Translations under genes and position numbers: made by a program
NCBI RefSeq assembly: GCF_020883455.1
Contig: NZ_CP086615.1
Location: 3,402,501 to 3,466,500 of the forward strand
DNA length: 64,000 nt
Direction: 5' to 3'
Origin: Spiribacter halobius
GTDB lineage: Bacteria > Pseudomonadota > Gammaproteobacteria > Nitrococcales > Nitrococcaceae
In this document: positions 1 through 64,000 of the stretch, in pieces
Layout of the letters: each line of letters starts with the position of its first letter
Numbering within the stretch: the stretch's first letter is position 1
Notes under the pieces: generated by a model
Databases searched by the model: none
The model's input: only the letters and a program-made list of their open reading frames with translations
What the model was told of the DNA's origin: nothing

Positions 1-308
<308 letters not shown>

Positions 309-513
309 TCATCCCTCCCGATTGCCGCACCGCCGGACGGGGCGCAAGGGCCGGGATTCTAGCGGAAACGTGGCGCGCCACACAGCACGGGGAGAAATGT
401 CGCCTATCCTGAGAGGTTACGGGTAAGCCTTCAGACCGCGTGTCAGCAGATTGACCACCCCTGGGGTTGCGGCTAAGGTTCCGCCCTTGATCCGAAGGCT
501 AGCGGGCACTGGC

Positions 514-2142
514 ATGGCACGTCGCGCAGGCATGGCGAGAAGCGTTTTCAGCGAGCGGCCGCCCCGGCGTGGCAGGCTTCGGCGTGGCGCGCTCGTGCTC
601 GGCATTGCGGCCGCGGCGGGCGGCATCGGGCTGTTCCTCGCGGGCGGCAATGCCCCGGAGGCCAACGCTCCGACGCCGGTGGCGGACTCGGGGCAGCGCC
701 AGGAGGTCACGCTGACGCTACCCGGCCAGTCGCCCAGAGAGGCGCCGGCGCCCCGGCGCGACGGCGCCTCCGAAGCAGAAGCCGATACCCCGGCCCCCGC
801 CCCCACGCGGCTGACGCCCGCGCCCGATGCACAGACCACTCCGGACGAGGGCCGCCTGGTTCCCGCCGCCGTGCGCGCCAGCGTGCCCGCGGCGGAGGAC
901 GGCGCCGCCAGCGCGGAGGCCGACGTCGCCAGCCCCGCGAACCACCCCGGCGAGGCCGTTCGCGCCGCCGCCGAGCAGGTGGAGGAGGCCCTGCTCGCCG
1001 CCGCGGAGCAGGCCGCCGGCAGCGACCTGCCGGGCGAGTGGCAGGCGCTCGAGGTGCGCTCCGGCGACAACCTCGCCGCCGTGTTCAAGCGTGCGGGGCT
1101 TGGCCCGCGGGACGTGCACGAAGTGGTCAATGCCGGCGGCCGCGCCGGTGAGCTGGTGCGACTGTTCCCCGGCGACACCGTCGAGCTGCGCCTGGACGAG
1201 GCCGGCACGCTGCACGGCGTGCGCTACGAGCTGAACGAGACCGAAACCCTGCTGGTGACCCGCAGCGCCGAGGACGAGTTCACCAGCGAAGTGCAGACGC
1301 GGGCGCTGGAGCGGCGCGTCGCCGAGGCCCACGGCAGCATCGACAGCTCCCTGTACATGGCCGGCCTCAACGCCGGGCTGGACGACCGGCTGATCATGGA
1401 GCTCGCCGGCATCTTCGGCTGGGACGTGGACTTCGCCCTGGACCTGCGCAAGGGCGACAGCTTCGTGGTCATCTACGAGGAGCTGTACCGGGACGGCGAG
1501 AAGCTGCGCAACGGCAACATCCTGGCGGCCGAATTCATCAACCGGGGCGAGCGCTACCGCGCCATCCGCTTCACCGAGCCGGACGGCGACAGCGACTACT
1601 ACGCCCCGGACGGCCGCAGCATGCGCAAGGCCTTCCTGCGCACGCCGGTGAACTTCGCCCGGGTGAGCTCGAACTTCAACCCGAGCCGACTGCACCCGAT
1701 CCACGGTACCCGCCGCCCGCACCTCGGTACGGACTACGCCGCGCCCCCGGGCACCCCGATCAAGGCCGCCGGCGATGGCAAGATCATCCACCGCGGTCGC
1801 AAGGGCGGGTACGGGCATACGGTGATCATCCAGCACGGCACCCGCTATACCACGCTCTACGCGCATATGCGCGGCTACCGGCAGGGCCTCTCGGTGGGTG
1901 ACCGCGTGCAGCAGGGTGATGTCATCGGCTATGTCGGGAGCACCGGACTCTCCACCGGCCCGCACCTGCACTACGAGTTCCGCGTCGACGGCACCCACCG
2001 CAACCCGCGCACCGTGGACCTGCCGGAGGCCACACCCATCGCCGCCGAATACCGGGACGAATTCGAGACCCATAGCCGGGACTACATCGCCAGGCTCGAC
2101 ACCCTGAGCCGGACGCTGCTCGCCCAGATCGAAACGGACTGA
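514..2142 (+). CDS. M23 family murein endopeptidase with OapA/LysM-like domain
   Basis: Probable periplasmic, inner-membrane-anchored peptidoglycan peptidase of 542 aa. A basic N-terminus precedes one hydrophobic segment (about residues 22-45), then a low-complexity Ala/Pro/Glu linker (about 45-175). A LysM/OapA-like region follows (EVRSGDNLAAVFKRAGL, about 178-205), and a C-terminal LytM/M23 domain carries HLGTDY and GPHLHYEFRV, whose His and Asp residues are the zinc ligands. Family members (MepM/YebA type) cut peptide cross-links. ATG 514 was preferred to an in-frame TTG at 451 or ATG 532; none has a strong ribosome-binding site, so the start is uncertain. It ends 5 bases before anmK, so the two are probably co-transcribed and both act on cell-wall turnover. 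Confidence 0.88.
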   Translation: MARRAGMARSVFSERPPRRGRLRRGALVLGIAAAAGGIGLFLAGGNAPEANAPTPVADSGQRQEVTLTLPGQSPREAPAPRRDGASEAEADTPAPAPTRLTPAPDAQTTPDEGRLVPAAVRASVPAAEDGAASAEADVASPANHPGEAVRAAAEQVEEALLAAAEQAAGSDLPGEWQALEVRSGDNLAAVFKRAGLGPRDVHEVVNAGGRAGELVRLFPGDTVELRLDEAGTLHGVRYELNETETLLVTRSAEDEFTSEVQTRALERRVAEAHGSIDSSLYMAGLNAGLDDRLIMELAGIFGWDVDFALDLRKGDSFVVIYEELYRDGEKLRNGNILAAEFINRGERYRAIRFTEPDGDSDYYAPDGRSMRKAFLRTPVNFARVSSNFNPSRLHPIHGTRRPHLGTDYAAPPGTPIKAAGDGKIIHRGRKGGYGHTVIIQHGTRYTTLYAHMRGYRQGLSVGDRVQQGDVIGYVGSTGLSTGPHLHYEFRVDGTHRNPRTVDLPEATPIAAEYRDEFETHSRDYIARLDTLSRTLLAQIETD

Positions 2143-2147
2143 TCGGC

Positions 2148-3248
2148 ATGCCCGGGGCGACCCGCGCCGTCGGCCTGATGTCCGGCACCAGCATGGACGG
2201 CGTCGACGCCGCCCTGGTGCGCCTTGCCGATGGCGCTCCACCCCGCCTCGAGGCCTTCCTGGCGGAGCCCTATCCCGAGACCCTCGCCGACCGCCTGCGC
2301 GCCGTGGATGCCGGCACGCCACTGGCCGAGGTGCTGGCGCTGGATGCCGAGCTGGCGGCGGTGTTCGCCGGGGCCGTGGGTGCCCTGCTGGCGTCTGCGG
2401 GTTGCAAGGCCGCGGAGGTCGACGTCATCGGCTGCCATGGCCAGACCGTCTGGCACGCCCCAAATGCAACGCCGCCGGTAACCTGCCAGCTCGGCGACCC
2501 GAGCCGCCTCGCCGAGGCCACCGGATGCACCGTGGTGGCCGATTTCCGCCAGCGGGACATGGCCGCCGGCGGCGAGGCTGCGCCGCTGGCGCCTCTCTTC
2601 CACGCAGCCCTGTTCGGGGGCGACGCCCCTCGCGCGGTGCTCAACCTCGGCGGCATCGGCAACCTCACCGTCCTCGGTGCCGGTGCCCGGGTGCGCCAGG
2701 GCTTTGACTGCGGCCCCGCCAATACGCTGCTGGACGCCTGGGCCCGCCGCCATCTGGGCCGACCCATGGACGAGGATGGCCACTGGGCGGCGGCGGGTCG
2801 CGTGGACGAGGCCCTGCTCGCGCGGCTGCTGGCCGACCCCTACTTCCAGCGCCCGCCTCCGCGCAGCACGGGGCCGGAGCATTTCAATCTGGGCTGGTTG
2901 GAACACCACCTTGCCGGCGGGGAGGCCCCCGCCGACGTGCAGGCGACCCTGGCCGAGCTCACTGCCCGCAGCGTGGCCGACGCCGTGAATCAGTGGGCGC
3001 CGGAGGCCGGAGAGGTGCTGGTCTGCGGTGGCGGGGCCAACAATGGCGAGCTGATGCGGCGGCTTGCTGCCGCCTTACCCGGCTGCCGGGTGGCGAGCAC
3101 CGCCAGCGCCGGGGTGCCGCCGGAGGCGGTGGAAGCGGTCGGTTTCGCCTGGCTTGCGGGGGAAACGCTGGCGGGACGGGCGGTGGATCTGCGGCGCGTT
3201 ACCGGCTCAAGGCATCCGGTAAGGCTCGGCGGCATTTACCCGGCTTAA
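2148..3248 (+). CDS. anmK: Anhydro-N-acetylmuramic acid kinase
   Basis: Cytoplasmic kinase (366 aa) that opens and phosphorylates 1,6-anhydro-MurNAc from murein recycling to give MurNAc-6-phosphate. The ASKHA-fold signature LMSGTSMDGVDAAL lies at residues about 10-23, GCHGQTVWH near 95, LNLGGIGNLTVL in the middle and LVCGGGANNGELM near 290. Length matches the family (about 370 aa). It starts 5 bases after the stop of the M23 peptidase, suggesting coupling of a murein hydrolase with recycling. AmpD, which feeds the same pathway, is encoded later in the window (50417-50983). Confidence 0.95.
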   Translation: MPGATRAVGLMSGTSMDGVDAALVRLADGAPPRLEAFLAEPYPETLADRLRAVDAGTPLAEVLALDAELAAVFAGAVGALLASAGCKAAEVDVIGCHGQTVWHAPNATPPVTCQLGDPSRLAEATGCTVVADFRQRDMAAGGEAAPLAPLFHAALFGGDAPRAVLNLGGIGNLTVLGAGARVRQGFDCGPANTLLDAWARRHLGRPMDEDGHWAAAGRVDEALLARLLADPYFQRPPPRSTGPEHFNLGWLEHHLAGGEAPADVQATLAELTARSVADAVNQWAPEAGEVLVCGGGANNGELMRRLAAALPGCRVASTASAGVPPEAVEAVGFAWLAGETLAGRAVDLRRVTGSRHPVRLGGIYPA

Positions 3249-3259
3249 ATCCCCCTTCA

Positions 3260-3382
3260 CGTAGGTCGTGCGCGGCGAATGCCGCGTGCGACATCGGGGT
3301 ACACGGAGGACGGGAATGTCGCACGCCTGCGGCGCACGACCTACGGCGAGGCGCCCGTAGCACCGGCGCCCTCGCCGCGAAT
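3260..3382. repeat. REP/BIME-like palindromic element
   Basis: Inverted repeat with arms CGTAGGTCGTGCG (3260-3272) and CGCACGACCTACG (3333-3345), each followed inward by its own small hairpin ending in ATGTCGCA or its complement. A half-element of a second type (GGCGCCCTCGCCGCGAAT, to about 3382) adjoins it. Related copies lie at 44666-44748, 53208-53293 and 61140-61175. It fills the convergent gap between anmK and erpA. Confidence 0.75.
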
Positions 3383-3392
3383 CCCGCGAACG

Positions 3393-3749
3393 TCAGACGC
3401 CGAAGGAGCTGCCGCAGCCGCAGGTGGTGGCCGCGTTGGGGTTGCGGATGACGAACTGGGCGCCCTCGATGCCCTCGACGTAGTCGATCTCCGCGCCCTC
3501 CAGGTAGGCGCCGCTCATGGGGTCGACAAGCAGCGTCACGCCGCCCTTCTCGATCACCGCGTCGCCGTCTTCCTGGTTCTCGTCGAACATGAAGCCGTAC
3601 TGAAACCCGGAACAGCCGCCGCCGGTGATGTACACGCGCAGCTTGAGCTCCTCGTTCTGCTCCTCGTCCAGGAGCTGGCGCACCTTGGTGGCCGCGTTGT
3701 CGGTGAAGATCAGCAGCTCTTCCTGCTCGGCGACTTCGGTCATGGTCAT
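3393..3749 (-). CDS. erpA: A-type iron-sulfur carrier/insertion protein ErpA
   Basis: A 118-residue A-type carrier that delivers Fe-S clusters to apoproteins, essential for isoprenoid enzymes (IspG/IspH) in E. coli. The three invariant cysteines are visible: Cys46 in [12 protein letters not shown] and Cys110/Cys112 in TTCGCGSSF at the C-terminus. The start chosen ([14 protein letters not shown] at 3749) follows GGAGGCA on the reverse strand; longer in-frame extensions have no ribosome-binding site and exceed the family length. It lies directly downstream of argC on the same strand with 88 bases between them. Confidence 0.94.
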
Positions 3750-3837
3750 TGCCTCCGGCAATGGGAATCGATAGCTACGCTGATTGTCCGCCTGCCTGGC
3801 CTGGGGGTCAATCTGGGGGCGGGTGACGCGTCGCACG

Positions 3838-4869
3838 TCACGGCAACACCGCCACGTGCTTCAGGCCTGCCGTCTCGTCCAGGCCGAACATCAGGTTCAT
3901 GTTCTGCACGGCCTGGCCGGCGGCGCCCTTGACGAGGTTGTCCTCCACCGCGAGCACCAGCGCCATGTCGCCCCCCTGGGGGCGGTGGACGGCGATGCGG
4001 ACCATGTTGCCGCCGCGGACGCTGCGGGTCTCCGGCTGGCTGCCGGGCGGCAGGACGTCCACGAAGGGCTCGGCGGCGTAGCGCTCCTCGTAGAGCCCCT
4101 GCAGGTCGGCGGCCGGATCGCGCAGGCGGGCGTAAAGGGTGGCGTGGATGCCGCGGATCATCGGCACCAGGTGCGGGACGAAGGTCAGCCCCACCTCGCG
4201 ACCGGCGGCCTCGGCCAGGCCCTGGCGGATCTCCGGCAGGTGCCGGTGACCGGCGGCGCCGTAGGCGTGGAAGTTCTCGGCGGCCTCGCAGAGCAGGGTG
4301 TGCTGCTTCGGCTGCCGGCCGGCACCGCTGGCCCCGGACTTGGCGTCGGCGATCAGATGCTCGATGTCCACCAGGCCCGACTCCACCAGCGGCAGGAAAC
4401 CGAGCTGCACCGCCGTGGGGTAGCAGCCGGGGTTGGCCACCAGGCGCGCATCGCGGATCGCCTCGCGGTGCATCTCCGGCAGGCCGTAGACGGACTCCGC
4501 GGCGAGTTCCGGGCAGCTGTGGGGCATGCCGTACCACTCGCTGAACACGGCGAGGTCCCGCAGGCGGAAGTCGGCGCCGAGGTCGATGACCCGGCAGCCC
4601 CGCTCGATCAGCTCCGGCGCCATGGCCATGCAGGTGCCGTTGGGCGTGGCGAAGAAGACGACGTCGCAGGCGCCGAGGCGCCCGGCGTCGGGCTCGGTGA
4701 AGCTGAGATCCAGCACGCCTCGTAGGTTGGGGAAGAGCTCGTCCACCCGCGTGCCCGCGTTGCCGCGGGAGGTGATGACCTCGAGGCGCACCTCCGGGTG
4801 GGCGGCCAGCAGCCGCAGCAGCTCCACCCCGGTGTAGCCGGTGCCACCGACGATGCCGGCCGTGATCAT
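3838..4869 (-). CDS. argC: N-acetyl-gamma-glutamyl-phosphate reductase
   Basis: NADPH-dependent arginine biosynthesis enzyme (343 aa) reducing N-acetylglutamyl phosphate to the semialdehyde. N-terminal Rossmann motif [17 protein letters not shown] (residues 5-21) and catalytic Cys149 in [14 protein letters not shown] are clear. Length fits the long ArgC type. The ATG at 4869 follows GGAG with an 8-base gap. The erpA-argC neighbourhood is common in gammaproteobacteria. No other arginine genes are nearby, so argC is not in an arg operon here. Confidence 0.96.
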
Positions 4870-4940
4870 TGAACATGCTCCGTCTGGGACTGGACACCCA
4901 TTGTACGCCGGTGGCCGGGGGCGGCGGGAGCGGGGAGCGT

Positions 4941-5021
4941 TCGCGGCGGCGCCGCTCCTGCAGGCGTTGCCTGGCAGCGCGGCAGAATCCCGCCTGTAGG
5001 AGGCGCGCCCTCGCGCCGAAT
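4941..5021. repeat. REP-like pair in opposite orientations
   Basis: Between argC and the chloride channel gene lie two REP-type units facing each other: TCGCGGCGGCGCCGCTCCTG (reverse unit, from 4941) and TGTAGGAGGCGCGCCC followed by TCGCGCCGAA (4995-5020). The same motif recurs at 3357-3382, 53163-53190 and 58351-58437. Confidence 0.65.
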
Positions 5022-5103
5022 ATCCGGGCGGAATGGCTCGCGGCGGGGGCGCCGCGTCCAGGCTGCGGGACTGGGGGCCGCCGCCTCGCTATCATGCACG
5101 GCC

Positions 5104-6861
5104 ATGCCGAGAAGAACGAATAATCCGCCGACCAGCCGCTGGCAGGCCTATCTCGAGCGTCAGCGCTTCCGGCTGTCCAACAGCGACGCGCTGCTGGTCC
5201 TCTCCCTGCTGGGAGCGGTGACGGGGCTGCTGGCGGGCCTGGTGATCATCGGCTTTCGCGGGCTGGTGGAGGGGATGGAGACGCTCCTCCTGCCCGGCGG
5301 GCAGCCGGAGAACTTCGAGGCCCTGCCGCCGCTCGCGCGGCTGGCGCTGGCGGTCACGGGCGCCTTTCTCATCGGGCTCTACCTGCGCTTCCTCGCCGGC
5401 GGCGACCAGCGCACCGGCGTCGCCTACGTCATGGAGCGCACCGCCTATCACCAGGGGCGGCTGCCGCTGCGCAACGCCGTTACCCAGTTCGTGGCCGGTG
5501 GGGCGGCGATCATCAGCGGCCAGTCCGTGGGTCGCGAGGGGCCGAGCGTGCATCTCGGTGCGGCGGCCGGCAGCCAGCTCGGCCAGCTCCTCGCCATGCC
5601 CAACAACAGCATGCGCACCCTGGTGGCCTGCGGCACCGCCGCCGCCATCGGCGCCTCCTTCAATACGCCGCTGGCCGGGGTCGCCTTCGCCATGGAGGTG
5701 GTGGTGATGGAGTACACCATCGCCGGCTTCCTCCCCGTGATCCTCGCGGCCGTGAGCGCCACGGCACTCACCCAGGCGGTGTACGGCGCCGACCCCGCCT
5801 TCACCATCCCCGCCCTGCAGATCCGGGGGCTGATCGAGATCCCCCACGTGATCGTCACCGGCGTGGTGCTGGGTGCGGTCGCTGCCGCCTTCAACCGGGC
5901 GCTGACCTGGTCCTCGCACCGGCTGGTGGACCGCTCCATCGTCCTGCGGACGACGCTGGGCGGGCTCGTGGTGGGCGTGGTGGCGCTGGCCGTGCCGGAG
6001 GTCATGGGCGTCGGTTACGACACCGTCGCCGCGGCGCTGCGCGGCGAGCTCGGACTGGGGCTGCTGCTGGCGATCGTGGTGGCGAAGCTGGTGGCCACCG
6101 CGTCGGTGCTCGGCCTCGGCGTGCCCGGCGGGCTGATCGGCCCCACCCTGGTGATCGGTGCCGCCGCTGGCGGCGCCCTGGGCATCGTGGCCGCGGCGCT
6201 CACCCCGGCCCCCATCGCCGGCCCCGCCTTCTACGCCCTCATCGGCATGGGCGCGATGATGAGCGCGAGCCTGCGCGCGCCGCTCGCCGCGCTCACTGCC
6301 ATGCTCGAGCTCACCGCCAACCCCAACGTCATCCTCCCCGGCATGCTCGCCATCGTCGCGGCGACGGTGACCACCAGCGAGGTCTTCCGCACCGACTCCA
6401 TCTTCCTCGCCTGGCTGCGGGAGAAGGGACTGGACCCGCGGCGCAACCCGCTGCTGCAGGCCTTCAGCCGGCTCGGCATCGTGCGGCTGATGGACCGGCG
6501 CCTGACCGTGCTGCCGCGGCGGCTCGAGCGCAGCGCACTGCTCGAAGCCCTGGACGAGGAGCCGCGCTGGCTGCTGCTGGAGGAGACCAGCGAGCGGCCC
6601 GTGGCGCTGGTGCCGGTGGCGGACGTGTTGAGCTACCTGGAGGAGAACCCGCGCGAGCAGGAGATCGATCTGCTGGCCATCCCGGCCCAGCGGCTGCAGC
6701 CCGCCGCGGTGGAGATCCGCGCCAGCCTGCGCGAGGCGCTGGAGGTCCTGCGGCGGGAACGCGCCGAGGCGCTGTATGTCGTACAGACCAACGCCCCCGG
6801 CCGACGGCGCTATTACGGCGTGCTCACCCGACGGGACATCGAGCGGGAGTATTTCGGGTAG
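5104..6861 (+). CDS. ClC-family chloride channel/antiporter with C-terminal CBS-like region
   Basis: Polytopic inner-membrane protein (585 aa) of the voltage-gated chloride channel/H+-Cl- antiporter family. The hydrophobic core (about residues 25-430) carries the conserved GREGPSVHLGA, whose Glu is the gating glutamate, and GLGVPGGLIGPTLVIGAA corresponding to the GxFxP ion-binding loop. After about residue 440 the sequence is soluble and ends in a CBS-type regulatory region (VALVPVADVLSYLEENPREQ and YYGVLTRRDIEREYF). Transport function is assigned by family; whether it is a channel or an exchanger cannot be decided here. No strong ribosome-binding site precedes ATG 5104, so the start is tentative. 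It could serve acid or osmotic homeostasis. Confidence 0.88.
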   Translation: MPRRTNNPPTSRWQAYLERQRFRLSNSDALLVLSLLGAVTGLLAGLVIIGFRGLVEGMETLLLPGGQPENFEALPPLARLALAVTGAFLIGLYLRFLAGGDQRTGVAYVMERTAYHQGRLPLRNAVTQFVAGGAAIISGQSVGREGPSVHLGAAAGSQLGQLLAMPNNSMRTLVACGTAAAIGASFNTPLAGVAFAMEVVVMEYTIAGFLPVILAAVSATALTQAVYGADPAFTIPALQIRGLIEIPHVIVTGVVLGAVAAAFNRALTWSSHRLVDRSIVLRTTLGGLVVGVVALAVPEVMGVGYDTVAAALRGELGLGLLLAIVVAKLVATASVLGLGVPGGLIGPTLVIGAAAGGALGIVAAALTPAPIAGPAFYALIGMGAMMSASLRAPLAALTAMLELTANPNVILPGMLAIVAATVTTSEVFRTDSIFLAWLREKGLDPRRNPLLQAFSRLGIVRLMDRRLTVLPRRLERSALLEALDEEPRWLLLEETSERPVALVPVADVLSYLEENPREQEIDLLAIPAQRLQPAAVEIRASLREALEVLRRERAEALYVVQTNAPGRRRYYGVLTRRDIEREYFG

Positions 6862-6979
6862 GGCGCGGGACGCGCCGCTCGCAGCGGCTTCCTGCGCTTG
6901 GCCGGCAGGAAGCGCTGGCGGCGCTGTCAGTTGATAGACTGAGAGCGTGATCACGCACCGCGCGACGGAGGTCTGCGCC

Positions 6980-7495
6980 ATGCCCCGCAAGGAGATCGTT
7001 ACCGGTGTGCTCGCGCTGGCCATCGTGGCGGCGGTGGGCTATCTGTGGTTCGCCCCGCCGGCGCGGGAGCCGGCGCCGGCGGTGCGGATGGACATGCTCG
7101 AGGGCGGGCAGCTGGAGCTCGCCAGCCTGCAGGGCCAGCCGGTGCTGCTGCAGTTCTGGGCCACGACCTGCGTCACCTGTGTGGCGGAGATGCCGGAGCT
7201 TGTGCACTTGCACGAGGACTTCGCCGACCAGGGCCTGGCCATGGTGGGCGTGGCCATGCCCTACGACCCGCCGGAGCAGGTGCGCACGATGGTGGCGGAG
7301 AAGGGCCTGCCCTACCGCATCGCCCTGGACCGCAGCGGCGAGGTCACGCAGGCCTTCGGCGATGTCCGGCTCACGCCCACCACCGTGCTCATCGACCCCC
7401 AGGGCCGGGTGGTCTGGCAGCGGGTGGGTCTGCTCGACTTCGAGCGCCTGCGCGAGGAGATCCGCGGCATGCTGCCGGCCGGCGACACCGCCTGA
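6980..7495 (+). CDS. Membrane-anchored TlpA-like thioredoxin-fold protein
   Basis: A 171-residue periplasmic redoxin. One N-terminal membrane segment (VLALAIVAAVGYLWFAPP, about residues 10-27) is followed by a thioredoxin fold with the active-site motif C64-V-T-C67 in LQFWATTCVTCVAEMPEL and the cis-Pro loop region RLTPTTVLIDPQG. Family members (TlpA/ResA) reduce disulfides, often for cytochrome c or haem-protein maturation. ATG 6980 follows GGAGG with an 8-base gap. Its stop overlaps the hemJ start (TGATG), so the two are translationally coupled and possibly linked through haem metabolism; the substrate is unknown. Confidence 0.87.
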   Translation: MPRKEIVTGVLALAIVAAVGYLWFAPPAREPAPAVRMDMLEGGQLELASLQGQPVLLQFWATTCVTCVAEMPELVHLHEDFADQGLAMVGVAMPYDPPEQVRTMVAEKGLPYRIALDRSGEVTQAFGDVRLTPTTVLIDPQGRVVWQRVGLLDFERLREEIRGMLPAGDTA

Positions 7496-7917
7496 TGGTG
7501 CTCTGGGTCAAGGCATTCCACATCATCTTCGTGGTGACGTGGTTCGCGGCGCTGTTCTACCTGCCGCGGCTCTTCGTCTACCACGCCATGGCCGAGGACG
7601 AGACCGGGCGCGAGCGCTTCAAGGTGATGGAGCGCAAGCTCTACCGCGGCATCATGAACCCCAGCGCGGTGCTGGCGGTGGGACTCGGGGTCTGGCTGCT
7701 GTGGCTCGCGCCCTGGTGGCTGCAGGAGGGCTGGCTGCACGCGAAGATCGCCCTGGTGGCGCTGCTGGTGGGCTATCACCTCTACTGCGGGCGGCTGCTG
7801 CGGGCCTTTGCGGAAGAGCGCAACCGGCACGGCCACGTGTGGTATCGGGTGTTCAACGAGCTGCCCGTGCTGGTGTTGGTGGCGGTGGTGATCCTGGTTG
7901 TGGTAAAGCCCTTCTGA
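7495..7917 (+). CDS. hemJ: Protoporphyrinogen IX oxidase HemJ (CopD family)
   Basis: Small integral-membrane haem-biosynthesis enzyme (140 aa) converting protoporphyrinogen IX to protoporphyrin IX in bacteria lacking HemG/HemY. The N-terminus VKAFHIIFVVTWFAALFYLP contains the family's conserved His9, followed by RLFVYHA and, in the third membrane segment, LHAKIALVALLVGYHLYCG. Four hydrophobic segments fit the family. It overlaps the preceding redoxin gene by one base and is followed 46 bases on by a Fur/Irr-type regulator, which makes haem- or iron-linked control plausible. Confidence 0.93.
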   Translation: MVLWVKAFHIIFVVTWFAALFYLPRLFVYHAMAEDETGRERFKVMERKLYRGIMNPSAVLAVGLGVWLLWLAPWWLQEGWLHAKIALVALLVGYHLYCGRLLRAFAEERNRHGHVWYRVFNELPVLVLVAVVILVVVKPF

Positions 7918-7934
7918 TTGGCGAATGAACGTGC

Positions 7935-7956
7935 TACCTTAATCAGGACCAAGGTA
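7935..7956. promoter_or_regulatory. Inverted repeat upstream of the Fur/Irr gene, possible operator
   Basis: TACCTT (7935-7940) and AAGGTA (7951-7956) form an inverted repeat with a 10-base spacer in the 46-base gap before ATG 7964. It overlaps the probable ribosome-binding site (AAGG). A role in autoregulation is inferred from position only. Confidence 0.4.
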
Positions 7957-7963
7957 GTCCGGT

Positions 7964-8416
7964 ATGGAAAAGGCAAACATGCGCACTCAGCTGCACGAAG
8001 ACCGACACGACGCCTACCTGCGGGATCTGCTGCAGCGCGCGGGCCTGCGTGCCACCAGGCAGCGGCTTGGGCTGGCGCAGCTTATCTTCGGGCAAGGCGA
8101 GCGCCACCTGACCGCAGAAGGCCTTTACAGCGAGGCGCTGGAGGCCGGGCTGCGCGTCTCTCAGACCACGGTCTACAACACCCTGCACCAGTTCACCGAG
8201 GCAGGGCTGCTGCGCCAGATCCTGGCCGACCCGCGGCGCATCTTCTTCGACACCAACGTGCATCCGCACCACCACTTCCTGGACGAGGATACCGGCCAGA
8301 TGGCCGACATCCCGGCGGATGACGTGCGCGTCGCCCAGCTGCCCTCGCCGCCGGCGGGGACGAGCATCGAGGGCGTCGACGTCATCGTGCGGGTGCGCCG
8401 GGCTGCAGCATCCTGA
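7964..8416 (+). CDS. Fur-family regulator resembling Irr (iron/haem response)
   Basis: DNA-binding regulator of 150 aa with the Fur winged-helix pattern: LLQRAGLRATRQRLGLAQLI, then VSQTTVYNTLHQFTEAGLL (recognition helix) and a dimerisation domain with HPHHHFLDEDTGQMADIP. It contains no cysteine at all, so it lacks the CxxC structural zinc sites of classical Fur/Zur/PerR; this and the His triplet plus the tail IEGVDVIVRVRR resemble Irr-type proteins, which sense haem or iron status. Starts at 7964 and 7979 are both possible. The gene follows hemJ and ends in a strong terminator. Target genes cannot be read from the sequence; bfr-bfd 2.3 kb away are candidates. Confidence 0.85.
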   Translation: MEKANMRTQLHEDRHDAYLRDLLQRAGLRATRQRLGLAQLIFGQGERHLTAEGLYSEALEAGLRVSQTTVYNTLHQFTEAGLLRQILADPRRIFFDTNVHPHHHFLDEDTGQMADIPADDVRVAQLPSPPAGTSIEGVDVIVRVRRAAAS

Positions 8417-8438
8417 GGCAGGCGGCCTGGTAGCACGG

Positions 8439-8465
8439 AAAAAGGCCCCCTTCGGGGCCTTTTTT
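8439..8465 (+). terminator. Rho-independent terminator of the Fur/Irr gene
   Basis: AAAAAGGCCCC (8439-8449) pairs with GGGGCCTTTTT across a CTTC loop and ends in six T residues (8460-8465). It is also the entry site of the group IIC intron, which begins three bases further on. Confidence 0.93.
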
Positions 8466-8468
8466 GTT

Positions 8469-10398
8469 GTGCGCCGGGCACGGCGCGCCGGCGCCGTGAC
8501 CGGCGCTGGATAACCGGTGAGCGAAAGCGAGCCGGGAAGTGGCCTGGGGGTGGAAGTCCCCTGCGGGCCCTGGTGACGGGAACCGCGAGCCGAACGGCAA
8601 GGGCATCATCGTGAGGTGCTGTCTGAAGGAAGCCTCAGGCGAATCTCCGACCCGACGAACAGGAACCGCATAGGAGGCGTGTCGTCGCGGGCGAGCAGGC
8701 AACGATCTGCGAACCCGATGTCACCCCGGAGCGGCGATACGTAGATGCGGCGGGTGTGGAGTGAAGGTCACGCGCCTTACCCCGGGAGGTCTGTCGGGCT
8801 GCTGTGAGCTACCGGCGCCGCGAGGTGCCGGGAAGGCCTGGCAGAAGTCAGCCGAGGCCATAGTAGTCGCCGGCACAGGGCGGCGAAGGGCCGAACGCGT
8901 GGAGCCGATCCGGCACTGGAGCGCTCGATGGCCGAAGCAGGCGTAGGCGAGGCGGCTGAGAGGTTGCCGCATCCCCGGAGGGCTGACGGCGGAACCGTCG
9001 GAGGTACGGGTGATGGACGCCAAGCGGCTGCGGCGCGCTCGAGACGAGCCGGGTCCGAGTCGACGGCGCTGCTGGAGGCGGCGCTGTGTCGCGAGAACCT
9101 GATGGCGGCCTACCGGCGGGTGGTGCGCAACCGGGGGGCCCCCGGCATCGACGGAGTGACCGTCGATGAGCTGTGGGCCTACTGCCAGGCGCACTGGTCG
9201 TCGATCCGCGAGCGGCTGCTGGAGGGGACGTACCGTCCCTCGCCGGTACGGGAGGTGAAGATCCCCAAGCCCGGGGGTGGCTCCCGGGCACTGGGCATCC
9301 CGACCGTGGTCGACCGGCTGATCCAGCAGGCGCTGGTGCAGGTGCTCACCCCGATCCTCGACCCGACGTTCTCGGGTGAGAGCTACGGCTTTCGCCCGGG
9401 GCGCAGTGCCCATCAGGCCGTTGAGCGTGCCCGCGGGCACGTGGCGGCGGGGCAGCGCTGGGTCGTGGACCTCGATCTGGCGCAGTTCTTCGACCGGGTC
9501 AATCACGACGTGCTGATGGCCCGGTTAGCGCGTCGGATCGAGGACCGGCGGGTGCTGCGCCTGATCCGGCGCTACCTGCAGGCCGGGGTGATGGCCGGTG
9601 GCGTGGTCTCGCCGCGGGCGGCGGGGACGCCGCAGGGCGGGCCGCTCTCGCCCCTGCTCTCGAACGTCCTGCTGGACGAGCTCGACCGGGAGCTGGAGCG
9701 GCGCGGCCACCGCTTCGTGCGTTACGCCGATGACGTCAGCGTCTACGTGCGCTCGCCCGAAGCGGGTGCGCGCGTGCTGGCATCGCTGGAGCGGTTCCTG
9801 TGGCGGCGGCTGCGCCTGGTGGTCAACCGTGAGAAGAGTGCGGTGGACCGCCCGTGGAAGCGCACGCTGCTCGGCTACAGCATGACCGCGCACCGTGAGC
9901 CGCGGCTGCGGGTGGCCCCCAGCTCGGTGCAGCGGCTCAAGGCCCGCCTGCGGGCCGCGCTGCGCCGCGGGCGGGGCCGCCACCTGCAGCGGGTGCTGGC
10001 GGCGCTGCAGCCGCTCATCCGGGGCTGGGTGGCCTACTTCCGCTTCGCCGAAGTCAAGGCGGCGTTCGAGGCGCTGGACCAGTGGCTCCGGCGCCGCCTG
10101 CGTTGCCTGCTGTGGCGGCAGTGGAAGCGCTGGCGCACCCGCGCCCGGCGGCTGATGCAGCACGGTGTCGAGCGCCTGCGAGCGTATCGCTCCGCCACCA
10201 ACGGGCGTGGCCCGTGGTGGAACGCGGGGGCGGCCCACATGCACGTGGCCATCCCCGCGCGCTGGCTGCACCGTCAGGGTCTCGTGAGCTTCCTCGGCGA
10301 GCACCGTCGACTTGCGAGCGCTGCGTGAACCGCCGTATACGGCCCCGTACGTACGGTGGTGTGAGAGCCGGGGCGGGTGACCGCCCCGGCTACTCGAT
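8469..10398 (+). mobile_element. Group IIC intron inserted behind a terminator
   Basis: The element starts with GTGCGCC (8469), matching the group II 5' consensus, directly after a terminator hairpin and T-run, the typical target of class C introns. The 5' portion to about 9000 is GC-rich structured non-coding sequence; AACA at 8658-8661 could be EBS1 pairing with TGTT at 8465-8468. The RT/maturase ORF is internal. The 3' end shows domain V (10327-10362, ACCGCCGTA pairing with TACGGTGGT) and domain VI (10363-10395, AGCCGGGGCGG/CCGCCCCGGCT with the expected bulged A at 10392). The 3' boundary is placed at 10398 within a base or two. Confidence 0.88.
8928..10328 (+). CDS. ltrA: Group II intron reverse transcriptase/maturase (class C)
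   Basis: Intron-encoded protein that supports splicing and retrohoming. The RT domain has GAPGIDGVTVDEL, SYGFRPGRSAHQAV, DLDLAQFFDRVNHD, GTPQGGPLSPLLSN and the catalytic YADD (in FVRYADDVSVYV, near residue 266). Domain X/maturase follows (PLIRGWVAYFRFAEV), with a basic tail and no HNH endonuclease, as in class C. The start is unsure: ATG 8928 has GGAG six bases upstream, but the best ribosome-binding site/start pair (GGAGG, then ATG 9013, beginning MDAKRLRRAR) is in a different frame from the RT, and the conserved region begins only near residue 45. Its stop overlaps the start of domain V. Confidence 0.9.
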   Translation: MAEAGVGEAAERLPHPRRADGGTVGGTGDGRQAAAARSRRAGSESTALLEAALCRENLMAAYRRVVRNRGAPGIDGVTVDELWAYCQAHWSSIRERLLEGTYRPSPVREVKIPKPGGGSRALGIPTVVDRLIQQALVQVLTPILDPTFSGESYGFRPGRSAHQAVERARGHVAAGQRWVVDLDLAQFFDRVNHDVLMARLARRIEDRRVLRLIRRYLQAGVMAGGVVSPRAAGTPQGGPLSPLLSNVLLDELDRELERRGHRFVRYADDVSVYVRSPEAGARVLASLERFLWRRLRLVVNREKSAVDRPWKRTLLGYSMTAHREPRLRVAPSSVQRLKARLRAALRRGRGRHLQRVLAALQPLIRGWVAYFRFAEVKAAFEALDQWLRRRLRCLLWRQWKRWRTRARRLMQHGVERLRAYRSATNGRGPWWNAGAAHMHVAIPARWLHRQGLVSFLGEHRRLASAA

Positions 10399-10748
10399 TT
10401 TCCGTGGCCCCGATTAGCAACGAAGTTCAGACACGCTGCAAGACAGTCCCTCCGCGGCGGAGGGCACCCACGGCGGCCGAGCGAGGCGGGGCAGGAGCGA
10501 CCGGGACCGTAGGCGAGATGGACCTCGCCTACGAGCTTACAGGGACGTATTCACAGCGTGTCCCGGGCGCTCCTGCCCCGCCTCGCGCCCGGCACCATGT
10601 AGTGAGCATCCCCCCCTACGTCGCGGACTCCTGGTGCCCCAAGTGCTGAAGGTCGGGGGTGATCGAGCGAGGAGTTACGGCGCTTCGCGCCGTTTCGCGG
10701 TCGAACATCGCTCGCACTGCAGAGGGCGCTCTACCCCGTAGCGTCGGG
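10399..10748. other. Gap after the intron: palindromic element and a second repeat
   Basis: No gene is supported in these 350 bases. They contain a large palindromic element (10481-10586, listed separately) and, near 10660-10740, hairpin-rich sequence with CGGCGCTTCGCGCCG and TTTCGCGGTCG that resembles sequence near 58480-58550 and 63390-63510. Short ORFs across the palindrome are by-products of the repeat. Confidence 0.7.
10481..10586 (+). repeat. Large palindromic element, copy A
   Basis: Outer arms 10481-10507 (GCGAGGCGGGGCAGGAGCG then ACCGGGAC) and 10560-10586 are near-perfect complements. Inside sits a 10-bp hairpin, CGTAGGCGAG (10508-10517) with CTCGCCTACG (10524-10533), then a spacer GAGCTTACAGGGACGTATTC. 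The inner block is shared with copies at 25478-25587 and 47625-47730 and, on the other strand, at 25212-25319 and 44887-44976. Confidence 0.88.
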
Positions 10749-11237
10749 CTACTCCTCCGACTCGTCCGCCGCCTTCATCTGAGTCTGCAGGTAGTTCTGC
10801 AGGCCGATGCGGTCGATGAGCTCGATCTGGGTCTCCAGCCAGTCCACGTGGCTTTCCTCGTCCTTGAGGATGCGCTCGAAGAGATCCCGGCTGCCGTAGT
10901 CCTGGACGTTCTCCGCGTGCTCGATGGCGGTGCGCAGGTGGGCGATGCCGTTGAGCTCGTACTTGAGGTCGCACTCGAGGACCTCCTTCACGTTCTCGCC
11001 GATCAGCAGCTTGCCGAGATCCTGCAGGTTGGGCAGACCCTCGAGGAACAGGATGCGCTGGATCAGCACATCGGCATGATGCATCTCGTCGATCGACTCG
11101 TCGTATTCCTTCTTGCCGAGCCTCTCCAGACCCCAGTTGTCCAGCATGCGCGCATGCAGGAAGTACTGGTTGATGGCAGTGAGCTCGTTGGTCAGCGCCT
11201 GGTTGAGATGCTCGATGACCTTGGCGTCGCCTTTCAT
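10749..11237 (-). CDS. bfr: Bacterioferritin
   Basis: Haem-containing iron-storage protein (162 aa) forming a 24-mer that oxidises and mineralises iron. Met52 in [13 protein letters not shown] is the axial haem ligand; Glu18 ([11 protein letters not shown]), Glu51 and His54 fit the ferroxidase site, and [17 protein letters not shown] is highly conserved. Length is typical (about 158). The ATG at 11237 follows GGGAGGCAGAACA. The bfd gene lies upstream on the same strand (11412-11618), the usual partner that supplies electrons to release stored iron. Confidence 0.96.
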
Positions 11238-11411
11238 TGTTCTGCCTCCCGTGCTGACGCAGTCGGTGCGACCATACTTCTTTGGAACGGTTTCAATATA
11301 GCACGGGAGAAAGGGTTCGTGGGTGCCCCCAGGCGCGGGGGGCTGGGTGACCGGGTGACTAGGTGATGAGGTGGTGGGGCTCGCGACGGATGCCGGCGGG
11401 AATCGGAGTGT

Positions 11412-11618
11412 TTACGCCGGGGTCGCCTGGGGCATGAGGGGGAACAGGCGCTCCTCGGCCTTGTACTCGGCGACGATGGCGCGGACGAATGGCCCGCAGC
11501 GGCCGCAGCCGGTGCAGCAGCCGAGCTCGCGGCGGAGGTCGCCCACGGAGCGGGCGCCATCATCGAGGGCGGCCCGGATCTGGGAATCGGTGACAGCCTT
11601 GCAGACGCAGACGTACAT
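11412..11618 (-). CDS. bfd: Bacterioferritin-associated ferredoxin
   Basis: A 68-residue [2Fe-2S] protein that binds bacterioferritin and reduces its core to mobilise iron. Cysteines occur in the family pattern: MYVCVCKAVTDSQIRAAL (Cys4, Cys6) and GCCTGCGRCG further on. The ATG at 11618 is preferred; an in-frame extension to 11711 would add 31 unrelated residues. It reads toward bfr with 174 bases between them. A Fur-box-like sequence about 150 bases upstream suggests iron repression. Confidence 0.93.
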   Translation of the reverse strand: MYVCVCKAVTDSQIRAALDDGARSVGDLRRELGCCTGCGRCGPFVRAIVAEYKAEERLFPLMPQATPA

Positions 11619-11771
11619 GCAGCCCCTCGCCCGTGGTGCAGCCGTTTCTCTGACGTGCCTGCCCACGCGTCCGGGGGGCACTGGCCTGCCGGCTTCACCA
11701 GCCCCGGGCACCGGCCCACGTGATGAATCCAGGCAGCTTGGCGGGGAGAGTACCCAGCCCGCGGCAGGGCG

Positions 11772-11795
11772 TCAATAACAATGATTCTTGTTTAG
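11772..11795. promoter_or_regulatory. Fur-box-like sequence upstream of bfd
   Basis: An AT-rich patch reading TAACAATGATTCTTG lies in otherwise GC-rich DNA between ptsP and bfd. It matches about 9 of 14 positions of the 7-1-7 Fur consensus (TGATAAT-ATTATCA arms). Fur control of bfd is well known in E. coli; here it is inferred from position and partial match. Confidence 0.4.
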
Positions 11796-11822
11796 AACAG
11801 TTTCAAACTGGACCGCTCCGGT

Positions 11823-14090
11823 TCACTTTCCGGCGCGGATCAGGCCGCCGAGGCCGTGGGCCTCAAGCGTCTCGTTGGTCAGCCGTCGGACCTCGCTGGG
11901 GTACTCCATGCCGAGGGCGCGATCGAGCAGCCGCCGGGCGTCCCGGTACGGCACGGTGCGCACGGCCCACTTCACCCGCAGCAGCCCGGCGCTGCTCATG
12001 GACAGCCCGTCCATGCCCATGGCAAGCAGCAGCAGCGCGATGCCCGGGTCACCGGCCATGCCGCCACAGACCGTCACCGGCACCTCCATGCGCCGGCCCA
12101 CCTCGGCGACCTCGTTCACCGCGCGCAGCACGGCCGGGTGCAGCTCGTCGTAGAGGGAGGCCACGCGGGAGTTGTTGCGGTCCACGGCGAGCAGGTACTG
12201 GGCGAGGTCGTTGCTGCCCACCGAGAGGAAGTCGAGCCGCCGGGCCAGGCTCTCCGCCTGGTAGACGGCGGCGGGCACCTCCACCATCGCGCCGAGCAGC
12301 GGCGCCGGCGCCTCCACGCCCTCCTCCGCCAGCTCGCGCCGGGCCCGCTCCACCAGGCGCCGCGCCTCCTCCACCTCCTCCAGGCGGCTGACCATGGGGA
12401 ACATGATGCGCAGGTTCCCGAGCCCCTCGGAGGCACGCAGCATCGCCCGGATCTGGGTGAGGAAGATCTCCGGGTGGTCCAGCGTCATGCGGATGCCGCG
12501 CCAGCCAAGGAAGGGGTTGTCGTCGTGGATCGGGAAGTACGGCAGGGTCTTGTCGCCGCCGACGTCCAGGGTGCGCAGGGTGACCGGCAGCGGGGCGAAG
12601 GCCTCCAGCACCTCGCGGTAGAGCTGCGCCTGCTCCTCCTCGCCGGGGAAGCGGTCGCGGATCATGAACGGGAACTCGGTACGGTGCAGGCCGACGCCGT
12701 CGCAGCCCACCTCGCGCGAGGCGCCGATGTCGGCCACCAGGCCGGTGTTGACGTAGAGCTTGATGGCGACGCCGTCGGGGGTGATCGAGCGCTCGTGCTG
12801 CAGGCTCTTCAGCCCCGCCGAGAGCTCCGCCTCCTGGCGCAGCAGCCGCCGGTACTCCTTGCGCACCGCCTGGGGCGGGTCCACGTAGACGCGCCCCCGG
12901 TAGCCGTCCACCACCAGCTCCCGACCTTCCAGGCTGCGGACCTGCAGATCCGCCACGCCCATGACCGCCGGCACGCCCAGCGCCCGCGCCAGGATGGCGA
13001 CATGGGAGTTGGCCGAGCCGGTGGCGGAGACCACGCCGGCGAGCCGCCCGAGGGGCACCTCGGCGAGCTGCGAGGCGCTCACCTCCTGGCCGACCAGCAC
13101 CGCGTCCTGGGGAATCTCGCGGCGGTCCTCGTCCACCAGCAGCAGGCGCATGACCAGCCGTCGGCCGATGTCGCGGACGTCGCCGGCGCGCTCCCGCAGG
13201 TAGGGGTCCTCCATTTCCTCGAAGCGGCGCACCTGCTCGGCGATGGTCTGGCGCACCGCCCCCGCCGCCCAGTTGCCGGCCTTGATGCGGCGACAGGTCT
13301 GGCGCACCAGGCTGTCGCCCTCGAGCATGCGCAGGTAGACATCGAACAGCAGCTGCTCGCCCTCGGGCAGGGTGCCGTGCATGCGCCCCGCCAGCGCCTC
13401 GACGTCCTCCCGCACGGCCTGGACCGCGGCGAGGAACGCCGCCTCCTCGCGCTCCGGGTCGCTGACGGGGCGGTCCGGCACCTCGTCCAGGGCCGTCGGT
13501 GCATAGAGCACGAAGCCCCGCCCCATGCCCACGCCGGTGGCACCCGGCACGCCCACCAGCGGGCGCTCCCGGGTGGCCTCCGGGTGGCCGGCGAGCAGAT
13601 CCAGACCGCCACTGGCCTTGGCGTGGGCCACGACGCCGGCGAGCTGTGCCGCCATGGTGACGAGGAAGGCGACATCGGCATCGCCGAAACGCTGGCGGCC
13701 CTGACGCTGGACCACGAGCACGCCGAGGCGCTGGCGGTAGTGGATGATGGGCACGCCGAGGAAGGAGTGGAAGCGCTCCTCGCCGGTTTCGGGGAAATAG
13801 CGGAAGCGGGGATGCTGGTCGGCGTTCTCAAGGTTGATGGGCTCCTCACGCTCGGCCACCAGCCCCACCAGGCCCTCCTCCAGGCGCAGCCGCACCCGGC
13901 CGACGGCATCCGGGTAGAGGCCGCGTGTCGCCATCAGGGTGAGATGCTGCTGGTCCTCCTCCAGCAGGTACACGGAGCAGACGTCGGCCTCGGTGGCGGC
14001 GGCGATGCGCTCGACGATGATGCGCAGCGCCTCGCCGAAATCCTCGGCGGCGCTCACCTCCTGGACGATGCGGTGGAGGGTCTCGAGCAT
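11823..14090 (-). CDS. ptsP: Nitrogen-PTS enzyme I with GAF domain (EI-Ntr)
   Basis: First phosphotransferase of the nitrogen PTS (755 aa), moving phosphate from PEP to NPr. An N-terminal GAF sensor domain (about residues 5-150) precedes an EI N-domain, the phosphohistidine loop GSANSHVAILARALGVP (His near residue 364) and the PEP-binding barrel with DVGGDKTLPYF, MIRDRFPGEE and the catalytic cysteine in VTVCGGMAGD (near residue 673). The family is about 750 aa. It follows rppH by 66 bases on the same strand, the conserved rppH-ptsP order. In proteobacteria EI-Ntr links nitrogen and carbon status to regulation. NPr and EIIA-Ntr genes are not in this window. Confidence 0.96.
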   Translation of the reverse strand: MLETLHRIVQEVSAAEDFGEALRIIVERIAAATEADVCSVYLLEEDQQHLTLMATRGLYPDAVGRVRLRLEEGLVGLVAEREEPINLENADQHPRFRYFPETGEERFHSFLGVPIIHYRQRLGVLVVQRQGRQRFGDADVAFLVTMAAQLAGVVAHAKASGGLDLLAGHPEATRERPLVGVPGATGVGMGRGFVLYAPTALDEVPDRPVSDPEREEAAFLAAVQAVREDVEALAGRMHGTLPEGEQLLFDVYLRMLEGDSLVRQTCRRIKAGNWAAGAVRQTIAEQVRRFEEMEDPYLRERAGDVRDIGRRLVMRLLLVDEDRREIPQDAVLVGQEVSASQLAEVPLGRLAGVVSATGSANSHVAILARALGVPAVMGVADLQVRSLEGRELVVDGYRGRVYVDPPQAVRKEYRRLLRQEAELSAGLKSLQHERSITPDGVAIKLYVNTGLVADIGASREVGCDGVGLHRTEFPFMIRDRFPGEEEQAQLYREVLEAFAPLPVTLRTLDVGGDKTLPYFPIHDDNPFLGWRGIRMTLDHPEIFLTQIRAMLRASEGLGNLRIMFPMVSRLEEVEEARRLVERARRELAEEGVEAPAPLLGAMVEVPAAVYQAESLARRLDFLSVGSNDLAQYLLAVDRNNSRVASLYDELHPAVLRAVNEVAEVGRRMEVPVTVCGGMAGDPGIALLLLAMGMDGLSMSSAGLLRVKWAVRTVPYRDARRLLDRALGMEYPSEVRRLTNETLEAHGLGGLIRAGK

Positions 14091-14156
14091 GCGGCTAATC
14101 CTCGGCGTTGCGGCGGCCCTGGGGCGGTTCCGCGCCGTGCCCCCGACGGCGCCCGC

Positions 14157-14702
14157 CTACCCGCGCCGCCGTCGCCCGACCACCGGCGGCTGCCCGCGGC
14201 CGAGGCCGGCCGGCCGCCGCGGCGCGCCGTCCGGAAAGATGAGTGGGGCCAGCTGGCTCAACGCACGCTCGTAGACTCCGCGCTTGAAGAACACCACCTG
14301 ACGCAACGGTTCCCAGTACGGCACCCAGGCCCAGTCGTCGAATTCCGGGCGCTCGCTCAGGTCCAGCCGCACCGCGGACTCCTCACCCACCAGCCGCAGC
14401 ATGAACCAGACCTGCTTCTGGCCGATACACAGCGGCCGCTGGCGCCGGCGGACCAGGTGCCGCGGGAGCCGGTAGCGCAGCCAGCCCTCGGTGGCGCCGA
14501 GGATGGCGACATCGTCCTCCGCGAGGCCCACCTCCTCGCGGAGCTCGCGATACAGCGCCGCCTCCGGCGATTCATCGCGCCGCATGCCGCCCTGCGGAAA
14601 CTGCCAGGCATCCTGACCGATTCGCCGGGCCCAGAACACCTGTCCGTGGTCGTTGGTCAGGATGATCCCGACGTTCGGTCGAAAACCATCCGAATCAATC
14701 AC
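14157..14702 (-). CDS. rppH: RNA 5'-pyrophosphohydrolase (Nudix)
   Basis: Nudix hydrolase (181 aa) that removes pyrophosphate from 5'-triphosphate RNA ends and triggers decay. The Nudix box [23 protein letters not shown] contains the GX5EX7REUXEEXGU pattern; the N-terminus [20 protein letters not shown] and DAWQFPQGG are RppH-specific. The C-terminus (about residues 160-181) is Arg/Pro/Gly-rich and probably disordered. First gene of an rppH-ptsP operon, divergent from the HAD gene at 14803. Confidence 0.96.
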
Positions 14703-14802
14703 TTATGGCACCGAGCTTGTAATTTCGTTGCCAGCTATTCTTCCACATTGCAGAATCCCGCGGCAAACGCCCGACTCAGGGCGCCAACCAGCGGAGCCCC
14801 CC

Positions 14803-15483
14803 TTGCGCCTGGCCATATTCGACCTCGACAACACCCTGCTTGGCGGCGACAGCGATCACCTCTGGGGCCGCTTCCTGGCGGAGCTGGGGGTGGTGGACGG
14901 CGAGCGCTACGAGCGCGCCAACGAGCGCTATCTGCGCGAGTACGAGCGCGGTGAGCTCGACATCGACGAGTTCCTCGCCTTCGCCCTGCGGCCCCTGGCC
15001 GAGAACGCGCCCGAAGACCTCGAGGCCTGGCGCCGCCGATTCGTCGAGGAGCGCATCCGGCCACTGGTGCTCCCCGCCGCCCGCCAGCTGGTGGAGACGC
15101 ACCGCGCCCGTGGCGACGTGCCGCTGATCATCACCGCCACCAACCGCTTCGTTACCGAGCCCATTGCGGCGCTGTTCGGCATCGAGGAGCTGCTGGCCAC
15201 CGAGCCCGAGCACGCCAATGGCCGTTACACCGGCCGCCATCGCGGCACGCCCACCTTCCGCGAAGGCAAGATCCACGCCCTGGAGGCGTGGCTCGCCGAG
15301 CGTGACGAGCCCCTGGAGGCGAGCACCTTCTACAGCGACTCCCGCAACGATCTGCCACTGCTCGAGCGGGTGGACAGGCCGGTGGCCGTGGACCCGGACC
15401 CGGTCCTGGCGGAGACCGCCCGGCACCGCGGCTGGCCCCGCATCACCCTGCGGGCGGGGATCGACCCGCAGCCGCTGGACTGA
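14803..15483 (+). CDS. HAD-IB family hydrolase (SerB-like phosphatase)
   Basis: Cytoplasmic HAD phosphatase of 226 aa. Motif I FDLDNTLLGGDSD holds the nucleophile and acid/base aspartates (Asp7, Asp9), motif II lies in PLIITATN, and motif III/IV in FYSDSRNDLPLL. HAD-IB proteins next to rppH are widespread in gammaproteobacteria; substrates have not been settled for most (phosphoserine, other phosphomonoesters). TTG 14803 is chosen as start because GGAG lies 6 bases upstream and the protein then begins at the conserved LAIFDLDN; the upstream reading frame looks non-coding. Confidence 0.88.
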   Translation: MRLAIFDLDNTLLGGDSDHLWGRFLAELGVVDGERYERANERYLREYERGELDIDEFLAFALRPLAENAPEDLEAWRRRFVEERIRPLVLPAARQLVETHRARGDVPLIITATNRFVTEPIAALFGIEELLATEPEHANGRYTGRHRGTPTFREGKIHALEAWLAERDEPLEASTFYSDSRNDLPLLERVDRPVAVDPDPVLAETARHRGWPRITLRAGIDPQPLD

Positions 15484-15597
15484 CGACGCCGGCATGGATG
15501 CCCAGCAACCCCCGCCAGACGCGCCGTCGCCGCGTACTGGCGTGTCGGCCCGCCAGGCCATGCCAGCCAGCGATGCACAGCCGACCGCGGCAGCCTC

Positions 15598-15657
15598 TAG
15601 CCCGCATATCTCACCGATTCACGGCTGCGGGTGCGGATCAGTGAGATATGCGGGCTA
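15598..15657. repeat. Perfect 17-bp inverted repeat overlapping a start codon
   Basis: TAGCCCGCATATCTCAC (15598-15614) is exactly complementary to GTGAGATATGCGGGCTA (15641-15657), with a 26-base loop. The ATG assigned to the next gene (15648) lies inside the right arm. Part of the arm (ATGCGGGCTA) recurs at about 27969. Confidence 0.85.
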
Positions 15658-16466
15658 ACGACCAGCGTCCGCGGCTCGTATTCGCCCATGCCAATGGCTT
15701 CCCTGCCGGCAGCTACCGGCGTTTCCTGGCTGCGCTGGAGACCGCCTTCCGGGTGGAGGCGCCGGAGCGGCTCGGCCACGACCCGGCCTACCCGGTGGGA
15801 CTGGGCTGGCCGACGCTGGCCGAGGAGCTGCTGGAGCGCATCAGCGCCGGCGGCAGCGAGCGCACCTGGCTGGTGGGTCATTCGCTCGGCGGCGTCCTCG
15901 CCTTCCTCGCCGCCCTGCGCCAGCCGCGCCGGCTGCACGGCTTCGTGATGCTCGACCCGCCGCTGGTGTTCGGCTGGCGTGGGCCCGCGCTCGCCACGGC
16001 CCGGCGGCTCGGGCTCATCGACCGGCTCACCCCCGCCGGCCGCAGCCAGGGCCGGCGCAGCCGCTGGCCGGACGCGGCCAGCGCCGCCGCGCACTTCCGC
16101 AGCCGCGCGCTGTTCCGGGACTTCGACGCCGAGGCCATCGAGGACTACGTCGCCGCCGGCACGGTCGCGGACGGCGACGGCGTGCGCCTCGCCTACGACC
16201 CGGCGGTGGAGGTGGAGATCTTCCGCCAGCTGCCGGCCTGGCTGCACCGGGAACCGGCGCCGGTGCCCGTGCCCGGCGCCGTGCTGACGGCCCGGGGCTC
16301 CACCGTCACCCACCGGGGCGACCTCGCCCGCTTCCGCCGGCACCATGGGGTAGCGGTCCACGAGGTGCCGGGCGGTCACCTCTTCCCGCTGGAGCGTCCG
16401 GGAGAGGCGGCGGAGGCCGTGCAGGCGGCCGTCAGGGGGCTTCAGGGTCAGCGGCAGGCCGGCTGA
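15648..16466 (+). CDS. Alpha/beta-fold hydrolase
   Basis: Serine hydrolase of 272 aa, substrate unknown. HANGFPAGSYRRFL provides the oxyanion-hole region near residue 13, the nucleophile elbow is GHSLGGVLAF (Ser near residue 79), and the late GGHLFPLERP supplies the catalytic histidine. No signal peptide, so cytoplasmic. ATG 15648 lies in the arm of a 17-bp inverted repeat and has no ribosome-binding site; no better in-frame start is seen before RLVFAHANGF, so initiation is unclear. It converges with ribA. Confidence 0.85.
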   Translation: MRANDQRPRLVFAHANGFPAGSYRRFLAALETAFRVEAPERLGHDPAYPVGLGWPTLAEELLERISAGGSERTWLVGHSLGGVLAFLAALRQPRRLHGFVMLDPPLVFGWRGPALATARRLGLIDRLTPAGRSQGRRSRWPDAASAAAHFRSRALFRDFDAEAIEDYVAAGTVADGDGVRLAYDPAVEVEIFRQLPAWLHREPAPVPVPGAVLTARGSTVTHRGDLARFRRHHGVAVHEVPGGHLFPLERPGEAAEAVQAAVRGLQGQRQAG

Positions 16467-16486
16467 CGGGTTCATTGGCGCCTGGA

Positions 16487-17101
16487 TCAGTCGGCGTCGA
16501 AGAAATGCCCGAACTTCGCCGCCTTGGTTTCCAGGTAGGCGTGGTTGTGCGGGTTGCGCCCGGCGAGGATGGGCAGGCGCTCGGTGACCGCGATGCCCTC
16601 GGCCTCGAGCCCGCTCACCTTCTGGGGATTGTTGGTGAGCAGCCGCAGCCTGCGGATACCGAGGGCCTCGAGCATGGCGGCAGCAACGCCGTAGTCCCGG
16701 GCGTCCGGGGCGAAGCCCAGGGCCTCGTTGGCCTCCACCGTGTCCGCGCCTTCCCTGTCCTGCAGGCCGTAGGCGCGGATCTTGTTCAGCAGGCCGATGC
16801 CCCGGCCCTCCTGGCGCAGGTACACCAGCACGCCCTCGCCGGCCTCGCCAATGCGTCGCAGCGCCGCCTCCAGCTGCGGCCCGCAGTCGCAGCGGCGGCT
16901 GAACAGGGCATCGCCGGTCAGGCACTCGGAGTGCACCCGCACCAGCGGCGCCTCGGCCTGTTCGGGCTGCCCCATCACCAGTGCCACATGCTCCTGGCCG
17001 ATGGCGTCCTCGAAGCCGTGGATCACGAACTCGCCCCACTCGGTGGGCAGCCGGGCGGAACCGGCATGACGCGCACGGGGCGTGGCGGGCGGCATGGGCA
17101 T
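16487..17101 (-). CDS. ribA: GTP cyclohydrolase II
   Basis: Zinc enzyme (204 aa) that opens GTP to start riboflavin synthesis. The zinc cysteines are in HSECLTGDALFSRRCDCGPQ, and the GTP/catalytic segment is YLRQEGRGIGLLNKIRAYGLQD. RibA-specific start RHAGSARLPTEWGEF follows closely after ATG 17101 (MPMPPATPRA), so this start gives the usual length; a GTG at 17143, four bases after the stop of the upstream reductase gene, is an alternative giving 218 aa. This is a stand-alone RibA, not a RibBA fusion. Confidence 0.92.
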   Translation of the reverse strand: MPMPPATPRARHAGSARLPTEWGEFVIHGFEDAIGQEHVALVMGQPEQAEAPLVRVHSECLTGDALFSRRCDCGPQLEAALRRIGEAGEGVLVYLRQEGRGIGLLNKIRAYGLQDREGADTVEANEALGFAPDARDYGVAAAMLEALGIRRLRLLTNNPQKVSGLEAEGIAVTERLPILAGRNPHNHAYLETKAAKFGHFFDAD

Positions 17102-17147
17102 GGCGGCGGCGACACCTGCTGCAGGCTGCGGGGAGCGCGTCACGATA

Positions 17148-18101
17148 TCACGGCCCCCGCCCGTGCGGCGCCTCCAGGTCCAGCACCGGCCCCGCGGGGA
17201 TGATCCGCGTGGGGTTGATCATGGGGTGGCTGGTGTAATAGTGGCGCTTGATGTGGTCGATGCTCACCGTCTCTGCCACGCCCGGCACCTGGTAGAGCTC
17301 GCGCAGGTAGCCGGCGAGGTGCGGGTAGTCGGCGATGCGGCGCAGGTTGCACTTGAAGTGGCCGACGTAGACGGCGTCGAAGCGCACCAGCGTGGTGAAC
17401 AGCCGCCAGTCCGCCTCGGTGATGCGGTCACCGGCCAGGTAGCGCTGGCGCCCGAGACGCTCGTCGAGGCTGTCCAAGCAGTCGAACAGCTGCGTCACCG
17501 CCTCCTCGTAGGCATCCTGGGCAGTGGCGAAGCCTGCCTTGTAGACGCCGTTGTTGACGCGGTCGTAGACGTCGGCGTTGATGGCATCGATGGTCTCGCG
17601 CAGATCGGCCGGATAGTAGTCACGGCTCGCGTCGCCCCACTCGTCGAAGGCGCTGTTGAGCATGCGCACCAGATCCGCGGACTCGTTGTTGACGATGGTG
17701 CCCCGCTCCCGGTCCCACAGCGCCGGCACGGTCACCCGCCCGGTGTAGTCGGGCCGGGCCCTGACGTAGACCTGGTGCAGATACTCGCAGCCGTTGACGT
17801 GATCCTCGGTGGCCCCCGGATAGGACGCATCGAAGTGCCAGCCGTACTCGCCCATGTACGGATGCACCACGGAAACGCTGATGACATCCTCCAGCCCTTT
17901 CAGCTTGCGCAGGATCAGCGCCCGGTGCGCCCATGGGCAGGCGAGCGAGACATACAGGTGATACCGCCCCTTCTCCGGCGGAAACTTTCCACCCGGCTCG
18001 ATCCAGTCCCGAAACACGGTCTTCGGACGCTCGAACCGCCCGCCGGTGCTCTCGGTGTCATACCACTGGTTGTGCCAGGTGCCGTTTATCAAAAGACCCA
18101 T
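17148..18101 (-). CDS. yqjG: Glutathionyl-hydroquinone reductase (Xi-class GST)
   Basis: A 317-residue enzyme reducing glutathionyl-hydroquinones with glutathione. Catalytic Cys55 sits in YVSLACPWAHRALILRKLKG, with the family's N-terminal WIEPGGKFPPEKGRYHLY and VPALWDRERGTIVNNESADL (glutathione site). The C-terminal helical GST domain starts near residue 170. Length matches the E. coli YqjG/EcfG family. It ends just before ribA on the same strand, so the two are likely co-transcribed. Confidence 0.93.
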   Translation of the reverse strand: MGLLINGTWHNQWYDTESTGGRFERPKTVFRDWIEPGGKFPPEKGRYHLYVSLACPWAHRALILRKLKGLEDVISVSVVHPYMGEYGWHFDASYPGATEDHVNGCEYLHQVYVRARPDYTGRVTVPALWDRERGTIVNNESADLVRMLNSAFDEWGDASRDYYPADLRETIDAINADVYDRVNNGVYKAGFATAQDAYEEAVTQLFDCLDSLDERLGRQRYLAGDRITEADWRLFTTLVRFDAVYVGHFKCNLRRIADYPHLAGYLRELYQVPGVAETVSIDHIKRHYYTSHPMINPTRIIPAGPVLDLEAPHGRGP

Positions 18102-18135
18102 TGCGCCTCCCCTTGGTCGGCGAGCTCAATCGAGG

Positions 18136-18214
18136 AGTTCAAAGTCCAAAGTTCAAAGACTCCCTCCGCGCGCGGCGGAGTCGTAACCTCGCTTTGAACC
18201 TTGAACTTAGAACT
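18136..18214. repeat. GTTCAAAG-type inverted repeat with GC hairpin
   Basis: GTTCAAAG (from 18151) and CTTTGAAC (18192-18199) flank the hairpin GACTCC..CCGC/GCGG..GGAGTC. Similar GTTCAAAG reiterations occur at 47455-47488. It lies between wrbA and the reductase gene and may end transcription of wrbA, although no T-run follows. Confidence 0.5.
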
Positions 18215-18244
18215 GACAACGATCGCAACGAAGCCCGCCCGCCT

Positions 18245-18847
18245 TCAGCCGGCGAGCTTCGTTGCGATCTCCGCCACATGCCTCCCCTGGTACCGCGCAA
18301 TGGCGAGCTCGTTTTCGCTCGGCTGGCGGCTGCCGTCGGGGCCGGCGAGGGTGGTGGCGCCGTAGGGGGTGCCGCCGGTGATCTCGTCCATGTTGGCGAG
18401 CTCCTGGCAGGCGTAGGGCACGCCCACGATCACCATGCCGTGGTGCATGAGCGTGGTGTGGATGGAGGTCAGGGTCGTCTCCTGGCCGCCGTGCTGGGTG
18501 GCGGTGCTGGTGAAGGCGCTGCCCACCTTGCCCACCAGCTTGCCCTGGGCCCAGAGGCCGCCGGTCTGGTCGAGGAAGTTGCGCAGCTGCCCGGCCATGT
18601 TGCCGAAGCGGGTGGGCGTGCCGAAGATCACGGCGTCGTAGTCGGCGAGCTCGTCGGGGCTCGCCACCGGGGCCTGCTGGTCGAGCTTGGCGCCGGCCTG
18701 GCGGGCGACGTCCTCGGGCATGGTGTCGGGAACGCGCTTGACGACGACCTCCGCGCCGGGCACCTGCCGGGCGCCCTCGGCGATGGCGTCCGCCAGCGTC
18801 TCGATGTGGCCGTACATGCTGTAGTAGAGAACGAGAATTCGGCTCAT
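18245..18847 (-). CDS. wrbA: NAD(P)H:quinone oxidoreductase WrbA
   Basis: Flavodoxin-like FMN enzyme (200 aa, family about 199) that reduces quinones by two electrons, guarding against semiquinone stress. FMN-binding loop [19 protein letters not shown] at the N-terminus, [20 protein letters not shown] in the middle and [19 protein letters not shown] near residue 115 are diagnostic. The start (MSRILVLYY, 18847) follows GGGAG with a 7-base gap. It is divergent from a LysR gene with a palindrome-rich 131-base gap, so control by that regulator is likely. Confidence 0.95.
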
Positions 18848-18921
18848 GGCGGGTCTCCCTTTGGGTTCGCGGACAACACGCAGACTAGGACCGCCGGCAG
18901 AAAGAAACAATCCCGATTAAA

Positions 18922-18950
18922 GGCAACTTATTGTTGCCGTATCGGATACG
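18922..18950. promoter_or_regulatory. Two palindromes in the wrbA-LysR intergenic region
   Basis: GGCAAC (18922-18927) with GTTGCC (18933-18938), and directly after it CGTATC-G-GATACG (18938-18950), lie 29 bases before the LysR start in the shared divergent promoter region. LysR proteins usually bind dyads in such gaps; binding here is inferred. Confidence 0.5.
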
Positions 18951-18978
18951 ATAGTCGCGGGTTCGGGAGAGGCCTGCC

Positions 18979-19893
18979 ATGGACCGTCTCGAGAGCATCG
19001 ACGCCTTTCTGCAGGTGGCCGAGCACGGCAGCTTCACCGCCGCTGCAGAACGGCTGGGGGTGACGAAGTCGCGGGTGAGCAAGCAGGTGCAGGCGCTGGA
19101 GCGCCGCCTTGGCACGCGGCTGCTCCACCGCACCACCCGGCGGCTGACTCTCACCGAGGCCGGCGCCCGCTACTACGAGCGCTGCGCCCCGCTGCTCGAG
19201 GCCCTGGCGGAGGCGGAGCGCACCGTGGGCGACCTGCACGCCCTGCCCCAGGGCACCCTGCGGGTGAACGCGCCGGTCTCCTTCGGGCTGCAGCACCTCG
19301 GCCCGGTGCTGCCGGAGTTCCTGGCCCGCTACCCCTCGCTCAGCGTGGACATCACCCTCAATGACCGCTTCGTGGACCTAGTGCACGAGGGCTACGACGC
19401 CGCCGTGCGCATCGGCCAGCTGCAGGAGTCGAGCCTGATGGCCCGGCCCATCGCCCGTTGCGACGTCTGGCTGTGCGGTGCGCCTGCGTACCTGGCCCGG
19501 TATGGCCACCCGCGCCGGGTCGGCGAGCTCGCCGGGCACAACGCCCTCAGCTACAGCTACTCGCCGCTGGGGGACTACTGGCCGATCACCGACCCCGACG
19601 GCGGCGCGCATCGCGTGCCGGTGAGCGGCAACCTGCGCGCCAACAACGGCGAGCTGCTGCTCGCAGCCGCCGAGCAGGGGACGGGCCTGGTGATGCTGCC
19701 GGACTTCATCGCCGCGGAGAGCGTGGCCGCCGGGCGCCTGCAGCGCCTGCTGCCCGACCACGAGATCGCCCCGCTCAGCCTCAGCGCCGTCTACCCCTAC
19801 ACCCCCCGGGTGCCCGCCAAGGTGCGCGCGTTCGTGGACTTCCTCGTGGCCCGCTTCGGCGAGCGGCCGTGGCGGCTTACGCACCCCGATTGA
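18979..19893 (+). CDS. LysR family transcriptional regulator
   Basis: A 304-residue LysR regulator. The N-terminal winged helix-turn-helix (residues 1-60: FLQVAEHGSFTAAAERLGVT and SRVSKQVQALERRLGTRLL) is followed by a periplasmic-binding-protein-like effector domain. The pattern GTLRVNAPVSFGLQHLGPVL and FVDLVHEGYDAAVRIG places it in the AaeR/DsdC-like group that often controls adjacent oxidoreductase or efflux genes. The divergent wrbA gene is the obvious candidate target. The inducer is unknown. Confidence 0.92.
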   Translation: MDRLESIDAFLQVAEHGSFTAAAERLGVTKSRVSKQVQALERRLGTRLLHRTTRRLTLTEAGARYYERCAPLLEALAEAERTVGDLHALPQGTLRVNAPVSFGLQHLGPVLPEFLARYPSLSVDITLNDRFVDLVHEGYDAAVRIGQLQESSLMARPIARCDVWLCGAPAYLARYGHPRRVGELAGHNALSYSYSPLGDYWPITDPDGGAHRVPVSGNLRANNGELLLAAAEQGTGLVMLPDFIAAESVAAGRLQRLLPDHEIAPLSLSAVYPYTPRVPAKVRAFVDFLVARFGERPWRLTHPD

Positions 19894-19945
19894 CATCGAG
19901 CGACGAAACCTTCCAGGTGCGCGCGATGGCGTGCGGTGGTCCGAA

Positions 19946-20758
19946 CTATCCGCCCTGCCACGGCTCGCCGGGCAGCCGGCTGATCAGCGCCTCAGACACA
20001 CTCTTCGCCATGGCGTCCAGGTTCCAGGTGCGGCCGCGGGCGAGCAACGGCCCGATATCGGCGACGAATCGGCGATCGCGCAGCTTCGCAGCGAGGTTCG
20101 CTTCGAATCCCGCCCGGCTCACGGTCTGACCGCCGTGCCCCATGTAGGCCCCGAAGCACTCGACGATTCGCTCCGGCGAGGCTTCGCCATCGGCTAGCGC
20201 GGTGGCCAGGTCGAACAGATCACGACCCTTGCGGCGCTGGTATAGCGCCCGCAGCTTCGTACCCAGCAGCTCGTCAAGCGCGTAGCTGCGTATCTCGCAG
20301 GCTCCCGCGAACCATCGAGAGGATACGCGGAACGGCACTGCCACAATCCCGTGGACCGTGAAGTGCTCCCGCGTATTGATCTCAACCTTGAGTTTCAGCC
20401 TGAGTGGTGTCGGGTCCTCGGACGCGAACCGGTACTCGAACGTGACACGGCCCTCGCTCTGTTTATAGCGAGGTGGGCTGAGCCATGGGTCGAGCACCTC
20501 GTGAAGCGCGCCCATGATCGGCCCGGCGGGCGCCGCCTGGACCTGCACCAGATCGATGTCCTCCGAGTAGCGCGCCGGGGGACGAATGAAGAGCTTGTAG
20601 AGCGCGGTGCCGCCCCGGAATGCCAGGGAACGACGGAGCACAGGGTGGGAGAAGATAGCCACCAGCGCCCTGCTGATGACCAGATCCTGTTCCACCTGGT
20701 GATTCTCAACCCACGGCGCCTCGCTACGCCATTCCGTGATGTAGTCCAGCGGGATCAA
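19946..20758 (-). CDS. abiEii: AbiEii/AbiGii nucleotidyltransferase-like toxin
   Basis: Toxin of a type IV AbiE toxin-antitoxin/abortive infection system (270 aa). The nucleotidyltransferase core is visible as LAFRGGTALYKLF (about residues 45-57) and RYSEDIDLVQVQ, with the Asp-x-Asp metal motif, then LDELLGTKLRALYQRRKGRDLFDL in the second half. Family proteins are proposed to transfer a nucleotide to a cellular target and cause stasis. Its ATG overlaps the antitoxin's stop by 4 bases, the usual abiE arrangement. Confidence 0.92.
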   Translation of the reverse strand: MIPLDYITEWRSEAPWVENHQVEQDLVISRALVAIFSHPVLRRSLAFRGGTALYKLFIRPPARYSEDIDLVQVQAAPAGPIMGALHEVLDPWLSPPRYKQSEGRVTFEYRFASEDPTPLRLKLKVEINTREHFTVHGIVAVPFRVSSRWFAGACEIRSYALDELLGTKLRALYQRRKGRDLFDLATALADGEASPERIVECFGAYMGHGGQTVSRAGFEANLAAKLRDRRFVADIGPLLARGRTWNLDAMAKSVSEALISRLPGEPWQGG

Positions 20759-21558
20759 GACTCCGGTTCCACTTCCATATTAATCACCAGTTTCCAGCGG
20801 CGGTGCCGAGGCGCAGACGGCGCCTCGGCACCTGGCGCCAGCAGCGTGTAGTCACGCGCATTCGACACAACGAAGCGGCACAGTGGCTGCGCGGCCTCAT
20901 CCGCTCCCCCCAGCTCCAGCAGATAGCCAAGGCGCTGTGCCCATGGCAGCGGCGCGGTTTCGGCCGCCTTGACCAGCAGCTCGGCATCGATCTCTTCTGC
21001 AAGCTCGGAAATGGTCATCGCGACCTGATCAAGCCCGCCGGCACGACCGGGATAGCCGGCAAGGTCGATGGCCGTCGCCTCCGGTGTCGACACCGCTATC
21101 GGGCCCCGTGGCGTGTTGAAAAGGCGAGTCGGTACGTCCCTCAAGCGCTTGCGCGCAAAAAAGGCGACGCGAACCGCGCCGCATTCAACCGGGCGCCGGT
21201 TGCTCTCAAGGAACACCTGGAATTCCTGCGGACGGTGGTGCGCCGCGCCGTAGTATTGCGCCGCACTCAGCAACCCAACGTAGTACCGCCGGCCTTCGCG
21301 CTCCATCAGCGCCGGGATGAATTGTTCCGCCGGTAGACAGCCGAGCCTGCGGTACTCGGGCGGGATGATCACGTAGAAGCCCCGGGCGGGCGAGGCGATG
21401 CCGTTCTTGGCGGCCAGCCGCCTGAGTGCGTTGCGGGCCGCTGGCGCAGACACCCCGAGCGCCTGTCGCAGCTGAGGAACCGTGAAATGGTACTGGCCGC
21501 GCTCAGCCAGGGCGTTGACGTAGTCAGCCAGATTACGATGGCGAGAATCCGATTCCAC
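20755..21558 (-). CDS. abiEi: AbiEi-type antitoxin/autorepressor
   Basis: Antitoxin partner of AbiEii (267 aa). An N-terminal winged helix (LADYVNALAERGQYHFTVP, LRQALGVSAPAARNALRRLA) is followed by the AbiEi C-terminal domain (ARGFYVIIPPEYR, VGLLSAAQYYGAAHHRPQEF, VSTPEATAIDLAGYPGRAGG). AbiEi proteins bind inverted repeats in their promoter and repress the operon. The start is the GTG at 21558-21556 (VESDSRHRN); it has no ribosome-binding site and lies inside one arm of a large inverted repeat. Upstream in-frame ATGs are far away and the sequence between looks non-coding. Confidence 0.9.
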   Translation of the reverse strand: MESDSRHRNLADYVNALAERGQYHFTVPQLRQALGVSAPAARNALRRLAAKNGIASPARGFYVIIPPEYRRLGCLPAEQFIPALMEREGRRYYVGLLSAAQYYGAAHHRPQEFQVFLESNRRPVECGAVRVAFFARKRLRDVPTRLFNTPRGPIAVSTPEATAIDLAGYPGRAGGLDQVAMTISELAEEIDAELLVKAAETAPLPWAQRLGYLLELGGADEAAQPLCRFVVSNARDYTLLAPGAEAPSAPRHRRWKLVINMEVEPES

Positions 21559-21604
21559 TGGCGCAGCGTAACGTCGTTCGTTACTCTGCGCCAGTAGAAT
21601 CGGA
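21548..21604. promoter_or_regulatory. 26-bp-arm inverted repeat at the abiE promoter (probable AbiEi operator)
   Basis: Left arm 21548-21573 and right arm 21579-21604 are inverted copies of 26 bases with two mismatches, separated by TCGTT. Core words are ACTGGCGCAGCGTAACG and CGTTACTCTGCGCCAGT. Studied AbiE systems use long inverted repeats bound by AbiEi for negative autoregulation. Here the left arm covers the antitoxin's GTG start. Confidence 0.8.
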
Positions 21605-21625
21605 CCCTGGATGCAAGCAGACCGC

Positions 21626-22912
21626 CTAACGCGGCGCGCGACGATCGCGTTCCGGGCGTGAGAATGCCGCCCCGGCGGCCTGGGCCATGCCCTTGAGCAA
21701 CTCCCATTCGGCGCGCACCAGCCGCAGGCTGGCGTGCCAGGCATCGCGCTCGGGGCCGGGCTCCGGGCCGGAGGCATCCAGGCGCTGGTAGACCGCCAGG
21801 GCCTGATCGGCGCAGGCCTCGAGGTCGTAGGCCGCCGCGGTGTCGGCGATGGCGGCGCGATAGCGCTCCCGGGCCTCGCCGTCGAGGGCCAGAAGCTCGG
21901 TCAGCGCCGCCGCAAAGGCGGCCTCGTCCTGCTCGCGCAGCAGGCGGCCGTTCTCACCGTCCCGCACCACCTCGCGGGCGCCGGGGGCGTCCAGCGCCAC
22001 CACCGGCAGTCCGGCGGCCATGGCCTCGGCCAGCACCATGCCCTGGGTCTCGGTGAGCGAGGCGAAGGCGAAGACGTCCATGGCGTGATAGGCATCCGCC
22101 AGCTCCGGCATCACCCGCTTGCCGGCGAGGTGCAGGCGCTCGCCCACCCCGGCGGCGCGGAAGGCGCCGCGGATCTCCGGCTCCGCCGGACCGGCGCCCA
22201 CCACGAGGCAGTGCACGTCGGGCTGCTGCGCGGCGACGGCAGCCATGGCGCGGGCCAGGAAGCCGAGATTCTTCTCCGCCGCGAGGCGGCCGACGTGGCC
22301 GATGACGCGGGCGCCCTCGGGAACGCCCAGCTGGCGACGGAATCCGGTGCCGTCGCCGCTCGCGAACTGCTCGCGCACCACACCGGTGGGCACCACGTCC
22401 ACAGGGGTGGTTACCCCGCGCCGGTGCAGGGTCTCGGCGACGCTCTCGCTCGGCGCGAACACCTGGTCGCAGAGATTCGCGTAGCTCGTGGAGAGCTTGA
22501 TCACGAACCGCTTCAGCGCCGGCGAGTCCCCGGGGACGTAATGGGTGTACTGCTCGTACATGGTGTGGTGGGTGAACACCAGCGGGCAGTCGCGGTGGGA
22601 GGCGACGCGGATGGCGGTCGCCCCCATCAGGAACGGGTGGTGGGAATGAACGATGTCCGGCCGGAAGTCGTCCAGGGCATCGTCCAGATAGCCCGGGACC
22701 GGCAGCACCACGGAGAAGTCGCTGCCGTTGAAGTTCTGGATCGCAGGGATGCGAACGACGTCCGTCTCGTCGTCGGGGATACCCGGGAACTCGGGGGCGA
22801 CGACGAGCACCTTGTGCCCCCGGGCCCGGTAGGCGCGGCTGAAGGCGTCCACCGAGCGCGCCACCCCGCCCACGTGCGGGGTGTAGGTGTTGGTCATCAT
22901 GACGATGTTCAA
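21626..22912 (-). CDS. Glycosyltransferase family 4 (GT-B)
   Basis: Retaining GT-B glycosyltransferase of 428 aa. The N-terminal domain begins NIVMMTNTYTPHVGGVARSV; the C-terminal donor domain shows GHVGRLAAEKNLGFLARAM, HCLVVGAGPAEPEI and the EX7E-type segment FASLTETQGMVLAEAMAAGLPVVA. PDIVHSHHPFLMGATAIRVA and VFTHHTMYEQYTHYVPG resemble diacylglycerol glucosyltransferases and related enzymes. No membrane segment. The start TTG at 22912 has GGGAG 6 bases upstream and overlaps the previous gene's stop by 4 bases, so it is translationally coupled to the glycosidase-like protein. Acceptor and product are unknown. Confidence 0.9.
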   Translation of the reverse strand: MNIVMMTNTYTPHVGGVARSVDAFSRAYRARGHKVLVVAPEFPGIPDDETDVVRIPAIQNFNGSDFSVVLPVPGYLDDALDDFRPDIVHSHHPFLMGATAIRVASHRDCPLVFTHHTMYEQYTHYVPGDSPALKRFVIKLSTSYANLCDQVFAPSESVAETLHRRGVTTPVDVVPTGVVREQFASGDGTGFRRQLGVPEGARVIGHVGRLAAEKNLGFLARAMAAVAAQQPDVHCLVVGAGPAEPEIRGAFRAAGVGERLHLAGKRVMPELADAYHAMDVFAFASLTETQGMVLAEAMAAGLPVVALDAPGAREVVRDGENGRLLREQDEAAFAAALTELLALDGEARERYRAAIADTAAAYDLEACADQALAVYQRLDASGPEPGPERDAWHASLRLVRAEWELLKGMAQAAGAAFSRPERDRRAPR

Positions 22913-25161
22913 TGCTCGCTCCCGGGCAGGGTCACGCTGCCCGCCTCCGGCCCGGCCGTCACCGGCGTGCGCCCGGCGGGGGCTACCACCACGGCCTCCG
23001 GCGGCCGCCGCCACTCCGCCTCCCAGGCGACGGTGGTGCCGCCCCCGGCGCTCGGGGTGAGGGTGACACGCACGCTGCCGAAGGGGGTGGGCGCCGGCCC
23101 GAAGGCCATCGGCTCGCCGCTCGCCAGCCAGCGCGGCGGCACGCCGCCGGCCAGCACCAGCTGCTCGCCCTCCTCCCGCAGAAAGGCATTACGCATGATA
23201 AGCACCCACTCGGCCGCCGCCCAGACGTGCTGGCCATCGCCCATGCAGCCGCCGCCGGTGCGGGGGTGGATCGCCTCCGGCCACTGCCCGGTGGGGCTGG
23301 CCAGGCGTGCCACCGCGTCCATGAGCTCGAAGCAGCGGTCGTCCCCGGCCCGCATCAGCACCTGCGCCATGTGCAGTGTCAGGTAGGCGTTGACGCCGGA
23401 GTGGATCATGTCCTGGAAGAACCCGCCGTGCACCCGGCAGCGCTCCAGCAGGTACTCCACGGTGCCGAGCAGACGCGGGTCGTCGGCGGCGGTGCGCTGC
23501 AGCGGATAGCCCACGGCCAGCGAGCCCACCGCGCCGGCATCCAGGCGCCGGTAGGGCGAGGCCGGCATGGCGGCGCGGCCGAGGCGGCGCTCGTCGTTCT
23601 CCAGGGCCCGGCGCAGGCAGCGCTGCAGATCGTCCGCCTCGGCACGCATCCAGCGGGCATCCTCGCCGCGCCCGGCGGCTTCCATCACGTCCGCCGCCGT
23701 GCGCAGCCCGCCCTCGGCCCAGAAATCGTCCCAGTAGTAGTAGTCGTTCGGCCCCAGATGCTCGGCGCTGAAGCCCGCCGGCAGCAGCCCCGCGTGGGGG
23801 GCGCTGGTGTCGCTGTCGGTACGCTTGCGCGCCACCCAGTGGGCACCGCGGCGGATGGCGCGCAGCCAGGTCTCATCCAGCGCCTCGCCGGTGAGCTCGG
23901 TGAAGCGCGCGGCGATCCACAGCGCCTGGCCGTTGGAATCCCACTCGCCCTCCTGGCTGTGGAAATAGCCCGTGGCGCGCGTCTGGCGCTCGGGGAAGCG
24001 CAGCAGCGCGCGGCGGGCGGGCGTGGTCAGGCCGGCGGCGAGCAGGGCGTGGATAATGAAGGCGGCATCCCGGAACCAGAAGCGCTTGTACGTGTACGGC
24101 CCGGGATAGACGTCCGCCACCGAGTGCAGCACCAGCGTGCGCATAGCGGCGTCGTAGAGGAAGCGATAGCCGGCATCCGGGACCTCCAGCGCGGCGGTGC
24201 CCGCAAGCGCCTCGCCCCAGCTCCCGGCGGCATCCGCCGGCAGCGGCTCCGCCTCCGGCCCGGGCAGCGGCACCCGTACCCGCAGCCGACGCTCGCCACC
24301 GGCAGAGATCCGGAACAGCGCCGCGCCGGTGACGAGCCCCGTCTCGCAGTCCTCGCCACCGGCGCCGTCGGGCTCGTGCAGGTGGATGGCGACGTCGCCG
24401 TGCTCGTAGTCGGAGGCATAGTGGGCCTCCGGTGTCTCCTCGAAGCGCACGGCCCGGTGCCCGTCCACCTCCCAGACGTCGCCCGTCCGCCGCAGGCGGT
24501 GGATGAAGGCAATCCCCTCGGGGTTGTAGGGCCGCAGCGCCACGGCCAGCATCGCCGGGTGCGGCGCGCTCGCGCGGTAGTCGATGACGAGCTCGCTCCC
24601 GTTGCCCTCGCTGACGACGCGGGCGCGCTGCTGGAGCTCGATACCGTCCCGGCTGCTGCGGGAGACCACCGCCACCCCGTCGTCCGTCTCCAGCCACTGC
24701 TGCGAATCCGACGTCCGCGACGGGTACAGCGGCTCGCCGTCGTCCGGCAGCACCCAGCCGTCCAGGGACCAGCCGTCATACCAGGGGGTCACCAGCCCCC
24801 GCGGGTCGACGATGGGCAGCTCGGTGCAGTCGGGCCGCCCGACGGCGGTCCAGTTGCGGTGGGTGAGGTTCACATGGGTGATGCTGAACGCCCGCGGGAG
24901 GAAGGCCTCGCTGTGGGGGTCGAACTGCTGCTCGATCCAGTAGGGCCAGACCCAGTCGAGGTTGTGCTGGATTACCCGGGTGTTGATGAGCCCCCGGGCG
25001 TGGAACACCATCCCGGCCCGCAGCAGCTCGATGGGCTCCGCCACCTCGGAGGGCTGGCCGAACCGCCGCAGCCGGGCCATCAGGGCCAGCGGATCCAGAA
25101 ACCCGTGGGACCGCGCCGCGCGGCGCAACAACCACTTCCAGGGCAGCCACTTCAGGGGCAC
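22909..25161 (-). CDS. Six-hairpin glycosidase-like protein (amylo-alpha-1,6-glucosidase related)
   Basis: Cytoplasmic protein of 750 aa without signal peptide. The second half has (alpha/alpha)6-barrel features of glycogen-debranching and glucoamylase-type enzymes: YPGPYTYKRFWFRDAAFIIH, GEWDSNGQALWIAARFTEL, YYYWDDFWAEGGLRTAADVM and GQWPEAIHPRTGGGCMGDGQ. RDA, DSNGQ and the EAIHPRTGGG region are likely active-site segments. The first half is beta-rich and not recognised. GTG 25161 is chosen because AGGAGG lies 5 bases upstream; a longer ATG frame reaches into a repeat. Its stop overlaps the glycosyltransferase start. A joint role in making or trimming a glucan or glycoside is inferred. Confidence 0.8.
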   Translation of the reverse strand: MPLKWLPWKWLLRRAARSHGFLDPLALMARLRRFGQPSEVAEPIELLRAGMVFHARGLINTRVIQHNLDWVWPYWIEQQFDPHSEAFLPRAFSITHVNLTHRNWTAVGRPDCTELPIVDPRGLVTPWYDGWSLDGWVLPDDGEPLYPSRTSDSQQWLETDDGVAVVSRSSRDGIELQQRARVVSEGNGSELVIDYRASAPHPAMLAVALRPYNPEGIAFIHRLRRTGDVWEVDGHRAVRFEETPEAHYASDYEHGDVAIHLHEPDGAGGEDCETGLVTGAALFRISAGGERRLRVRVPLPGPEAEPLPADAAGSWGEALAGTAALEVPDAGYRFLYDAAMRTLVLHSVADVYPGPYTYKRFWFRDAAFIIHALLAAGLTTPARRALLRFPERQTRATGYFHSQEGEWDSNGQALWIAARFTELTGEALDETWLRAIRRGAHWVARKRTDSDTSAPHAGLLPAGFSAEHLGPNDYYYWDDFWAEGGLRTAADVMEAAGRGEDARWMRAEADDLQRCLRRALENDERRLGRAAMPASPYRRLDAGAVGSLAVGYPLQRTAADDPRLLGTVEYLLERCRVHGGFFQDMIHSGVNAYLTLHMAQVLMRAGDDRCFELMDAVARLASPTGQWPEAIHPRTGGGCMGDGQHVWAAAEWVLIMRNAFLREEGEQLVLAGGVPPRWLASGEPMAFGPAPTPFGSVRVTLTPSAGGGTTVAWEAEWRRPPEAVVVAPAGRTPVTAGPEAGSVTLPGSEH

Positions 25162-25211
25162 TGACACCTCCTCAATTGATCTATTTCGCACGGGAGGCGC
25201 TTCGACGGGGA

Positions 25212-25319
25212 GACCGAAGGCGGTGGGTCGGCGCGGGACACGGCGTGAATACATCCATGTAGCCTCCACTGCGGCATCCATGCCGCAGAGGGTCCCGCGC
25301 CGACCCACCGCCTCCGGTC
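25212..25319 (-). repeat. Large palindromic element, copy D (reverse orientation)
   Basis: Arms 25212-25239 and 25292-25319 pair over 28 bases with one mismatch (GGTGGGTCGGCGCGGGAC and complement). An inner hairpin CTGCGGCAT/ATGCCGCAG lies at 25269-25288. Read on the minus strand, the spacer GGATGTATTCAC matches copies A and B although stem sequences differ completely. Confidence 0.87.
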
Positions 25320-25477
25320 AACCATGTATCCAACGCCCAACGCGCGTTTCGACGGTTGCCTGATTCCAATTTGCCGAGAACAAGCCGGCGACACCCGATA
25401 TCTGGCCAACGGGTCCCACCGTGGCCGAAGCCTTCCTGCACCACCTGTCGGCGCGGCGGAGGGGTACGGCGCGGGCA

Positions 25478-25587
25478 GTGCGAGTCGGGGTGGGAGCGAG
25501 CGGGACCGTAGGCGAGAGGGACCTCGCCTACGAGCTTACAGGGATGTATTCACAGCGTGTCCCGCTCGCTCCCACCCCGACTCGCAC
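25478..25587 (+). repeat. Large palindromic element, copy B
   Basis: A perfect 29-bp outer stem: GTGCGAGTCGGGGTGGGAGC onward (25478-25506) with 25559-25587. Inner hairpin CGTAGGCGAG/CTCGCCTACG is identical to copy A, as is most of the spacer (GAGCTTACAGGGATGTATTC), while the outer stem is unrelated in sequence to that of copy A. Confidence 0.9.
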
Positions 25588-25635
25588 CGGGCACGGCCAA
25601 CAAACCACGCTCGGCGCCGCGGCCCCGATCTCCCC

Positions 25636-26232
25636 TCAAGGCAACTCCACCAGCACCGACTCCAACGGCCGCCGCGTCGAATCCGGGGACTCGTCCGGGT
25701 AGCCGTACCAGACGAGCCCGACCACCCGCTCCGCCTCCGGATCCATCCAGACCAGATCGTGGAAGCGCGGGTCGCGCGTCACCTCGCCGGTGGTCCACTT
25801 TGTCCCGACGCCTGCGCTCCACAGATGGAGCGCGAAGTTCTGCACGGCGCAGGCGCAGGCGGCGTAGTCCTCCTCGGCGCGCAGCGGGTCGCTGCTGCGC
25901 TCGCAGGTGACGAGCAGCCAGCCGGGAATCGCCGCCCAGCGCTCGCGCTTGGCCGCGCCGGCGGCGGGACCCGCTTTCGCGGTGACGAGCTCGGCGTTGA
26001 GCTCGACGATGGCCGCCTGGGCCTGCGGGCCGAGCAGGCGGAAGCGCCAGGGCTCGGTGAGATGGTGGTTCGGCGCCCAGCAAGCCGCCTCCAGCGCATC
26101 CAGAACCCGCTCCCGCGGCACCGGCTCCGGGCGGAAGCGGGCGATGCTGCGGCGGCCGCGGAGCAGCGCGCCAACGGCGTCCGGGCTCGGCGGGGCGGGA
26201 GGCGCGCGATGGTCGGCGGGTTCGATGGCCAT
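25636..26232 (-). CDS. Nitroreductase family protein
   Basis: FMN-dependent nitroreductase-fold enzyme of 198 aa. The FMN phosphate-binding start LLRGRRSIARFRPEPVPRE, then APNHHLTEPWRFRLLG, and the late AVQNFALHLWSAGVGTKWTT with RVVGLVWYGYPDE are family hallmarks. The shorter YdjA/RutE-like subgroup fits. ATG 26232 is preferred because GAGG lies 6 bases upstream; ATG 26238 sits right against that GAGG. Natural substrate unknown. It is flanked downstream by palindromic element B. Confidence 0.88.
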   Translation of the reverse strand: MAIEPADHRAPPAPPSPDAVGALLRGRRSIARFRPEPVPRERVLDALEAACWAPNHHLTEPWRFRLLGPQAQAAIVELNAELVTAKAGPAAGAAKRERWAAIPGWLLVTCERSSDPLRAEEDYAACACAVQNFALHLWSAGVGTKWTTGEVTRDPRFHDLVWMDPEAERVVGLVWYGYPDESPDSTRRPLESVLVELP

Positions 26233-26420
26233 GGACATCCTCGATCGGGTTCGCGGCTGCGGTGAAGGGTACCAGCGCCGGGGCGGGATGGTCCGCAACA
26301 ACCGCGCAGCGCGCCGCCGGCACGTGCGCCCTGCACTGGCGCCGACGCCGGCGAAAGCGCTACGGTAAGGATCGTTGCCGGCACCACCGCCGCACCCGAC
26401 CAGCGCAGGTTCCGTGCGCC

Positions 26421-26882
26421 ATGCACCGTGACAGCTATCATCATCTCGAGATCCACGATCTCCCGCCCGGCGGGCTCGACGGGCCGTGGGCCGCGGAGCG
26501 CCTGGCCAACGCCCGTGCGGCCCTGCTGCACCGCCTCGACCTCACCAGCGCCCGGCTGCGGGCGCGGGGGCTGCATCTGCGCCTGGAGCCCGAGGCCAGC
26601 CCGGAGCACCTGCCGGCGCTGCCGGCGGAAAGCCAGCTGGGCGTCACGCTGTACCTGGACGAGGTCAGCGAGCGGCTGGTGGTGAGCGAGGTGCTGTATC
26701 TGGTGGAGTCCCTCTGGCGGCCGTTCTGGCAGGGGCGCACCCTGATCCATGTCGAGGACGAGGACCGCCGGCCGGGGCTGCCCGCCGAACTGCAGCGCCG
26801 AGCCGCCGCCTGGCTGCGGCTCGAGCGCGGCACGGTGGAGGTCGGCGTGCCGGTTTCCATCCCCGCGCGCCAGCACCCCTGA
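26421..26882 (+). CDS. Conserved-looking hypothetical protein
   Basis: A 153-residue soluble protein that I do not recognise. It starts MHRDSYHHLEIHDLPPGG and is rich in Leu, Arg and Glu, with predicted mixed helix/strand and no signal peptide, membrane segment or cysteine. Codon use matches neighbours and the reading frame is free of stops, supporting real coding. No clear ribosome-binding site precedes ATG 26421. It is divergent from the nitroreductase gene and 131 bases upstream of folE; a role with either is not shown. Confidence 0.55.
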   Translation: MHRDSYHHLEIHDLPPGGLDGPWAAERLANARAALLHRLDLTSARLRARGLHLRLEPEASPEHLPALPAESQLGVTLYLDEVSERLVVSEVLYLVESLWRPFWQGRTLIHVEDEDRRPGLPAELQRRAAAWLRLERGTVEVGVPVSIPARQHP

Positions 26883-26950
26883 GCCGACCGCGAGCAGGGC
26901 ACCGCCGCTGGCTCGGTCGTGCAGCCCCAACGTACCTCCATGACGGACAG

Positions 26951-26990
26951 GTGACACCTTTGTACAAGGTGTGTACAGTCGCGCTGGAAT
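26951..26990 (+). promoter_or_regulatory. Palindrome-containing promoter candidate upstream of folE
   Basis: ACACC-TTTGTACAA-GGTGT (centre TTGTACAA) lies 40-60 bases before folE, with a second TGTACA just after. TTGTAC (26960-26965) and TGGAAT (26985-26990) could be -35/-10 boxes with an unusual 19-base spacer, as in MerR-type promoters. This is a weak, pattern-based call. Confidence 0.3.
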
Positions 26991-27013
26991 AGGGATCGTG
27001 CTGGAGCACTGCC

Positions 27014-27568
27014 ATGGATCACGACCTGGATTACCACTTCGAGCAGATTATCCGCGGCATCGGCGAGGACGTCGGCCGCGAGGGGCTGGTGAAGACGCCG
27101 GAGCGCGCAGCCCGCGCCTTCGAGTATCTGACCCAGGGCTACCAGCAGTCCCTCTCGGAGCTGGTCAACGGCGCGCTGTTCGAGTCCGACAGTGACGAGA
27201 TGGTGATCGTCCGCGACATCGAGTTCTATTCGCTGTGCGAGCACCACATGCTGCCGTTCATCGGGCGCGCGCAGGTGGGTTACATCCCCAACGGGCGGGT
27301 GCTGGGCCTGTCCAAGATCGCGCGGATCGTCGACATGTACGCCCGCCGTCTGCAGATCCAGGAGAAGCTCACGCGGGACGTGGCCGAGGCGGTGCTCGAG
27401 GTGACCGGCGCCAAGGGGGTGGCGGTGCAGATGGACGCCCGGCACCTGTGCATGATGATGCGCGGGGTGAACAAGCAGAACTCGGAGATGAGCACCTCGG
27501 TGATGCTCGGCAGCTTCCGCACCTCGCAGTCCACCCGCAACGAGTTCCTCCAGCTCATCCGCCGCTGA
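27014..27568 (+). CDS. folE: GTP cyclohydrolase I
   Basis: Zinc enzyme (184 aa) converting GTP to 7,8-dihydroneopterin triphosphate, the entry to folate and other pterins. Zinc/catalytic residues are seen in [14 protein letters not shown] (Cys75, His77, His78) and [11 protein letters not shown] (His and Cys146). [17 protein letters not shown] is also typical. Followed 8 bases later by folX, giving a short pterin operon. A palindrome-rich promoter region precedes it. Confidence 0.96.
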
Positions 27569-27575
27569 GGTCGCC

Positions 27576-27959
27576 GTGGCCGACGATCGCCTGCACCGCG
27601 ACCTCTCGCGGATCCGCATCAAGAACCTGCGCCTGCGCACCTATGTCGGCTTCAACGACGAGGAGCAGGAAAAGCGCCAGGATGTGGTGATCAACATCCG
27701 CATCGACTACGACGCCCTGGCCGCGGCGCAGGCCGACTCGGTGGAGCGGGCGCTGGACTACAAGACCATCACCAAGCAGGTGATCGCCCACGTCGAGAAC
27801 AACCGCTTCCTGCTGCTGGAGAAGCTGGTGAACGACGTCCTGGAGCTGGTGCTGGCCCACCCGCCAGTGCGCCACGTCGAGGTGGAGGTGGACAAGCCCC
27901 ACGCCCTGCGCTTCTCGGATTCGGTTTCGCTCACCATGTCGGCGAGCCGCGAGGGGTAG
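27576..27959 (+). CDS. folX: Dihydroneopterin triphosphate 2'-epimerase (FolX/FolB family)
   Basis: Tunnelling-fold pterin enzyme of 127 aa. IRIKNLRLRTYVGFNDEEQEK gives the substrate-binding start and ALDYKTITKQVIAHVENNRF the second conserved block; HVEVEVDKPHALRFSDSVSL ends the fold. FolX-type features outweigh FolB (aldolase), but the two are close and FolB is the alternative. GTG 27576 is used, with GAGG 6 bases upstream, 8 bases after folE; this supports co-transcription and joint pterin metabolism. Confidence 0.85.
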   Translation: MADDRLHRDLSRIRIKNLRLRTYVGFNDEEQEKRQDVVINIRIDYDALAAAQADSVERALDYKTITKQVIAHVENNRFLLLEKLVNDVLELVLAHPPVRHVEVEVDKPHALRFSDSVSLTMSASREG

Positions 27960-27975
27960 CGGGAAGTTATGCGGG

Positions 27976-28611
27976 CTAGGGGCTCTCCAGCCCCAGCACC
28001 CGGATGGCCGTGGTCAGGGCAAGCAGCACCAGCAGCGCCCCGGTGGCCCGCTCGATCCACGCCGCGTGGCGCCGCAGCCAGCGCCCCGGGGCCGCACCCG
28101 AGAGGCCGAGGGCCACGAGCGCGTACCAGGTACCGTCGATGACCGTGGCGGTCACCGAAAGCAGGGCAACCTCCGCGAGCCCCATCCCCGGGCGGACGAA
28201 CTGGCTGAACAGGGCCAGGAAGAACACGGCGATCTTGGGGTTGAGCAGGGCGATCGCAAGGCCGTCCCGCGCTGCGCTTTTGAGGCTCGCCCCGGTGGCG
28301 GGCGCCCCGGCCTCGAAGCGGCCGCCGCCCGTGGCGCGCAGGGCGCTGGCGCCGAGCCACAGCAGGTAGGCGGCGCCGGCGAGTGCCAGCCCGCGGTAGA
28401 CGAACCCGGTCTCGGCGATGAGCGCGGCGAGCCCGAGGGCGGTGGCGATGGCGTACAGGCCCACGCCGAGGGCATGGGCGACCGCCACGCAGAACCCGTG
28501 GGCACCTGAGTGCGCCACGGTGTGGCGCACCACCACGGCCAGGCTCGGCCCGGGGGACATTGCCCCGAGCACGCACACCGCCACCAGCGACAGCCACCCC
28601 GTCAGCGTCAT
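27976..28611 (-). CDS. LysE/RhtB family amino-acid exporter
   Basis: Inner-membrane exporter of 211 aa with about six hydrophobic segments. The family signature GAMSPGPSLAVVVRHTVAHSG follows the first segment, and LLNPKIAVFFLALFSQFV is the second conserved block. Family members export amino acids such as threonine, homoserine or lysine; the substrate here is unknown. Converges with folX across only 16 bases. The ATG at 28611 is the start closest to the conserved N-terminus. Confidence 0.92.
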   Translation of the reverse strand: MTLTGWLSLVAVCVLGAMSPGPSLAVVVRHTVAHSGAHGFCVAVAHALGVGLYAIATALGLAALIAETGFVYRGLALAGAAYLLWLGASALRATGGGRFEAGAPATGASLKSAARDGLAIALLNPKIAVFFLALFSQFVRPGMGLAEVALLSVTATVIDGTWYALVALGLSGAAPGRWLRRHAAWIERATGALLVLLALTTAIRVLGLESP

Positions 28612-28652
28612 GGCGCGGAGTATACGGGCGTGGCACGCGCGACCGGCAGCCC

Positions 28653-29495
28653 TCAGTGCGCCATGAGCACCGGCACCGTCATCTGCTCCAGCACGCCCCG
28701 GGTGGTGCCGCCCATCACCAGCTCGCGCAGGCGCGGGCGTCCGTAGGCGCCCATCACCAGCAGATCCGCGCCCTGCTCGGCGGTGAGCGAGAGCAGCGCG
28801 TCCGCCACCGGCACGTCGCGCATCACCAGGCGGTCGGCCTCCACCGCGACGCCGTGACGGGCGAGATGGGTGGCGATATCCGCGCCCGGGAGCTCGCCGT
28901 GGTCGCCACGACGGCGATCGTGCCCCTCCACCACGGCAAGGTGCACCACCTCGGCCTCGCGCAGCAGCGGCAGCGCGTCGGCCACGGCGCGGGCCGCCTC
29001 GCGGCCGGCATTCCAGGCAATGACCACGCGCCGGCCCACCGGCACCGGCTGCCAGGCGTAGGGCACCGCCAGCACGGGGCGCCCGGCAAGCACCGCCAGG
29101 TGGCCCGCCAGGTCGTCCGGCACGAGTCCGTGGGGCTCGTCCGGGTCGTACTGGCCGACCACCAGCAGATCGGCATAGCGGGCGTGGCGGGCGAGGATGT
29201 CCGCCACGGAGAGATCGAGGCGCATGTCCTCCACGGCGCGCCACTCCGCGGACAGACCCCGGCGATCGGTCTCGGCGCGGAAGGCCTCGCCGAGGCGGGC
29301 GTTGCGCACCTGCCAGCTGCGCCGATAGCCCTCCAGCGCCTCTGGCGGCAGAAACTCGGCGCGGGCGGCCATGGGCTCGCTGACGGCGATGCCGGTGAGA
29401 TGGGCCGAGAAACGCTCGGCAAGCTCGGCGGCGACGCCGATGCGCTCGTTGGTGTTGTGGCCTTCCTCGAGATAGACCAGGACGTCCTTCAGCAT
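28653..29495 (-). CDS. Tandem universal stress protein (UspA family)
   Basis: A 280-residue protein with two fused Usp-like domains. The first half (MLKDVLVYLEEGHN onward) lacks a clear nucleotide loop; the second half (RRVVIAWNAGREAARAVADA) ends in GAYGRPRLRELVMGGTTRG, a G-2x-G-9x-G(T) type ATP-binding motif, then MTVPVLMAH. Usp proteins accumulate in starvation or stress. ATG 29495 follows GGAGGGG with an 8-base gap. Separated by 41 bases from the exporter gene on the same strand. Confidence 0.9.
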   Translation of the reverse strand: MLKDVLVYLEEGHNTNERIGVAAELAERFSAHLTGIAVSEPMAARAEFLPPEALEGYRRSWQVRNARLGEAFRAETDRRGLSAEWRAVEDMRLDLSVADILARHARYADLLVVGQYDPDEPHGLVPDDLAGHLAVLAGRPVLAVPYAWQPVPVGRRVVIAWNAGREAARAVADALPLLREAEVVHLAVVEGHDRRRGDHGELPGADIATHLARHGVAVEADRLVMRDVPVADALLSLTAEQGADLLVMGAYGRPRLRELVMGGTTRGVLEQMTVPVLMAH

Positions 29496-29639
29496 GACGG
29501 CCCCTCCGTTCGGGTTCACTGTCAGCATGGCAGTCTGCGGGCACGCCATCCTGACCACGGTCAATCGCGCGGCCCTGCGTGCAGTGCAGCAATGATTCCG
29601 TTAGGCTCTCGCCGACTGGCCAGTGGGGGAGCTCAGCGC

Positions 29640-29819
29640 ATGGGCATTGAAATCGGCGGCCTGCTCGGGCTGCTACTGCTCGTCGCCAACGTCTACGCTA
29701 TTATCCGCACGGCCGGCAGCCATGCCGGCGCGCTGGCGAAGGCGGTCTGGATCGTGGCAATCCTGATCCTCCCGGTGTTCGGCCTCCTCGCCTGGCTGCT
29801 GTTCGGCCCGAAGGGCTGA
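29640..29819 (+). CDS. Small two-helix membrane protein (PLDc_N-like)
   Basis: A 59-residue protein made of two hydrophobic helices, GLLGLLLLVANVYAIIR and AVWIVAILILPVFGLLAWLL, ending FGPKG. This is the layout of the PLDc_N (cardiolipin synthase N-terminal-like) small proteins, whose role is unknown. A strong GGGGGAG site lies 8 bases before ATG 29640. It stands alone between the stress protein and the efflux operon. Confidence 0.75.
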   Translation: MGIEIGGLLGLLLLVANVYAIIRTAGSHAGALAKAVWIVAILILPVFGLLAWLLFGPKG

Positions 29820-29931
29820 GTACGCTCGGGGAGCGGCGCCCGTCGCCGCTGCCATCGGCGTGAAACTCCGCCCTGGGCATACTGTCCTCAGTAAGTTCGA
29901 CAGGCCTCCGTCCAGCTAGGGATTTCTCCGC

Positions 29932-31035
29932 ATGCGCACCTTTATCCGTCTCCTGGTTGCCCTGCTGCTGCTCGGCGGCATCTTCGGGGGCATCTTCGGC
30001 TGGAAGTATTACCAGCAGATGCAGGGTGCCGGTGGCGGGCCTTCCGGGCTGCCCACCGCCAGCGTCGCCGCCACCGAGGTGGCGAGCGAGGAGTGGCAGG
30101 GGCGGCGCACCGCCGTGGGCAGCCTCTCGGCGGTGGACACGGTAGCCGTGAGCACCGAGGTGGCCGGGGTCATCGAGAGCATCAGCTTCGATTCCGGCCA
30201 GGCCGTCGAGGCCGGCGATCTGCTGGTCCAGCTCGACGCCGAGGTGGACCGGGCCGAGCTCGAGGGCCTCCGCGCCCAGGCGGAGCTTGCCCGCATCGAG
30301 TTCGAGCGCGCCGAGAACCTCCTGCCGCGGCGGGCCATCTCCCAGTCCGAGTTCGACCAGGCCCGCGCTCAGCTCGACAACGCCACCGCCGCAGTGCGCA
30401 CCCAGCAGGCGCGCATCCGCCAGAAGGCCATCCGCGCGCCGTTCACCGGCCTGCTCGGCATTCGCGGAGTGAGCGTCGGCGAGTACCTCTCGCCGGGTAC
30501 GCCCATCGTGGAGCTGCGGCAGCTGGCGCCGATCTACGCCGACTTCTCCCTCCCCGAGCGCTTCCTGCCGGAGCTCGAGCCGGGGCGCACGGTGGAGGTG
30601 GAGGTCAACGCCTACGACGAGGTGTTCCGCGGCGAGATCACCGCCATCGACAGCGGCGTCGACGTGGGCACCCGCTCCATCTCGGTGCGGGCGACCCTGG
30701 ACAACGACGACCGCCGCCTGCGTCCGGGCATGTTCGCCCAGGTCGCGGTGCTGGCCCCGGAGCGCCGCGAGGTCATGACGATCCCGCGCACGGCGGTGAG
30801 CTTCAACACCTACGGCGACTTCACCTACCGCATCAACGAGACCGGCGACGGCCTGGTGGCCGAACGGGTGCAGATCCGCACCGGCGAGAGCCGCAACGGC
30901 TACGTCGAGGTGCTGGAGGGCCTGGAGCAGGGCGAGCGCGTGGTGGCCGCCGGCCTGGTGCGGGTGCGCGACGGCCAGCCGGTGGAGATCGACGAGACGG
31001 TGGCGCTTGACCACTCGGAGATCAGCGGCCGATGA
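29932..31035 (+). CDS. RND efflux periplasmic adaptor (membrane fusion protein)
   Basis: A 367-residue adaptor linking an inner-membrane RND pump to an outer-membrane channel. One N-terminal membrane anchor (LLVALLLLGGIFGGIFGW) is followed by a lipoyl/barrel-sandwich half (TEVAGVIESISFDSGQAVEAGDLL), a helical hairpin (about residues 100-150), the second lipoyl half (IRAPFTGLLGIRGVSVGEYL) and a beta-barrel plus membrane-proximal domain. Its stop overlaps the pump gene by 4 bases. No TetR or other regulator and no TolC-type gene are adjacent. Confidence 0.94.
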   Translation: MRTFIRLLVALLLLGGIFGGIFGWKYYQQMQGAGGGPSGLPTASVAATEVASEEWQGRRTAVGSLSAVDTVAVSTEVAGVIESISFDSGQAVEAGDLLVQLDAEVDRAELEGLRAQAELARIEFERAENLLPRRAISQSEFDQARAQLDNATAAVRTQQARIRQKAIRAPFTGLLGIRGVSVGEYLSPGTPIVELRQLAPIYADFSLPERFLPELEPGRTVEVEVNAYDEVFRGEITAIDSGVDVGTRSISVRATLDNDDRRLRPGMFAQVAVLAPERREVMTIPRTAVSFNTYGDFTYRINETGDGLVAERVQIRTGESRNGYVEVLEGLEQGERVVAAGLVRVRDGQPVEIDETVALDHSEISGR

Positions 31036-34000
31036 GGTTCACCGACGTCTTCATCCGGCGCCCGGTGCTGGCGACGGTGATCAGCCTGCTGATCCTGCTG
31101 GTGGGCGTGCGCTCCCTGGACCTGCTGGAGGTGCGCCAGTACCCGTCCACGGAGAACACGGTGGTCACCGTCACCACCACCTTTCCCGGCGCGGACAGCG
31201 AGCTGATCCAGGGCTTCATCACCCAGCCGCTGCAGCAGGCCATCGCCGAGGCCGGGGGCATCGACTACATCACCTCGGAGAGCATCCAGGGACAGTCCAC
31301 CATAGAAGTCCACATGGAGCTCAACTACGACGCCAACGCGGCGGTGGCGGAGATCCAGGCCAAGGTGGCGAGCCAGCGCAACGTGCTGCCGGCGGATGCC
31401 GAGGACCCGGTGATCGAGTCCAGCACCGGCGATCAGACGGCGCTGATGTATCTCGCCATCTACAGCGAGACGGTATCGATCCCGCAGATCACGGATTTCG
31501 TCAACCGCGTCGCCCAGCCGCAGATCCAGGCCCTGCCCGGCGTGGCCAAGGCCCGGGTGTTCGGCCGCCCGCCGGCGATGCGCATCTGGCTGGATCCCGA
31601 GCGGATGGCCTCGCTGAACGTGAGCGCCGGCGAGGTGCGCGAGGTCCTGCAGGCGAACAACTACCAGGCCGGCGTCGGCAGCACCAAGGGCAAGTACGTG
31701 CAGGTGTCGCTCACCGCGACCACGGACGTCAGCAACCCGGACGACTTCCGGCGCCTGGTGGTGCGCGAGGAGAACGGCACCGTCATCCGCCTGGAGGACA
31801 TCGCCGCCACCGAATTCGGCGCCCAGACCTACGACTCCGCCGCCTGGTACAAGGGCCAGCCGGCGGTGTTCATCGCCGTCGAGCAGGCCCCGGGGGCCAA
31901 CCCGCTGGACGTGGCCGACGCCGTGAGCAACGCGCTGCCGGAGCTCCGCCGCCAGCTGCCGGAAGGCATGAGCGCCGCCCTGCCCTACGACGCCAGCGAG
32001 TTCATCGAGGACTCCATCGCCGAGGTGTTCAAGACCATCGGCGAGGCGGTGCTGATCGTGATCTTCGTGATCTACCTGTGCCTCGGCTCGATCCGTGCGG
32101 CCATCGTGCCGGCGCTGGCGGTGCCGCTGTCGCTGGTGGGCGCCGGGTTCATCATGCTCGCCCTCGGCTACTCGCTGAACCTGCTCACGCTGCTCTCCAT
32201 GGTGCTCGCCATCGGCCTGGTGGTGGACGACGCCATCATCGTGGTGGAGAACATCCACCGCCACATCGAGGAGGGGCACTCACGCATCCAGGCGGCGATC
32301 ACGGGCGCGCGGGAGCTGGCCGTGCCGATCATCGCCATGACCACCACGCTGCTCGCGGTGTACGCACCCATCGGCTTCATGGGCGGGCTGGTGGGCACGC
32401 TGTTCACCGAGTTCGCGTTCACCCTGGCCGGGGCGGTGCTCATCTCCGGCGTGGTGGCGCTGACCTTCTCGCCCATGGTCTCGGCGCGGGTGCTCAAGCC
32501 CCACGGCAGCTCGGGGCGCTTCGAGCAGCGGGTGGAGCGGTTCTTCAACGGCCTTGCCCGCGGCTACAAGCGCAGCCTGCGCAGCCTGCTGGACACGGTG
32601 CCGGTGCTCATCCTGTTCGGCGTGGCGGTGCTGGTGTCGAACTACTTCATGTTCACCACCAGCCAGAACGAGCTCGCCCCCACCGAGGACCAGAGCATCA
32701 TCTTCTTCCAGGGCAGCGCCCCGCGCACCGCGACCCTGGACTATCTGGAGCACTTCGCAAGCCGCTATCAGGACGCCGCCGAGTCCATCGACGAGTACAA
32801 CGAGAGCTTCATGATCCTCGGCGGGCTCTCGCCGGACACGGTGTTCGGCGGCCTCAAGCTCGTGCCCACCGCCGAGCGGGAGCGCTCGCAGATGGCGGTA
32901 CAGCCGGAGATGTCACAGAAGTTCAGCGCCAACCCCGGCTTCGACACCGCCGTCTTCCCGCGGCCGAGCCTGCCGGGCTCCGGCGGCGGCCTGCCGATCC
33001 AGTTCGTCATCACCACCTCGGCGAGCTACGAGGAGCTGGACGAGGTGGCCGGGCAGCTCGCCCAGCGGGCGCAGCAGAGCGGCAACTTCATCTTCCTGAA
33101 CAAGTCCGTGGAGTTCGACCGGCCGGTGACCACCGTGCAGGTGGACCGGGACAAGGCCGCGGACCTCGGCATCAGCATGGCGCGGGTGGGCCAGACCCTC
33201 TCCGGCATGCTCAGCGGCGGCTATGTGAACCGCTTCAACCTGGACGGCCGCAGCTATCAGGTGATCCCGCAGGTGGACCGGCCGTTCCGGCTCGATGCCG
33301 GGATGCTGGAGGACTACTACGTCGAGACCGGCGCCGGCGAGCCGGTGCCGCTGTCCGCCCTGGTCACCCTGGAGCGGGACGTGGAGCCGAGCGCGCGCAA
33401 CCAGTTCCAGCAGCTCAACTCGCTGACGCTGGAGGGCGTGATGGCGCCCGGGGTGCCCATGGGCGATGCCCTCGGCTATCTGGAGCGGCAGGCGGAGGCG
33501 CTCTTCCCCTCCACCTTCGGCTACGACTTCACCGGCCAGTCGCGCCAGTTCGCCAACCAGGGCAGCGCGCTGATCGTGACCTTCTTCCTGTCGATTCTGG
33601 TCATCTACCTGGTGCTGGCCGCGCAGTTCGAGAGCTGGCGGGATCCGGCGATCATCCTGGTGTCGGTGCCGCTGTCCATCGCCGGGGCCATGGCCTTCAT
33701 CACCCTCGGCTTCGCGACGGTGAACATCTATACCCAGGTGGGGCTGATCACGCTGATCGGCGTGGTGGCGAAGAACGGCATCCTGATCGTGGAGTTCGCC
33801 AACAACCTGCAGATCAGCCAGGGCTACTCCAAGCGCGAGGCCGTGGAGGAGGCCGCCGCCATCCGCCTGCGGCCGATCATCATGACCTCCATCGCCCTGA
33901 TCGTGGCCATGGTGCCGCTGCTCATCGCCAGCGGCCCGGGCGCCGTGAGCCGCTTCCACATCGGCCTCACCATCGCCACCGGCCTCGGCATCGGCACCCT

Positions 34001-34082
34001 GTTCACCCTGTTCGTGCTGCCGGCGTTCTACCTGCTGCTGGCCCGCGACCACGCAGCGGCCCAGCGAGCCGCCGAGGCCTGA
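31032..34082 (+). CDS. RND family multidrug efflux permease (HAE1 type)
   Basis: Proton-driven inner-membrane pump of 1016 aa. It starts FTDVFIRRPVLATVISLLIL as HAE1 pumps do, with two large periplasmic loops and twelve membrane segments. The proton-relay aspartates are in LAIGLVVDDAIIVVENIHRH (TM4); the second half has FVNRFNLDGRSYQVIP and TLIGVVAKNGILIVEFANNL. Translationally coupled to the adaptor (ATGA overlap). Substrates cannot be inferred. The stop codon is followed at once by a palindromic terminator and the first of three large repeats. Confidence 0.95.
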   Translation: MRFTDVFIRRPVLATVISLLILLVGVRSLDLLEVRQYPSTENTVVTVTTTFPGADSELIQGFITQPLQQAIAEAGGIDYITSESIQGQSTIEVHMELNYDANAAVAEIQAKVASQRNVLPADAEDPVIESSTGDQTALMYLAIYSETVSIPQITDFVNRVAQPQIQALPGVAKARVFGRPPAMRIWLDPERMASLNVSAGEVREVLQANNYQAGVGSTKGKYVQVSLTATTDVSNPDDFRRLVVREENGTVIRLEDIAATEFGAQTYDSAAWYKGQPAVFIAVEQAPGANPLDVADAVSNALPELRRQLPEGMSAALPYDASEFIEDSIAEVFKTIGEAVLIVIFVIYLCLGSIRAAIVPALAVPLSLVGAGFIMLALGYSLNLLTLLSMVLAIGLVVDDAIIVVENIHRHIEEGHSRIQAAITGARELAVPIIAMTTTLLAVYAPIGFMGGLVGTLFTEFAFTLAGAVLISGVVALTFSPMVSARVLKPHGSSGRFEQRVERFFNGLARGYKRSLRSLLDTVPVLILFGVAVLVSNYFMFTTSQNELAPTEDQSIIFFQGSAPRTATLDYLEHFASRYQDAAESIDEYNESFMILGGLSPDTVFGGLKLVPTAERERSQMAVQPEMSQKFSANPGFDTAVFPRPSLPGSGGGLPIQFVITTSASYEELDEVAGQLAQRAQQSGNFIFLNKSVEFDRPVTTVQVDRDKAADLGISMARVGQTLSGMLSGGYVNRFNLDGRSYQVIPQVDRPFRLDAGMLEDYYVETGAGEPVPLSALVTLERDVEPSARNQFQQLNSLTLEGVMAPGVPMGDALGYLERQAEALFPSTFGYDFTGQSRQFANQGSALIVTFFLSILVIYLVLAAQFESWRDPAIILVSVPLSIAGAMAFITLGFATVNIYTQVGLITLIGVVAKNGILIVEFANNLQISQGYSKREAVEEAAAIRLRPIIMTSIALIVAMVPLLIASGPGAVSRFHIGLTIATGLGIGTLFTLFVLPAFYLLLARDHAAAQRAAEA

Positions 34083-34104
34083 GCTCCGGCGCCGGAGCTC
34101 TTTC
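34081..34104 (+). terminator. Palindromic terminator-like sequence after the RND operon
   Basis: GAGCTCCGGCGCCGGAGCTC (34081-34100) is a perfect 20-base palindrome followed by TTT, directly at the pump's stop codon. The loop-free symmetry and short T-run make it a moderate terminator candidate. The same start (GAGCTCCGGCGCCGG) begins repeat copy 2 at about 36389. Confidence 0.55.
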
Positions 34105-34325
34105 CGGCGCTGGGTTGAACACCACGACACAACGGGCACAACGGGTACACAACGCAAGAAGGGATTGAGCAGCAGGGCGAAGAGCAGGCACGGAACGGCA
34201 TAACCGCACCGGAACCTCGGTGGTGTCCCTCAGCCTGAACGGCCTCTGTGCCTGCACGGCAGGCCCTGCAAGGTCTTCTCGTTGTGAACCGTTGTGCCCG
34301 TTGTGTCGTTGTGTTGAAGCGGGGG
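34101..34325. repeat. Large interspersed repeat, copy 1
   Basis: About 225 bases almost identical to copies at 36390-36636 and 37896-38110, in the same orientation. Ends are inverted repeats built from ACAACG/CGTTGT words (TTGAACAC.. and ..GTTGTGTTGAA). The middle has GGGATTGAGCAGC, GGAACGGCATAACC and a hairpin ACC..CACCGG-AACCT-CGGTGGT. Short ORFs in it (for example MVSLSLNGLCACTA) recur in every copy and are not genes. Confidence 0.9.
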
Positions 34326-34410
34326 GCGACGAAATCGGGGTGGAACGTCGGCACACGGCCCGCCGAGGACCCCGAAGCGGCTACACGTCCGATTCCTGCC
34401 GCGGGTAGTG

Positions 34411-34453
34411 GATCAGCGCGCAGAGCGTCCTGACGCTGTTATACATAACGTCT
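34411..34453. repeat. Short repeat ending in GTTATACATAAC, copy 1
   Basis: ATCAGCGCGCAG..GTCCTGA..GCTGTTATACATAACGTC is about 80% identical to 36738-36779. GTTATACATAAC is itself a near palindrome. It lies at the 3' end of the binding-protein gene, downstream of large repeat copy 1. Confidence 0.6.
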
Positions 34454-35006
34454 ACTCAACCCGCTCGGGCGGCGGCTCACCCCGGGCGTAGGCGAGCGCG
34501 CCGGCATGCACGGGCACCGGCGGGTCGCGGTGCGCGGCCGCCGGCTCGCCGCCCAGCTCGCGGGCGTGCCCCGCGAGCGCCTCGACCACGAGATAGGCCT
34601 GCCAGCCCGGGAAGTCCGGACGGGTGATCAGCCAGTGCGGCCCGAAGCGGAACAACGCCCGCAGCTCGGTACGGCCGAAGGACTCGAAGCCGTCCCGCCC
34701 ATCCCGGAGTGCCTCGGCATCAGTGCCGGAGAGCAGCACGACCTGCAGCTGATCGGTAGCAATCAGGCTGGCGAGGCGCCAGGCATTCGGTGCCCGGGTG
34801 ACTCGTGCGCGGCTTTCGGGGAGCTCGCGCGCGAGCACCTCGGCGAGCCGCTGCCCGAGGGGATAGGTGGGCTCATCGACCCGGTGGCTGCCGATGAGCA
34901 GGTGCTTGCGGCGGTACACCTGCCACTGCCGGTACGGCGTATGCCCGAGCAGGGGCAGAACTGCCGGCAGCAGCAGGGCAAGCCGCAACAGGTCGCGCCT
35001 TCGCAT
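34452..35006 (-). CDS. Exported binding-protein-like protein (TAXI/phosphonate-binding type)
   Basis: A 184-residue exported protein. The N-terminus MRRRDLLRLALLLPAVLPLL looks like a twin-arginine signal (RR-DLL plus hydrophobic core). The mature part has HLLIGSHRVDEPTYPLGQRL and LASLIATDQLQVVLLSGTD, which resembles the first lobe of TAXI-TRAP or phosphonate-binding solute receptors but is shorter than full-length receptors (about 300 aa). No transporter membrane gene accompanies it. It follows the amidase-like gene by 18 bases on the same strand, so a shared substrate is likely. Assignment to a family is tentative. Confidence 0.55.
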   Translation of the reverse strand: MRRRDLLRLALLLPAVLPLLGHTPYRQWQVYRRKHLLIGSHRVDEPTYPLGQRLAEVLARELPESRARVTRAPNAWRLASLIATDQLQVVLLSGTDAEALRDGRDGFESFGRTELRALFRFGPHWLITRPDFPGWQAYLVVEALAGHARELGGEPAAAHRDPPVPVHAGALAYARGEPPPERVE

Positions 35007-35024
35007 CGAACCACTCCCGCGGCG

Positions 35025-36272
35025 CTAGCGATCCTCGAACACGCCGAGGTCGAGTACTGCAGAAACCGTGTAGTTCGGCACGTCCACGACCTGCCCGATC
35101 ACCAGGTCCACGGCCACACTGGAGAGAATGTAGGCCTGCTCCGCGCTCAGGCCGTGCTCGCGGACGATGTAGTCGATCATGTCCAGCAGGGCGTTGCGCG
35201 CGGCGAGGGTGAGATCCTCGTTGAGGTTCTGCAGGTCCGGGATCACCGTACCGCTGAGGTACTCGTGAGACGGCGGCACCGTGCCGGACTCCTTCAGCGG
35301 ATAGCCAACGGTGGCGTAGAAATCCGCGGGGGCGATGGTCTTCAGCTGGTCGTCGCCGTGGAACTGCGGGGCCGGAGTCTCCGCGGCGCGCCCACGCAGG
35401 ATCTCCGTGCGCACGGTCACCCTGGCGCCCATCTCGATGGCGGTCCCCGAGACCTCGCCGTCCCCCTGCGCGTAGTGCACGTCGCCCACGAACAGCCCGC
35501 AGCCGTCGATGAAGCAGGGGAGCAGCAGTGTCGTGCCCACCTGCATCTGCTGCACGTCCATGTTGCCGCCGTTCTCGCGCGGCGGAATGGTGCGCAGGCA
35601 GGCATCCGCGTGCGGCGCGTCGGGACCGCAGACATCCGCGGGGATGGCCCCGATCGGCTGCGGCGCGAGCGCCACCCCGCCGGCATCCGCCAGCGCGGCC
35701 TCGCGCTCCCGCCAGGCACGCACCTCCGCCTCGCCCGGAAGCACCCCCACCGACCCCATGAACGCCGCCATCGGCACGCGCACGCCCGGCATCTGGTCGG
35801 AGGTCGCGGCATTGCCGTCGAGCTTCCAGTTCACCAGGAAGGGCTCGGTGAAGCGGTCACGCAGGAAGCCGAAGCCGGGCACGATCACGGTGTATCCGTA
35901 CTGGTCCGGTTCGATGTCGACGAGCGTCACCGCCAGCACATCGCCCTGCCGTGCGCCCTCGATATGTACCGGCCCGGTCATCGGGTGCACCAGGTTCAGG
36001 TCGAGGGCGGCCAGGTCGTCCGCGTTCGAGTCCAGGGTGAGGTCGGTGTCGAGCGCGTCCCGGGTCTCGAAGACGACGTAGTCGCCGGGCGCCGCGCGCG
36101 CCACCGGCTCGATGGCGGGGTGATAGCGGTTGAAGCAATGCGGGTCGTCTGCGCAGTGCTCACCCTGCTTCTCCACCAGCACCCGGCTCTGCCAGGTGAC
36201 ATCGGTCGTGTCGGCGAGAGCCGGGAGGGCAAGCAGGCCGCACGCGGCGGCGACGAATATCGAACGGACCAT
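35025..36272 (-). CDS. Exported acetamidase/formamidase family protein
   Basis: A 415-residue protein of the FmdA/AmdA family with a cleavable signal peptide (FVAAACGLLALPALAD), so periplasmic, whereas characterised formamidases are cytoplasmic. HPMTGPVHIEGARQGDVLAV is the conserved first block; GSVGVLPGEAEV, IPPRENGGNMDVQQMQVGTT and LFVGDVHYAQGDGEVSGTAI cover the active-site region. It probably hydrolyses a short amide or related compound to an acid and ammonia. ATG 36272 follows AGAGG; the longer frame upstream runs into a repeat. First gene of a two-gene unit with the binding-protein-like gene. Confidence 0.87.
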   Translation of the reverse strand: MVRSIFVAAACGLLALPALADTTDVTWQSRVLVEKQGEHCADDPHCFNRYHPAIEPVARAAPGDYVVFETRDALDTDLTLDSNADDLAALDLNLVHPMTGPVHIEGARQGDVLAVTLVDIEPDQYGYTVIVPGFGFLRDRFTEPFLVNWKLDGNAATSDQMPGVRVPMAAFMGSVGVLPGEAEVRAWREREAALADAGGVALAPQPIGAIPADVCGPDAPHADACLRTIPPRENGGNMDVQQMQVGTTLLLPCFIDGCGLFVGDVHYAQGDGEVSGTAIEMGARVTVRTEILRGRAAETPAPQFHGDDQLKTIAPADFYATVGYPLKESGTVPPSHEYLSGTVIPDLQNLNEDLTLAARNALLDMIDYIVREHGLSAEQAYILSSVAVDLVIGQVVDVPNYTVSAVLDLGVFEDR

Positions 36273-36389
36273 GGCAGCAACCTCTTGACACGGGGAACGG
36301 GGCATGGCCCGCTCCAGCCGCAATACCCGAAGCGTAGTCGGCGCCGGCACGTTGTCCACGCGGGGGCCCAGTGGGCCTCCGCGACCTGA

Positions 36390-36636
36390 GCTCCGGCGCC
36401 GGCGCTGGCGCTTTTTCCGGCGCTGGGTTGAACACAACGACACCACTGGCACAACGGTTCACAACGCAAGAAGGGATTGAGCAGCGGGGCGAAGAGCACG
36501 CACGGAACGGCATAACCACACCGGAACCTCGGTGGTGTCCCTCAGCCTGAACGGCCTTTGTGCCTGCACGGCAGCACCTGCAAGCTCTTCTCGTTGTGAA
36601 CCGTTGTGCCCGTTGTGTTGTTGTGTTGATAGCGGG
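36390..36636. repeat. Large interspersed repeat, copy 2
   Basis: Same element as copies 1 and 3, same orientation, with an extra GAGCTCCGGCGCCGGCGC lead shared with copy 1. Terminal inverted repeats of about 38 bases (TTGAACACAACGACACC.. with ..CGTTGTGTTGTTGTGTTGA) and the conserved central hairpin CACACCGG-AACCT-CGGTGGTGT. It lies between the divergent amidase and nucleotidyltransferase genes. Confidence 0.9.
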
Positions 36637-36737
36637 GCGGCCAGGTCGGCGGGGACGGCAAAACCTCGACAAGCCGCCACTGGTGCCGTCTTGCATGCCT
36701 GCTTCTGGCAGGCATCGCCGTTTTATCGACGGGGAAT

Positions 36738-36798
36738 ATCAGCGCGCAGACTGTCCTGAAAGCTGTTATACGTAATGTCGCGTGAATTTGCGTATAAC
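36738..36798 (+). promoter_or_regulatory. Inverted repeat GTTATACGTAA/TTGCGTATAAC before the nucleotidyltransferase gene
   Basis: GTTATACGTAA (36765-36775) and TTGCGTATAAC (36788-36798) are inverted with one mismatch and a 12-base spacer; the right arm ends 11 bases before ATG 36810. The left part belongs to a repeat also found at 34411-34453. Likely the promoter/operator of the downstream gene, from position and AT-richness. Confidence 0.5.
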
Positions 36799-36809
36799 GG
36801 CAACCACCC

Positions 36810-37868
36810 ATGACGCCCGAGCCGCTGTCACTTACCGCCCGCACCCTGTACGCGGAGCTCCGGGAGCAGACGCTGGCCATCGGCGCCACCGAGAACCTGG
36901 CGGAGACGCCCGGCACCGTGGTGCCGAAGACCGTGCGCGGGAACCGGTACCTCTATTACCAGTACCGGGATCTCTCCGGTCAGACACGGCAGGCCTACCT
37001 CGGCCCGGACGACAAGCGAACGCGCCGGTGGGTCGATCAGCTGCGCGAGCGTGCCCACGACCGGGCGGAGGACCTGCAGCGGCTGAACGAGCTGCGCGCC
37101 GCGTTCCTGGCAGCGGGAGGCGTCCCCATGGACTCGGCACCGCTGCGGGTACTGAAAGCCTTCGCCGACGCCGGCCTGCTGCAGCCCGGCCCGGGGAGCG
37201 CGGTGCTGGTCGGCACGCACGCCTTCAACGCGCTGGGGAACCTGCTGGGCGTTCGCTGGCGCACCCACATGCGCACGCAGGATCTCGACCTGGCCGGCGA
37301 GGCGGACATCGACATCGCCCTGCGGCGCCCGCGCACGAGCGCACCGGACGTGCTCGAGCAGCTCGGCATGGGGTTCATTCCCGTGCCCACACTCGATCCG
37401 CGCTCCCCCTCCACCTCGTTCCGCGTCCGCGGACGCGAGCTGCGGGTCGATCTGCTCGCGCCGCAAGTCGGAAAAGCGACGGGCAGCGCAGTCCGCGTGC
37501 CGGCGCTCAACGCGCCGGCGCAGCCGGTGCGCTTCCTCGACTACCTGCTGGAAGGGGCCATCCCCGCGGCGATCGCGGGACGGCGTGCGCTGGTGCTGGC
37601 GAACGTGCCGCTGCCGGAGCGCTTCGCGCTGCACAAGCTGCTGGTGTCCGAGTCCCGCCCCCCCGCCTTCTCCAGCAAGGCCGGGAAGGATCGCATTCAG
37701 GCGCTGCAGCTCCTCCAGGTTCTGATCGAGGAGGCGCCCGACGACCTTCGCGAGGCGAAGATCCGGCTCGTCGAGCGCGGTGCCGGATGGAGCGACCGCC
37801 TGCATCGCGCGCTGGCCAGGAGCGAGCGCGAGGCCCCCGAAGTTGTTCGCGTGATCGAGGGCATCTAA
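36810..37868 (+). CDS. GSU2403-family nucleotidyltransferase-fold protein
   Basis: A 352-residue cytoplasmic protein resembling the GSU2403 group of predicted nucleotidyltransferases (function unknown). An N-terminal substrate-like region reads KTVRGNRYLYYQYRDLSG; the catalytic core has VLVGTHAFNALGNLLGVRW (about residues 132-150) and TQDLDLAGEADIDIAL, where the Asp residues fit the metal-binding DxD/E pattern. ERFALHKLLVSESR and a helical C-terminus follow. It sits alone between two copies of a large repeat with an inverted repeat at its promoter, an accessory-cassette context that recalls toxin or defence genes, but no partner gene is present. Confidence 0.78.
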   Translation: MTPEPLSLTARTLYAELREQTLAIGATENLAETPGTVVPKTVRGNRYLYYQYRDLSGQTRQAYLGPDDKRTRRWVDQLRERAHDRAEDLQRLNELRAAFLAAGGVPMDSAPLRVLKAFADAGLLQPGPGSAVLVGTHAFNALGNLLGVRWRTHMRTQDLDLAGEADIDIALRRPRTSAPDVLEQLGMGFIPVPTLDPRSPSTSFRVRGRELRVDLLAPQVGKATGSAVRVPALNAPAQPVRFLDYLLEGAIPAAIAGRRALVLANVPLPERFALHKLLVSESRPPAFSSKAGKDRIQALQLLQVLIEEAPDDLREAKIRLVERGAGWSDRLHRALARSEREAPEVVRVIEGI

Positions 37869-37895
37869 TGGCATCGACAGCAGCCCCGAGGAACC

Positions 37896-38110
37896 TCCTC
37901 CGGCGCTGGGTTGAACACAACGACACCACGGGCACAACGATGCACAACGCAAGAGGGGATTGAGCAGCAGGGCGAAGAGCACGCACGGAACGGCATAACC
38001 ACACCGGAACCTCGGTGGTGTCCCTCAGCCTGAACGGCCTCTGTGCCTGCACGGCAGGCCCTGCAAGGTCTTCTCGTTGTGAACCGTTGTGTCGTTGTGT
38101 TGATAGCGGG
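37896..38110. repeat. Large interspersed repeat, copy 3
   Basis: Third copy in the same orientation, slightly shorter at the right end (one CGTTGTGCC unit fewer) and lacking the GAGCTCCGG lead. It separates the nucleotidyltransferase cassette from the TRAP operon. The rest of the 320-base gap is the TRAP promoter region, in which nothing specific is recognised. Confidence 0.9.
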
Positions 38111-38190
38111 GCCCCGAATCGGCGGTTTCGGCAGAACACGGACAAGCGGCCATAATGGACAGCACGTGACACGCGAATGGGGAGACAGTC

Positions 38191-39159
38191 ATGCGCCGCT
38201 TGCTCAGCATCGCCCTCGCCGCCGGCCTCGCGGCCTCCGGCACCAGTGCCGCGCAGAGCTGGAACATGGCCACGCCCTACCCGGACGCCACCTTCCACAC
38301 CCAGAACGTCAGGGATTTCGTCGCCGACATCGAGGACGCCACCGATGGCGCCCTGAGCGTGACGGTGCACAGCGCCGGGTCGCTGATCAGGCACCCGCAG
38401 ATCAAGCGCGGGGTGCGCACGGGCCAGGTGCAGATGGGCGAGGTGTTCATCTCCCTGCTCGGCAGCGAGGACCCGGTCTACGCCGTGGACTCGATCCCGT
38501 TCCTCGCCACCAGCTACGAGGATGCCGAGCGCCTCTGGGAGGCCTCCCGGGAGCCGATCGAGAGCCGGCTCGAGGCGGACGGGCTGATGCTCCTCTACGC
38601 CGTGCCCTGGCCGGCCCAGGGGCTGTACACCTCGCGCGAGGTGGACAGCGTCGAGGACCTGGAGGGGCTGCGGTTTCGTGCGTACAACGCCGCGACCTCG
38701 CGGCTCGCCGAGCTCACCGGCATGGAGGCGACCCAGGTAGAGGTGCCGGAGATCCCGCAGGCCTTCTCCACCGGCATCGTCGAGGCCATGATCACCTCGC
38801 CCACCACGGGCGTGAACAGCAAGGCCTGGGACTTCGTCGACCGCTTCTATGACATCCAGGCCTGGCTGCCGAAGAACATGGTGATCGTCAACCGTGAGGC
38901 CTTTGAGTCGCTGGGCGAGGCCGAGCAGGCGGCGGTACTCGAGGCGGCCGCCGCGGCCGAGGAGAGGGGCTGGCGGATGAGCCGCGAGGAGGCCGAGGCC
39001 CAGAAGGCCGCCCTGGCGGAGAACGGCATGGAGGTGGTCACGCCCTCGGACACCCTCCGGGAGCAGCTCGCCGAGATCGGCCGCACCATGACCGAGGAGT
39101 GGCTCGAGGACACCGGCGCCGACGGCGAGGCCATCATCGAGGCCTACCGGGCCGACTGA
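38191..39159 (+). CDS. dctP: TRAP transporter substrate-binding protein (DctP family)
   Basis: Periplasmic receptor of a TRAP transporter, 322 aa, with signal peptide MRRLLSIALAAGLAASGTSA. The mature part contains HTQNVRDFVADIEDATDGAL, the substrate-carboxylate region GLRFRAYNAATSRLAELTG (conserved Arg) and EIPQAFSTGIVEAMITSP. First gene of dctP-dctQ-dctM-oxoprolinase. GGGGAG lies 7 bases before the start. A perfect hairpin follows the stop. The operon context suggests a cyclic amide/carboxylate such as 5-oxoproline as ligand. Confidence 0.93.
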   Translation: MRRLLSIALAAGLAASGTSAAQSWNMATPYPDATFHTQNVRDFVADIEDATDGALSVTVHSAGSLIRHPQIKRGVRTGQVQMGEVFISLLGSEDPVYAVDSIPFLATSYEDAERLWEASREPIESRLEADGLMLLYAVPWPAQGLYTSREVDSVEDLEGLRFRAYNAATSRLAELTGMEATQVEVPEIPQAFSTGIVEAMITSPTTGVNSKAWDFVDRFYDIQAWLPKNMVIVNREAFESLGEAEQAAVLEAAAAAEERGWRMSREEAEAQKAALAENGMEVVTPSDTLREQLAEIGRTMTEEWLEDTGADGEAIIEAYRAD

Positions 39160-39177
39160 CCCCCGAAACCGAAGCAC

Positions 39178-39200
39178 CCGCCGCACCGTTGGTGCGGCGG
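39178..39200 (+). promoter_or_regulatory. Hairpin between dctP and dctQ
   Basis: CCGCCGCACC (39178-39187) pairs perfectly with GGTGCGGCGG (39191-39200) across GTT. No T-run follows, so it more likely shields the dctP message from decay or trims read-through than terminates fully. A similar hairpin follows the ABC binding protein at 45930-45959. Confidence 0.6.
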
Positions 39201-39214
39201 CCGGGAGCCGGCGC

Positions 39215-39739
39215 ATGCGCATCGTGCTCGACGGACTCTATCGCCTCGCCGGCGTGCTGGCGGCGCTCTGCATGGCCGGGATCGCCCTGGTGGTGCTGGC
39301 GCAGATCGCCGGGCGCGGGCTCGGCTTCCGGGTGCCGGAGGCGAACGAGATCGCCGGCTACCTGGTGGCGGGCTCCGCCTTCCTCGGCCTGGCGCCGACC
39401 CTGCAGGCCGGCACCCACATCCGCGTGAACCTGGCGCTGCAGGTGCTGCCGCCGGCGCTGCGGCGCTGGGTGGAGGTCTGGTGCCTGCTGCTGGCGCTGG
39501 CCGTGGTCGGCTATGCGACCTGGTGGGCGCTGGATCTGGTGATCGGCTCCTTCGAGTTCGACGACCGCTCGCCCGGCGAGCTCGCGATCCCGCTCTGGAT
39601 CCCGCAGTGCGCGCTACCGCTGGGGCTCGGCATGTGCGCCGTCGCGCTGCTGGACAATCTCCAGGCCGCGCTGCGCGGCCAGCCCCCCGCCTACGTCGAG
39701 GCCGAGTCCGCGGCTGACCTGCCGGGTTGGAACCGATGA
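39215..39739 (+). CDS. dctQ: TRAP transporter small permease (DctQ family)
   Basis: Small four-helix subunit (174 aa) of the TRAP permease. GIALVVLAQIAGRGLGFRVP and NEIAGYLVAGSAFLGLAPTL with GTHIRVNLALQVLP are typical, the last holding the DctQ GxHIRV motif. GGGAG lies 7 bases before ATG 39215. Its stop overlaps dctM by 4 bases, so the two membrane subunits are made together. Confidence 0.93.
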   Translation: MRIVLDGLYRLAGVLAALCMAGIALVVLAQIAGRGLGFRVPEANEIAGYLVAGSAFLGLAPTLQAGTHIRVNLALQVLPPALRRWVEVWCLLLALAVVGYATWWALDLVIGSFEFDDRSPGELAIPLWIPQCALPLGLGMCAVALLDNLQAALRGQPPAYVEAESAADLPGWNR

Positions 39740-41039
39740 GCGCGGTGGCCATGGGCCTCATCCTGGCCGCGGTGCTCATCGCCCTGCTCGCCAGCGGCAT
39801 CTGGGTGGCGGTGGCGCTGTTCGCGGTGGGGCTGTTCGCCATGGAGGCCTTCACCACCTCGCCCACCGGGCTCGCCCTCGGGACGTCGCTCTGGGGCGCG
39901 ATCGCGAGCTGGTCGCTGGCGCCGCTGCCGCTGTTCGTGTGGATGGGCGAGATCCTGTTCCGCTCGCGGCTCTCGGAGGACATGTACGCCGGGCTCGCGC
40001 CCTGGCTCGGGCGGCTGCCGGGGCGGCTGCTGCACGTCAACGTGCTCGGCTGCGGGGTGTTCGCCGCGGTCTCCGGCTCCTCGGCGGCCACCGCGGCCAC
40101 CATCGGCCGCATGTCCATCCCCCAGCTGCGGGAGCGCGGCTATCCGGACCGCATGATCATCGGCACCCTCGCCGGCTCCGGCACGCTCGGGCTGCTCATC
40201 CCGCCCTCGATCATCCTCATCGTCTACGGCATCAGCGCCGAGCTCTCCATCGCCCGGCTGTTCATCGCCGGGATACTGCCGGGGCTGATGCTGGTGGGCC
40301 TGTTCATGGGCTACGTGGCGCTATGGGCGCTGCTGCACCCGGGGCGGATGCCACCGGCGGAGCCCCGGCTGCCGCTGGGCGAGCGGCTGTGGCACGCGCG
40401 CCGGCTGATCCCGGTGCTGGCGCTGGTGGTGGGGGTGATCGGCTCGATCTACGTGGGGGTGGCGACCCCTACGGAAGCCGCGGCCCTCGGCGTCGCCGGC
40501 GCGCTGCTGCTGTCTGCGGGCACCCGGTCGCTCACCTGGGCGAGCTTCCGCGACGGGCTGATGGGCGCAACCCGCACCTCGTGCATGATCGTGTTCATCC
40601 TCGCCGGCGCGGCCTTCCTGACCACGGCCATGGGCTACACCGGGGTGCCACGGCTGCTCGCCGAGTGGATCGCCGCCCTCGACCTCTCGCCGCTGGCCCT
40701 GCTGGCCGCGCTCGCGGTGTTCTTCATCGTCATGGGCTGCTTTCTGGACGGCATCTCGGTGGTGGTGCTCACCACCTCGGTGGTGCTGCCCATGGTCCAG
40801 GCCGCCGGCATCGACCTGCTCTGGTTCGGCATCTTCCTGGTGGTGATCGTGGAGATGGCGCAGATCACACCGCCGGTGGGGTTCAACCTGTTCGTGCTCC
40901 AGGGGCTCGCCGGCCGTAACATCTTCCAGATCGCCTGGGCGTCACTGCCGTTCTTCCTGGTGCTGCTGCTCGCCGTGGTGATCCTGGTGGTGTTCCCGGA
41001 GCTCGCCACCTGGCTTCCGGACCGGATGGGAGGGCGCTG

Positions 41040-41040
<1 letters not shown>
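39736..41040 (+). CDS. dctM: TRAP transporter large permease (DctM family)
   Basis: Large 12-helix TRAP permease (434 aa) that uses a sodium gradient. Conserved blocks: [40 protein letters not shown] (sodium/substrate site), [19 protein letters not shown] and [18 protein letters not shown]. Start ATG 39736 overlaps dctQ by 4 bases; the stop overlaps the oxoprolinase start (TGATG). Such unbroken coupling makes the oxoprolinase the probable first enzyme acting on the imported compound. Confidence 0.95.
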
Positions 41041-44636
<3,596 letters not shown>

Positions 44637-44665
44637 AGCCACCCTGCTCCGCCGACATCACCGCA

Positions 44666-44748
44666 GGTCGTGCGCGGCGCAGCCGTATGCGACGTTCCCT
44701 CTCGCATAGGCCCGTGAGACGTCACACGCCGCGGGGCCGCGCACGACC
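44666..44748. repeat. REP/BIME-like palindrome
   Basis: GGTCGTGCGCGGC (44666-44678) pairs with GCCGCGCACGACC (44736-44748). Same family as the elements at 3260-3345 and 53208-53293. Confidence 0.75.
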
Positions 44749-44886
44749 CACCACGATCAACGGATGGCGCGTTGCCTTCGGAATTCGCGGCGAGGGCGCC
44801 GTTCTCGGCGACAACGCCCGCCCACGATCCAACGAGGCTGATCCGCGACGCCCCGGCGCATCTACCCCGGTGCCGGGGCAGACACC

Positions 44887-44976
44887 GTGTGCCTCCCGAC
44901 GGGGCACGCCGTGGATCCATCCCTGGAGGCTCCACTGCGACATCCCCGTCGCAGAGGGTCCCATCGGGCGGCACAC
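44887..44976 (-). repeat. Large palindromic element, copy E (reverse, degenerate)
   Basis: GTGTGCCTCCCGACGGGG pairs imperfectly with CCCATCGGGCGGCACAC. Inner hairpin CTGCGACAT/CCCGTCGCAG and, on the minus strand, the spacer AGGGATGGATCCACGGCGTG mark it as a diverged member of the same family as copies A-D. Confidence 0.7.
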
Positions 44977-45148
44977 GAGGCCTGCCCGTCGGCGTCGGGT
45001 GCACACCGCCGCGGACCAGGCTTACGCAGGGTTTTCCCGCCCCGCCGCGAAACAGGCTTTGAGCAGCACCACGAAACGCGCTAGGGTCAAAGAAAAGGTT
45101 CATGCCCCGAACCCGGGGCGCCAATGGCACAGACCAAGGAGAACAGCC

Positions 45149-45913
45149 ATGCTACGCAAGCACGTTACCGTCGTCTCCGCCGCGCTGGCGGCGGCGCTCA
45201 CCGCCGGCTCCCTGCAGGCCCAGGAGACCCTGCAGGCGGTCACCGATCCGAGCTTCGTCCCCTTCGAGATGCGTGACCGGGAAACCGGCGAGATGGTCGG
45301 CTTCGACATGGACATCCTCGCCGAGGTGGCCGAGCGCGCCGGCTTCGAGTACGAGCTCGAGACCATGGACTTCCAGGGCATCATTCCCGCCCTGCAGACG
45401 CGCAACAAGGACATCGCCATCGCCGGCATCACCATCACCGAAGAGCGTGAAGAGGTGGTGGACTTCTCCGACCCCTACTACGACTCCGGCCTGCGCCTGC
45501 TGGTGATGGCCAACAACGACGACATCCAGACCGTGGAGGACCTGGCCGGTCACAGCGTCGGCACCAAGACCGGCAGCACCAGCCACGACTTCCTGCGCAA
45601 CCGGCTGGAGGCCGAGGACGTCACCATCGAGCCCTATCCGGGCAGCGCCGACATGTACCAGGCGCTGCTGGGCGGAGCCGTGGATGCCGTCCTGTACGAC
45701 GCCCCGAACGTGGGCTACTTCGCCCAGACCCGGGGCGATGGCCGGGTGAAGACGGTCGGCCCGCTCTACGAGGGCCAGCAGTACGGTCTGGCGCTGGTCG
45801 AGGGCAGCGACTGGGTGGAGCCCGTCAACGAGGCGCTGGCCTCGATGAAGGAAGACGGCACCTACGACGAGATCTACGAGAAGTGGTTCGGCGAGGCGCC
45901 GGACAGCAACTGA
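45149..45913 (+). CDS. Polar amino acid ABC transporter substrate-binding protein (GlnH type)
   Basis: Periplasmic receptor of 254 aa with signal peptide ([19 protein letters not shown]). SBP family 3 blocks: [60 protein letters not shown] and [15 protein letters not shown]. These fit glutamine/polar amino acid receptors. ATG 45149 follows AAGGAG with an 8-base gap; longer frames upstream cross repeats. A GC hairpin separates it from the permease gene. Confidence 0.93.
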
Positions 45914-45929
45914 GCCTGCCCCACGGCCC

Positions 45930-45959
45930 GGGGCGCCCGCGCGGAGGCGCGGGCGCCCC
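45930..45959 (+). terminator. Strong hairpin after the ABC binding-protein gene
   Basis: GGGGCGCCCGCGC (45930-45942) pairs perfectly with GCGCGGGCGCCCC (45947-45959) around GGAG; TTGCTTAT follows. It may stop part of the transcription or protect the upstream message, giving more binding protein than permease. Confidence 0.6.
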
Positions 45960-45981
45960 TTGCTTATCGAGGAGCCACTAA

Positions 45982-46656
45982 GTGGATCTCGAATTCCAGT
46001 TCGACTGGGCGGCCACCATCGACGCCCTGCCCTATCTGCTGACGGGCCTGCCCTGGACGGTGGCCATCGCCGGCGGCGGGCTCTTTATCGGTTTCTTTAT
46101 CGGGATCTTCTTCGGGCTGCTCAGCATCGGCCCGGTGAAGGCGCTGCGCGCGCCGGCCATCGCCTACATCGAGATCTTCCGGGGCACGCCGGTGCTGGTG
46201 CAGGTGCTGTTCATCTTCTACGGCATGCCGCAGATCCTGGGCGGGCCGATCGACAAGATCACGGCGAGCGTCGCCGCTATCGCCCTGAACGCGGGTGCCT
46301 ACATCTCCGAGATCGTCCGCGGCGGCGTGCAGTCCATCGACCGCGGGCAGCGCGAGGCGGGGCAGTCCCTCGGGCTCTCACGCGGCCAGACCTTCTACTA
46401 CGTGATCTGGCCCCAGGCCCTGCGACGGATGATTCCGCCGCTGGGCAACCAGGCCATCATCAGCCTCAAGGACACCTCGCTGTTCTCGGTGATCGGCGTC
46501 GGCGAGCTGGTGCGCCAGGGCCAGATCTACATCGCCGATACCTTCTCGGCGCTGGAAACCTACTTCATGGTGGCGCTGCTGTATCTCGCCATCACCTTCA
46601 GCCTCGCCATGCTGCTGCGGCTCTACGAGCGCCGCGGCTTCGGCAGCCTGAACTGA
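45982..46656 (+). CDS. Amino acid ABC transporter permease (GlnP/HisM family)
   Basis: Inner-membrane permease of 224 aa with about five hydrophobic segments. FRGTPVLVQVLFIFYGMPQI is the family signature; the ATPase-contact EAA loop is GQREAGQSLGLSRGQTFYYV. GTG 45982 has GAGGAG 8 bases upstream. Only one permease gene is present, so the pore is probably a homodimer, as in the E. coli GlnP system. Confidence 0.94.
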   Translation: MDLEFQFDWAATIDALPYLLTGLPWTVAIAGGGLFIGFFIGIFFGLLSIGPVKALRAPAIAYIEIFRGTPVLVQVLFIFYGMPQILGGPIDKITASVAAIALNAGAYISEIVRGGVQSIDRGQREAGQSLGLSRGQTFYYVIWPQALRRMIPPLGNQAIISLKDTSLFSVIGVGELVRQGQIYIADTFSALETYFMVALLYLAITFSLAMLLRLYERRGFGSLN

Positions 46657-46674
46657 CACGCCCGGGGGAGCCGC

Positions 46675-47436
46675 GTGAGCAAGAGCAACGGCGAGACCAT
46701 CGTCCACATGGAGGACGTCAACAAGTACTTCGGCGACCTCCACGTCCTGCAGAACGTGAACATGGCAGTGCGGACCGGCGAGGTGGTGGTGGTGATCGGG
46801 GCGAGCGGCTCCGGCAAGTCCACCCTCATCCGCTGCCTCAACGGCCTGGAGCCCTTCCAGAGGGGGCGGATCGAGGTGGACGGCAACGAGCTGAAGCCGA
46901 ACGAGCGCAACGGCCAGGCCCTCACCCGCATCCGGCGCCAGGTGGGCATGGTCTTCCAGCAGTTCAATCTCTTCCCCCACCGCACCGTGATCGAGAACCT
47001 CACCCTCGCCCCGACCAAGGTGAAGGGCCTCTCCGAGGCCGAGGCGGACCGCAAGGGCCGGCAACTGCTCGAGCGCGTGGAGATCGCCGATCAGGCGGAG
47101 AAGTACCCGACCCAGCTCTCCGGTGGCCAGCAGCAGCGCGTGGCCATCGCCCGTGCGCTCGCCATGGACCCGCGGCTGATGCTCTTCGACGAGCCCACCT
47201 CGGCGCTGGACCCGGAGATGATCGGCGAGGTGCTGGACGTCATGCGCGAGCTGGCGAAGGAAGGCATGACCATGATCGTGGTCACCCACGAGATGGGGTT
47301 CGCCCGCGAGGTGGCGGACCGGGTGATCTACATCGACCACGGCCGCATCGTCGAGGAAGGCCCGCCGGAGCGGATCTTCGACCAGCCGGAGCACGACCGG
47401 ACGAAGGATTTCCTGTCCCGCATCCTCCACCACTGA
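46675..47436 (+). CDS. Amino acid ABC transporter ATP-binding protein (GlnQ type)
   Basis: ATPase subunit of 253 aa. Walker [11 protein letters not shown]-loop [18 protein letters not shown], signature LSGGQQQR, Walker [16 protein letters not shown] and switch His in [16 protein letters not shown] are all present. Starts with GTG 46675, 18 bases after the permease. The last codons and stop lie in a perfect 18-bp hairpin (47416-47455). Confidence 0.95.
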
Positions 47437-47455
47437 TGTGGTGGAGGATGCGGGA
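47416..47455 (+). terminator. Perfect 18-bp hairpin spanning the ABC ATPase stop codon
   Basis: Left arm 47416-47433 (TCCCGCATCCTCCACCAC) pairs exactly with 47438-47455 around TGAT; the stop codon TGA (47434-47436) is in the loop. No T-run follows. It may act as a 3'-end stabiliser or weak terminator. Confidence 0.6.
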
Positions 47456-47488
47456 GTTCAAGGTTCAAAGTTGCAAGTTCAAAGTCTC
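47455..47488. repeat. GTTCAAAG reiterated stretch
   Basis: GTTCAAGGTTCAAAGTTGCAAGTTCAAAG appears as tandem-like GTTCAA(A)G words. It resembles 18145-18200, where the same word occurs in inverted copies. Confidence 0.5.
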
Positions 47489-47624
47489 CTGCAGTCAGGC
47501 TCCCGACTGGTAATCAGGGCTCTCCCAAGCTGGCGGAACAGCCATCTCGGATCCTGAGTGGCAACGAGTTTCGCCTGCGCCGTGAGCCCGTATCGCCGCG
47601 GCGGTGGGTACCCACGGCGGCCGA

Positions 47625-47730
47625 GCGAGGCGGAGCAGGAGCGCCCGGGACCGTAGGCGAGAGGGACCTCGCCTACGAGCCCCCAGGGATGGGTTCACGG
47701 CGTGTCCCGGGCGCTCCTGCCCCGCCTCGC
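47625..47730 (+). repeat. Large palindromic element, copy C
   Basis: Arms 47625-47651 (GCGAGGCGGAGCAGGAGCG onward) and 47704-47730 pair over 27 bases with one mismatch. Inner hairpin CGTAGGCGAG/CTCGCCTACG as in copies A and B; the spacer is slightly changed (CCCCCAGGGATGGGTTCACG). The 407-base gap 47437-47843 contains no gene, only this element, the hairpin and the GTTCAAAG stretch. Confidence 0.88.
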
Positions 47731-47843
47731 GCCCGGCACGGCTGCTACGGCGTCCCTACGCCGCGGGTTCCTGGCGGTGAAATAGCTGAAGGTCGTTGCC
47801 GGTCAGGGGAAACTTTGCACTCGAAACTGCAGCCCTAAACGGC

Positions 47844-48806
47844 ATGGACGCAGCAACCACTGAGCACGCGACTAACGATCAAGCAACCGGCACCGCGGCG
47901 GCGGCCTGGGCCGCTGGGCTTACCCGCCGCTACAACGGTGTCAGCGTCGTTGACGCCATCGACCTCGAGGTGCGGCGGGGGGAGTGCTTTGCGCTGCTCG
48001 GGCCGAACGGGGCCGGCAAGACCACTACGCTGCGGATGCTGCTCGGGCTGACCCCGCCGAGCGACGGAGAGATCCGGGTGCTGGGCGAGCCCATCCCGCT
48101 GCGGGCCCGGGAGATGCGCCAGCGCGCCGGGATCGTGCCGCAGTTCGACAACCTCGACCCCGACTTCACCGTCCGCGAGAACCTGATCACCTACGGCACC
48201 TATTTCGGTCTGCCCCGGGCACACATCGAGGCGCGGATGGACACGCTGCTCGGCTTCGCGGAGCTGCGGGAGCGCGCGCACTCACCGATCCAGGCCCTCT
48301 CCGGCGGCATGAAGCGCCGGCTCACCCTCGCCCGGGCGCTGGTCAACGACCCGGAGCTGCTGGTGCTGGACGAGCCCACCACGGGGCTCGACCCCCAGGC
48401 CCGCCAGCACATCTGGGAGCGCCTGCACCACCTGCGCCGGGAGGGCCGCACGCTGCTGCTCACCACCCACTACATGGAGGAGGCCGAGCGCCTCTGCGAC
48501 CGCGCCGCGATCATCGACGGCGGCCGCATCGTCGCCTGCGACAGCCCGACGCGGCTCATCGAGACCCACATCGAGCCCCACGTGGTGGAGCTGCGCGGCG
48601 ATCTGGCCCTGACCTGGAGCGGTCGCGAGCGGGACACCACGGACCTGCGGGTGGAGAACGTGGGCGAGACGGTGCTGGTCTACGGCCCCGAGCGGGAGCC
48701 GCTGCTGCGAAGGGTGGAGGCCGAGATCGGCCCGCGGTACCTCTACCGGCCGGCGAGCCTGGAGGACGTGTTCCTGAAGCTCACCGGGCGGGAGTTAAGG
48801 GACTGA
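47844..48806 (+). CDS. NodI-like ABC transporter ATP-binding protein without partner permease
   Basis: ATPase subunit of an ABC-2 exporter, 320 aa. Walker A LLGPNGAGKTTTLRMLLGLT, signature LSGGMKRRLTLARALVND, Walker B LLVLDEPTTGLDPQARQHIW and switch LLTTHYMEEAERLCDR place it in the NodI group; the C-terminal extension (HIEPHVVELRGDL and LEDVFLKLTGRELRD) is typical. NodI genes are normally followed by a NodJ-type ABC-2 permease, but the next gene is a convergent DUF3617 gene, so this one is an orphan. ATG 47844 is preferred; an upstream TTG at about 47796 is possible. Confidence 0.88.
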   Translation: MDAATTEHATNDQATGTAAAAWAAGLTRRYNGVSVVDAIDLEVRRGECFALLGPNGAGKTTTLRMLLGLTPPSDGEIRVLGEPIPLRAREMRQRAGIVPQFDNLDPDFTVRENLITYGTYFGLPRAHIEARMDTLLGFAELRERAHSPIQALSGGMKRRLTLARALVNDPELLVLDEPTTGLDPQARQHIWERLHHLRREGRTLLLTTHYMEEAERLCDRAAIIDGGRIVACDSPTRLIETHIEPHVVELRGDLALTWSGRERDTTDLRVENVGETVLVYGPEREPLLRRVEAEIGPRYLYRPASLEDVFLKLTGRELRD

Positions 48807-48867
48807 CGCCCCCGGCGGGCGCGCTGCCGATCGCCCGCGCCATCCGGGCAGATTCACCTGGGAAAGC

Positions 48868-48903
48868 GTCGGGTAGCGCCCTGGGGCGCTTCCCGACCTA
48901 CAG
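48868..48903. repeat. REP element, GTCGGGTAGCGCC type
   Basis: GTCGGGTAGCGCC (48868-48880) pairs with GGCGCTTCCCGAC (48885-48897), followed by CTACAG. Related units are at 49453-49487 and 49528-49565. Confidence 0.7.
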
Positions 48904-48947
48904 ATGCCGGCACCCATCGGATAACTGCCCGCGAGCCTGCGAGGCCT

Positions 48948-49376
48948 TCAGCAGTCTCCGACGCGCTCGCCGGTGATCTCCATGCGGATCTGCATCTCCT
49001 GCCCGCCGGCGCTCATCGCCCCCGAGTAGCTGCCGCGCATGCGGTCGCCCATGAACTCCATCTCGCCGTCCATGGTCATCTCGCCACCGCCGCCGGTGTC
49101 GCAGCTCATGGTGTAGCGCATGGACGAGGCGCTCTGCTCCAGGTTGGTCACCTCGCAGTTGCCCTGCGGGTCCTCCAGCATGGCCTGGAGGCCGCTGTCG
49201 ATCTGCTCGCGGGTCACGCACTGCGTGCTCTCGGAGGACTGGTCCGGCATACCGCCGCCGAAGCTCATGCGGTTCTCCATCCGCCACTCGCCCGGTTCCA
49301 GGTCGGGGCTCTGGGCGCCGGCCACACCCGCCGCCAGGGCGCCGATCAGGCCGAAGATCATGGTGGTTCGCAGCAT
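48948..49376 (-). CDS. DUF3617 periplasmic protein
   Basis: Exported protein of 142 aa with signal peptide (TTMIFGLIGALAAGVAGAQ). The mature part SPDLEPGEWRMENRMSFGGG with four cysteines (QCVTREQI, GNCEVTN, MSCDTGG, GDC-end) is the DUF3617 pattern, likely two disulfides. Function unknown; such proteins often lie near cell-envelope genes. ATG 49376 follows GAGGAGG with a 6-base gap. REP elements bracket the gene on both sides. Confidence 0.85.
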   Translation of the reverse strand: MLRTTMIFGLIGALAAGVAGAQSPDLEPGEWRMENRMSFGGGMPDQSSESTQCVTREQIDSGLQAMLEDPQGNCEVTNLEQSASSMRYTMSCDTGGGGEMTMDGEMEFMGDRMRGSYSGAMSAGGQEMQIRMEITGERVGDC

Positions 49377-49452
49377 CTCTGCCTCCTCACGGATTGTGGC
49401 GGTGGCCCACAGCATGGAACGGAACGGCGCCGATGTCGCGTGCGACAGCCAG

Positions 49453-49565
49453 GTGTAGGTCGGCAAGCGCGCCAGCGCTCGCCGACAGACGGGCGCAGAG
49501 CGGCCGACCACCGATTCGCCTGACGGCGTGTCGGTTAGCGCCTGCCGGCGCTTCCCGACCTACAG
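49453..49565. repeat. Pair of REP elements between DUF3617 and ampE genes
   Basis: Unit 1: GTAGGTCGGCAAGCGC with GCGCTCGCCGAC (49455-49486). Unit 2: GTGTCGGTTAGCGCC with GGCGCTTCCCGACCTACAG (49528-49565). Unit 2 overlaps the last codon of ampE and supplies its TAG stop (complement of CTA at 49560-49562). Confidence 0.7.
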
Positions 49566-50420
49566 AAAACCGGCGAGGACGCCCACCGCCACGCCTGCGA
49601 GCCAGACGTACAGCGCCCTGCGCATCAGGCGGCCGGCATCCTGCACCGCGGCGGCGGTGAGGTCCCGCTCGCCGCCGGTGGGCGGGATGCCGAGGGCGCC
49701 GAGGGCGGCGGCGCCGAGGCGCCGGTCGTCCTCGGCGACGGCGCCGCTCCAGGCCCGGCGGACGGCGGCGAAGTCACCGGCCAGCGCCAGCGCCAGGGCG
49801 AGCAGGCGATTGGGCAGCCAGTCCGCGAAGGCGACGGCCTGGCCCGCCGCGGCGCAGTAGCCGGGGCCGGCGTTGTCGTGGCAGTCCCCGAAGGCGCGGG
49901 AGAGCACCAGCAGGCGGTAGCCGAAGGCGCCTATCAGCCCCAGCAGCAGGAACCAGAACACCGGCGCGAATACCCGCGTGCGGGCGCGCAGAGCCAGGGC
50001 GACCACCGCTGCCTCGGGCAGGGCCTCGTCATCCGCGGGCGCCGGCTGGCCACCCTGTAACCCGGCCAGGGCGGCGCGGGCACCGGCCGTGTCCCCTGCC
50101 CGCAGGGCGGCGAGAAAGCGCCGCAGCTCCGTCTCCAGCGGCTCGCCGCCGCCAAAGGCGAAACACAGCGCCAGCACCCCGAGGGCCAGCCCGCCGAGGC
50201 CGAACAGCAGATCGTAGACCAGCCACTGCACGACGAGGACGGCCAGCAGGGGGCCCATCAGCAGCAGCGCGAGCCCGCCGCCGTGGTTCCACAGCCCGAG
50301 CGGCTGCAGGCGCGCCCGCAGCCAGCGGCCGTAGCGGTAGAAGCCCCGGGCGCTGCGCCAGCCGCCCGGGGGCAGGCGGCCGTTCAGCCAGAGGGCGGCC
50401 AGCAGCGCCAGCAGGTTCAT
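49560..50420 (-). CDS. ampE: AmpE-like inner membrane regulatory protein
   Basis: Membrane protein of 286 aa encoded directly downstream of ampD with a 4-base overlap, the standard ampDE order. The N-terminus is short and hydrophobic (MNLLALLAALWLNGRLP) rather than the long cytoplasmic start of enterobacterial AmpE. Membrane segments: about 50-90, 150-170, 200-215 and 270-286. RLPPGGWRSARGF and FWFLLLGLIGAFGYRLL fit the AmpE/CobD-like superfamily. In enterobacteria AmpE is linked to beta-lactamase induction; its biochemical role is unknown. No ampC is in the window. Confidence 0.82.
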   Translation of the reverse strand: MNLLALLAALWLNGRLPPGGWRSARGFYRYGRWLRARLQPLGLWNHGGGLALLLMGPLLAVLVVQWLVYDLLFGLGGLALGVLALCFAFGGGEPLETELRRFLAALRAGDTAGARAALAGLQGGQPAPADDEALPEAAVVALALRARTRVFAPVFWFLLLGLIGAFGYRLLVLSRAFGDCHDNAGPGYCAAAGQAVAFADWLPNRLLALALALAGDFAAVRRAWSGAVAEDDRRLGAAALGALGIPPTGGERDLTAAAVQDAGRLMRRALYVWLAGVAVGVLAGFL

Positions 50421-50983
50421 GCGCCCGCCTCCGGCAGCGCCTGGGTCTGCGGCCGGGGCACGCCAAGCGTGCGCTGCAGGCGCGCCCAGTCGAAACCAGG
50501 ACCGGGGTCGGTCTTGCGATGGGGCGCGACGTGGCAGTGGCCCACCACGTGCTCCCGGGTGATCGCGGGGTAGGCCCGCATCAGCGCCGGCAGCACGGCC
50601 TCCAGCGCGGCGTACTGGGCCTCGGCGTAGGGGCGCTCGTCGTCGCCCTCCAGCTCGATACCGATGGAGAAATCATTGCAGCGGGCGCGGCCGCGGAAGG
50701 CGGAATCTCCTGCATGCCAGGCACGCTCGGCGAAGGGCACGAACTGCACCAGGGCGCCATCCCGGCGGATGAACAGATGCGCCGAAACCCGCAGCCCGGC
50801 GATGGCCGCGAAATAGGGATGCGCGGCCGGGTCCAGCCGGTTGGTGAACAGCTGCTCCACCTCGGGCCCGCCGAACACCCCCGGCGGCAGGCTGATGCCA
50901 TGCAGCACCACGAGCTCCGGCGCGCAGCCAGGCGGGCGCGCGTCGCGATTCGGCGAGGGCACGAACCGTGCGCCCTCGAGCAT
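50417..50983 (-). CDS. ampD: N-acetyl-anhydromuramyl-L-alanine amidase AmpD
   Basis: Cytoplasmic zinc amidase (188 aa) that releases the stem peptide from anhydro-MurNAc-peptides during murein recycling. The amidase_2 fold begins ARFVPSPNRDARPPG; the first zinc His is in VVLHGISLPPG, and GHCHVAPHRKTDPGPGFDW carries the remaining His and Asp ligands. CNDFSIGIELEGDDERPY is highly conserved. ATG 50983 follows GAGG. The gene pairs with ampE and shares a pathway with anmK at 2148. Confidence 0.95.
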   Translation of the reverse strand: MLEGARFVPSPNRDARPPGCAPELVVLHGISLPPGVFGGPEVEQLFTNRLDPAAHPYFAAIAGLRVSAHLFIRRDGALVQFVPFAERAWHAGDSAFRGRARCNDFSIGIELEGDDERPYAEAQYAALEAVLPALMRAYPAITREHVVGHCHVAPHRKTDPGPGFDWARLQRTLGVPRPQTQALPEAGA

Positions 50984-51088
50984 GGCGTCATCCTCTGTGA
51001 CCTGCACCCTGCAGCTCCCGCTCGCCTGCTGCGCCGGCGCGCAATGATACCATTCGCCTTTGCCGCCAGCGTCCGCCGGAGGCCGCCC

Positions 51089-53140
<2,052 letters not shown>

Positions 53141-53162
53141 GAGAAACGAAGCTGGCGCGGCC

Positions 53163-53293
53163 TGTAGGAGCGGCGCCCCCGCCGCGAATCTCCGGGCGCC
53201 AGCCGGCAGGTCGTGCACCGCCGAAGGCGGTGTGCGACATCCCGAACCCCGTGCGGAAACGTCGCACCTGGCTGCGCCGCGCACGACCTACGG
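53163..53293. repeat. Compound REP/BIME element
   Basis: A TGTAGGAGCGGCGCCCC..GCCGCGAAT unit (53163-53190) followed by a GGTCGTGCACCGCC..GGCGGTGTGCGACAT and ..GTCGCAC..GCGCGCACGACC-TACG inverted pair (53208-53293). It lies between convergent genes. Confidence 0.72.
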
Positions 53294-53357
53294 CTCTGCG
53301 CACGCTATTGCGGCCGGAGACCGATCCCGCGCCGGCTGCGGCGTACTCGCACCCGGC

Positions 53358-56300
53358 CTACCGCAACGGCGCGAACAGCTGCTCCACGTCCGCCATCTCC
53401 AGCGCCGCCGTGCTGCCCTGCTCGCCACCCAGCAGCGCATCGCCCAGCTCGGCCTTGCGCTGCTGCAGGGCCATGATCTTCTCCTCCACGGTGTTCCGCG
53501 TCAGCAGGTGGTAGACGAACACGGGCTGCGCCTGGCCGATGCGGTGGGCGCGGTCGGTGGCCTGGCGCATGACCGCCGGGTTCCACCAGGGGTCGTAGTG
53601 GATCACGGTATCGGCGGCAGTGAGGTTGAGCCCGGTGCCACCGGCCTTGAGGCTTACCAGGAACAGCGGCACCGCGCCGGACTGGAAGCGCGCCACCTGC
53701 GCCTCGCGGTCCCGCGTCTGGCCGGTGAGCATGGCGTAGTCGATGCCGGTGCCGGCCAGCGCCTGCTCGATGAGGGCGAGCATGGAGGTGAACTGGGAGA
53801 ACAGCAGCACCCGGCGCCCCTCCTCGATGAGCTCCGGGAGCAGATCCATCAGCAGCTCGAGCTTGGCCGAGCGCTCGACGCCGCGGGCGGCGTCCATCTT
53901 CAGCAGGCGCGGGTCGCAGCACACCTGGCGCAGCTTCAGCAGCGCGTCCAGCACCACCACCTGGCTCTGGCCGAGCCCGCGGCGGGCGATCTCCTGGCGC
54001 ACGCGCTGGTCCATCGCCACCCGCACGGTCTCGTAAAGGTCCCGCTGGGCGCCGGTGAGCTCGGCGTGGCGCTGCATCTCGGTCTTGGGCGGCAGCTCGC
54101 GGGCGATGGCCTGCTTGGTCCGCCGCAGCAGGAAGGGGCTGATGCGCTGCCGCAGGCCGCGCTGGCGGCCGCTGTCGCCGTCCCGCTCCACGGGGCGGCG
54201 GAAGACGCGGTTGAAGCTGTCCTGGTCCCCCAGCAGACCGGGCAGGACGAAGTCGAACTGGGTCCAGAGCTCGCCGAGGTGGTTCTCGAGCGGCGTGCCG
54301 GTGAGGCACAGGCGCTGCCGGGCGCGTAGCTGGCGCACCGCACGGGCGGCCTTGGCGCGGGGGTTCTTCACCGCCTGGGCCTCGTCCAGCACGCAGAGAT
54401 GCCAGGGCTGGGCGGCGAGGGCCTCGACGTCCCGGTGGGCCAGGGCATAGGTGGTGAGCACCAGGTCATAGGCGCCGAGGGGCTCGCGCCGGCGATGGCG
54501 GTCGCTGCCGTGCAGGCGCAGCACCCGCAGCCCGGGGGCGAAGCGCTCGGCCTCGCGCTCCCAGTTGAACAGCAGGCTGGTGGGGGCCACCACCAGGCTC
54601 GGGTCGGCGGCCCGGCCGGCCTCCTTCTCGCGGAGCAGATGCGCCAGCACCTGGATGGTCTTGCCAAGGCCCATGTCGTCGGCGAGCACGCCGCCGAGCC
54701 CCTGCGCGGCGAGGGCCTGCAGCCAGCCGAGGCCCTCACGCTGGTAGCCGCGGAGCGCCCCCTGCAAGCCGGCAGGGGCCTCCGCCGGCTCAATCCGCCC
54801 CAGGGCGGCGATGCGCTGGCCGAGCTCGCGCAGGGCCTCGTCGCCCTCCCAGCGCAGAGGCGCGCCGGCCTCCAAGGCCTCCAGCGCCCCCGCCCGCAGC
54901 GCCGGCAGGCGCAGGCGGCCGTCCTCGGCGTCGGCCTGCGGGTCGTAGAGCTCGCTCAGGGTGCGGAGGATGGGCACGAAGCGGGCCGCCGGCACCGGCA
55001 GCAGGCGGCCGTCGCCGAGGTCCAGCAGCAGGCTCGCCTCGGGGTCGACGGCGTCCAGATGGCGCTGGGACATGGCCTGGGGCTGGCGGCGAATGAGCTG
55101 CATCAGCAGCGGCAGCAGCGAGTGCCGCTCCCCCTCCACCTCAACGCCCAGCTCCAGCTCGAACCAGGCGTTGCCGGACTCCGCGTCCAGGTCGGCGTAC
55201 CAGTCATCCGGCTCCACCAGCCGCCAGGGGAAGGCGGCAGTGGTCTCCACCCGCCAGCCCGCGGCCTCGAGCTCCGGCACGGCCCGGGTGATGACCTCGA
55301 GCCAGTCCGTACCGCGGCCGGGGACGTAGCGCCCCGCCTCCACCGAGGGCGGCTCCGTAAGGCCGAAGCCGCGCAGGCGCTCGGCGGCCGCCTGCTCGGC
55401 CGCCCGGTCCCGCAGCACCTCTACCAGGGCGCCCTCGCTCACCTGGCGGGCGCGTTCCTGCTGGCCGCCGGGGGGCAGGGTCACGCCATCATAGTCGAAG
55501 GCGAGCCGCGCCACCGGCTCCGGCTCGTCGAAGCCATCGCCCCAGTACTCGTCGCTGACCAGCCGATCCTGCTCCAGCACCAGGCAGGGCACCGGGGTGA
55601 CATCCTTTATCTCCCGACGCGGCGGGGGCTCCGGGAGCGGCACGACGTCACCGAGACGCCGCAGCGCACCGGCGACATCGGCCACCTCCGCCGCCGCCAC
55701 CGGCGGCGCCGCCAGCAGGGTCGAGGCCGTCCGCGCCGGCAGACCCAGCTCCAGCGGCCCGGCTTCGCCGCTGGCCGTCGCCACATACCAGGGCGGCTCC
55801 CCGCGCAGCGCGACGAGGGGCTCGTCGTCTTCGCCCGCCGCGTCCGCTACCAGGCGCTGGGAGCCATCCTCCAGGACCTGCCAGCGCAGGGCACCACGGC
55901 GGGTCGGGCCGGGACTGAGCACAGTGCCTCCGGCGCTGCCCCAGTGCGCGCGGCCGAGCTCGGCAAGCTCGCGCAGCACCACCGGCACCTGTACCGGGTC
56001 TACCGGCCCTTTGCCATTCGGCAGCAGCGGCAGCACCCGCCGGTCCCCCGGGGTGAGGAAGCGGGCGCCGGTGGCCCCGTCTCCGGCATAGGGGGACAGC
56101 CGTCCGAGGGAGCCGTCCTTGCGCCGGCGCCCCTTCCAGACGGAGACCTCCAGCGCCGCCCCGGGCCGCACGTCGAGCACGTAGAGCAGGGTCTCCGCCG
56201 GCCTGCGCGCCTCATCCTGCGCCTCCAGCGTTGCGCCGATATCCTGCAGCCACAACCGCGTCGCCGGCGAGACGCCGTTGTGCGTGCCTTCGCGGGGCGC

Positions 56301-56597
56301 CTCCAGAAAGCGGATGAGCGCGGCGATGCCGTGCTTGCAGTCGCCGCCCAGGGGGCAGCTGCAGTCGATGGTCACCGGCCGGCGCGAGGGCGGCGGATTG
56401 ATGCGCACGTGCACCCGGTAGACATTACGCCCGGAGCCGTGGACCCGGGCGAAGAAGCCGTCCCCCGCCGGGTCGATGTCCAGCACCCGGTCCTCCTCGG
56501 CATAGCGCAGCCCGCGCTCGAGATACTGCGGGTCGAAATCCGCCCAGATGACGTGCTCGCCGTAATCGTTCAGCCAGCGCTGCAATGCGTCGGACAC
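53358..56597 (-). CDS. SWIM zinc finger / SNF2-family helicase
   Basis: Large DNA-dependent ATPase (1079 aa). A SWIM-type zinc finger (IDCSCPLGGDCKHGIAALIR, near residue 80) precedes a long unassigned region, then the SNF2 N domain: Walker A VLADDMGLGKTIQVLAHLLR (near 640), LVVAPTSLLFNWEREAERF, DEAQ box LCVLDEAQAVKNPRA (near 737). The helicase C domain follows: VLLFSQFTSMLALIEQALAG, LVSLKAGGTGLNLTAAD and DRAHRIGQAQPVFVYHLL. The set is that of bacterial HepA/RapA-relatives whose targets are not known. GTG 56597 is chosen as start, with GGGGAG 5 bases upstream. Confidence 0.93.
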   Translation of the reverse strand: MSDALQRWLNDYGEHVIWADFDPQYLERGLRYAEEDRVLDIDPAGDGFFARVHGSGRNVYRVHVRINPPPSRRPVTIDCSCPLGGDCKHGIAALIRFLEAPREGTHNGVSPATRLWLQDIGATLEAQDEARRPAETLLYVLDVRPGAALEVSVWKGRRRKDGSLGRLSPYAGDGATGARFLTPGDRRVLPLLPNGKGPVDPVQVPVVLRELAELGRAHWGSAGGTVLSPGPTRRGALRWQVLEDGSQRLVADAAGEDDEPLVALRGEPPWYVATASGEAGPLELGLPARTASTLLAAPPVAAAEVADVAGALRRLGDVVPLPEPPPRREIKDVTPVPCLVLEQDRLVSDEYWGDGFDEPEPVARLAFDYDGVTLPPGGQQERARQVSEGALVEVLRDRAAEQAAAERLRGFGLTEPPSVEAGRYVPGRGTDWLEVITRAVPELEAAGWRVETTAAFPWRLVEPDDWYADLDAESGNAWFELELGVEVEGERHSLLPLLMQLIRRQPQAMSQRHLDAVDPEASLLLDLGDGRLLPVPAARFVPILRTLSELYDPQADAEDGRLRLPALRAGALEALEAGAPLRWEGDEALRELGQRIAALGRIEPAEAPAGLQGALRGYQREGLGWLQALAAQGLGGVLADDMGLGKTIQVLAHLLREKEAGRAADPSLVVAPTSLLFNWEREAERFAPGLRVLRLHGSDRHRRREPLGAYDLVLTTYALAHRDVEALAAQPWHLCVLDEAQAVKNPRAKAARAVRQLRARQRLCLTGTPLENHLGELWTQFDFVLPGLLGDQDSFNRVFRRPVERDGDSGRQRGLRQRISPFLLRRTKQAIARELPPKTEMQRHAELTGAQRDLYETVRVAMDQRVRQEIARRGLGQSQVVVLDALLKLRQVCCDPRLLKMDAARGVERSAKLELLMDLLPELIEEGRRVLLFSQFTSMLALIEQALAGTGIDYAMLTGQTRDREAQVARFQSGAVPLFLVSLKAGGTGLNLTAADTVIHYDPWWNPAVMRQATDRAHRIGQAQPVFVYHLLTRNTVEEKIMALQQRKAELGDALLGGEQGSTAALEMADVEQLFAPLR

Positions 56598-56757
56598 CCG
56601 ACTCCCCTGCGGTTGCGGTCGCCAATCAAACTTTTCAGGGTACCGCGAACCGGCGAAGGAAGGGAGCGGGGCCCAGCCACGGAAGTTCATGCCCCTGCCC
56701 CCAAGAGTCGGTTATCGTGCCGAGGCGCTCCATGGAACTGCGGCCGGCGGCAACTGC

Positions 56758-57540
56758 ATGACCTTTTTTCTCACCAAGATCCTCGGCGCGGTGCTGATGC
56801 CGCTGCCGCTGATTCTGCTCGGCCTGGTGCTGGGGCTGGGTCTGGCGGCGCTCACGCGGTGGCGTCGCTGCGGACTCGCCATCACGGCCGCCGGGACGCT
56901 CGCTCTCGCGCTGCTCTCCTGGTGGCCGGTGGCAGACCGTGTGATCGGGCCGCTGGAGTCGGCATATCCGGCCCTGGCGCCGGAAGAGCTGCCGGAGGCG
57001 GTGCCCGCGGTGATCGTGCTCGGCGCGGGCTCGGTCTGGGCACCGGAGCTGCCGGTGACGAGCCGGCTCTCCGCGACGGCGGTACGGCGGCTGACGGAGG
57101 GGGTAAGGCTCTGGCGCGAGCGCCCGGAGGCCCGCTTCGTCGTCTCCGGCTGGGGCGCGGAGCGGCCGGAGGCCGAGCTCGCCGCGGGGTTGCTGCAGGC
57201 GTTGGGCTTGCCGGCGGAGACGATCCATGCGCTTCCTCGCCCCCGCAACACGGAGGCGGAAGCCATGGCCTACGCGGCCCTGGAACTGCCCGGGCGCCCG
57301 GTGCTGGTCACCTCCGCCGCCCACATGCCACGGGCGGTGGCGGCTTTCCGGGCCCAGGGGATCGAGCCCATCCCGGCGCCGACGGATCACCGCGCCGTGC
57401 GACGGGGCTTCCACTTCCCGCGCGACTTCACGCCCCAGGCCCGGGACCTGGAAACCAGCGAGCGGGCGTGGCACGAGTACCTGGGGCGGTCGTGGGCATG
57501 GGTGCGGGGCCTGTGGGGGCAGAGCCCGACGCCCCCGTAA
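56758..57540 (+). CDS. YdcF/ElyC-type DUF218 membrane protein
   Basis: A 260-residue protein with two N-terminal membrane helices (AVLMPLPLILLGLVLGLGLA and LAITAAGTLALALLSWW) and a DUF218 domain: VPAVIVLGAGSVWAPELPVT, EARFVVSGWGAERPEAELAA, PRPRNTEAEAMAYAALELPG and RPVLVTSAAHMPRAVAAFRA. ElyC of E. coli is needed for undecaprenyl-phosphate lipid homeostasis in envelope synthesis; this is the closest characterised relative by layout. ATG 56758 is the first start before the helices. Confidence 0.9.
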   Translation: MTFFLTKILGAVLMPLPLILLGLVLGLGLAALTRWRRCGLAITAAGTLALALLSWWPVADRVIGPLESAYPALAPEELPEAVPAVIVLGAGSVWAPELPVTSRLSATAVRRLTEGVRLWRERPEARFVVSGWGAERPEAELAAGLLQALGLPAETIHALPRPRNTEAEAMAYAALELPGRPVLVTSAAHMPRAVAAFRAQGIEPIPAPTDHRAVRRGFHFPRDFTPQARDLETSERAWHEYLGRSWAWVRGLWGQSPTPP

Positions 57541-57605
57541 CTTCAGGACCGGGAGTCTTTGAGCAGTAGGCCGCGTGTCCGTCCCGCTTCCCGCCATCTG
57601 TCGGA

Positions 57606-57685
57606 GATCGCCGCGGCTCGCGCCTCCCACGGCGGGCGGCGGTGGCTCCGGGGCCCACTGTGGGAGGCGCGAGCAGCGGCGACCT
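57606..57685. repeat. Inverted repeat GCTCGCGCCTCCCAC
   Basis: CGCCGCGGCTCGCGCCTCCC (from about 57609) and GTGGGAGGCGCGAGCAGCGG (57661-57680) pair over about 24 bases. The right half together with the adjoining Uma2 3' end is duplicated at 61861-61900. Confidence 0.65.
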
Positions 57686-57694
57686 GCCCGCAAC

Positions 57695-58258
57695 CTACTC
57701 CCAGAGCGCCCCCACCCGGAACACCGCCGCCTCGAAGGGTGCGGCACAAACCTCGTCCGCTTCCTGATACGCGGCCACGAGCTCCAAGGCGTCATCGCGC
57801 CGGTCGTACGCCTCCAGCGTCCGCTCCCGCGGATCAACAATCCACGCATACCGCACCCCGTAGCGCGCATACACGGGCATCTTCACCTCTCGGTCCCGGC
57901 TCGCCGTCGCCGGAGAGAGGATCTCGCAGACCCAGTCCGGCACTACCTCGAAGCGCTGATCCTCCGGCAACTCCGGCATGCGCTCCCGGCGCCAGCCGGC
58001 GAGGTCGGGGACCAGCACCTCGGCATTGCGCACGAAGTGGACCTCCGGCTCGATCAGGATCCACCAGCCCCCGGGGCCACCACGGCCCTTGCCGTAGGCG
58101 GGCAGCAACTCCGCGCCGAGATTGGAGCCGGCCAGGATGTGCCGCCCCGCCGGCCGCGGCTGTGTATGCAGCTGCCCGTCGATGATCTCCCCTGTCACCC
58201 CCTCAGGCAGCGCTGCGATGGCGGCGTAGAGATCCCGCATGGCGGTGGCTCCGGACAT
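57695..58258 (-). CDS. Uma2 family (DUF820) predicted endonuclease
   Basis: PD-(D/E)XK-fold protein of 187 aa. ALPEGVTGEIIDGQLHTQPR opens the fold; VLVPDLAGWRRERMPE, WVCEILSPATASRDREVKMP and YGVRYAWIVDPRERTLEAY contain the catalytic Asp, Glu and Lys positions (PD, E, K). Uma2 genes are common, often multicopy and of unknown role. ATG 58258 follows GGAGGAGG. A 3' fragment of a close paralogue is at 61898-62144, interrupted by an IS3 element. Confidence 0.88.
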   Translation of the reverse strand: MSGATAMRDLYAAIAALPEGVTGEIIDGQLHTQPRPAGRHILAGSNLGAELLPAYGKGRGGPGGWWILIEPEVHFVRNAEVLVPDLAGWRRERMPELPEDQRFEVVPDWVCEILSPATASRDREVKMPVYARYGVRYAWIVDPRERTLEAYDRRDDALELVAAYQEADEVCAAPFEAAVFRVGALWE

Positions 58259-58567
58259 GGCCTCCTCCCTGATGGCCGGGTCGGTCCTGGTCCCATACTA
58301 GCGTAGCCAGGGGCGCCGGCCAGGAGCCCTGGTTCCCGACACCTGCAGAGGATTCGGCGCGAGGGCGCGCCTCCTACAGGCAGTATCGCCCGCGGCGTCA
58401 GATCACACCTGTAGGAGCGGCGCCCTCGCCGCGAATTCGTTCTTCGGGTGGAAGCGGTCTACGACCACTAGACGGCGCGAAACGCCGTGACCCCAAAAGG
58501 GACGCATACCGCGCTCCGAGCGGTTTCGCGCTCGGAGAGCGCTCCCGCAGGCGCTCAACCGGTACGG
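58259..58567. repeat. Gap with two REP units in opposite orientation
   Basis: ATTCGGCGCGAGGGCGCGCC..CTACAGG (58352-58380) and TGTAGGAGCGGCGCCCTCGC..CGCGAAT (58409-58436) face each other. Further on, CGGTTTCGCGCTCGGAGAGC and neighbouring words resemble the third repeat type seen at 10660 and 63484. No gene is supported in these 309 bases. Confidence 0.65.
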
Positions 58568-61024
58568 CTACCCATCCGTCCCCGTCCGCCGCCCGGCCAC
58601 CGCGCGCAGGCGCGGCGCCGCGGCCGGGCGCATGGCCCTCGCCGGCATCTGCTCGGCGAGCCAGCGGCGCTGGAACATGGCGGCGGCGTAGACCGCGGTC
58701 ACCATCACGATCACCGTGCGGCTGGCGGGCTCGTGGATCTGGAGGGAGAGCACCAGCATGGCATGGATCGCCGCCCCGGCCCCCAGGGCCGCCAGCACCC
58801 AGGCGATGGGCCAGAGCTGCTCCCGGGCGACGGCCAGCAGCTCGCGCAGCAACAGCACGAACAACACCGCGAACAGCAGCAGCCCCGGCAGCCCGAAAGC
58901 GAGCGCCGTGGCGCCGTAGACGGATTGCAGGTTCCCATAGTCCCCGGCGCGCCGGGCCTGCTCGGGCAGACCGCCATGCCCCCACCCCGTCAGCGGCCGC
59001 TCCGCGACCCGGGTGACCGTCGCCCGCCAGAGGTCGAGGCGCTGGGCGGTGGGCGCGTGCGTACGCTCGGCGAGCGCGGCCTCGCCCCCCAGGTACAGCG
59101 CCACCGCCTGCAGCGGCTGGGCGAAGGCGTCCCGGGACGGCCCGGGATTGCCGATCACCGCCGTCCACATGCCCACGGCCAGCGCCAGCAGGAAGGCGGC
59201 CCCACCCACGAAGCCCATCCACTGCCGGCGGCTCACGCCGAACACGATGGCCGCGAGCGCGATCACCACCGCCCCGGCCAGCGCGCCGAGCCAGCCCGTG
59301 GTGTACTGCGTGCCCACCAGCACGATGACCACCGGCACCGTCATGGCGCCGAAGCCCACCAGCACCACCAGCGGCCGCCAGCCGCGCCCGAGCCGCCGCA
59401 GTCCGGCGATGATCCCGCCGAGGAGCGTGACGATCACCGCCGCGGTCACGAACCCCGTCACCGAGGGCATCCCCCAGTCCCACGGGTTGCCGAAACGCCC
59501 CGACTCCAGCGCCCGCCAGTCCGCCTGCAGGGCGAAGGCGACGCTGCCACCGGCGATGAGCGTGAGGAAGCACCAGAGCCAGTGGGAGCGCGCCCCGGCC
59601 AGCCACCATCCCACCACCAGCGAGAGCGGGCCGCTCACCCAGAGGAAGTCCCAGGCGGACGGCACGCCCTGCCCCGGCCCCAGCAGGCCGCGGAGGACGA
59701 TGAGGGCCGCGAGGGCCAGGGCCACCCAGGCGGCGGGGAGCCGGCGCAGATCGCGCCAGAGCGGCGGCAGGGCAGAGAGCGTCGCCAGCAACACCAGCGC
59801 GAACCCCATACGCACGCCCGTGAGGCCCAGGGGCAGCGAGAACAGCAGCAGGTAGACCCCGCCGAGGGCTACCCGCCGCCGCCAGCCGACCACGGGGGGC
59901 ACCAGCCAGCGGCTGACGCTCCCGGGCGCGAACGAGCGCGGCCGCCCCCCTGGCGCCTGGGAGGCCCAGCCGTGGAGGCGGCGCAGCGCGCGCATGGTCC
60001 GCCAGGCCCGGCGGATGAAGACGTAATGGGCCACGCCGACGGCCACGAGCCCCAGCGCCAGCAGCACGTCCGGCACGCCCGCCAGGGAGCCCAACACCCC
60101 CACCGCCCCGAACGCCGCCGCGACCAGGGTCAACGCGTAGCTCGTCTGCGCGACCGAGTAGCCGGCGCGCTGGAAGACGTGGTGCAGATGCTCGCGATCC
60201 GCGGCGAAGGGGCTTCGCCCCTTGACCAAGCGCCGGACCATGAGACTCAGCGTATCCACCACCGGCAGCGCCACGATCCAGGCAATGCCGGCCGGCGAGA
60301 CGCGGGCGCCGGGCAGCTGCGAGGCCTCCACCGCGAACCAGGCGATGGCGAAGCCAAGCGCCATGCTCCCGGCGTCCCCCAGGAAAACGCCCGCCTTGCG
60401 CCGCCAGGGGTTGCGCATGTTGTGGACGAGGAAGGCCGCCACCGCCGCGGCGAGCGTCAGCGCGAGCCCCGGCATCGCCTCCGCGCCGGCGAGCACGCCG
60501 GCGATGCCGAGCCACACCAGCATGACGAACGCCACACCGCCGGCGACGCCGTCGGCCCCGTCCAGCATGTTGAGCGCATTGACGAAGCCGACCACCGCCA
60601 GGAACGTCAGCGGGATGGCCCAGCCGCCCAGGTCCATCGGCGCGCTGCTGCCGGGCATGATGCCGATCGCGGCCAGCTGCATCCCACCCCAGCCCACCAT
60701 GAGCACCGCGGCCACGAACTGCGCCAGCAGCTTGCTGCCGCTGCGCAGCTCGCAGGCGTCGTCGACCACGCCGCAGACCGTGAGCAGCAGCAGGCCCACG
60801 TAGAGCGCCGCATAGGGCCGAAGGGCCACCGGCAGCAGCAGGCTCGCGACGCCGAAGCCGAGCAGCAGCCCCACGCCGCCGATCACGGGCACCGTGCCAT
60901 GGTGCTGCTTGCGCCCGCCCGGCCGGTCGACAAGCCCCAGCGCCTTGGCAGGCCGCCGCAGCGCGAGGATCGCGAGCCCGGAGAGCAGGAAGGCGGTAAG
61001 CGGCGCGAGCAGAGGAAGATTCAC
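58568..61024 (-). CDS. Fusion of a WecA/MraY-type glycosyl-1-phosphate transferase and an O-antigen ligase-like protein
   Basis: An 818-residue polytopic membrane protein. Residues 1 to about 350 are a polyprenyl-phosphate N-acetylhexosamine-1-phosphate transferase: RKQHHGTVPVIGGVGLLLGF, Asp88-Asp89 in VCGVVDDACELRSG, FVNALNMLDGADGVAGGVAF, GVFLGDAGSMALGFAIAWF and REHLHHVFQRAGYS. Residues about 385-790 are a second multi-helix domain of the Wzy_C/O-antigen ligase type, with a long periplasmic loop and LTGWGHGGLPEQAR near residue 680. The first half would start lipid-linked glycan synthesis, the second polymerise it or move it to an acceptor. Normally these are separate proteins. One uninterrupted frame; no linker stop or frameshift. 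Confidence 0.88.
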   Translation of the reverse strand: MNLPLLAPLTAFLLSGLAILALRRPAKALGLVDRPGGRKQHHGTVPVIGGVGLLLGFGVASLLLPVALRPYAALYVGLLLLTVCGVVDDACELRSGSKLLAQFVAAVLMVGWGGMQLAAIGIMPGSSAPMDLGGWAIPLTFLAVVGFVNALNMLDGADGVAGGVAFVMLVWLGIAGVLAGAEAMPGLALTLAAAVAAFLVHNMRNPWRRKAGVFLGDAGSMALGFAIAWFAVEASQLPGARVSPAGIAWIVALPVVDTLSLMVRRLVKGRSPFAADREHLHHVFQRAGYSVAQTSYALTLVAAAFGAVGVLGSLAGVPDVLLALGLVAVGVAHYVFIRRAWRTMRALRRLHGWASQAPGGRPRSFAPGSVSRWLVPPVVGWRRRVALGGVYLLLFSLPLGLTGVRMGFALVLLATLSALPPLWRDLRRLPAAWVALALAALIVLRGLLGPGQGVPSAWDFLWVSGPLSLVVGWWLAGARSHWLWCFLTLIAGGSVAFALQADWRALESGRFGNPWDWGMPSVTGFVTAAVIVTLLGGIIAGLRRLGRGWRPLVVLVGFGAMTVPVVIVLVGTQYTTGWLGALAGAVVIALAAIVFGVSRRQWMGFVGGAAFLLALAVGMWTAVIGNPGPSRDAFAQPLQAVALYLGGEAALAERTHAPTAQRLDLWRATVTRVAERPLTGWGHGGLPEQARRAGDYGNLQSVYGATALAFGLPGLLLFAVLFVLLLRELLAVAREQLWPIAWVLAALGAGAAIHAMLVLSLQIHEPASRTVIVMVTAVYAAAMFQRRWLAEQMPARAMRPAAAPRLRAVAGRRTGTDG

Positions 61025-61133
61025 GGACGGTCCGTCATCCCGGCAGAAACATCAACCGCGGCAGCCCCACAGGCCACCACCCCGGCCACGTCCCTGGCCA
61101 TCCGACGCCGCCTCCCGCAGCGCCTGAAGCGTT

Positions 61134-61337
61134 CTACTCGTAGGTCGTGCACGGCAAAGCCGTGTGCGACATCCCACCTGTGGAGCGGCCCCGACCAGGA
61201 CTCCTCCCCGTGGGAGCGGTCTCCGACCGCGGGAAGACTACCACCCAGGCCGTGAGGAAAATGAGCAGCAGATACAGCCCGACCGACCGGCGGCGGATGT
61301 ACCAGCCCTCGAGCTCCGTCTTGCACGGGAGGATCAC
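61134..61337 (-). pseudogene. Possible remnant of a membrane/sugar-transferase gene
   Basis: A 67-codon frame reading LEGWYIRRRSVGLYLLLIFL then TAWVVVFP recalls the C-terminal YIRNWSLWLDLxILLxTxxVVL pattern of bacterial sugar transferases, but it is surrounded by REP sequence, lacks the catalytic part and runs into a repeat. Either a decayed fragment or chance; the similarity is by eye only. Context (polysaccharide locus edge) makes a relic plausible. Confidence 0.3.
61140..61235. repeat. REP half-elements
   Basis: GTAGGTCGTGCACGGC with GCCGTGTGCGACAT (61140-61171) and GTGGGAGCGGTCTCCGACCG (from 61210) are two different REP types side by side, between the fusion gene and the DUF433 genes. 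Confidence 0.6.
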
Positions 61338-61349
61338 CTCCCGTTAGAA

Positions 61350-61410
61350 GGCTGCGCGATTCGAAAGCGAGCGTTGTCGGGAGTTGCACGTAAACAACGA
61401 ACCGCCTCAC
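61350..61410 (-). pseudogene. 5' remnant of a DUF5615-like toxin gene
   Basis: A GTG at 61410 overlaps the DUF433 stop by 4 bases and begins VRRFVVYVQLPTTLA, matching the usual DUF5615 start (M-x-FLVDxQLPxxLA). The similarity ends after about 17 residues, where the frame continues into unrelated sequence. DUF5615 proteins are PIN-like and normally follow DUF433 genes; here only the first codons survive. Called from pattern and position. Confidence 0.45.
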
Positions 61411-61634
61411 GCCACATGGACGAGGCGGTGATCACTCTGACGCGCCGCGAACTCCAAGGCGGCAGTAATGTCTTCCGGCTCCAGAAACGGGTAGTCAGCC
61501 AGGATCTCTTCCCGACCGGCACCCGCCGCCAAAAGCTCCAGCAAGCCCGTGACTCGAATCCTCAATTCACGAACGCAGGCGCGAACACCGCACTGGTCGC
61601 GATTGACGGTAATCCTGTGGAACTCACTAATCAG
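61407..61634 (-). CDS. DUF433 antitoxin-like protein
   Basis: About 75 residues: ISEFHRITVNRDQCGVRACV, RELRIRVTGLLELLAAGAGR and EEILADYPFLEPEDITAALE match the DUF433 (VapB45-like helix-turn-helix) pattern of ITxxPxxCxGxPxIRGxRIxV and EILxDYPxLExEDIxAxL. No ATG is available; CTG 61634 or ATT 61631 overlapping the HicB-like stop would give coupled translation. RACVRE replaces the usual KPCIRG. Its usual partner, a DUF5615 toxin, is reduced to a stub downstream, so this may be an orphan or decaying antitoxin. Confidence 0.65.
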   Translation of the reverse strand: MISEFHRITVNRDQCGVRACVRELRIRVTGLLELLAAGAGREEILADYPFLEPEDITAALEFAARQSDHRLVHVA

Positions 61635-61792
61635 TTCATCTCCACCGCTTCCAGATGGAGCTCAATCGCTTCCTGGATATTCCTCAGGGCTTCCTCCCGC
61701 GTGTTTCCCTCGCTGATGCATCCCGGCAAGCAGGGCACGTAGGCCATAAAGCCGCCCTCTTCGCTTTTATCCAGAACCACACGAAGCTTCAT
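61631..61792 (-). CDS. HicB-like antitoxin (short type)
   Basis: A 53-residue protein that starts MKLRVVLDKSEEGGFMAYVP and continues CLPGCISEGNTREEALRNIQ EAIELHLEAVE, the HicB/COG1598 RNase H-like fold. It lacks a C-terminal DNA-binding domain, as in many short HicB proteins. AGGGACGGGTAT precedes ATG 61792. No HicA toxin is adjacent; the gene is coupled instead to a DUF433 gene by a 4-base overlap. Confidence 0.75.
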   Translation of the reverse strand: MKLRVVLDKSEEGGFMAYVPCLPGCISEGNTREEALRNIQEAIELHLEAVEMN

Positions 61793-61897
61793 ATACCCGT
61801 CCCTGCATAGCTTGCACGGGCAACACGCGGATCGGGGACCGCGCCCGCGGGCTGCTGCACCCGTGGGAGGCGCGAGCCGCGGCGACCGCCCCGAAAT

Positions 61898-62144
61898 CTA
61901 CTCCCAGAGGTCCCCCACCCGGAACACCGCCGCCTCAAAGAGCGCGGCACAAACCTCGTCCCCTTCCTGATACGCGGCCATGACGTCCCAGGCGTCATCA
62001 CGCCGCTCGTACGCCTCCAGCGTCCGCTCCCGCGAATTAACGATCCACGCATACCGCACCCCGTAGCGCGCATACACGGGCATCTTCACCTCGCGGCCCT
62101 TGCTCGCCGTCGCCGGGGAGAGGATCTCGCAGATCCAAGTCGGC
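61898..62144 (-). pseudogene. Truncated Uma2 family gene, cut by the IS3 element
   Basis: The last ~80 codons of a Uma2 gene (WICEILSPATASKGREVKMP, VYARYGVRYAWIVNSRERTL and EAAVFRVGDLWE). It is a near copy of the 3' end of the gene at 57695-58258, including about 35 bases of repeat after the stop. Similarity ends exactly at the IS end (62145); the 5' part is missing and does not reappear on the far side of the IS. Confidence 0.85.
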
Positions 62145-62192
62145 TGACCTGCCCCCGGAATTAGGACCGCTTGGCAGTTAGCTCAGTCCCTT

Positions 62193-63029
62193 TCAGTCCA
62201 CGATCTCCAGCGGCTCAGTGCCGGTGGAGGGTACTTGCCGCCACGCGGCGGCGAACTCTGCTGGAGCTTGGTAGCCCAGCGCCGAGTGGGGTCGTTGCTG
62301 GTTGTAGTCCTGGCGCCAGGCCGCCACCGCTGCGCGGGCGTGAGCGAGGCTCGTGAACCAGTGCTCGTTCAGGCACTCATCCCGAAAGCGACCGTTGAAG
62401 CTTTCGATGAAGGCATTCTGGGTCGGCTTCCCGGGCTGGATGAGCTTGAGCTGTACACCGCACCCGTACGCCCACTGATCGAGGGCCTTGCCGGTGAACT
62501 CCGGGCCCTGATCGGTACGGATCACCTTGGGTAAACCGCGGAAGGTTGCCGCTCGCTCCAGCGCTCGGCTGACGTAGGCTCCGCAGATGCTGCGATCGAC
62601 CACGATGTCGACGGCCTCCTTGGTGAAGTCATCGACGATGGTGAGCATCTTCAGACGCCGTCCGTCCGAGAGCGCATCCATGACGAAGTCCATGGACCAG
62701 ACTTCATTCGGTGCGCCAGGTAGCTGCAGTGGCTCGCGCTCAAGCGCCACGCCTTTGCGCCGCCGGCGCCTGCGCACCGCCAGACCCTCGGCCTGATACA
62801 GCCGGTAGACGCGCTTGGTGTTGACCGCCGTGCCCTCGCGGCGCAGCAAGGCGTGTATCCGACGATAGCCGAAGCGCCGCCGCTCCTGCGCCAGCTCCGT
62901 GATACGCGCCCTGAGCGTTTGCTCCTCAGGGCAAACCGCGCACTCATAACGCAGCACCGAACGCGAGATCCCCACAAGCCGGCAGGCCCGCCGCTCGGAG
63001 ATGACGGTGCGCTCACGCATCACCGCCAC
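62193..63029 (-). CDS. IS3 transposase OrfB (DDE integrase domain)
   Basis: A 278-residue transposase half with the retroviral-type rve core: first Asp in [18 protein letters not shown], second Asp in [19 protein letters not shown], Glu in [20 protein letters not shown]. The N-terminal HTH_21 region reads [16 protein letters not shown]. The reading frame is open back to the end of orfA without needing ATG 63029, so it is probably made as an OrfAB fusion by -1 frameshifting. It appears intact. Confidence 0.93.
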
Positions 63030-63052
63030 CGCCTCGCGCTTGGCCTGTGGGG

Positions 63053-63319
63053 TCAGTATTTTCCCGACAACGCGGCCTTCAGCGCCTCATTGTCGAGCAT
63101 CGACTCCGCGAGCAGCTTCTTCAGCCGCGCGTTCTCCGACTCGAGCGACTTCAGCCGCTTGGCCTCCGAGACCTCCATGCCGCCGTACTTCGAGCGCCAG
63201 TTGTAGAAGGTCGCGTCGCTGAAGCCGTACTTGCGGCAGAGCTCCTTGACCGGCACGCCCGCCTGCGCCTCGCGCAGCACCGCGATGATCTGCTCCTCGC
63301 TGAATCGCTTGCTCTTCAC
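63053..63319 (-). CDS. IS3 transposase OrfA (helix-turn-helix)
   Basis: An 88-residue DNA-binding protein: [20 protein letters not shown] and [20 protein letters not shown] form the helix-turn-helix, followed by a leucine-zipper-like coil ([20 protein letters not shown]). Near its end, G GGA AAA (complement of 63059-63065) is a classical -1 slippery heptamer that places ribosomes in the orfB frame. Confidence 0.93.
63059..63065 (-). other. Programmed -1 frameshift site of the IS3 element
   Basis: On the minus strand GGGAAAA fits X XXY YYZ in the orfA frame (G GGA AAA), with the orfA stop TGA six bases further. Slipping back one base continues into the open orfB frame. Confidence 0.75.
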
Positions 63320-63387
63320 AGCCGTCTCCTTGCGGTTAGACGGACTGTACTAACTTCCTGGTGGTCCGGATATCGGGGAGCAGGTCA

Positions 63388-63539
63388 CGACCGCGAAACG
63401 GCGCGGAGCGCCGAACCGACAAGCTCGGACAACGACACCAGCCCCGAAACCAGCCTCCAGCGAAAACCGCACCTCCCTTCGCACGGTTTCGCGGTCGGAG
63501 ACCGCTCCTACAGCAGAGGGGGCAGTCCGGCCCCAGAGC
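63388..63539. repeat. Repeat-rich gap with REP words
   Basis: CGAAACGGCGCGGAGCGCCG and later GGTTTCGCGGTCGGAGACCG-CTCCTACAG (63484-63513) match repeat words seen at 10660-10720, 58480-58550 and 61210-61235. No gene is supported. Confidence 0.55.
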
Positions 63540-63757
63540 TCACAAATCCCCCCGCCCCAACACCTCCACCTGGTGCCGCTCCCGCAGCGCCACGATCCGC
63601 TCCGCAGAGAACAGTCCGATGGTGTCGTAGACGAGCCGCCCCTCGCCCGCGAGCAGCAAATCCATCGTCTCCGGCCGCCGGTAGAGGCTATGCCCCGCGC
63701 TGATCACCACCACGTCCGCCGGCTCCCCCAGCGCGCTCTGCAGGGGGCAGCCGGAAT
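63540..63757 (-). pseudogene. 3' fragment of a UDP-sugar dehydrogenase gene
   Basis: About 67 codons: ALGEPADVVVISAGHSLYRR then GRLVYDTIGLFSAERIVALR and VEVLGRGDL before the stop. This is the C-terminal UDP/GDP-binding end of nucleotide-sugar dehydrogenases (xLVVITAH.., KLVYDTRGxx). The frame is closed by a TGA just upstream (near 63764), at the end of the next gene, so the catalytic part is lost. A decayed member of the polysaccharide locus. Confidence 0.7.
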
Positions 63758-63761
63758 ACAG

Positions 63762-64000
63762 TCAGTTGCCTTCTTCCGCAACTCCGTGCTGCAAGAGCCA
63801 ACGATAGGTGTCCGCGAGCCCTTCCTCCAGCGGTATAGAGGCTTGCCAGCCCAGAGCATTCAGCCGAGTAACGTCCAACAGCTTCCGCGGCGCACCATCG
63901 GGCTTCGAGGTATCAAAGGAGATCCGTCCCTCGAATCCGACCGTCCTGGCAATTACCGCTGCCAGCTCGCTGATACTGCAATCGGTGCCTGTTCCGACGT
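63762..64000 (-). CDS. fcl: GDP-L-fucose synthase, C-terminal part (runs off window)
   Basis: The last ~79 codons of a short-chain dehydrogenase-type epimerase/reductase making GDP-L-fucose from GDP-4-keto-6-deoxymannose. VGTGTDCSISELAAVIARTV followed by GFEGRISFDTSKPDGAPRKL and LDVTRLNALGWQASIPLEEG is nearly diagnostic for Fcl/WcaG. The gene extends beyond base 64000. It indicates a fucose-containing surface polysaccharide and lies in the same direction as the transferase-ligase fusion gene. Confidence 0.88.
   Translation of the reverse strand, partial: VGTGTDCSISELAAVIARTVGFEGRISFDTSKPDGAPRKLLDVTRLNALGWQASIPLEEGLADTYRWLLQHGVAEEGN

Follow-up and report, generated by a model that had tools for sequence, protein, structure and literature searches.

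WecA is the UDP-GlcNAc:undecaprenyl-phosphate GlcNAc-1-phosphate transferase. Pathways for surface glycans all draw on one small supply of undecaprenyl phosphate, and for this reason it matters how the cytoplasmic first step of surface-glycan synthesis is matched to the periplasmic steps, which is the question that the fusion protein described here touches. Initiating enzymes are known control points of such pathways (PMC12802240). For the E. coli O-antigen ligase WaaL, residues R215, R288 and H338 are named as important for function (PMC3643930), and a variant of a relative, PglS H324A, in which the equivalent of the catalytic histidine is replaced, serves as an inactive control (PMC12800693). 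In the enterobacterial common antigen complex, one Wzy-type protein sits inside a Wzz octamer (PMC10030265). The component parts of the protein studied here are of known kinds. However, a literature search, which covered few subscription journals, returned no description of a fusion between a WecA-type enzyme and a ligase-fold domain with a lost ligase site, and within this coverage it agrees with the sequence-only reading of the locus, which knew of no characterised protein of this kind.

The window analysed here is a stretch of 64,000 nucleotides from Spiribacter halobius, and all positions are counted from its first letter. The fusion gene lies on the minus strand at positions 58,568 to 61,024, with a GTG start codon at 61,024 and the stop codon at 58,568-58,570, and codes for a protein of 818 amino acids in one uninterrupted frame; the source genome is complete and consists of a single contig. 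The sequence-only reading had placed the gene correctly but gave no strand, and the plus-strand translation of the same segment is nonsense. No sigma-70-like promoter was found near the fusion gene. A Pfam search with the 818-residue protein returned exactly two families, PF00953 (Glycos_transf_4) and PF04932 (Wzy_C), both above their cut-offs, and in an AlphaFold2 model of the full chain (mean pLDDT 79.9) an MraY fold is followed by a complete WaaL fold. The profile search of both halves, the structure prediction and the homologue survey, all of which the sequence-only reading had called for, bear out its description of a single polypeptide in which a WecA/MraY-type transferase is followed by a ligase-like membrane domain, a form that is also kept in relatives.

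Full-length fusions with 36-51% identity are encoded in at least nine other genomes, seven of which belong to the same order (G003, G005, G010, G012, G014, G023 and G035), the remaining carriers being G141, from another order, and Halomonas gemina; a match in an Ectothiorhodospiraceae MAG seems to be the same as the locus L006. In addition, a shortened C-terminal half is found in five loci in four genomes of one genus, with proteins of 666-720 amino acids that retain the first part of this half but lack the Wzy_C loop. Free-standing transferases are encoded by other members of the order. When 83 transferase halves were placed in a tree, all 15 sequences from fusions grouped in one clade (SH-aLRT 96.8), which suggests a single origin of the fusion. 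The sequence-only reading had itself raised the objection that a sequencing or assembly error might have joined two neighbouring genes. As the same fused frame is open in independent genomes, one of them from a different order, and as the fused sequences form a single clade, it is due neither to chance nor to such an error, which we regard as practically ruled out. In two samples that probably overlap, one of 369 genomes from the class and one of 398 from the phylum, the fusion was carried only by G141 and by members of the family; the phylum sample yielded no further fusion, and in the order of G141 it was found in G141 only. The fusion is thus rare outside its home order, and its patchy spread there could be the result of transfer or loss. 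As a separate observation, three proteins from other genera of the same order (L024, L025 and L026) are WecA-type transferases of 551-588 amino acids, which form their own deep branch and carry approximately 190 extra C-terminal residues with no clear Pfam family; these are possibly another fused form.

The N-terminal half of the fusion (residues 1-350, positions 59,975-61,024, minus strand) resembles WecA over its whole length, in its catalytic motifs and in its MraY-superfamily fold. PF00953 was matched by residues 73-233 (E 5.7e-34, 117.9 bits against a cut-off of 27), and a fold search with the AlphaFold2 model recovered an MraY-like fold for residues 1-315 (Z 29-31). The WecA profile TIGR02380 was matched by residues 10-349 with 245.2 bits, below its curated cut-off of 326.05, as is also the case for free-standing relatives such as L014. 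The N-terminal half therefore appears to be a relative of WecA, whereas a strict identity with the GlcNAc-specific E. coli type is not supported by this score, and, unlike WecA, the fusion has a second membrane domain of 440 residues. The motifs that the sequence-only reading had pointed out are all present, namely DD at residues 88-89, NMLDGADG at 152-159, GDAGSM at 216-221 and HLHH at 279-282. All ten full-length fusions share residues D88, D89, D155, D158, D217, H279, H281 and H282 without exception, and the one motif deviation recorded is a lysine in place of N152 in L008. The first active site is thus intact, and we infer that this half is active as a polyprenyl-phosphate HexNAc-1-phosphate transferase acting on undecaprenyl phosphate. 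Apart from MraY, the genome of the window codes for no initiating transferase with this fold other than the fusion. Similarly, in nine of 12 fusion genomes only one other PF00953 gene is present, which we take to be MraY.

A partly basic linker (residues 351-378, positions 59,891-59,974), which was modelled with low confidence (pLDDT below 50 at residues 355-373), leads into the C-terminal half (residues 379-790, positions 58,655-59,890, minus strand). PF04932 was matched by residues 562-719 (positions 58,868-59,341, minus strand) with a score of 39.4 bits (cut-off 31.7; E 6.4e-10); this cut-off is also passed by four relatives, while several others fall below it. Residues 379-788 matched the WaaL structure 7tpg with a Z-score of 22.3 (362 residues aligned, rmsd 4.5), and when a profile of the fusions was compared with one of 16 free-standing ligases, the result was 99.8% over 393 columns. 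Given these two results, the C-terminal half is a whole ligase-fold domain rather than a mere set of hydrophobic helices, and the assignment of the last approximately 400 residues to a Wzy_C/O-antigen ligase membrane domain in the earlier reading holds. The next fold match was FtsW (Z 14). The resemblance to the SEDS proteins RodA and FtsW (Z 10-14) is distant and far weaker than that to WaaL, and the sequence profile is Wzy_C and not SEDS. A fold search against viral models gave one partial, uninformative match, and the model of a shortened form (A4) was too low in confidence to be used (mean pLDDT 57.7).

The C-terminal half shares with WaaL (PDB 7tpg and 7tpj) and PF04932 not only the fold and the profile, but also the second of the important arginine residues and the RP-GxG region. 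In contrast to WaaL, however, it sits behind an initiating enzyme and lacks the first arginine and the catalytic histidine. When the WaaL structure was matched with a profile of free-standing ligases, the three invariant residues of the profile fell on R191, R265 and H313, as counted from the alignment, and these are the same set as R215, R288 and H338 of the E. coli protein. While a search of solved structures with a single free ligase sequence found no match, this profile did match the WaaL structure. In the fusion protein encoded in the window, the three sites are occupied by T575 (positions 59,300-59,302; R191 in 7tpg, R215 in E. coli), R662 (59,039-59,041; R265, R288) and Q700 (58,925-58,927; H313, H338), all on the minus strand, and hence the first arginine and the histidine are lost and the second arginine is kept. 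The first arginine is absent from all ten full-length fusions, the second is present in all ten, and the histidine is found in one, whereas among 59 free-standing Wzy_C proteins both arginine residues are present in 59/59 and the histidine in 57/59. The free-standing set was drawn from relatives and the class, and one fusion fragment (L008) was removed from the original 60 rows. The contrast between the two groups is consistent and concerns residues of known importance, although the fusions form one clade and their counts thus reflect one or a few events and not independent losses. The exception is the protein from Halomonas gemina (L032), in which the histidine is kept and the first arginine is gone, indicating that the residues were lost in steps.

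The sequence-only reading had proposed that both halves are active enzymes, which would tie initiation to ligation or polymerisation in one chain. For this to be the case, the C-terminal half would need to use its remaining arginine together with an unusual base. The complete WaaL fold, the Wzy_C matches that exceed the cut-off for the protein of the window and for four relatives, the second arginine, R479 and Y703, which are invariant in the full-length fusions, and the histidine of L032 are all compatible with such an activity. On the other hand, a search among the invariant residues of the C-terminal half in the full-length fusions for a substitute base found no invariant acid or histidine; the invariant polar residues are Y391, R479, R550, R662 and Y703, and H481 is present in nine of the ten. 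In addition, the Wzy_C catalytic loop is entirely missing from the shortened forms, and the genome of the window codes for separate, intact ligase-family proteins, with three other Wzy_C places, one of them an exosortase-A-type ligase. The arginine equivalent to R662 faces the pyrophosphate in WaaL. Since the fold and this pyrophosphate-side arginine remain but the catalytic pair is gone, ligation is unlikely. The residue pattern strongly points to a dead ligase site, and we consider a bifunctional enzyme quite improbable.

If the ligase site is dead, one might suspect that the C-terminal half is a decaying passenger, that is, the product of an accidental fusion that erodes while the transferase does all the work. 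In line with this idea, the mean pairwise identity among the fusions is 51% for the N-terminal but only 34% for the C-terminal half, the C-terminal half has been shortened in five loci of one genus, and the dN/dS value of the closest pair of shortened forms is higher for the C-terminal half (0.32) than for the N-terminal half (0.19), values that are rough because of codon bias; between full-length fusions, the divergence is too great for such values to be trusted. However, a dN/dS value well below 1 suggests constraint. Moreover, none of the 15 fused loci (650-860 amino acids in total), which come from several families, has lost the open C-terminal frame, and no case of reversion to the transferase alone was found within the fusion clade. 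A GWWLA segment and other C-terminal residues are invariant even when the shortened forms are included. The C-terminal half thus evolves faster than the N-terminal half and yet stays open, which we read as retention for a role different from ligation; a passenger without a selected role seems unlikely to us.

We therefore think it probable that the fusion combines an active WecA-type initiator with an O-antigen-ligase-fold domain that is complete but has no catalytic activity and whose role is most likely non-chemical. According to this model, the N-terminal half would transfer HexNAc-1-phosphate to undecaprenyl phosphate on the cytoplasmic side of the membrane. As the fold and R662 are retained, the C-terminal half may keep lipid-linked glycan in place on the periplasmic side or attach itself to the Wzz/Wzx/Wzy machinery, and in this way could place or tune the first step of the pathway. 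We hypothesize that, within the Wzx/Wzy/Wzz pathway, the C-terminal half serves for docking or for sensing lipids, a proposal made because a Wzy-type protein is found inside the Wzz octamer and because initiating enzymes act as control points. The Wzz-Wzy complex is a precedent for a ligase/polymerase-fold domain docked on Wzz; in that complex, however, Wzy is a separate polymerase, whereas docking of the fusion is a proposal.

Along with the one retained arginine, it is the gene neighbourhood on which a docking or sensing role is based. Past the right end of the window lie genes coding for a GDP-mannose dehydratase, a Wzx-type flippase, an RfaH/NusG-type regulator, a TviB-type UDP-sugar dehydrogenase and Wzz, and the fusion gene is therefore located at the margin of a locus for surface polysaccharides. 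Whereas Wzz is part of the same locus in the genome of the window, it adjoins the fusion in three other genomes: it is encoded directly upstream and on the same strand in G012, in G003 the fusion follows two Wzz genes and one of NusG type, and Wzz is divergently oriented in G010. The single DUF218 gene of the genome (YdcF/ElyC-like) is located at positions 56,689-57,540 on the plus strand, approximately 1 kb from the fusion gene with a Uma2 gene in between, and a DUF218 gene also neighbours the fusion in two unrelated genomes, those of G141 and Halomonas gemina. ElyC, a member of the DUF218 family, restrains the synthesis of enterobacterial common antigen in E. coli (PMC8609368).

More tentatively, one might speculate that the fusion is a regulator in which the dead fold of a terminal enzyme binds either Und-PP-glycan in the periplasm or the Wzz ring and reports the status of the pathway back across the membrane to the first step, all within one chain. 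A natural chain of an initiator and a ligase fold from which the chemistry has been removed would open such a link, be it physical or by feedback, to direct testing. There is also a consequence for annotation, as C-terminal halves of this kind can pass the Wzy_C cut-off and be named O-antigen ligases even though the active site looks dead.

Several further observations were made in the surroundings of the fusion gene. It is flanked by a direct repeat of 282 nucleotides with 90% identity (positions 57,660-57,941 and 61,863-62,144), one unit of which belongs to the Uma2 gene on the 3' side of the fusion and the other to a 5'-truncated Uma2 copy on the other side. Upstream of the fusion gene, the minus-strand segment 61,410-61,792 codes for a HicB-like antitoxin (61,634-61,792) and a DUF433 protein (61,410-61,628). 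In the polysaccharide locus, a 421-residue protein (L192:4494-5756), which matched no Pfam or NCBIfam profile, is encoded at the place in which one would look for a Wzy polymerase. Lastly, in G014, the fusion gene and an intact Wzy_C gene (L200:7241-8896) are convergent, the latter running into the end of the former.
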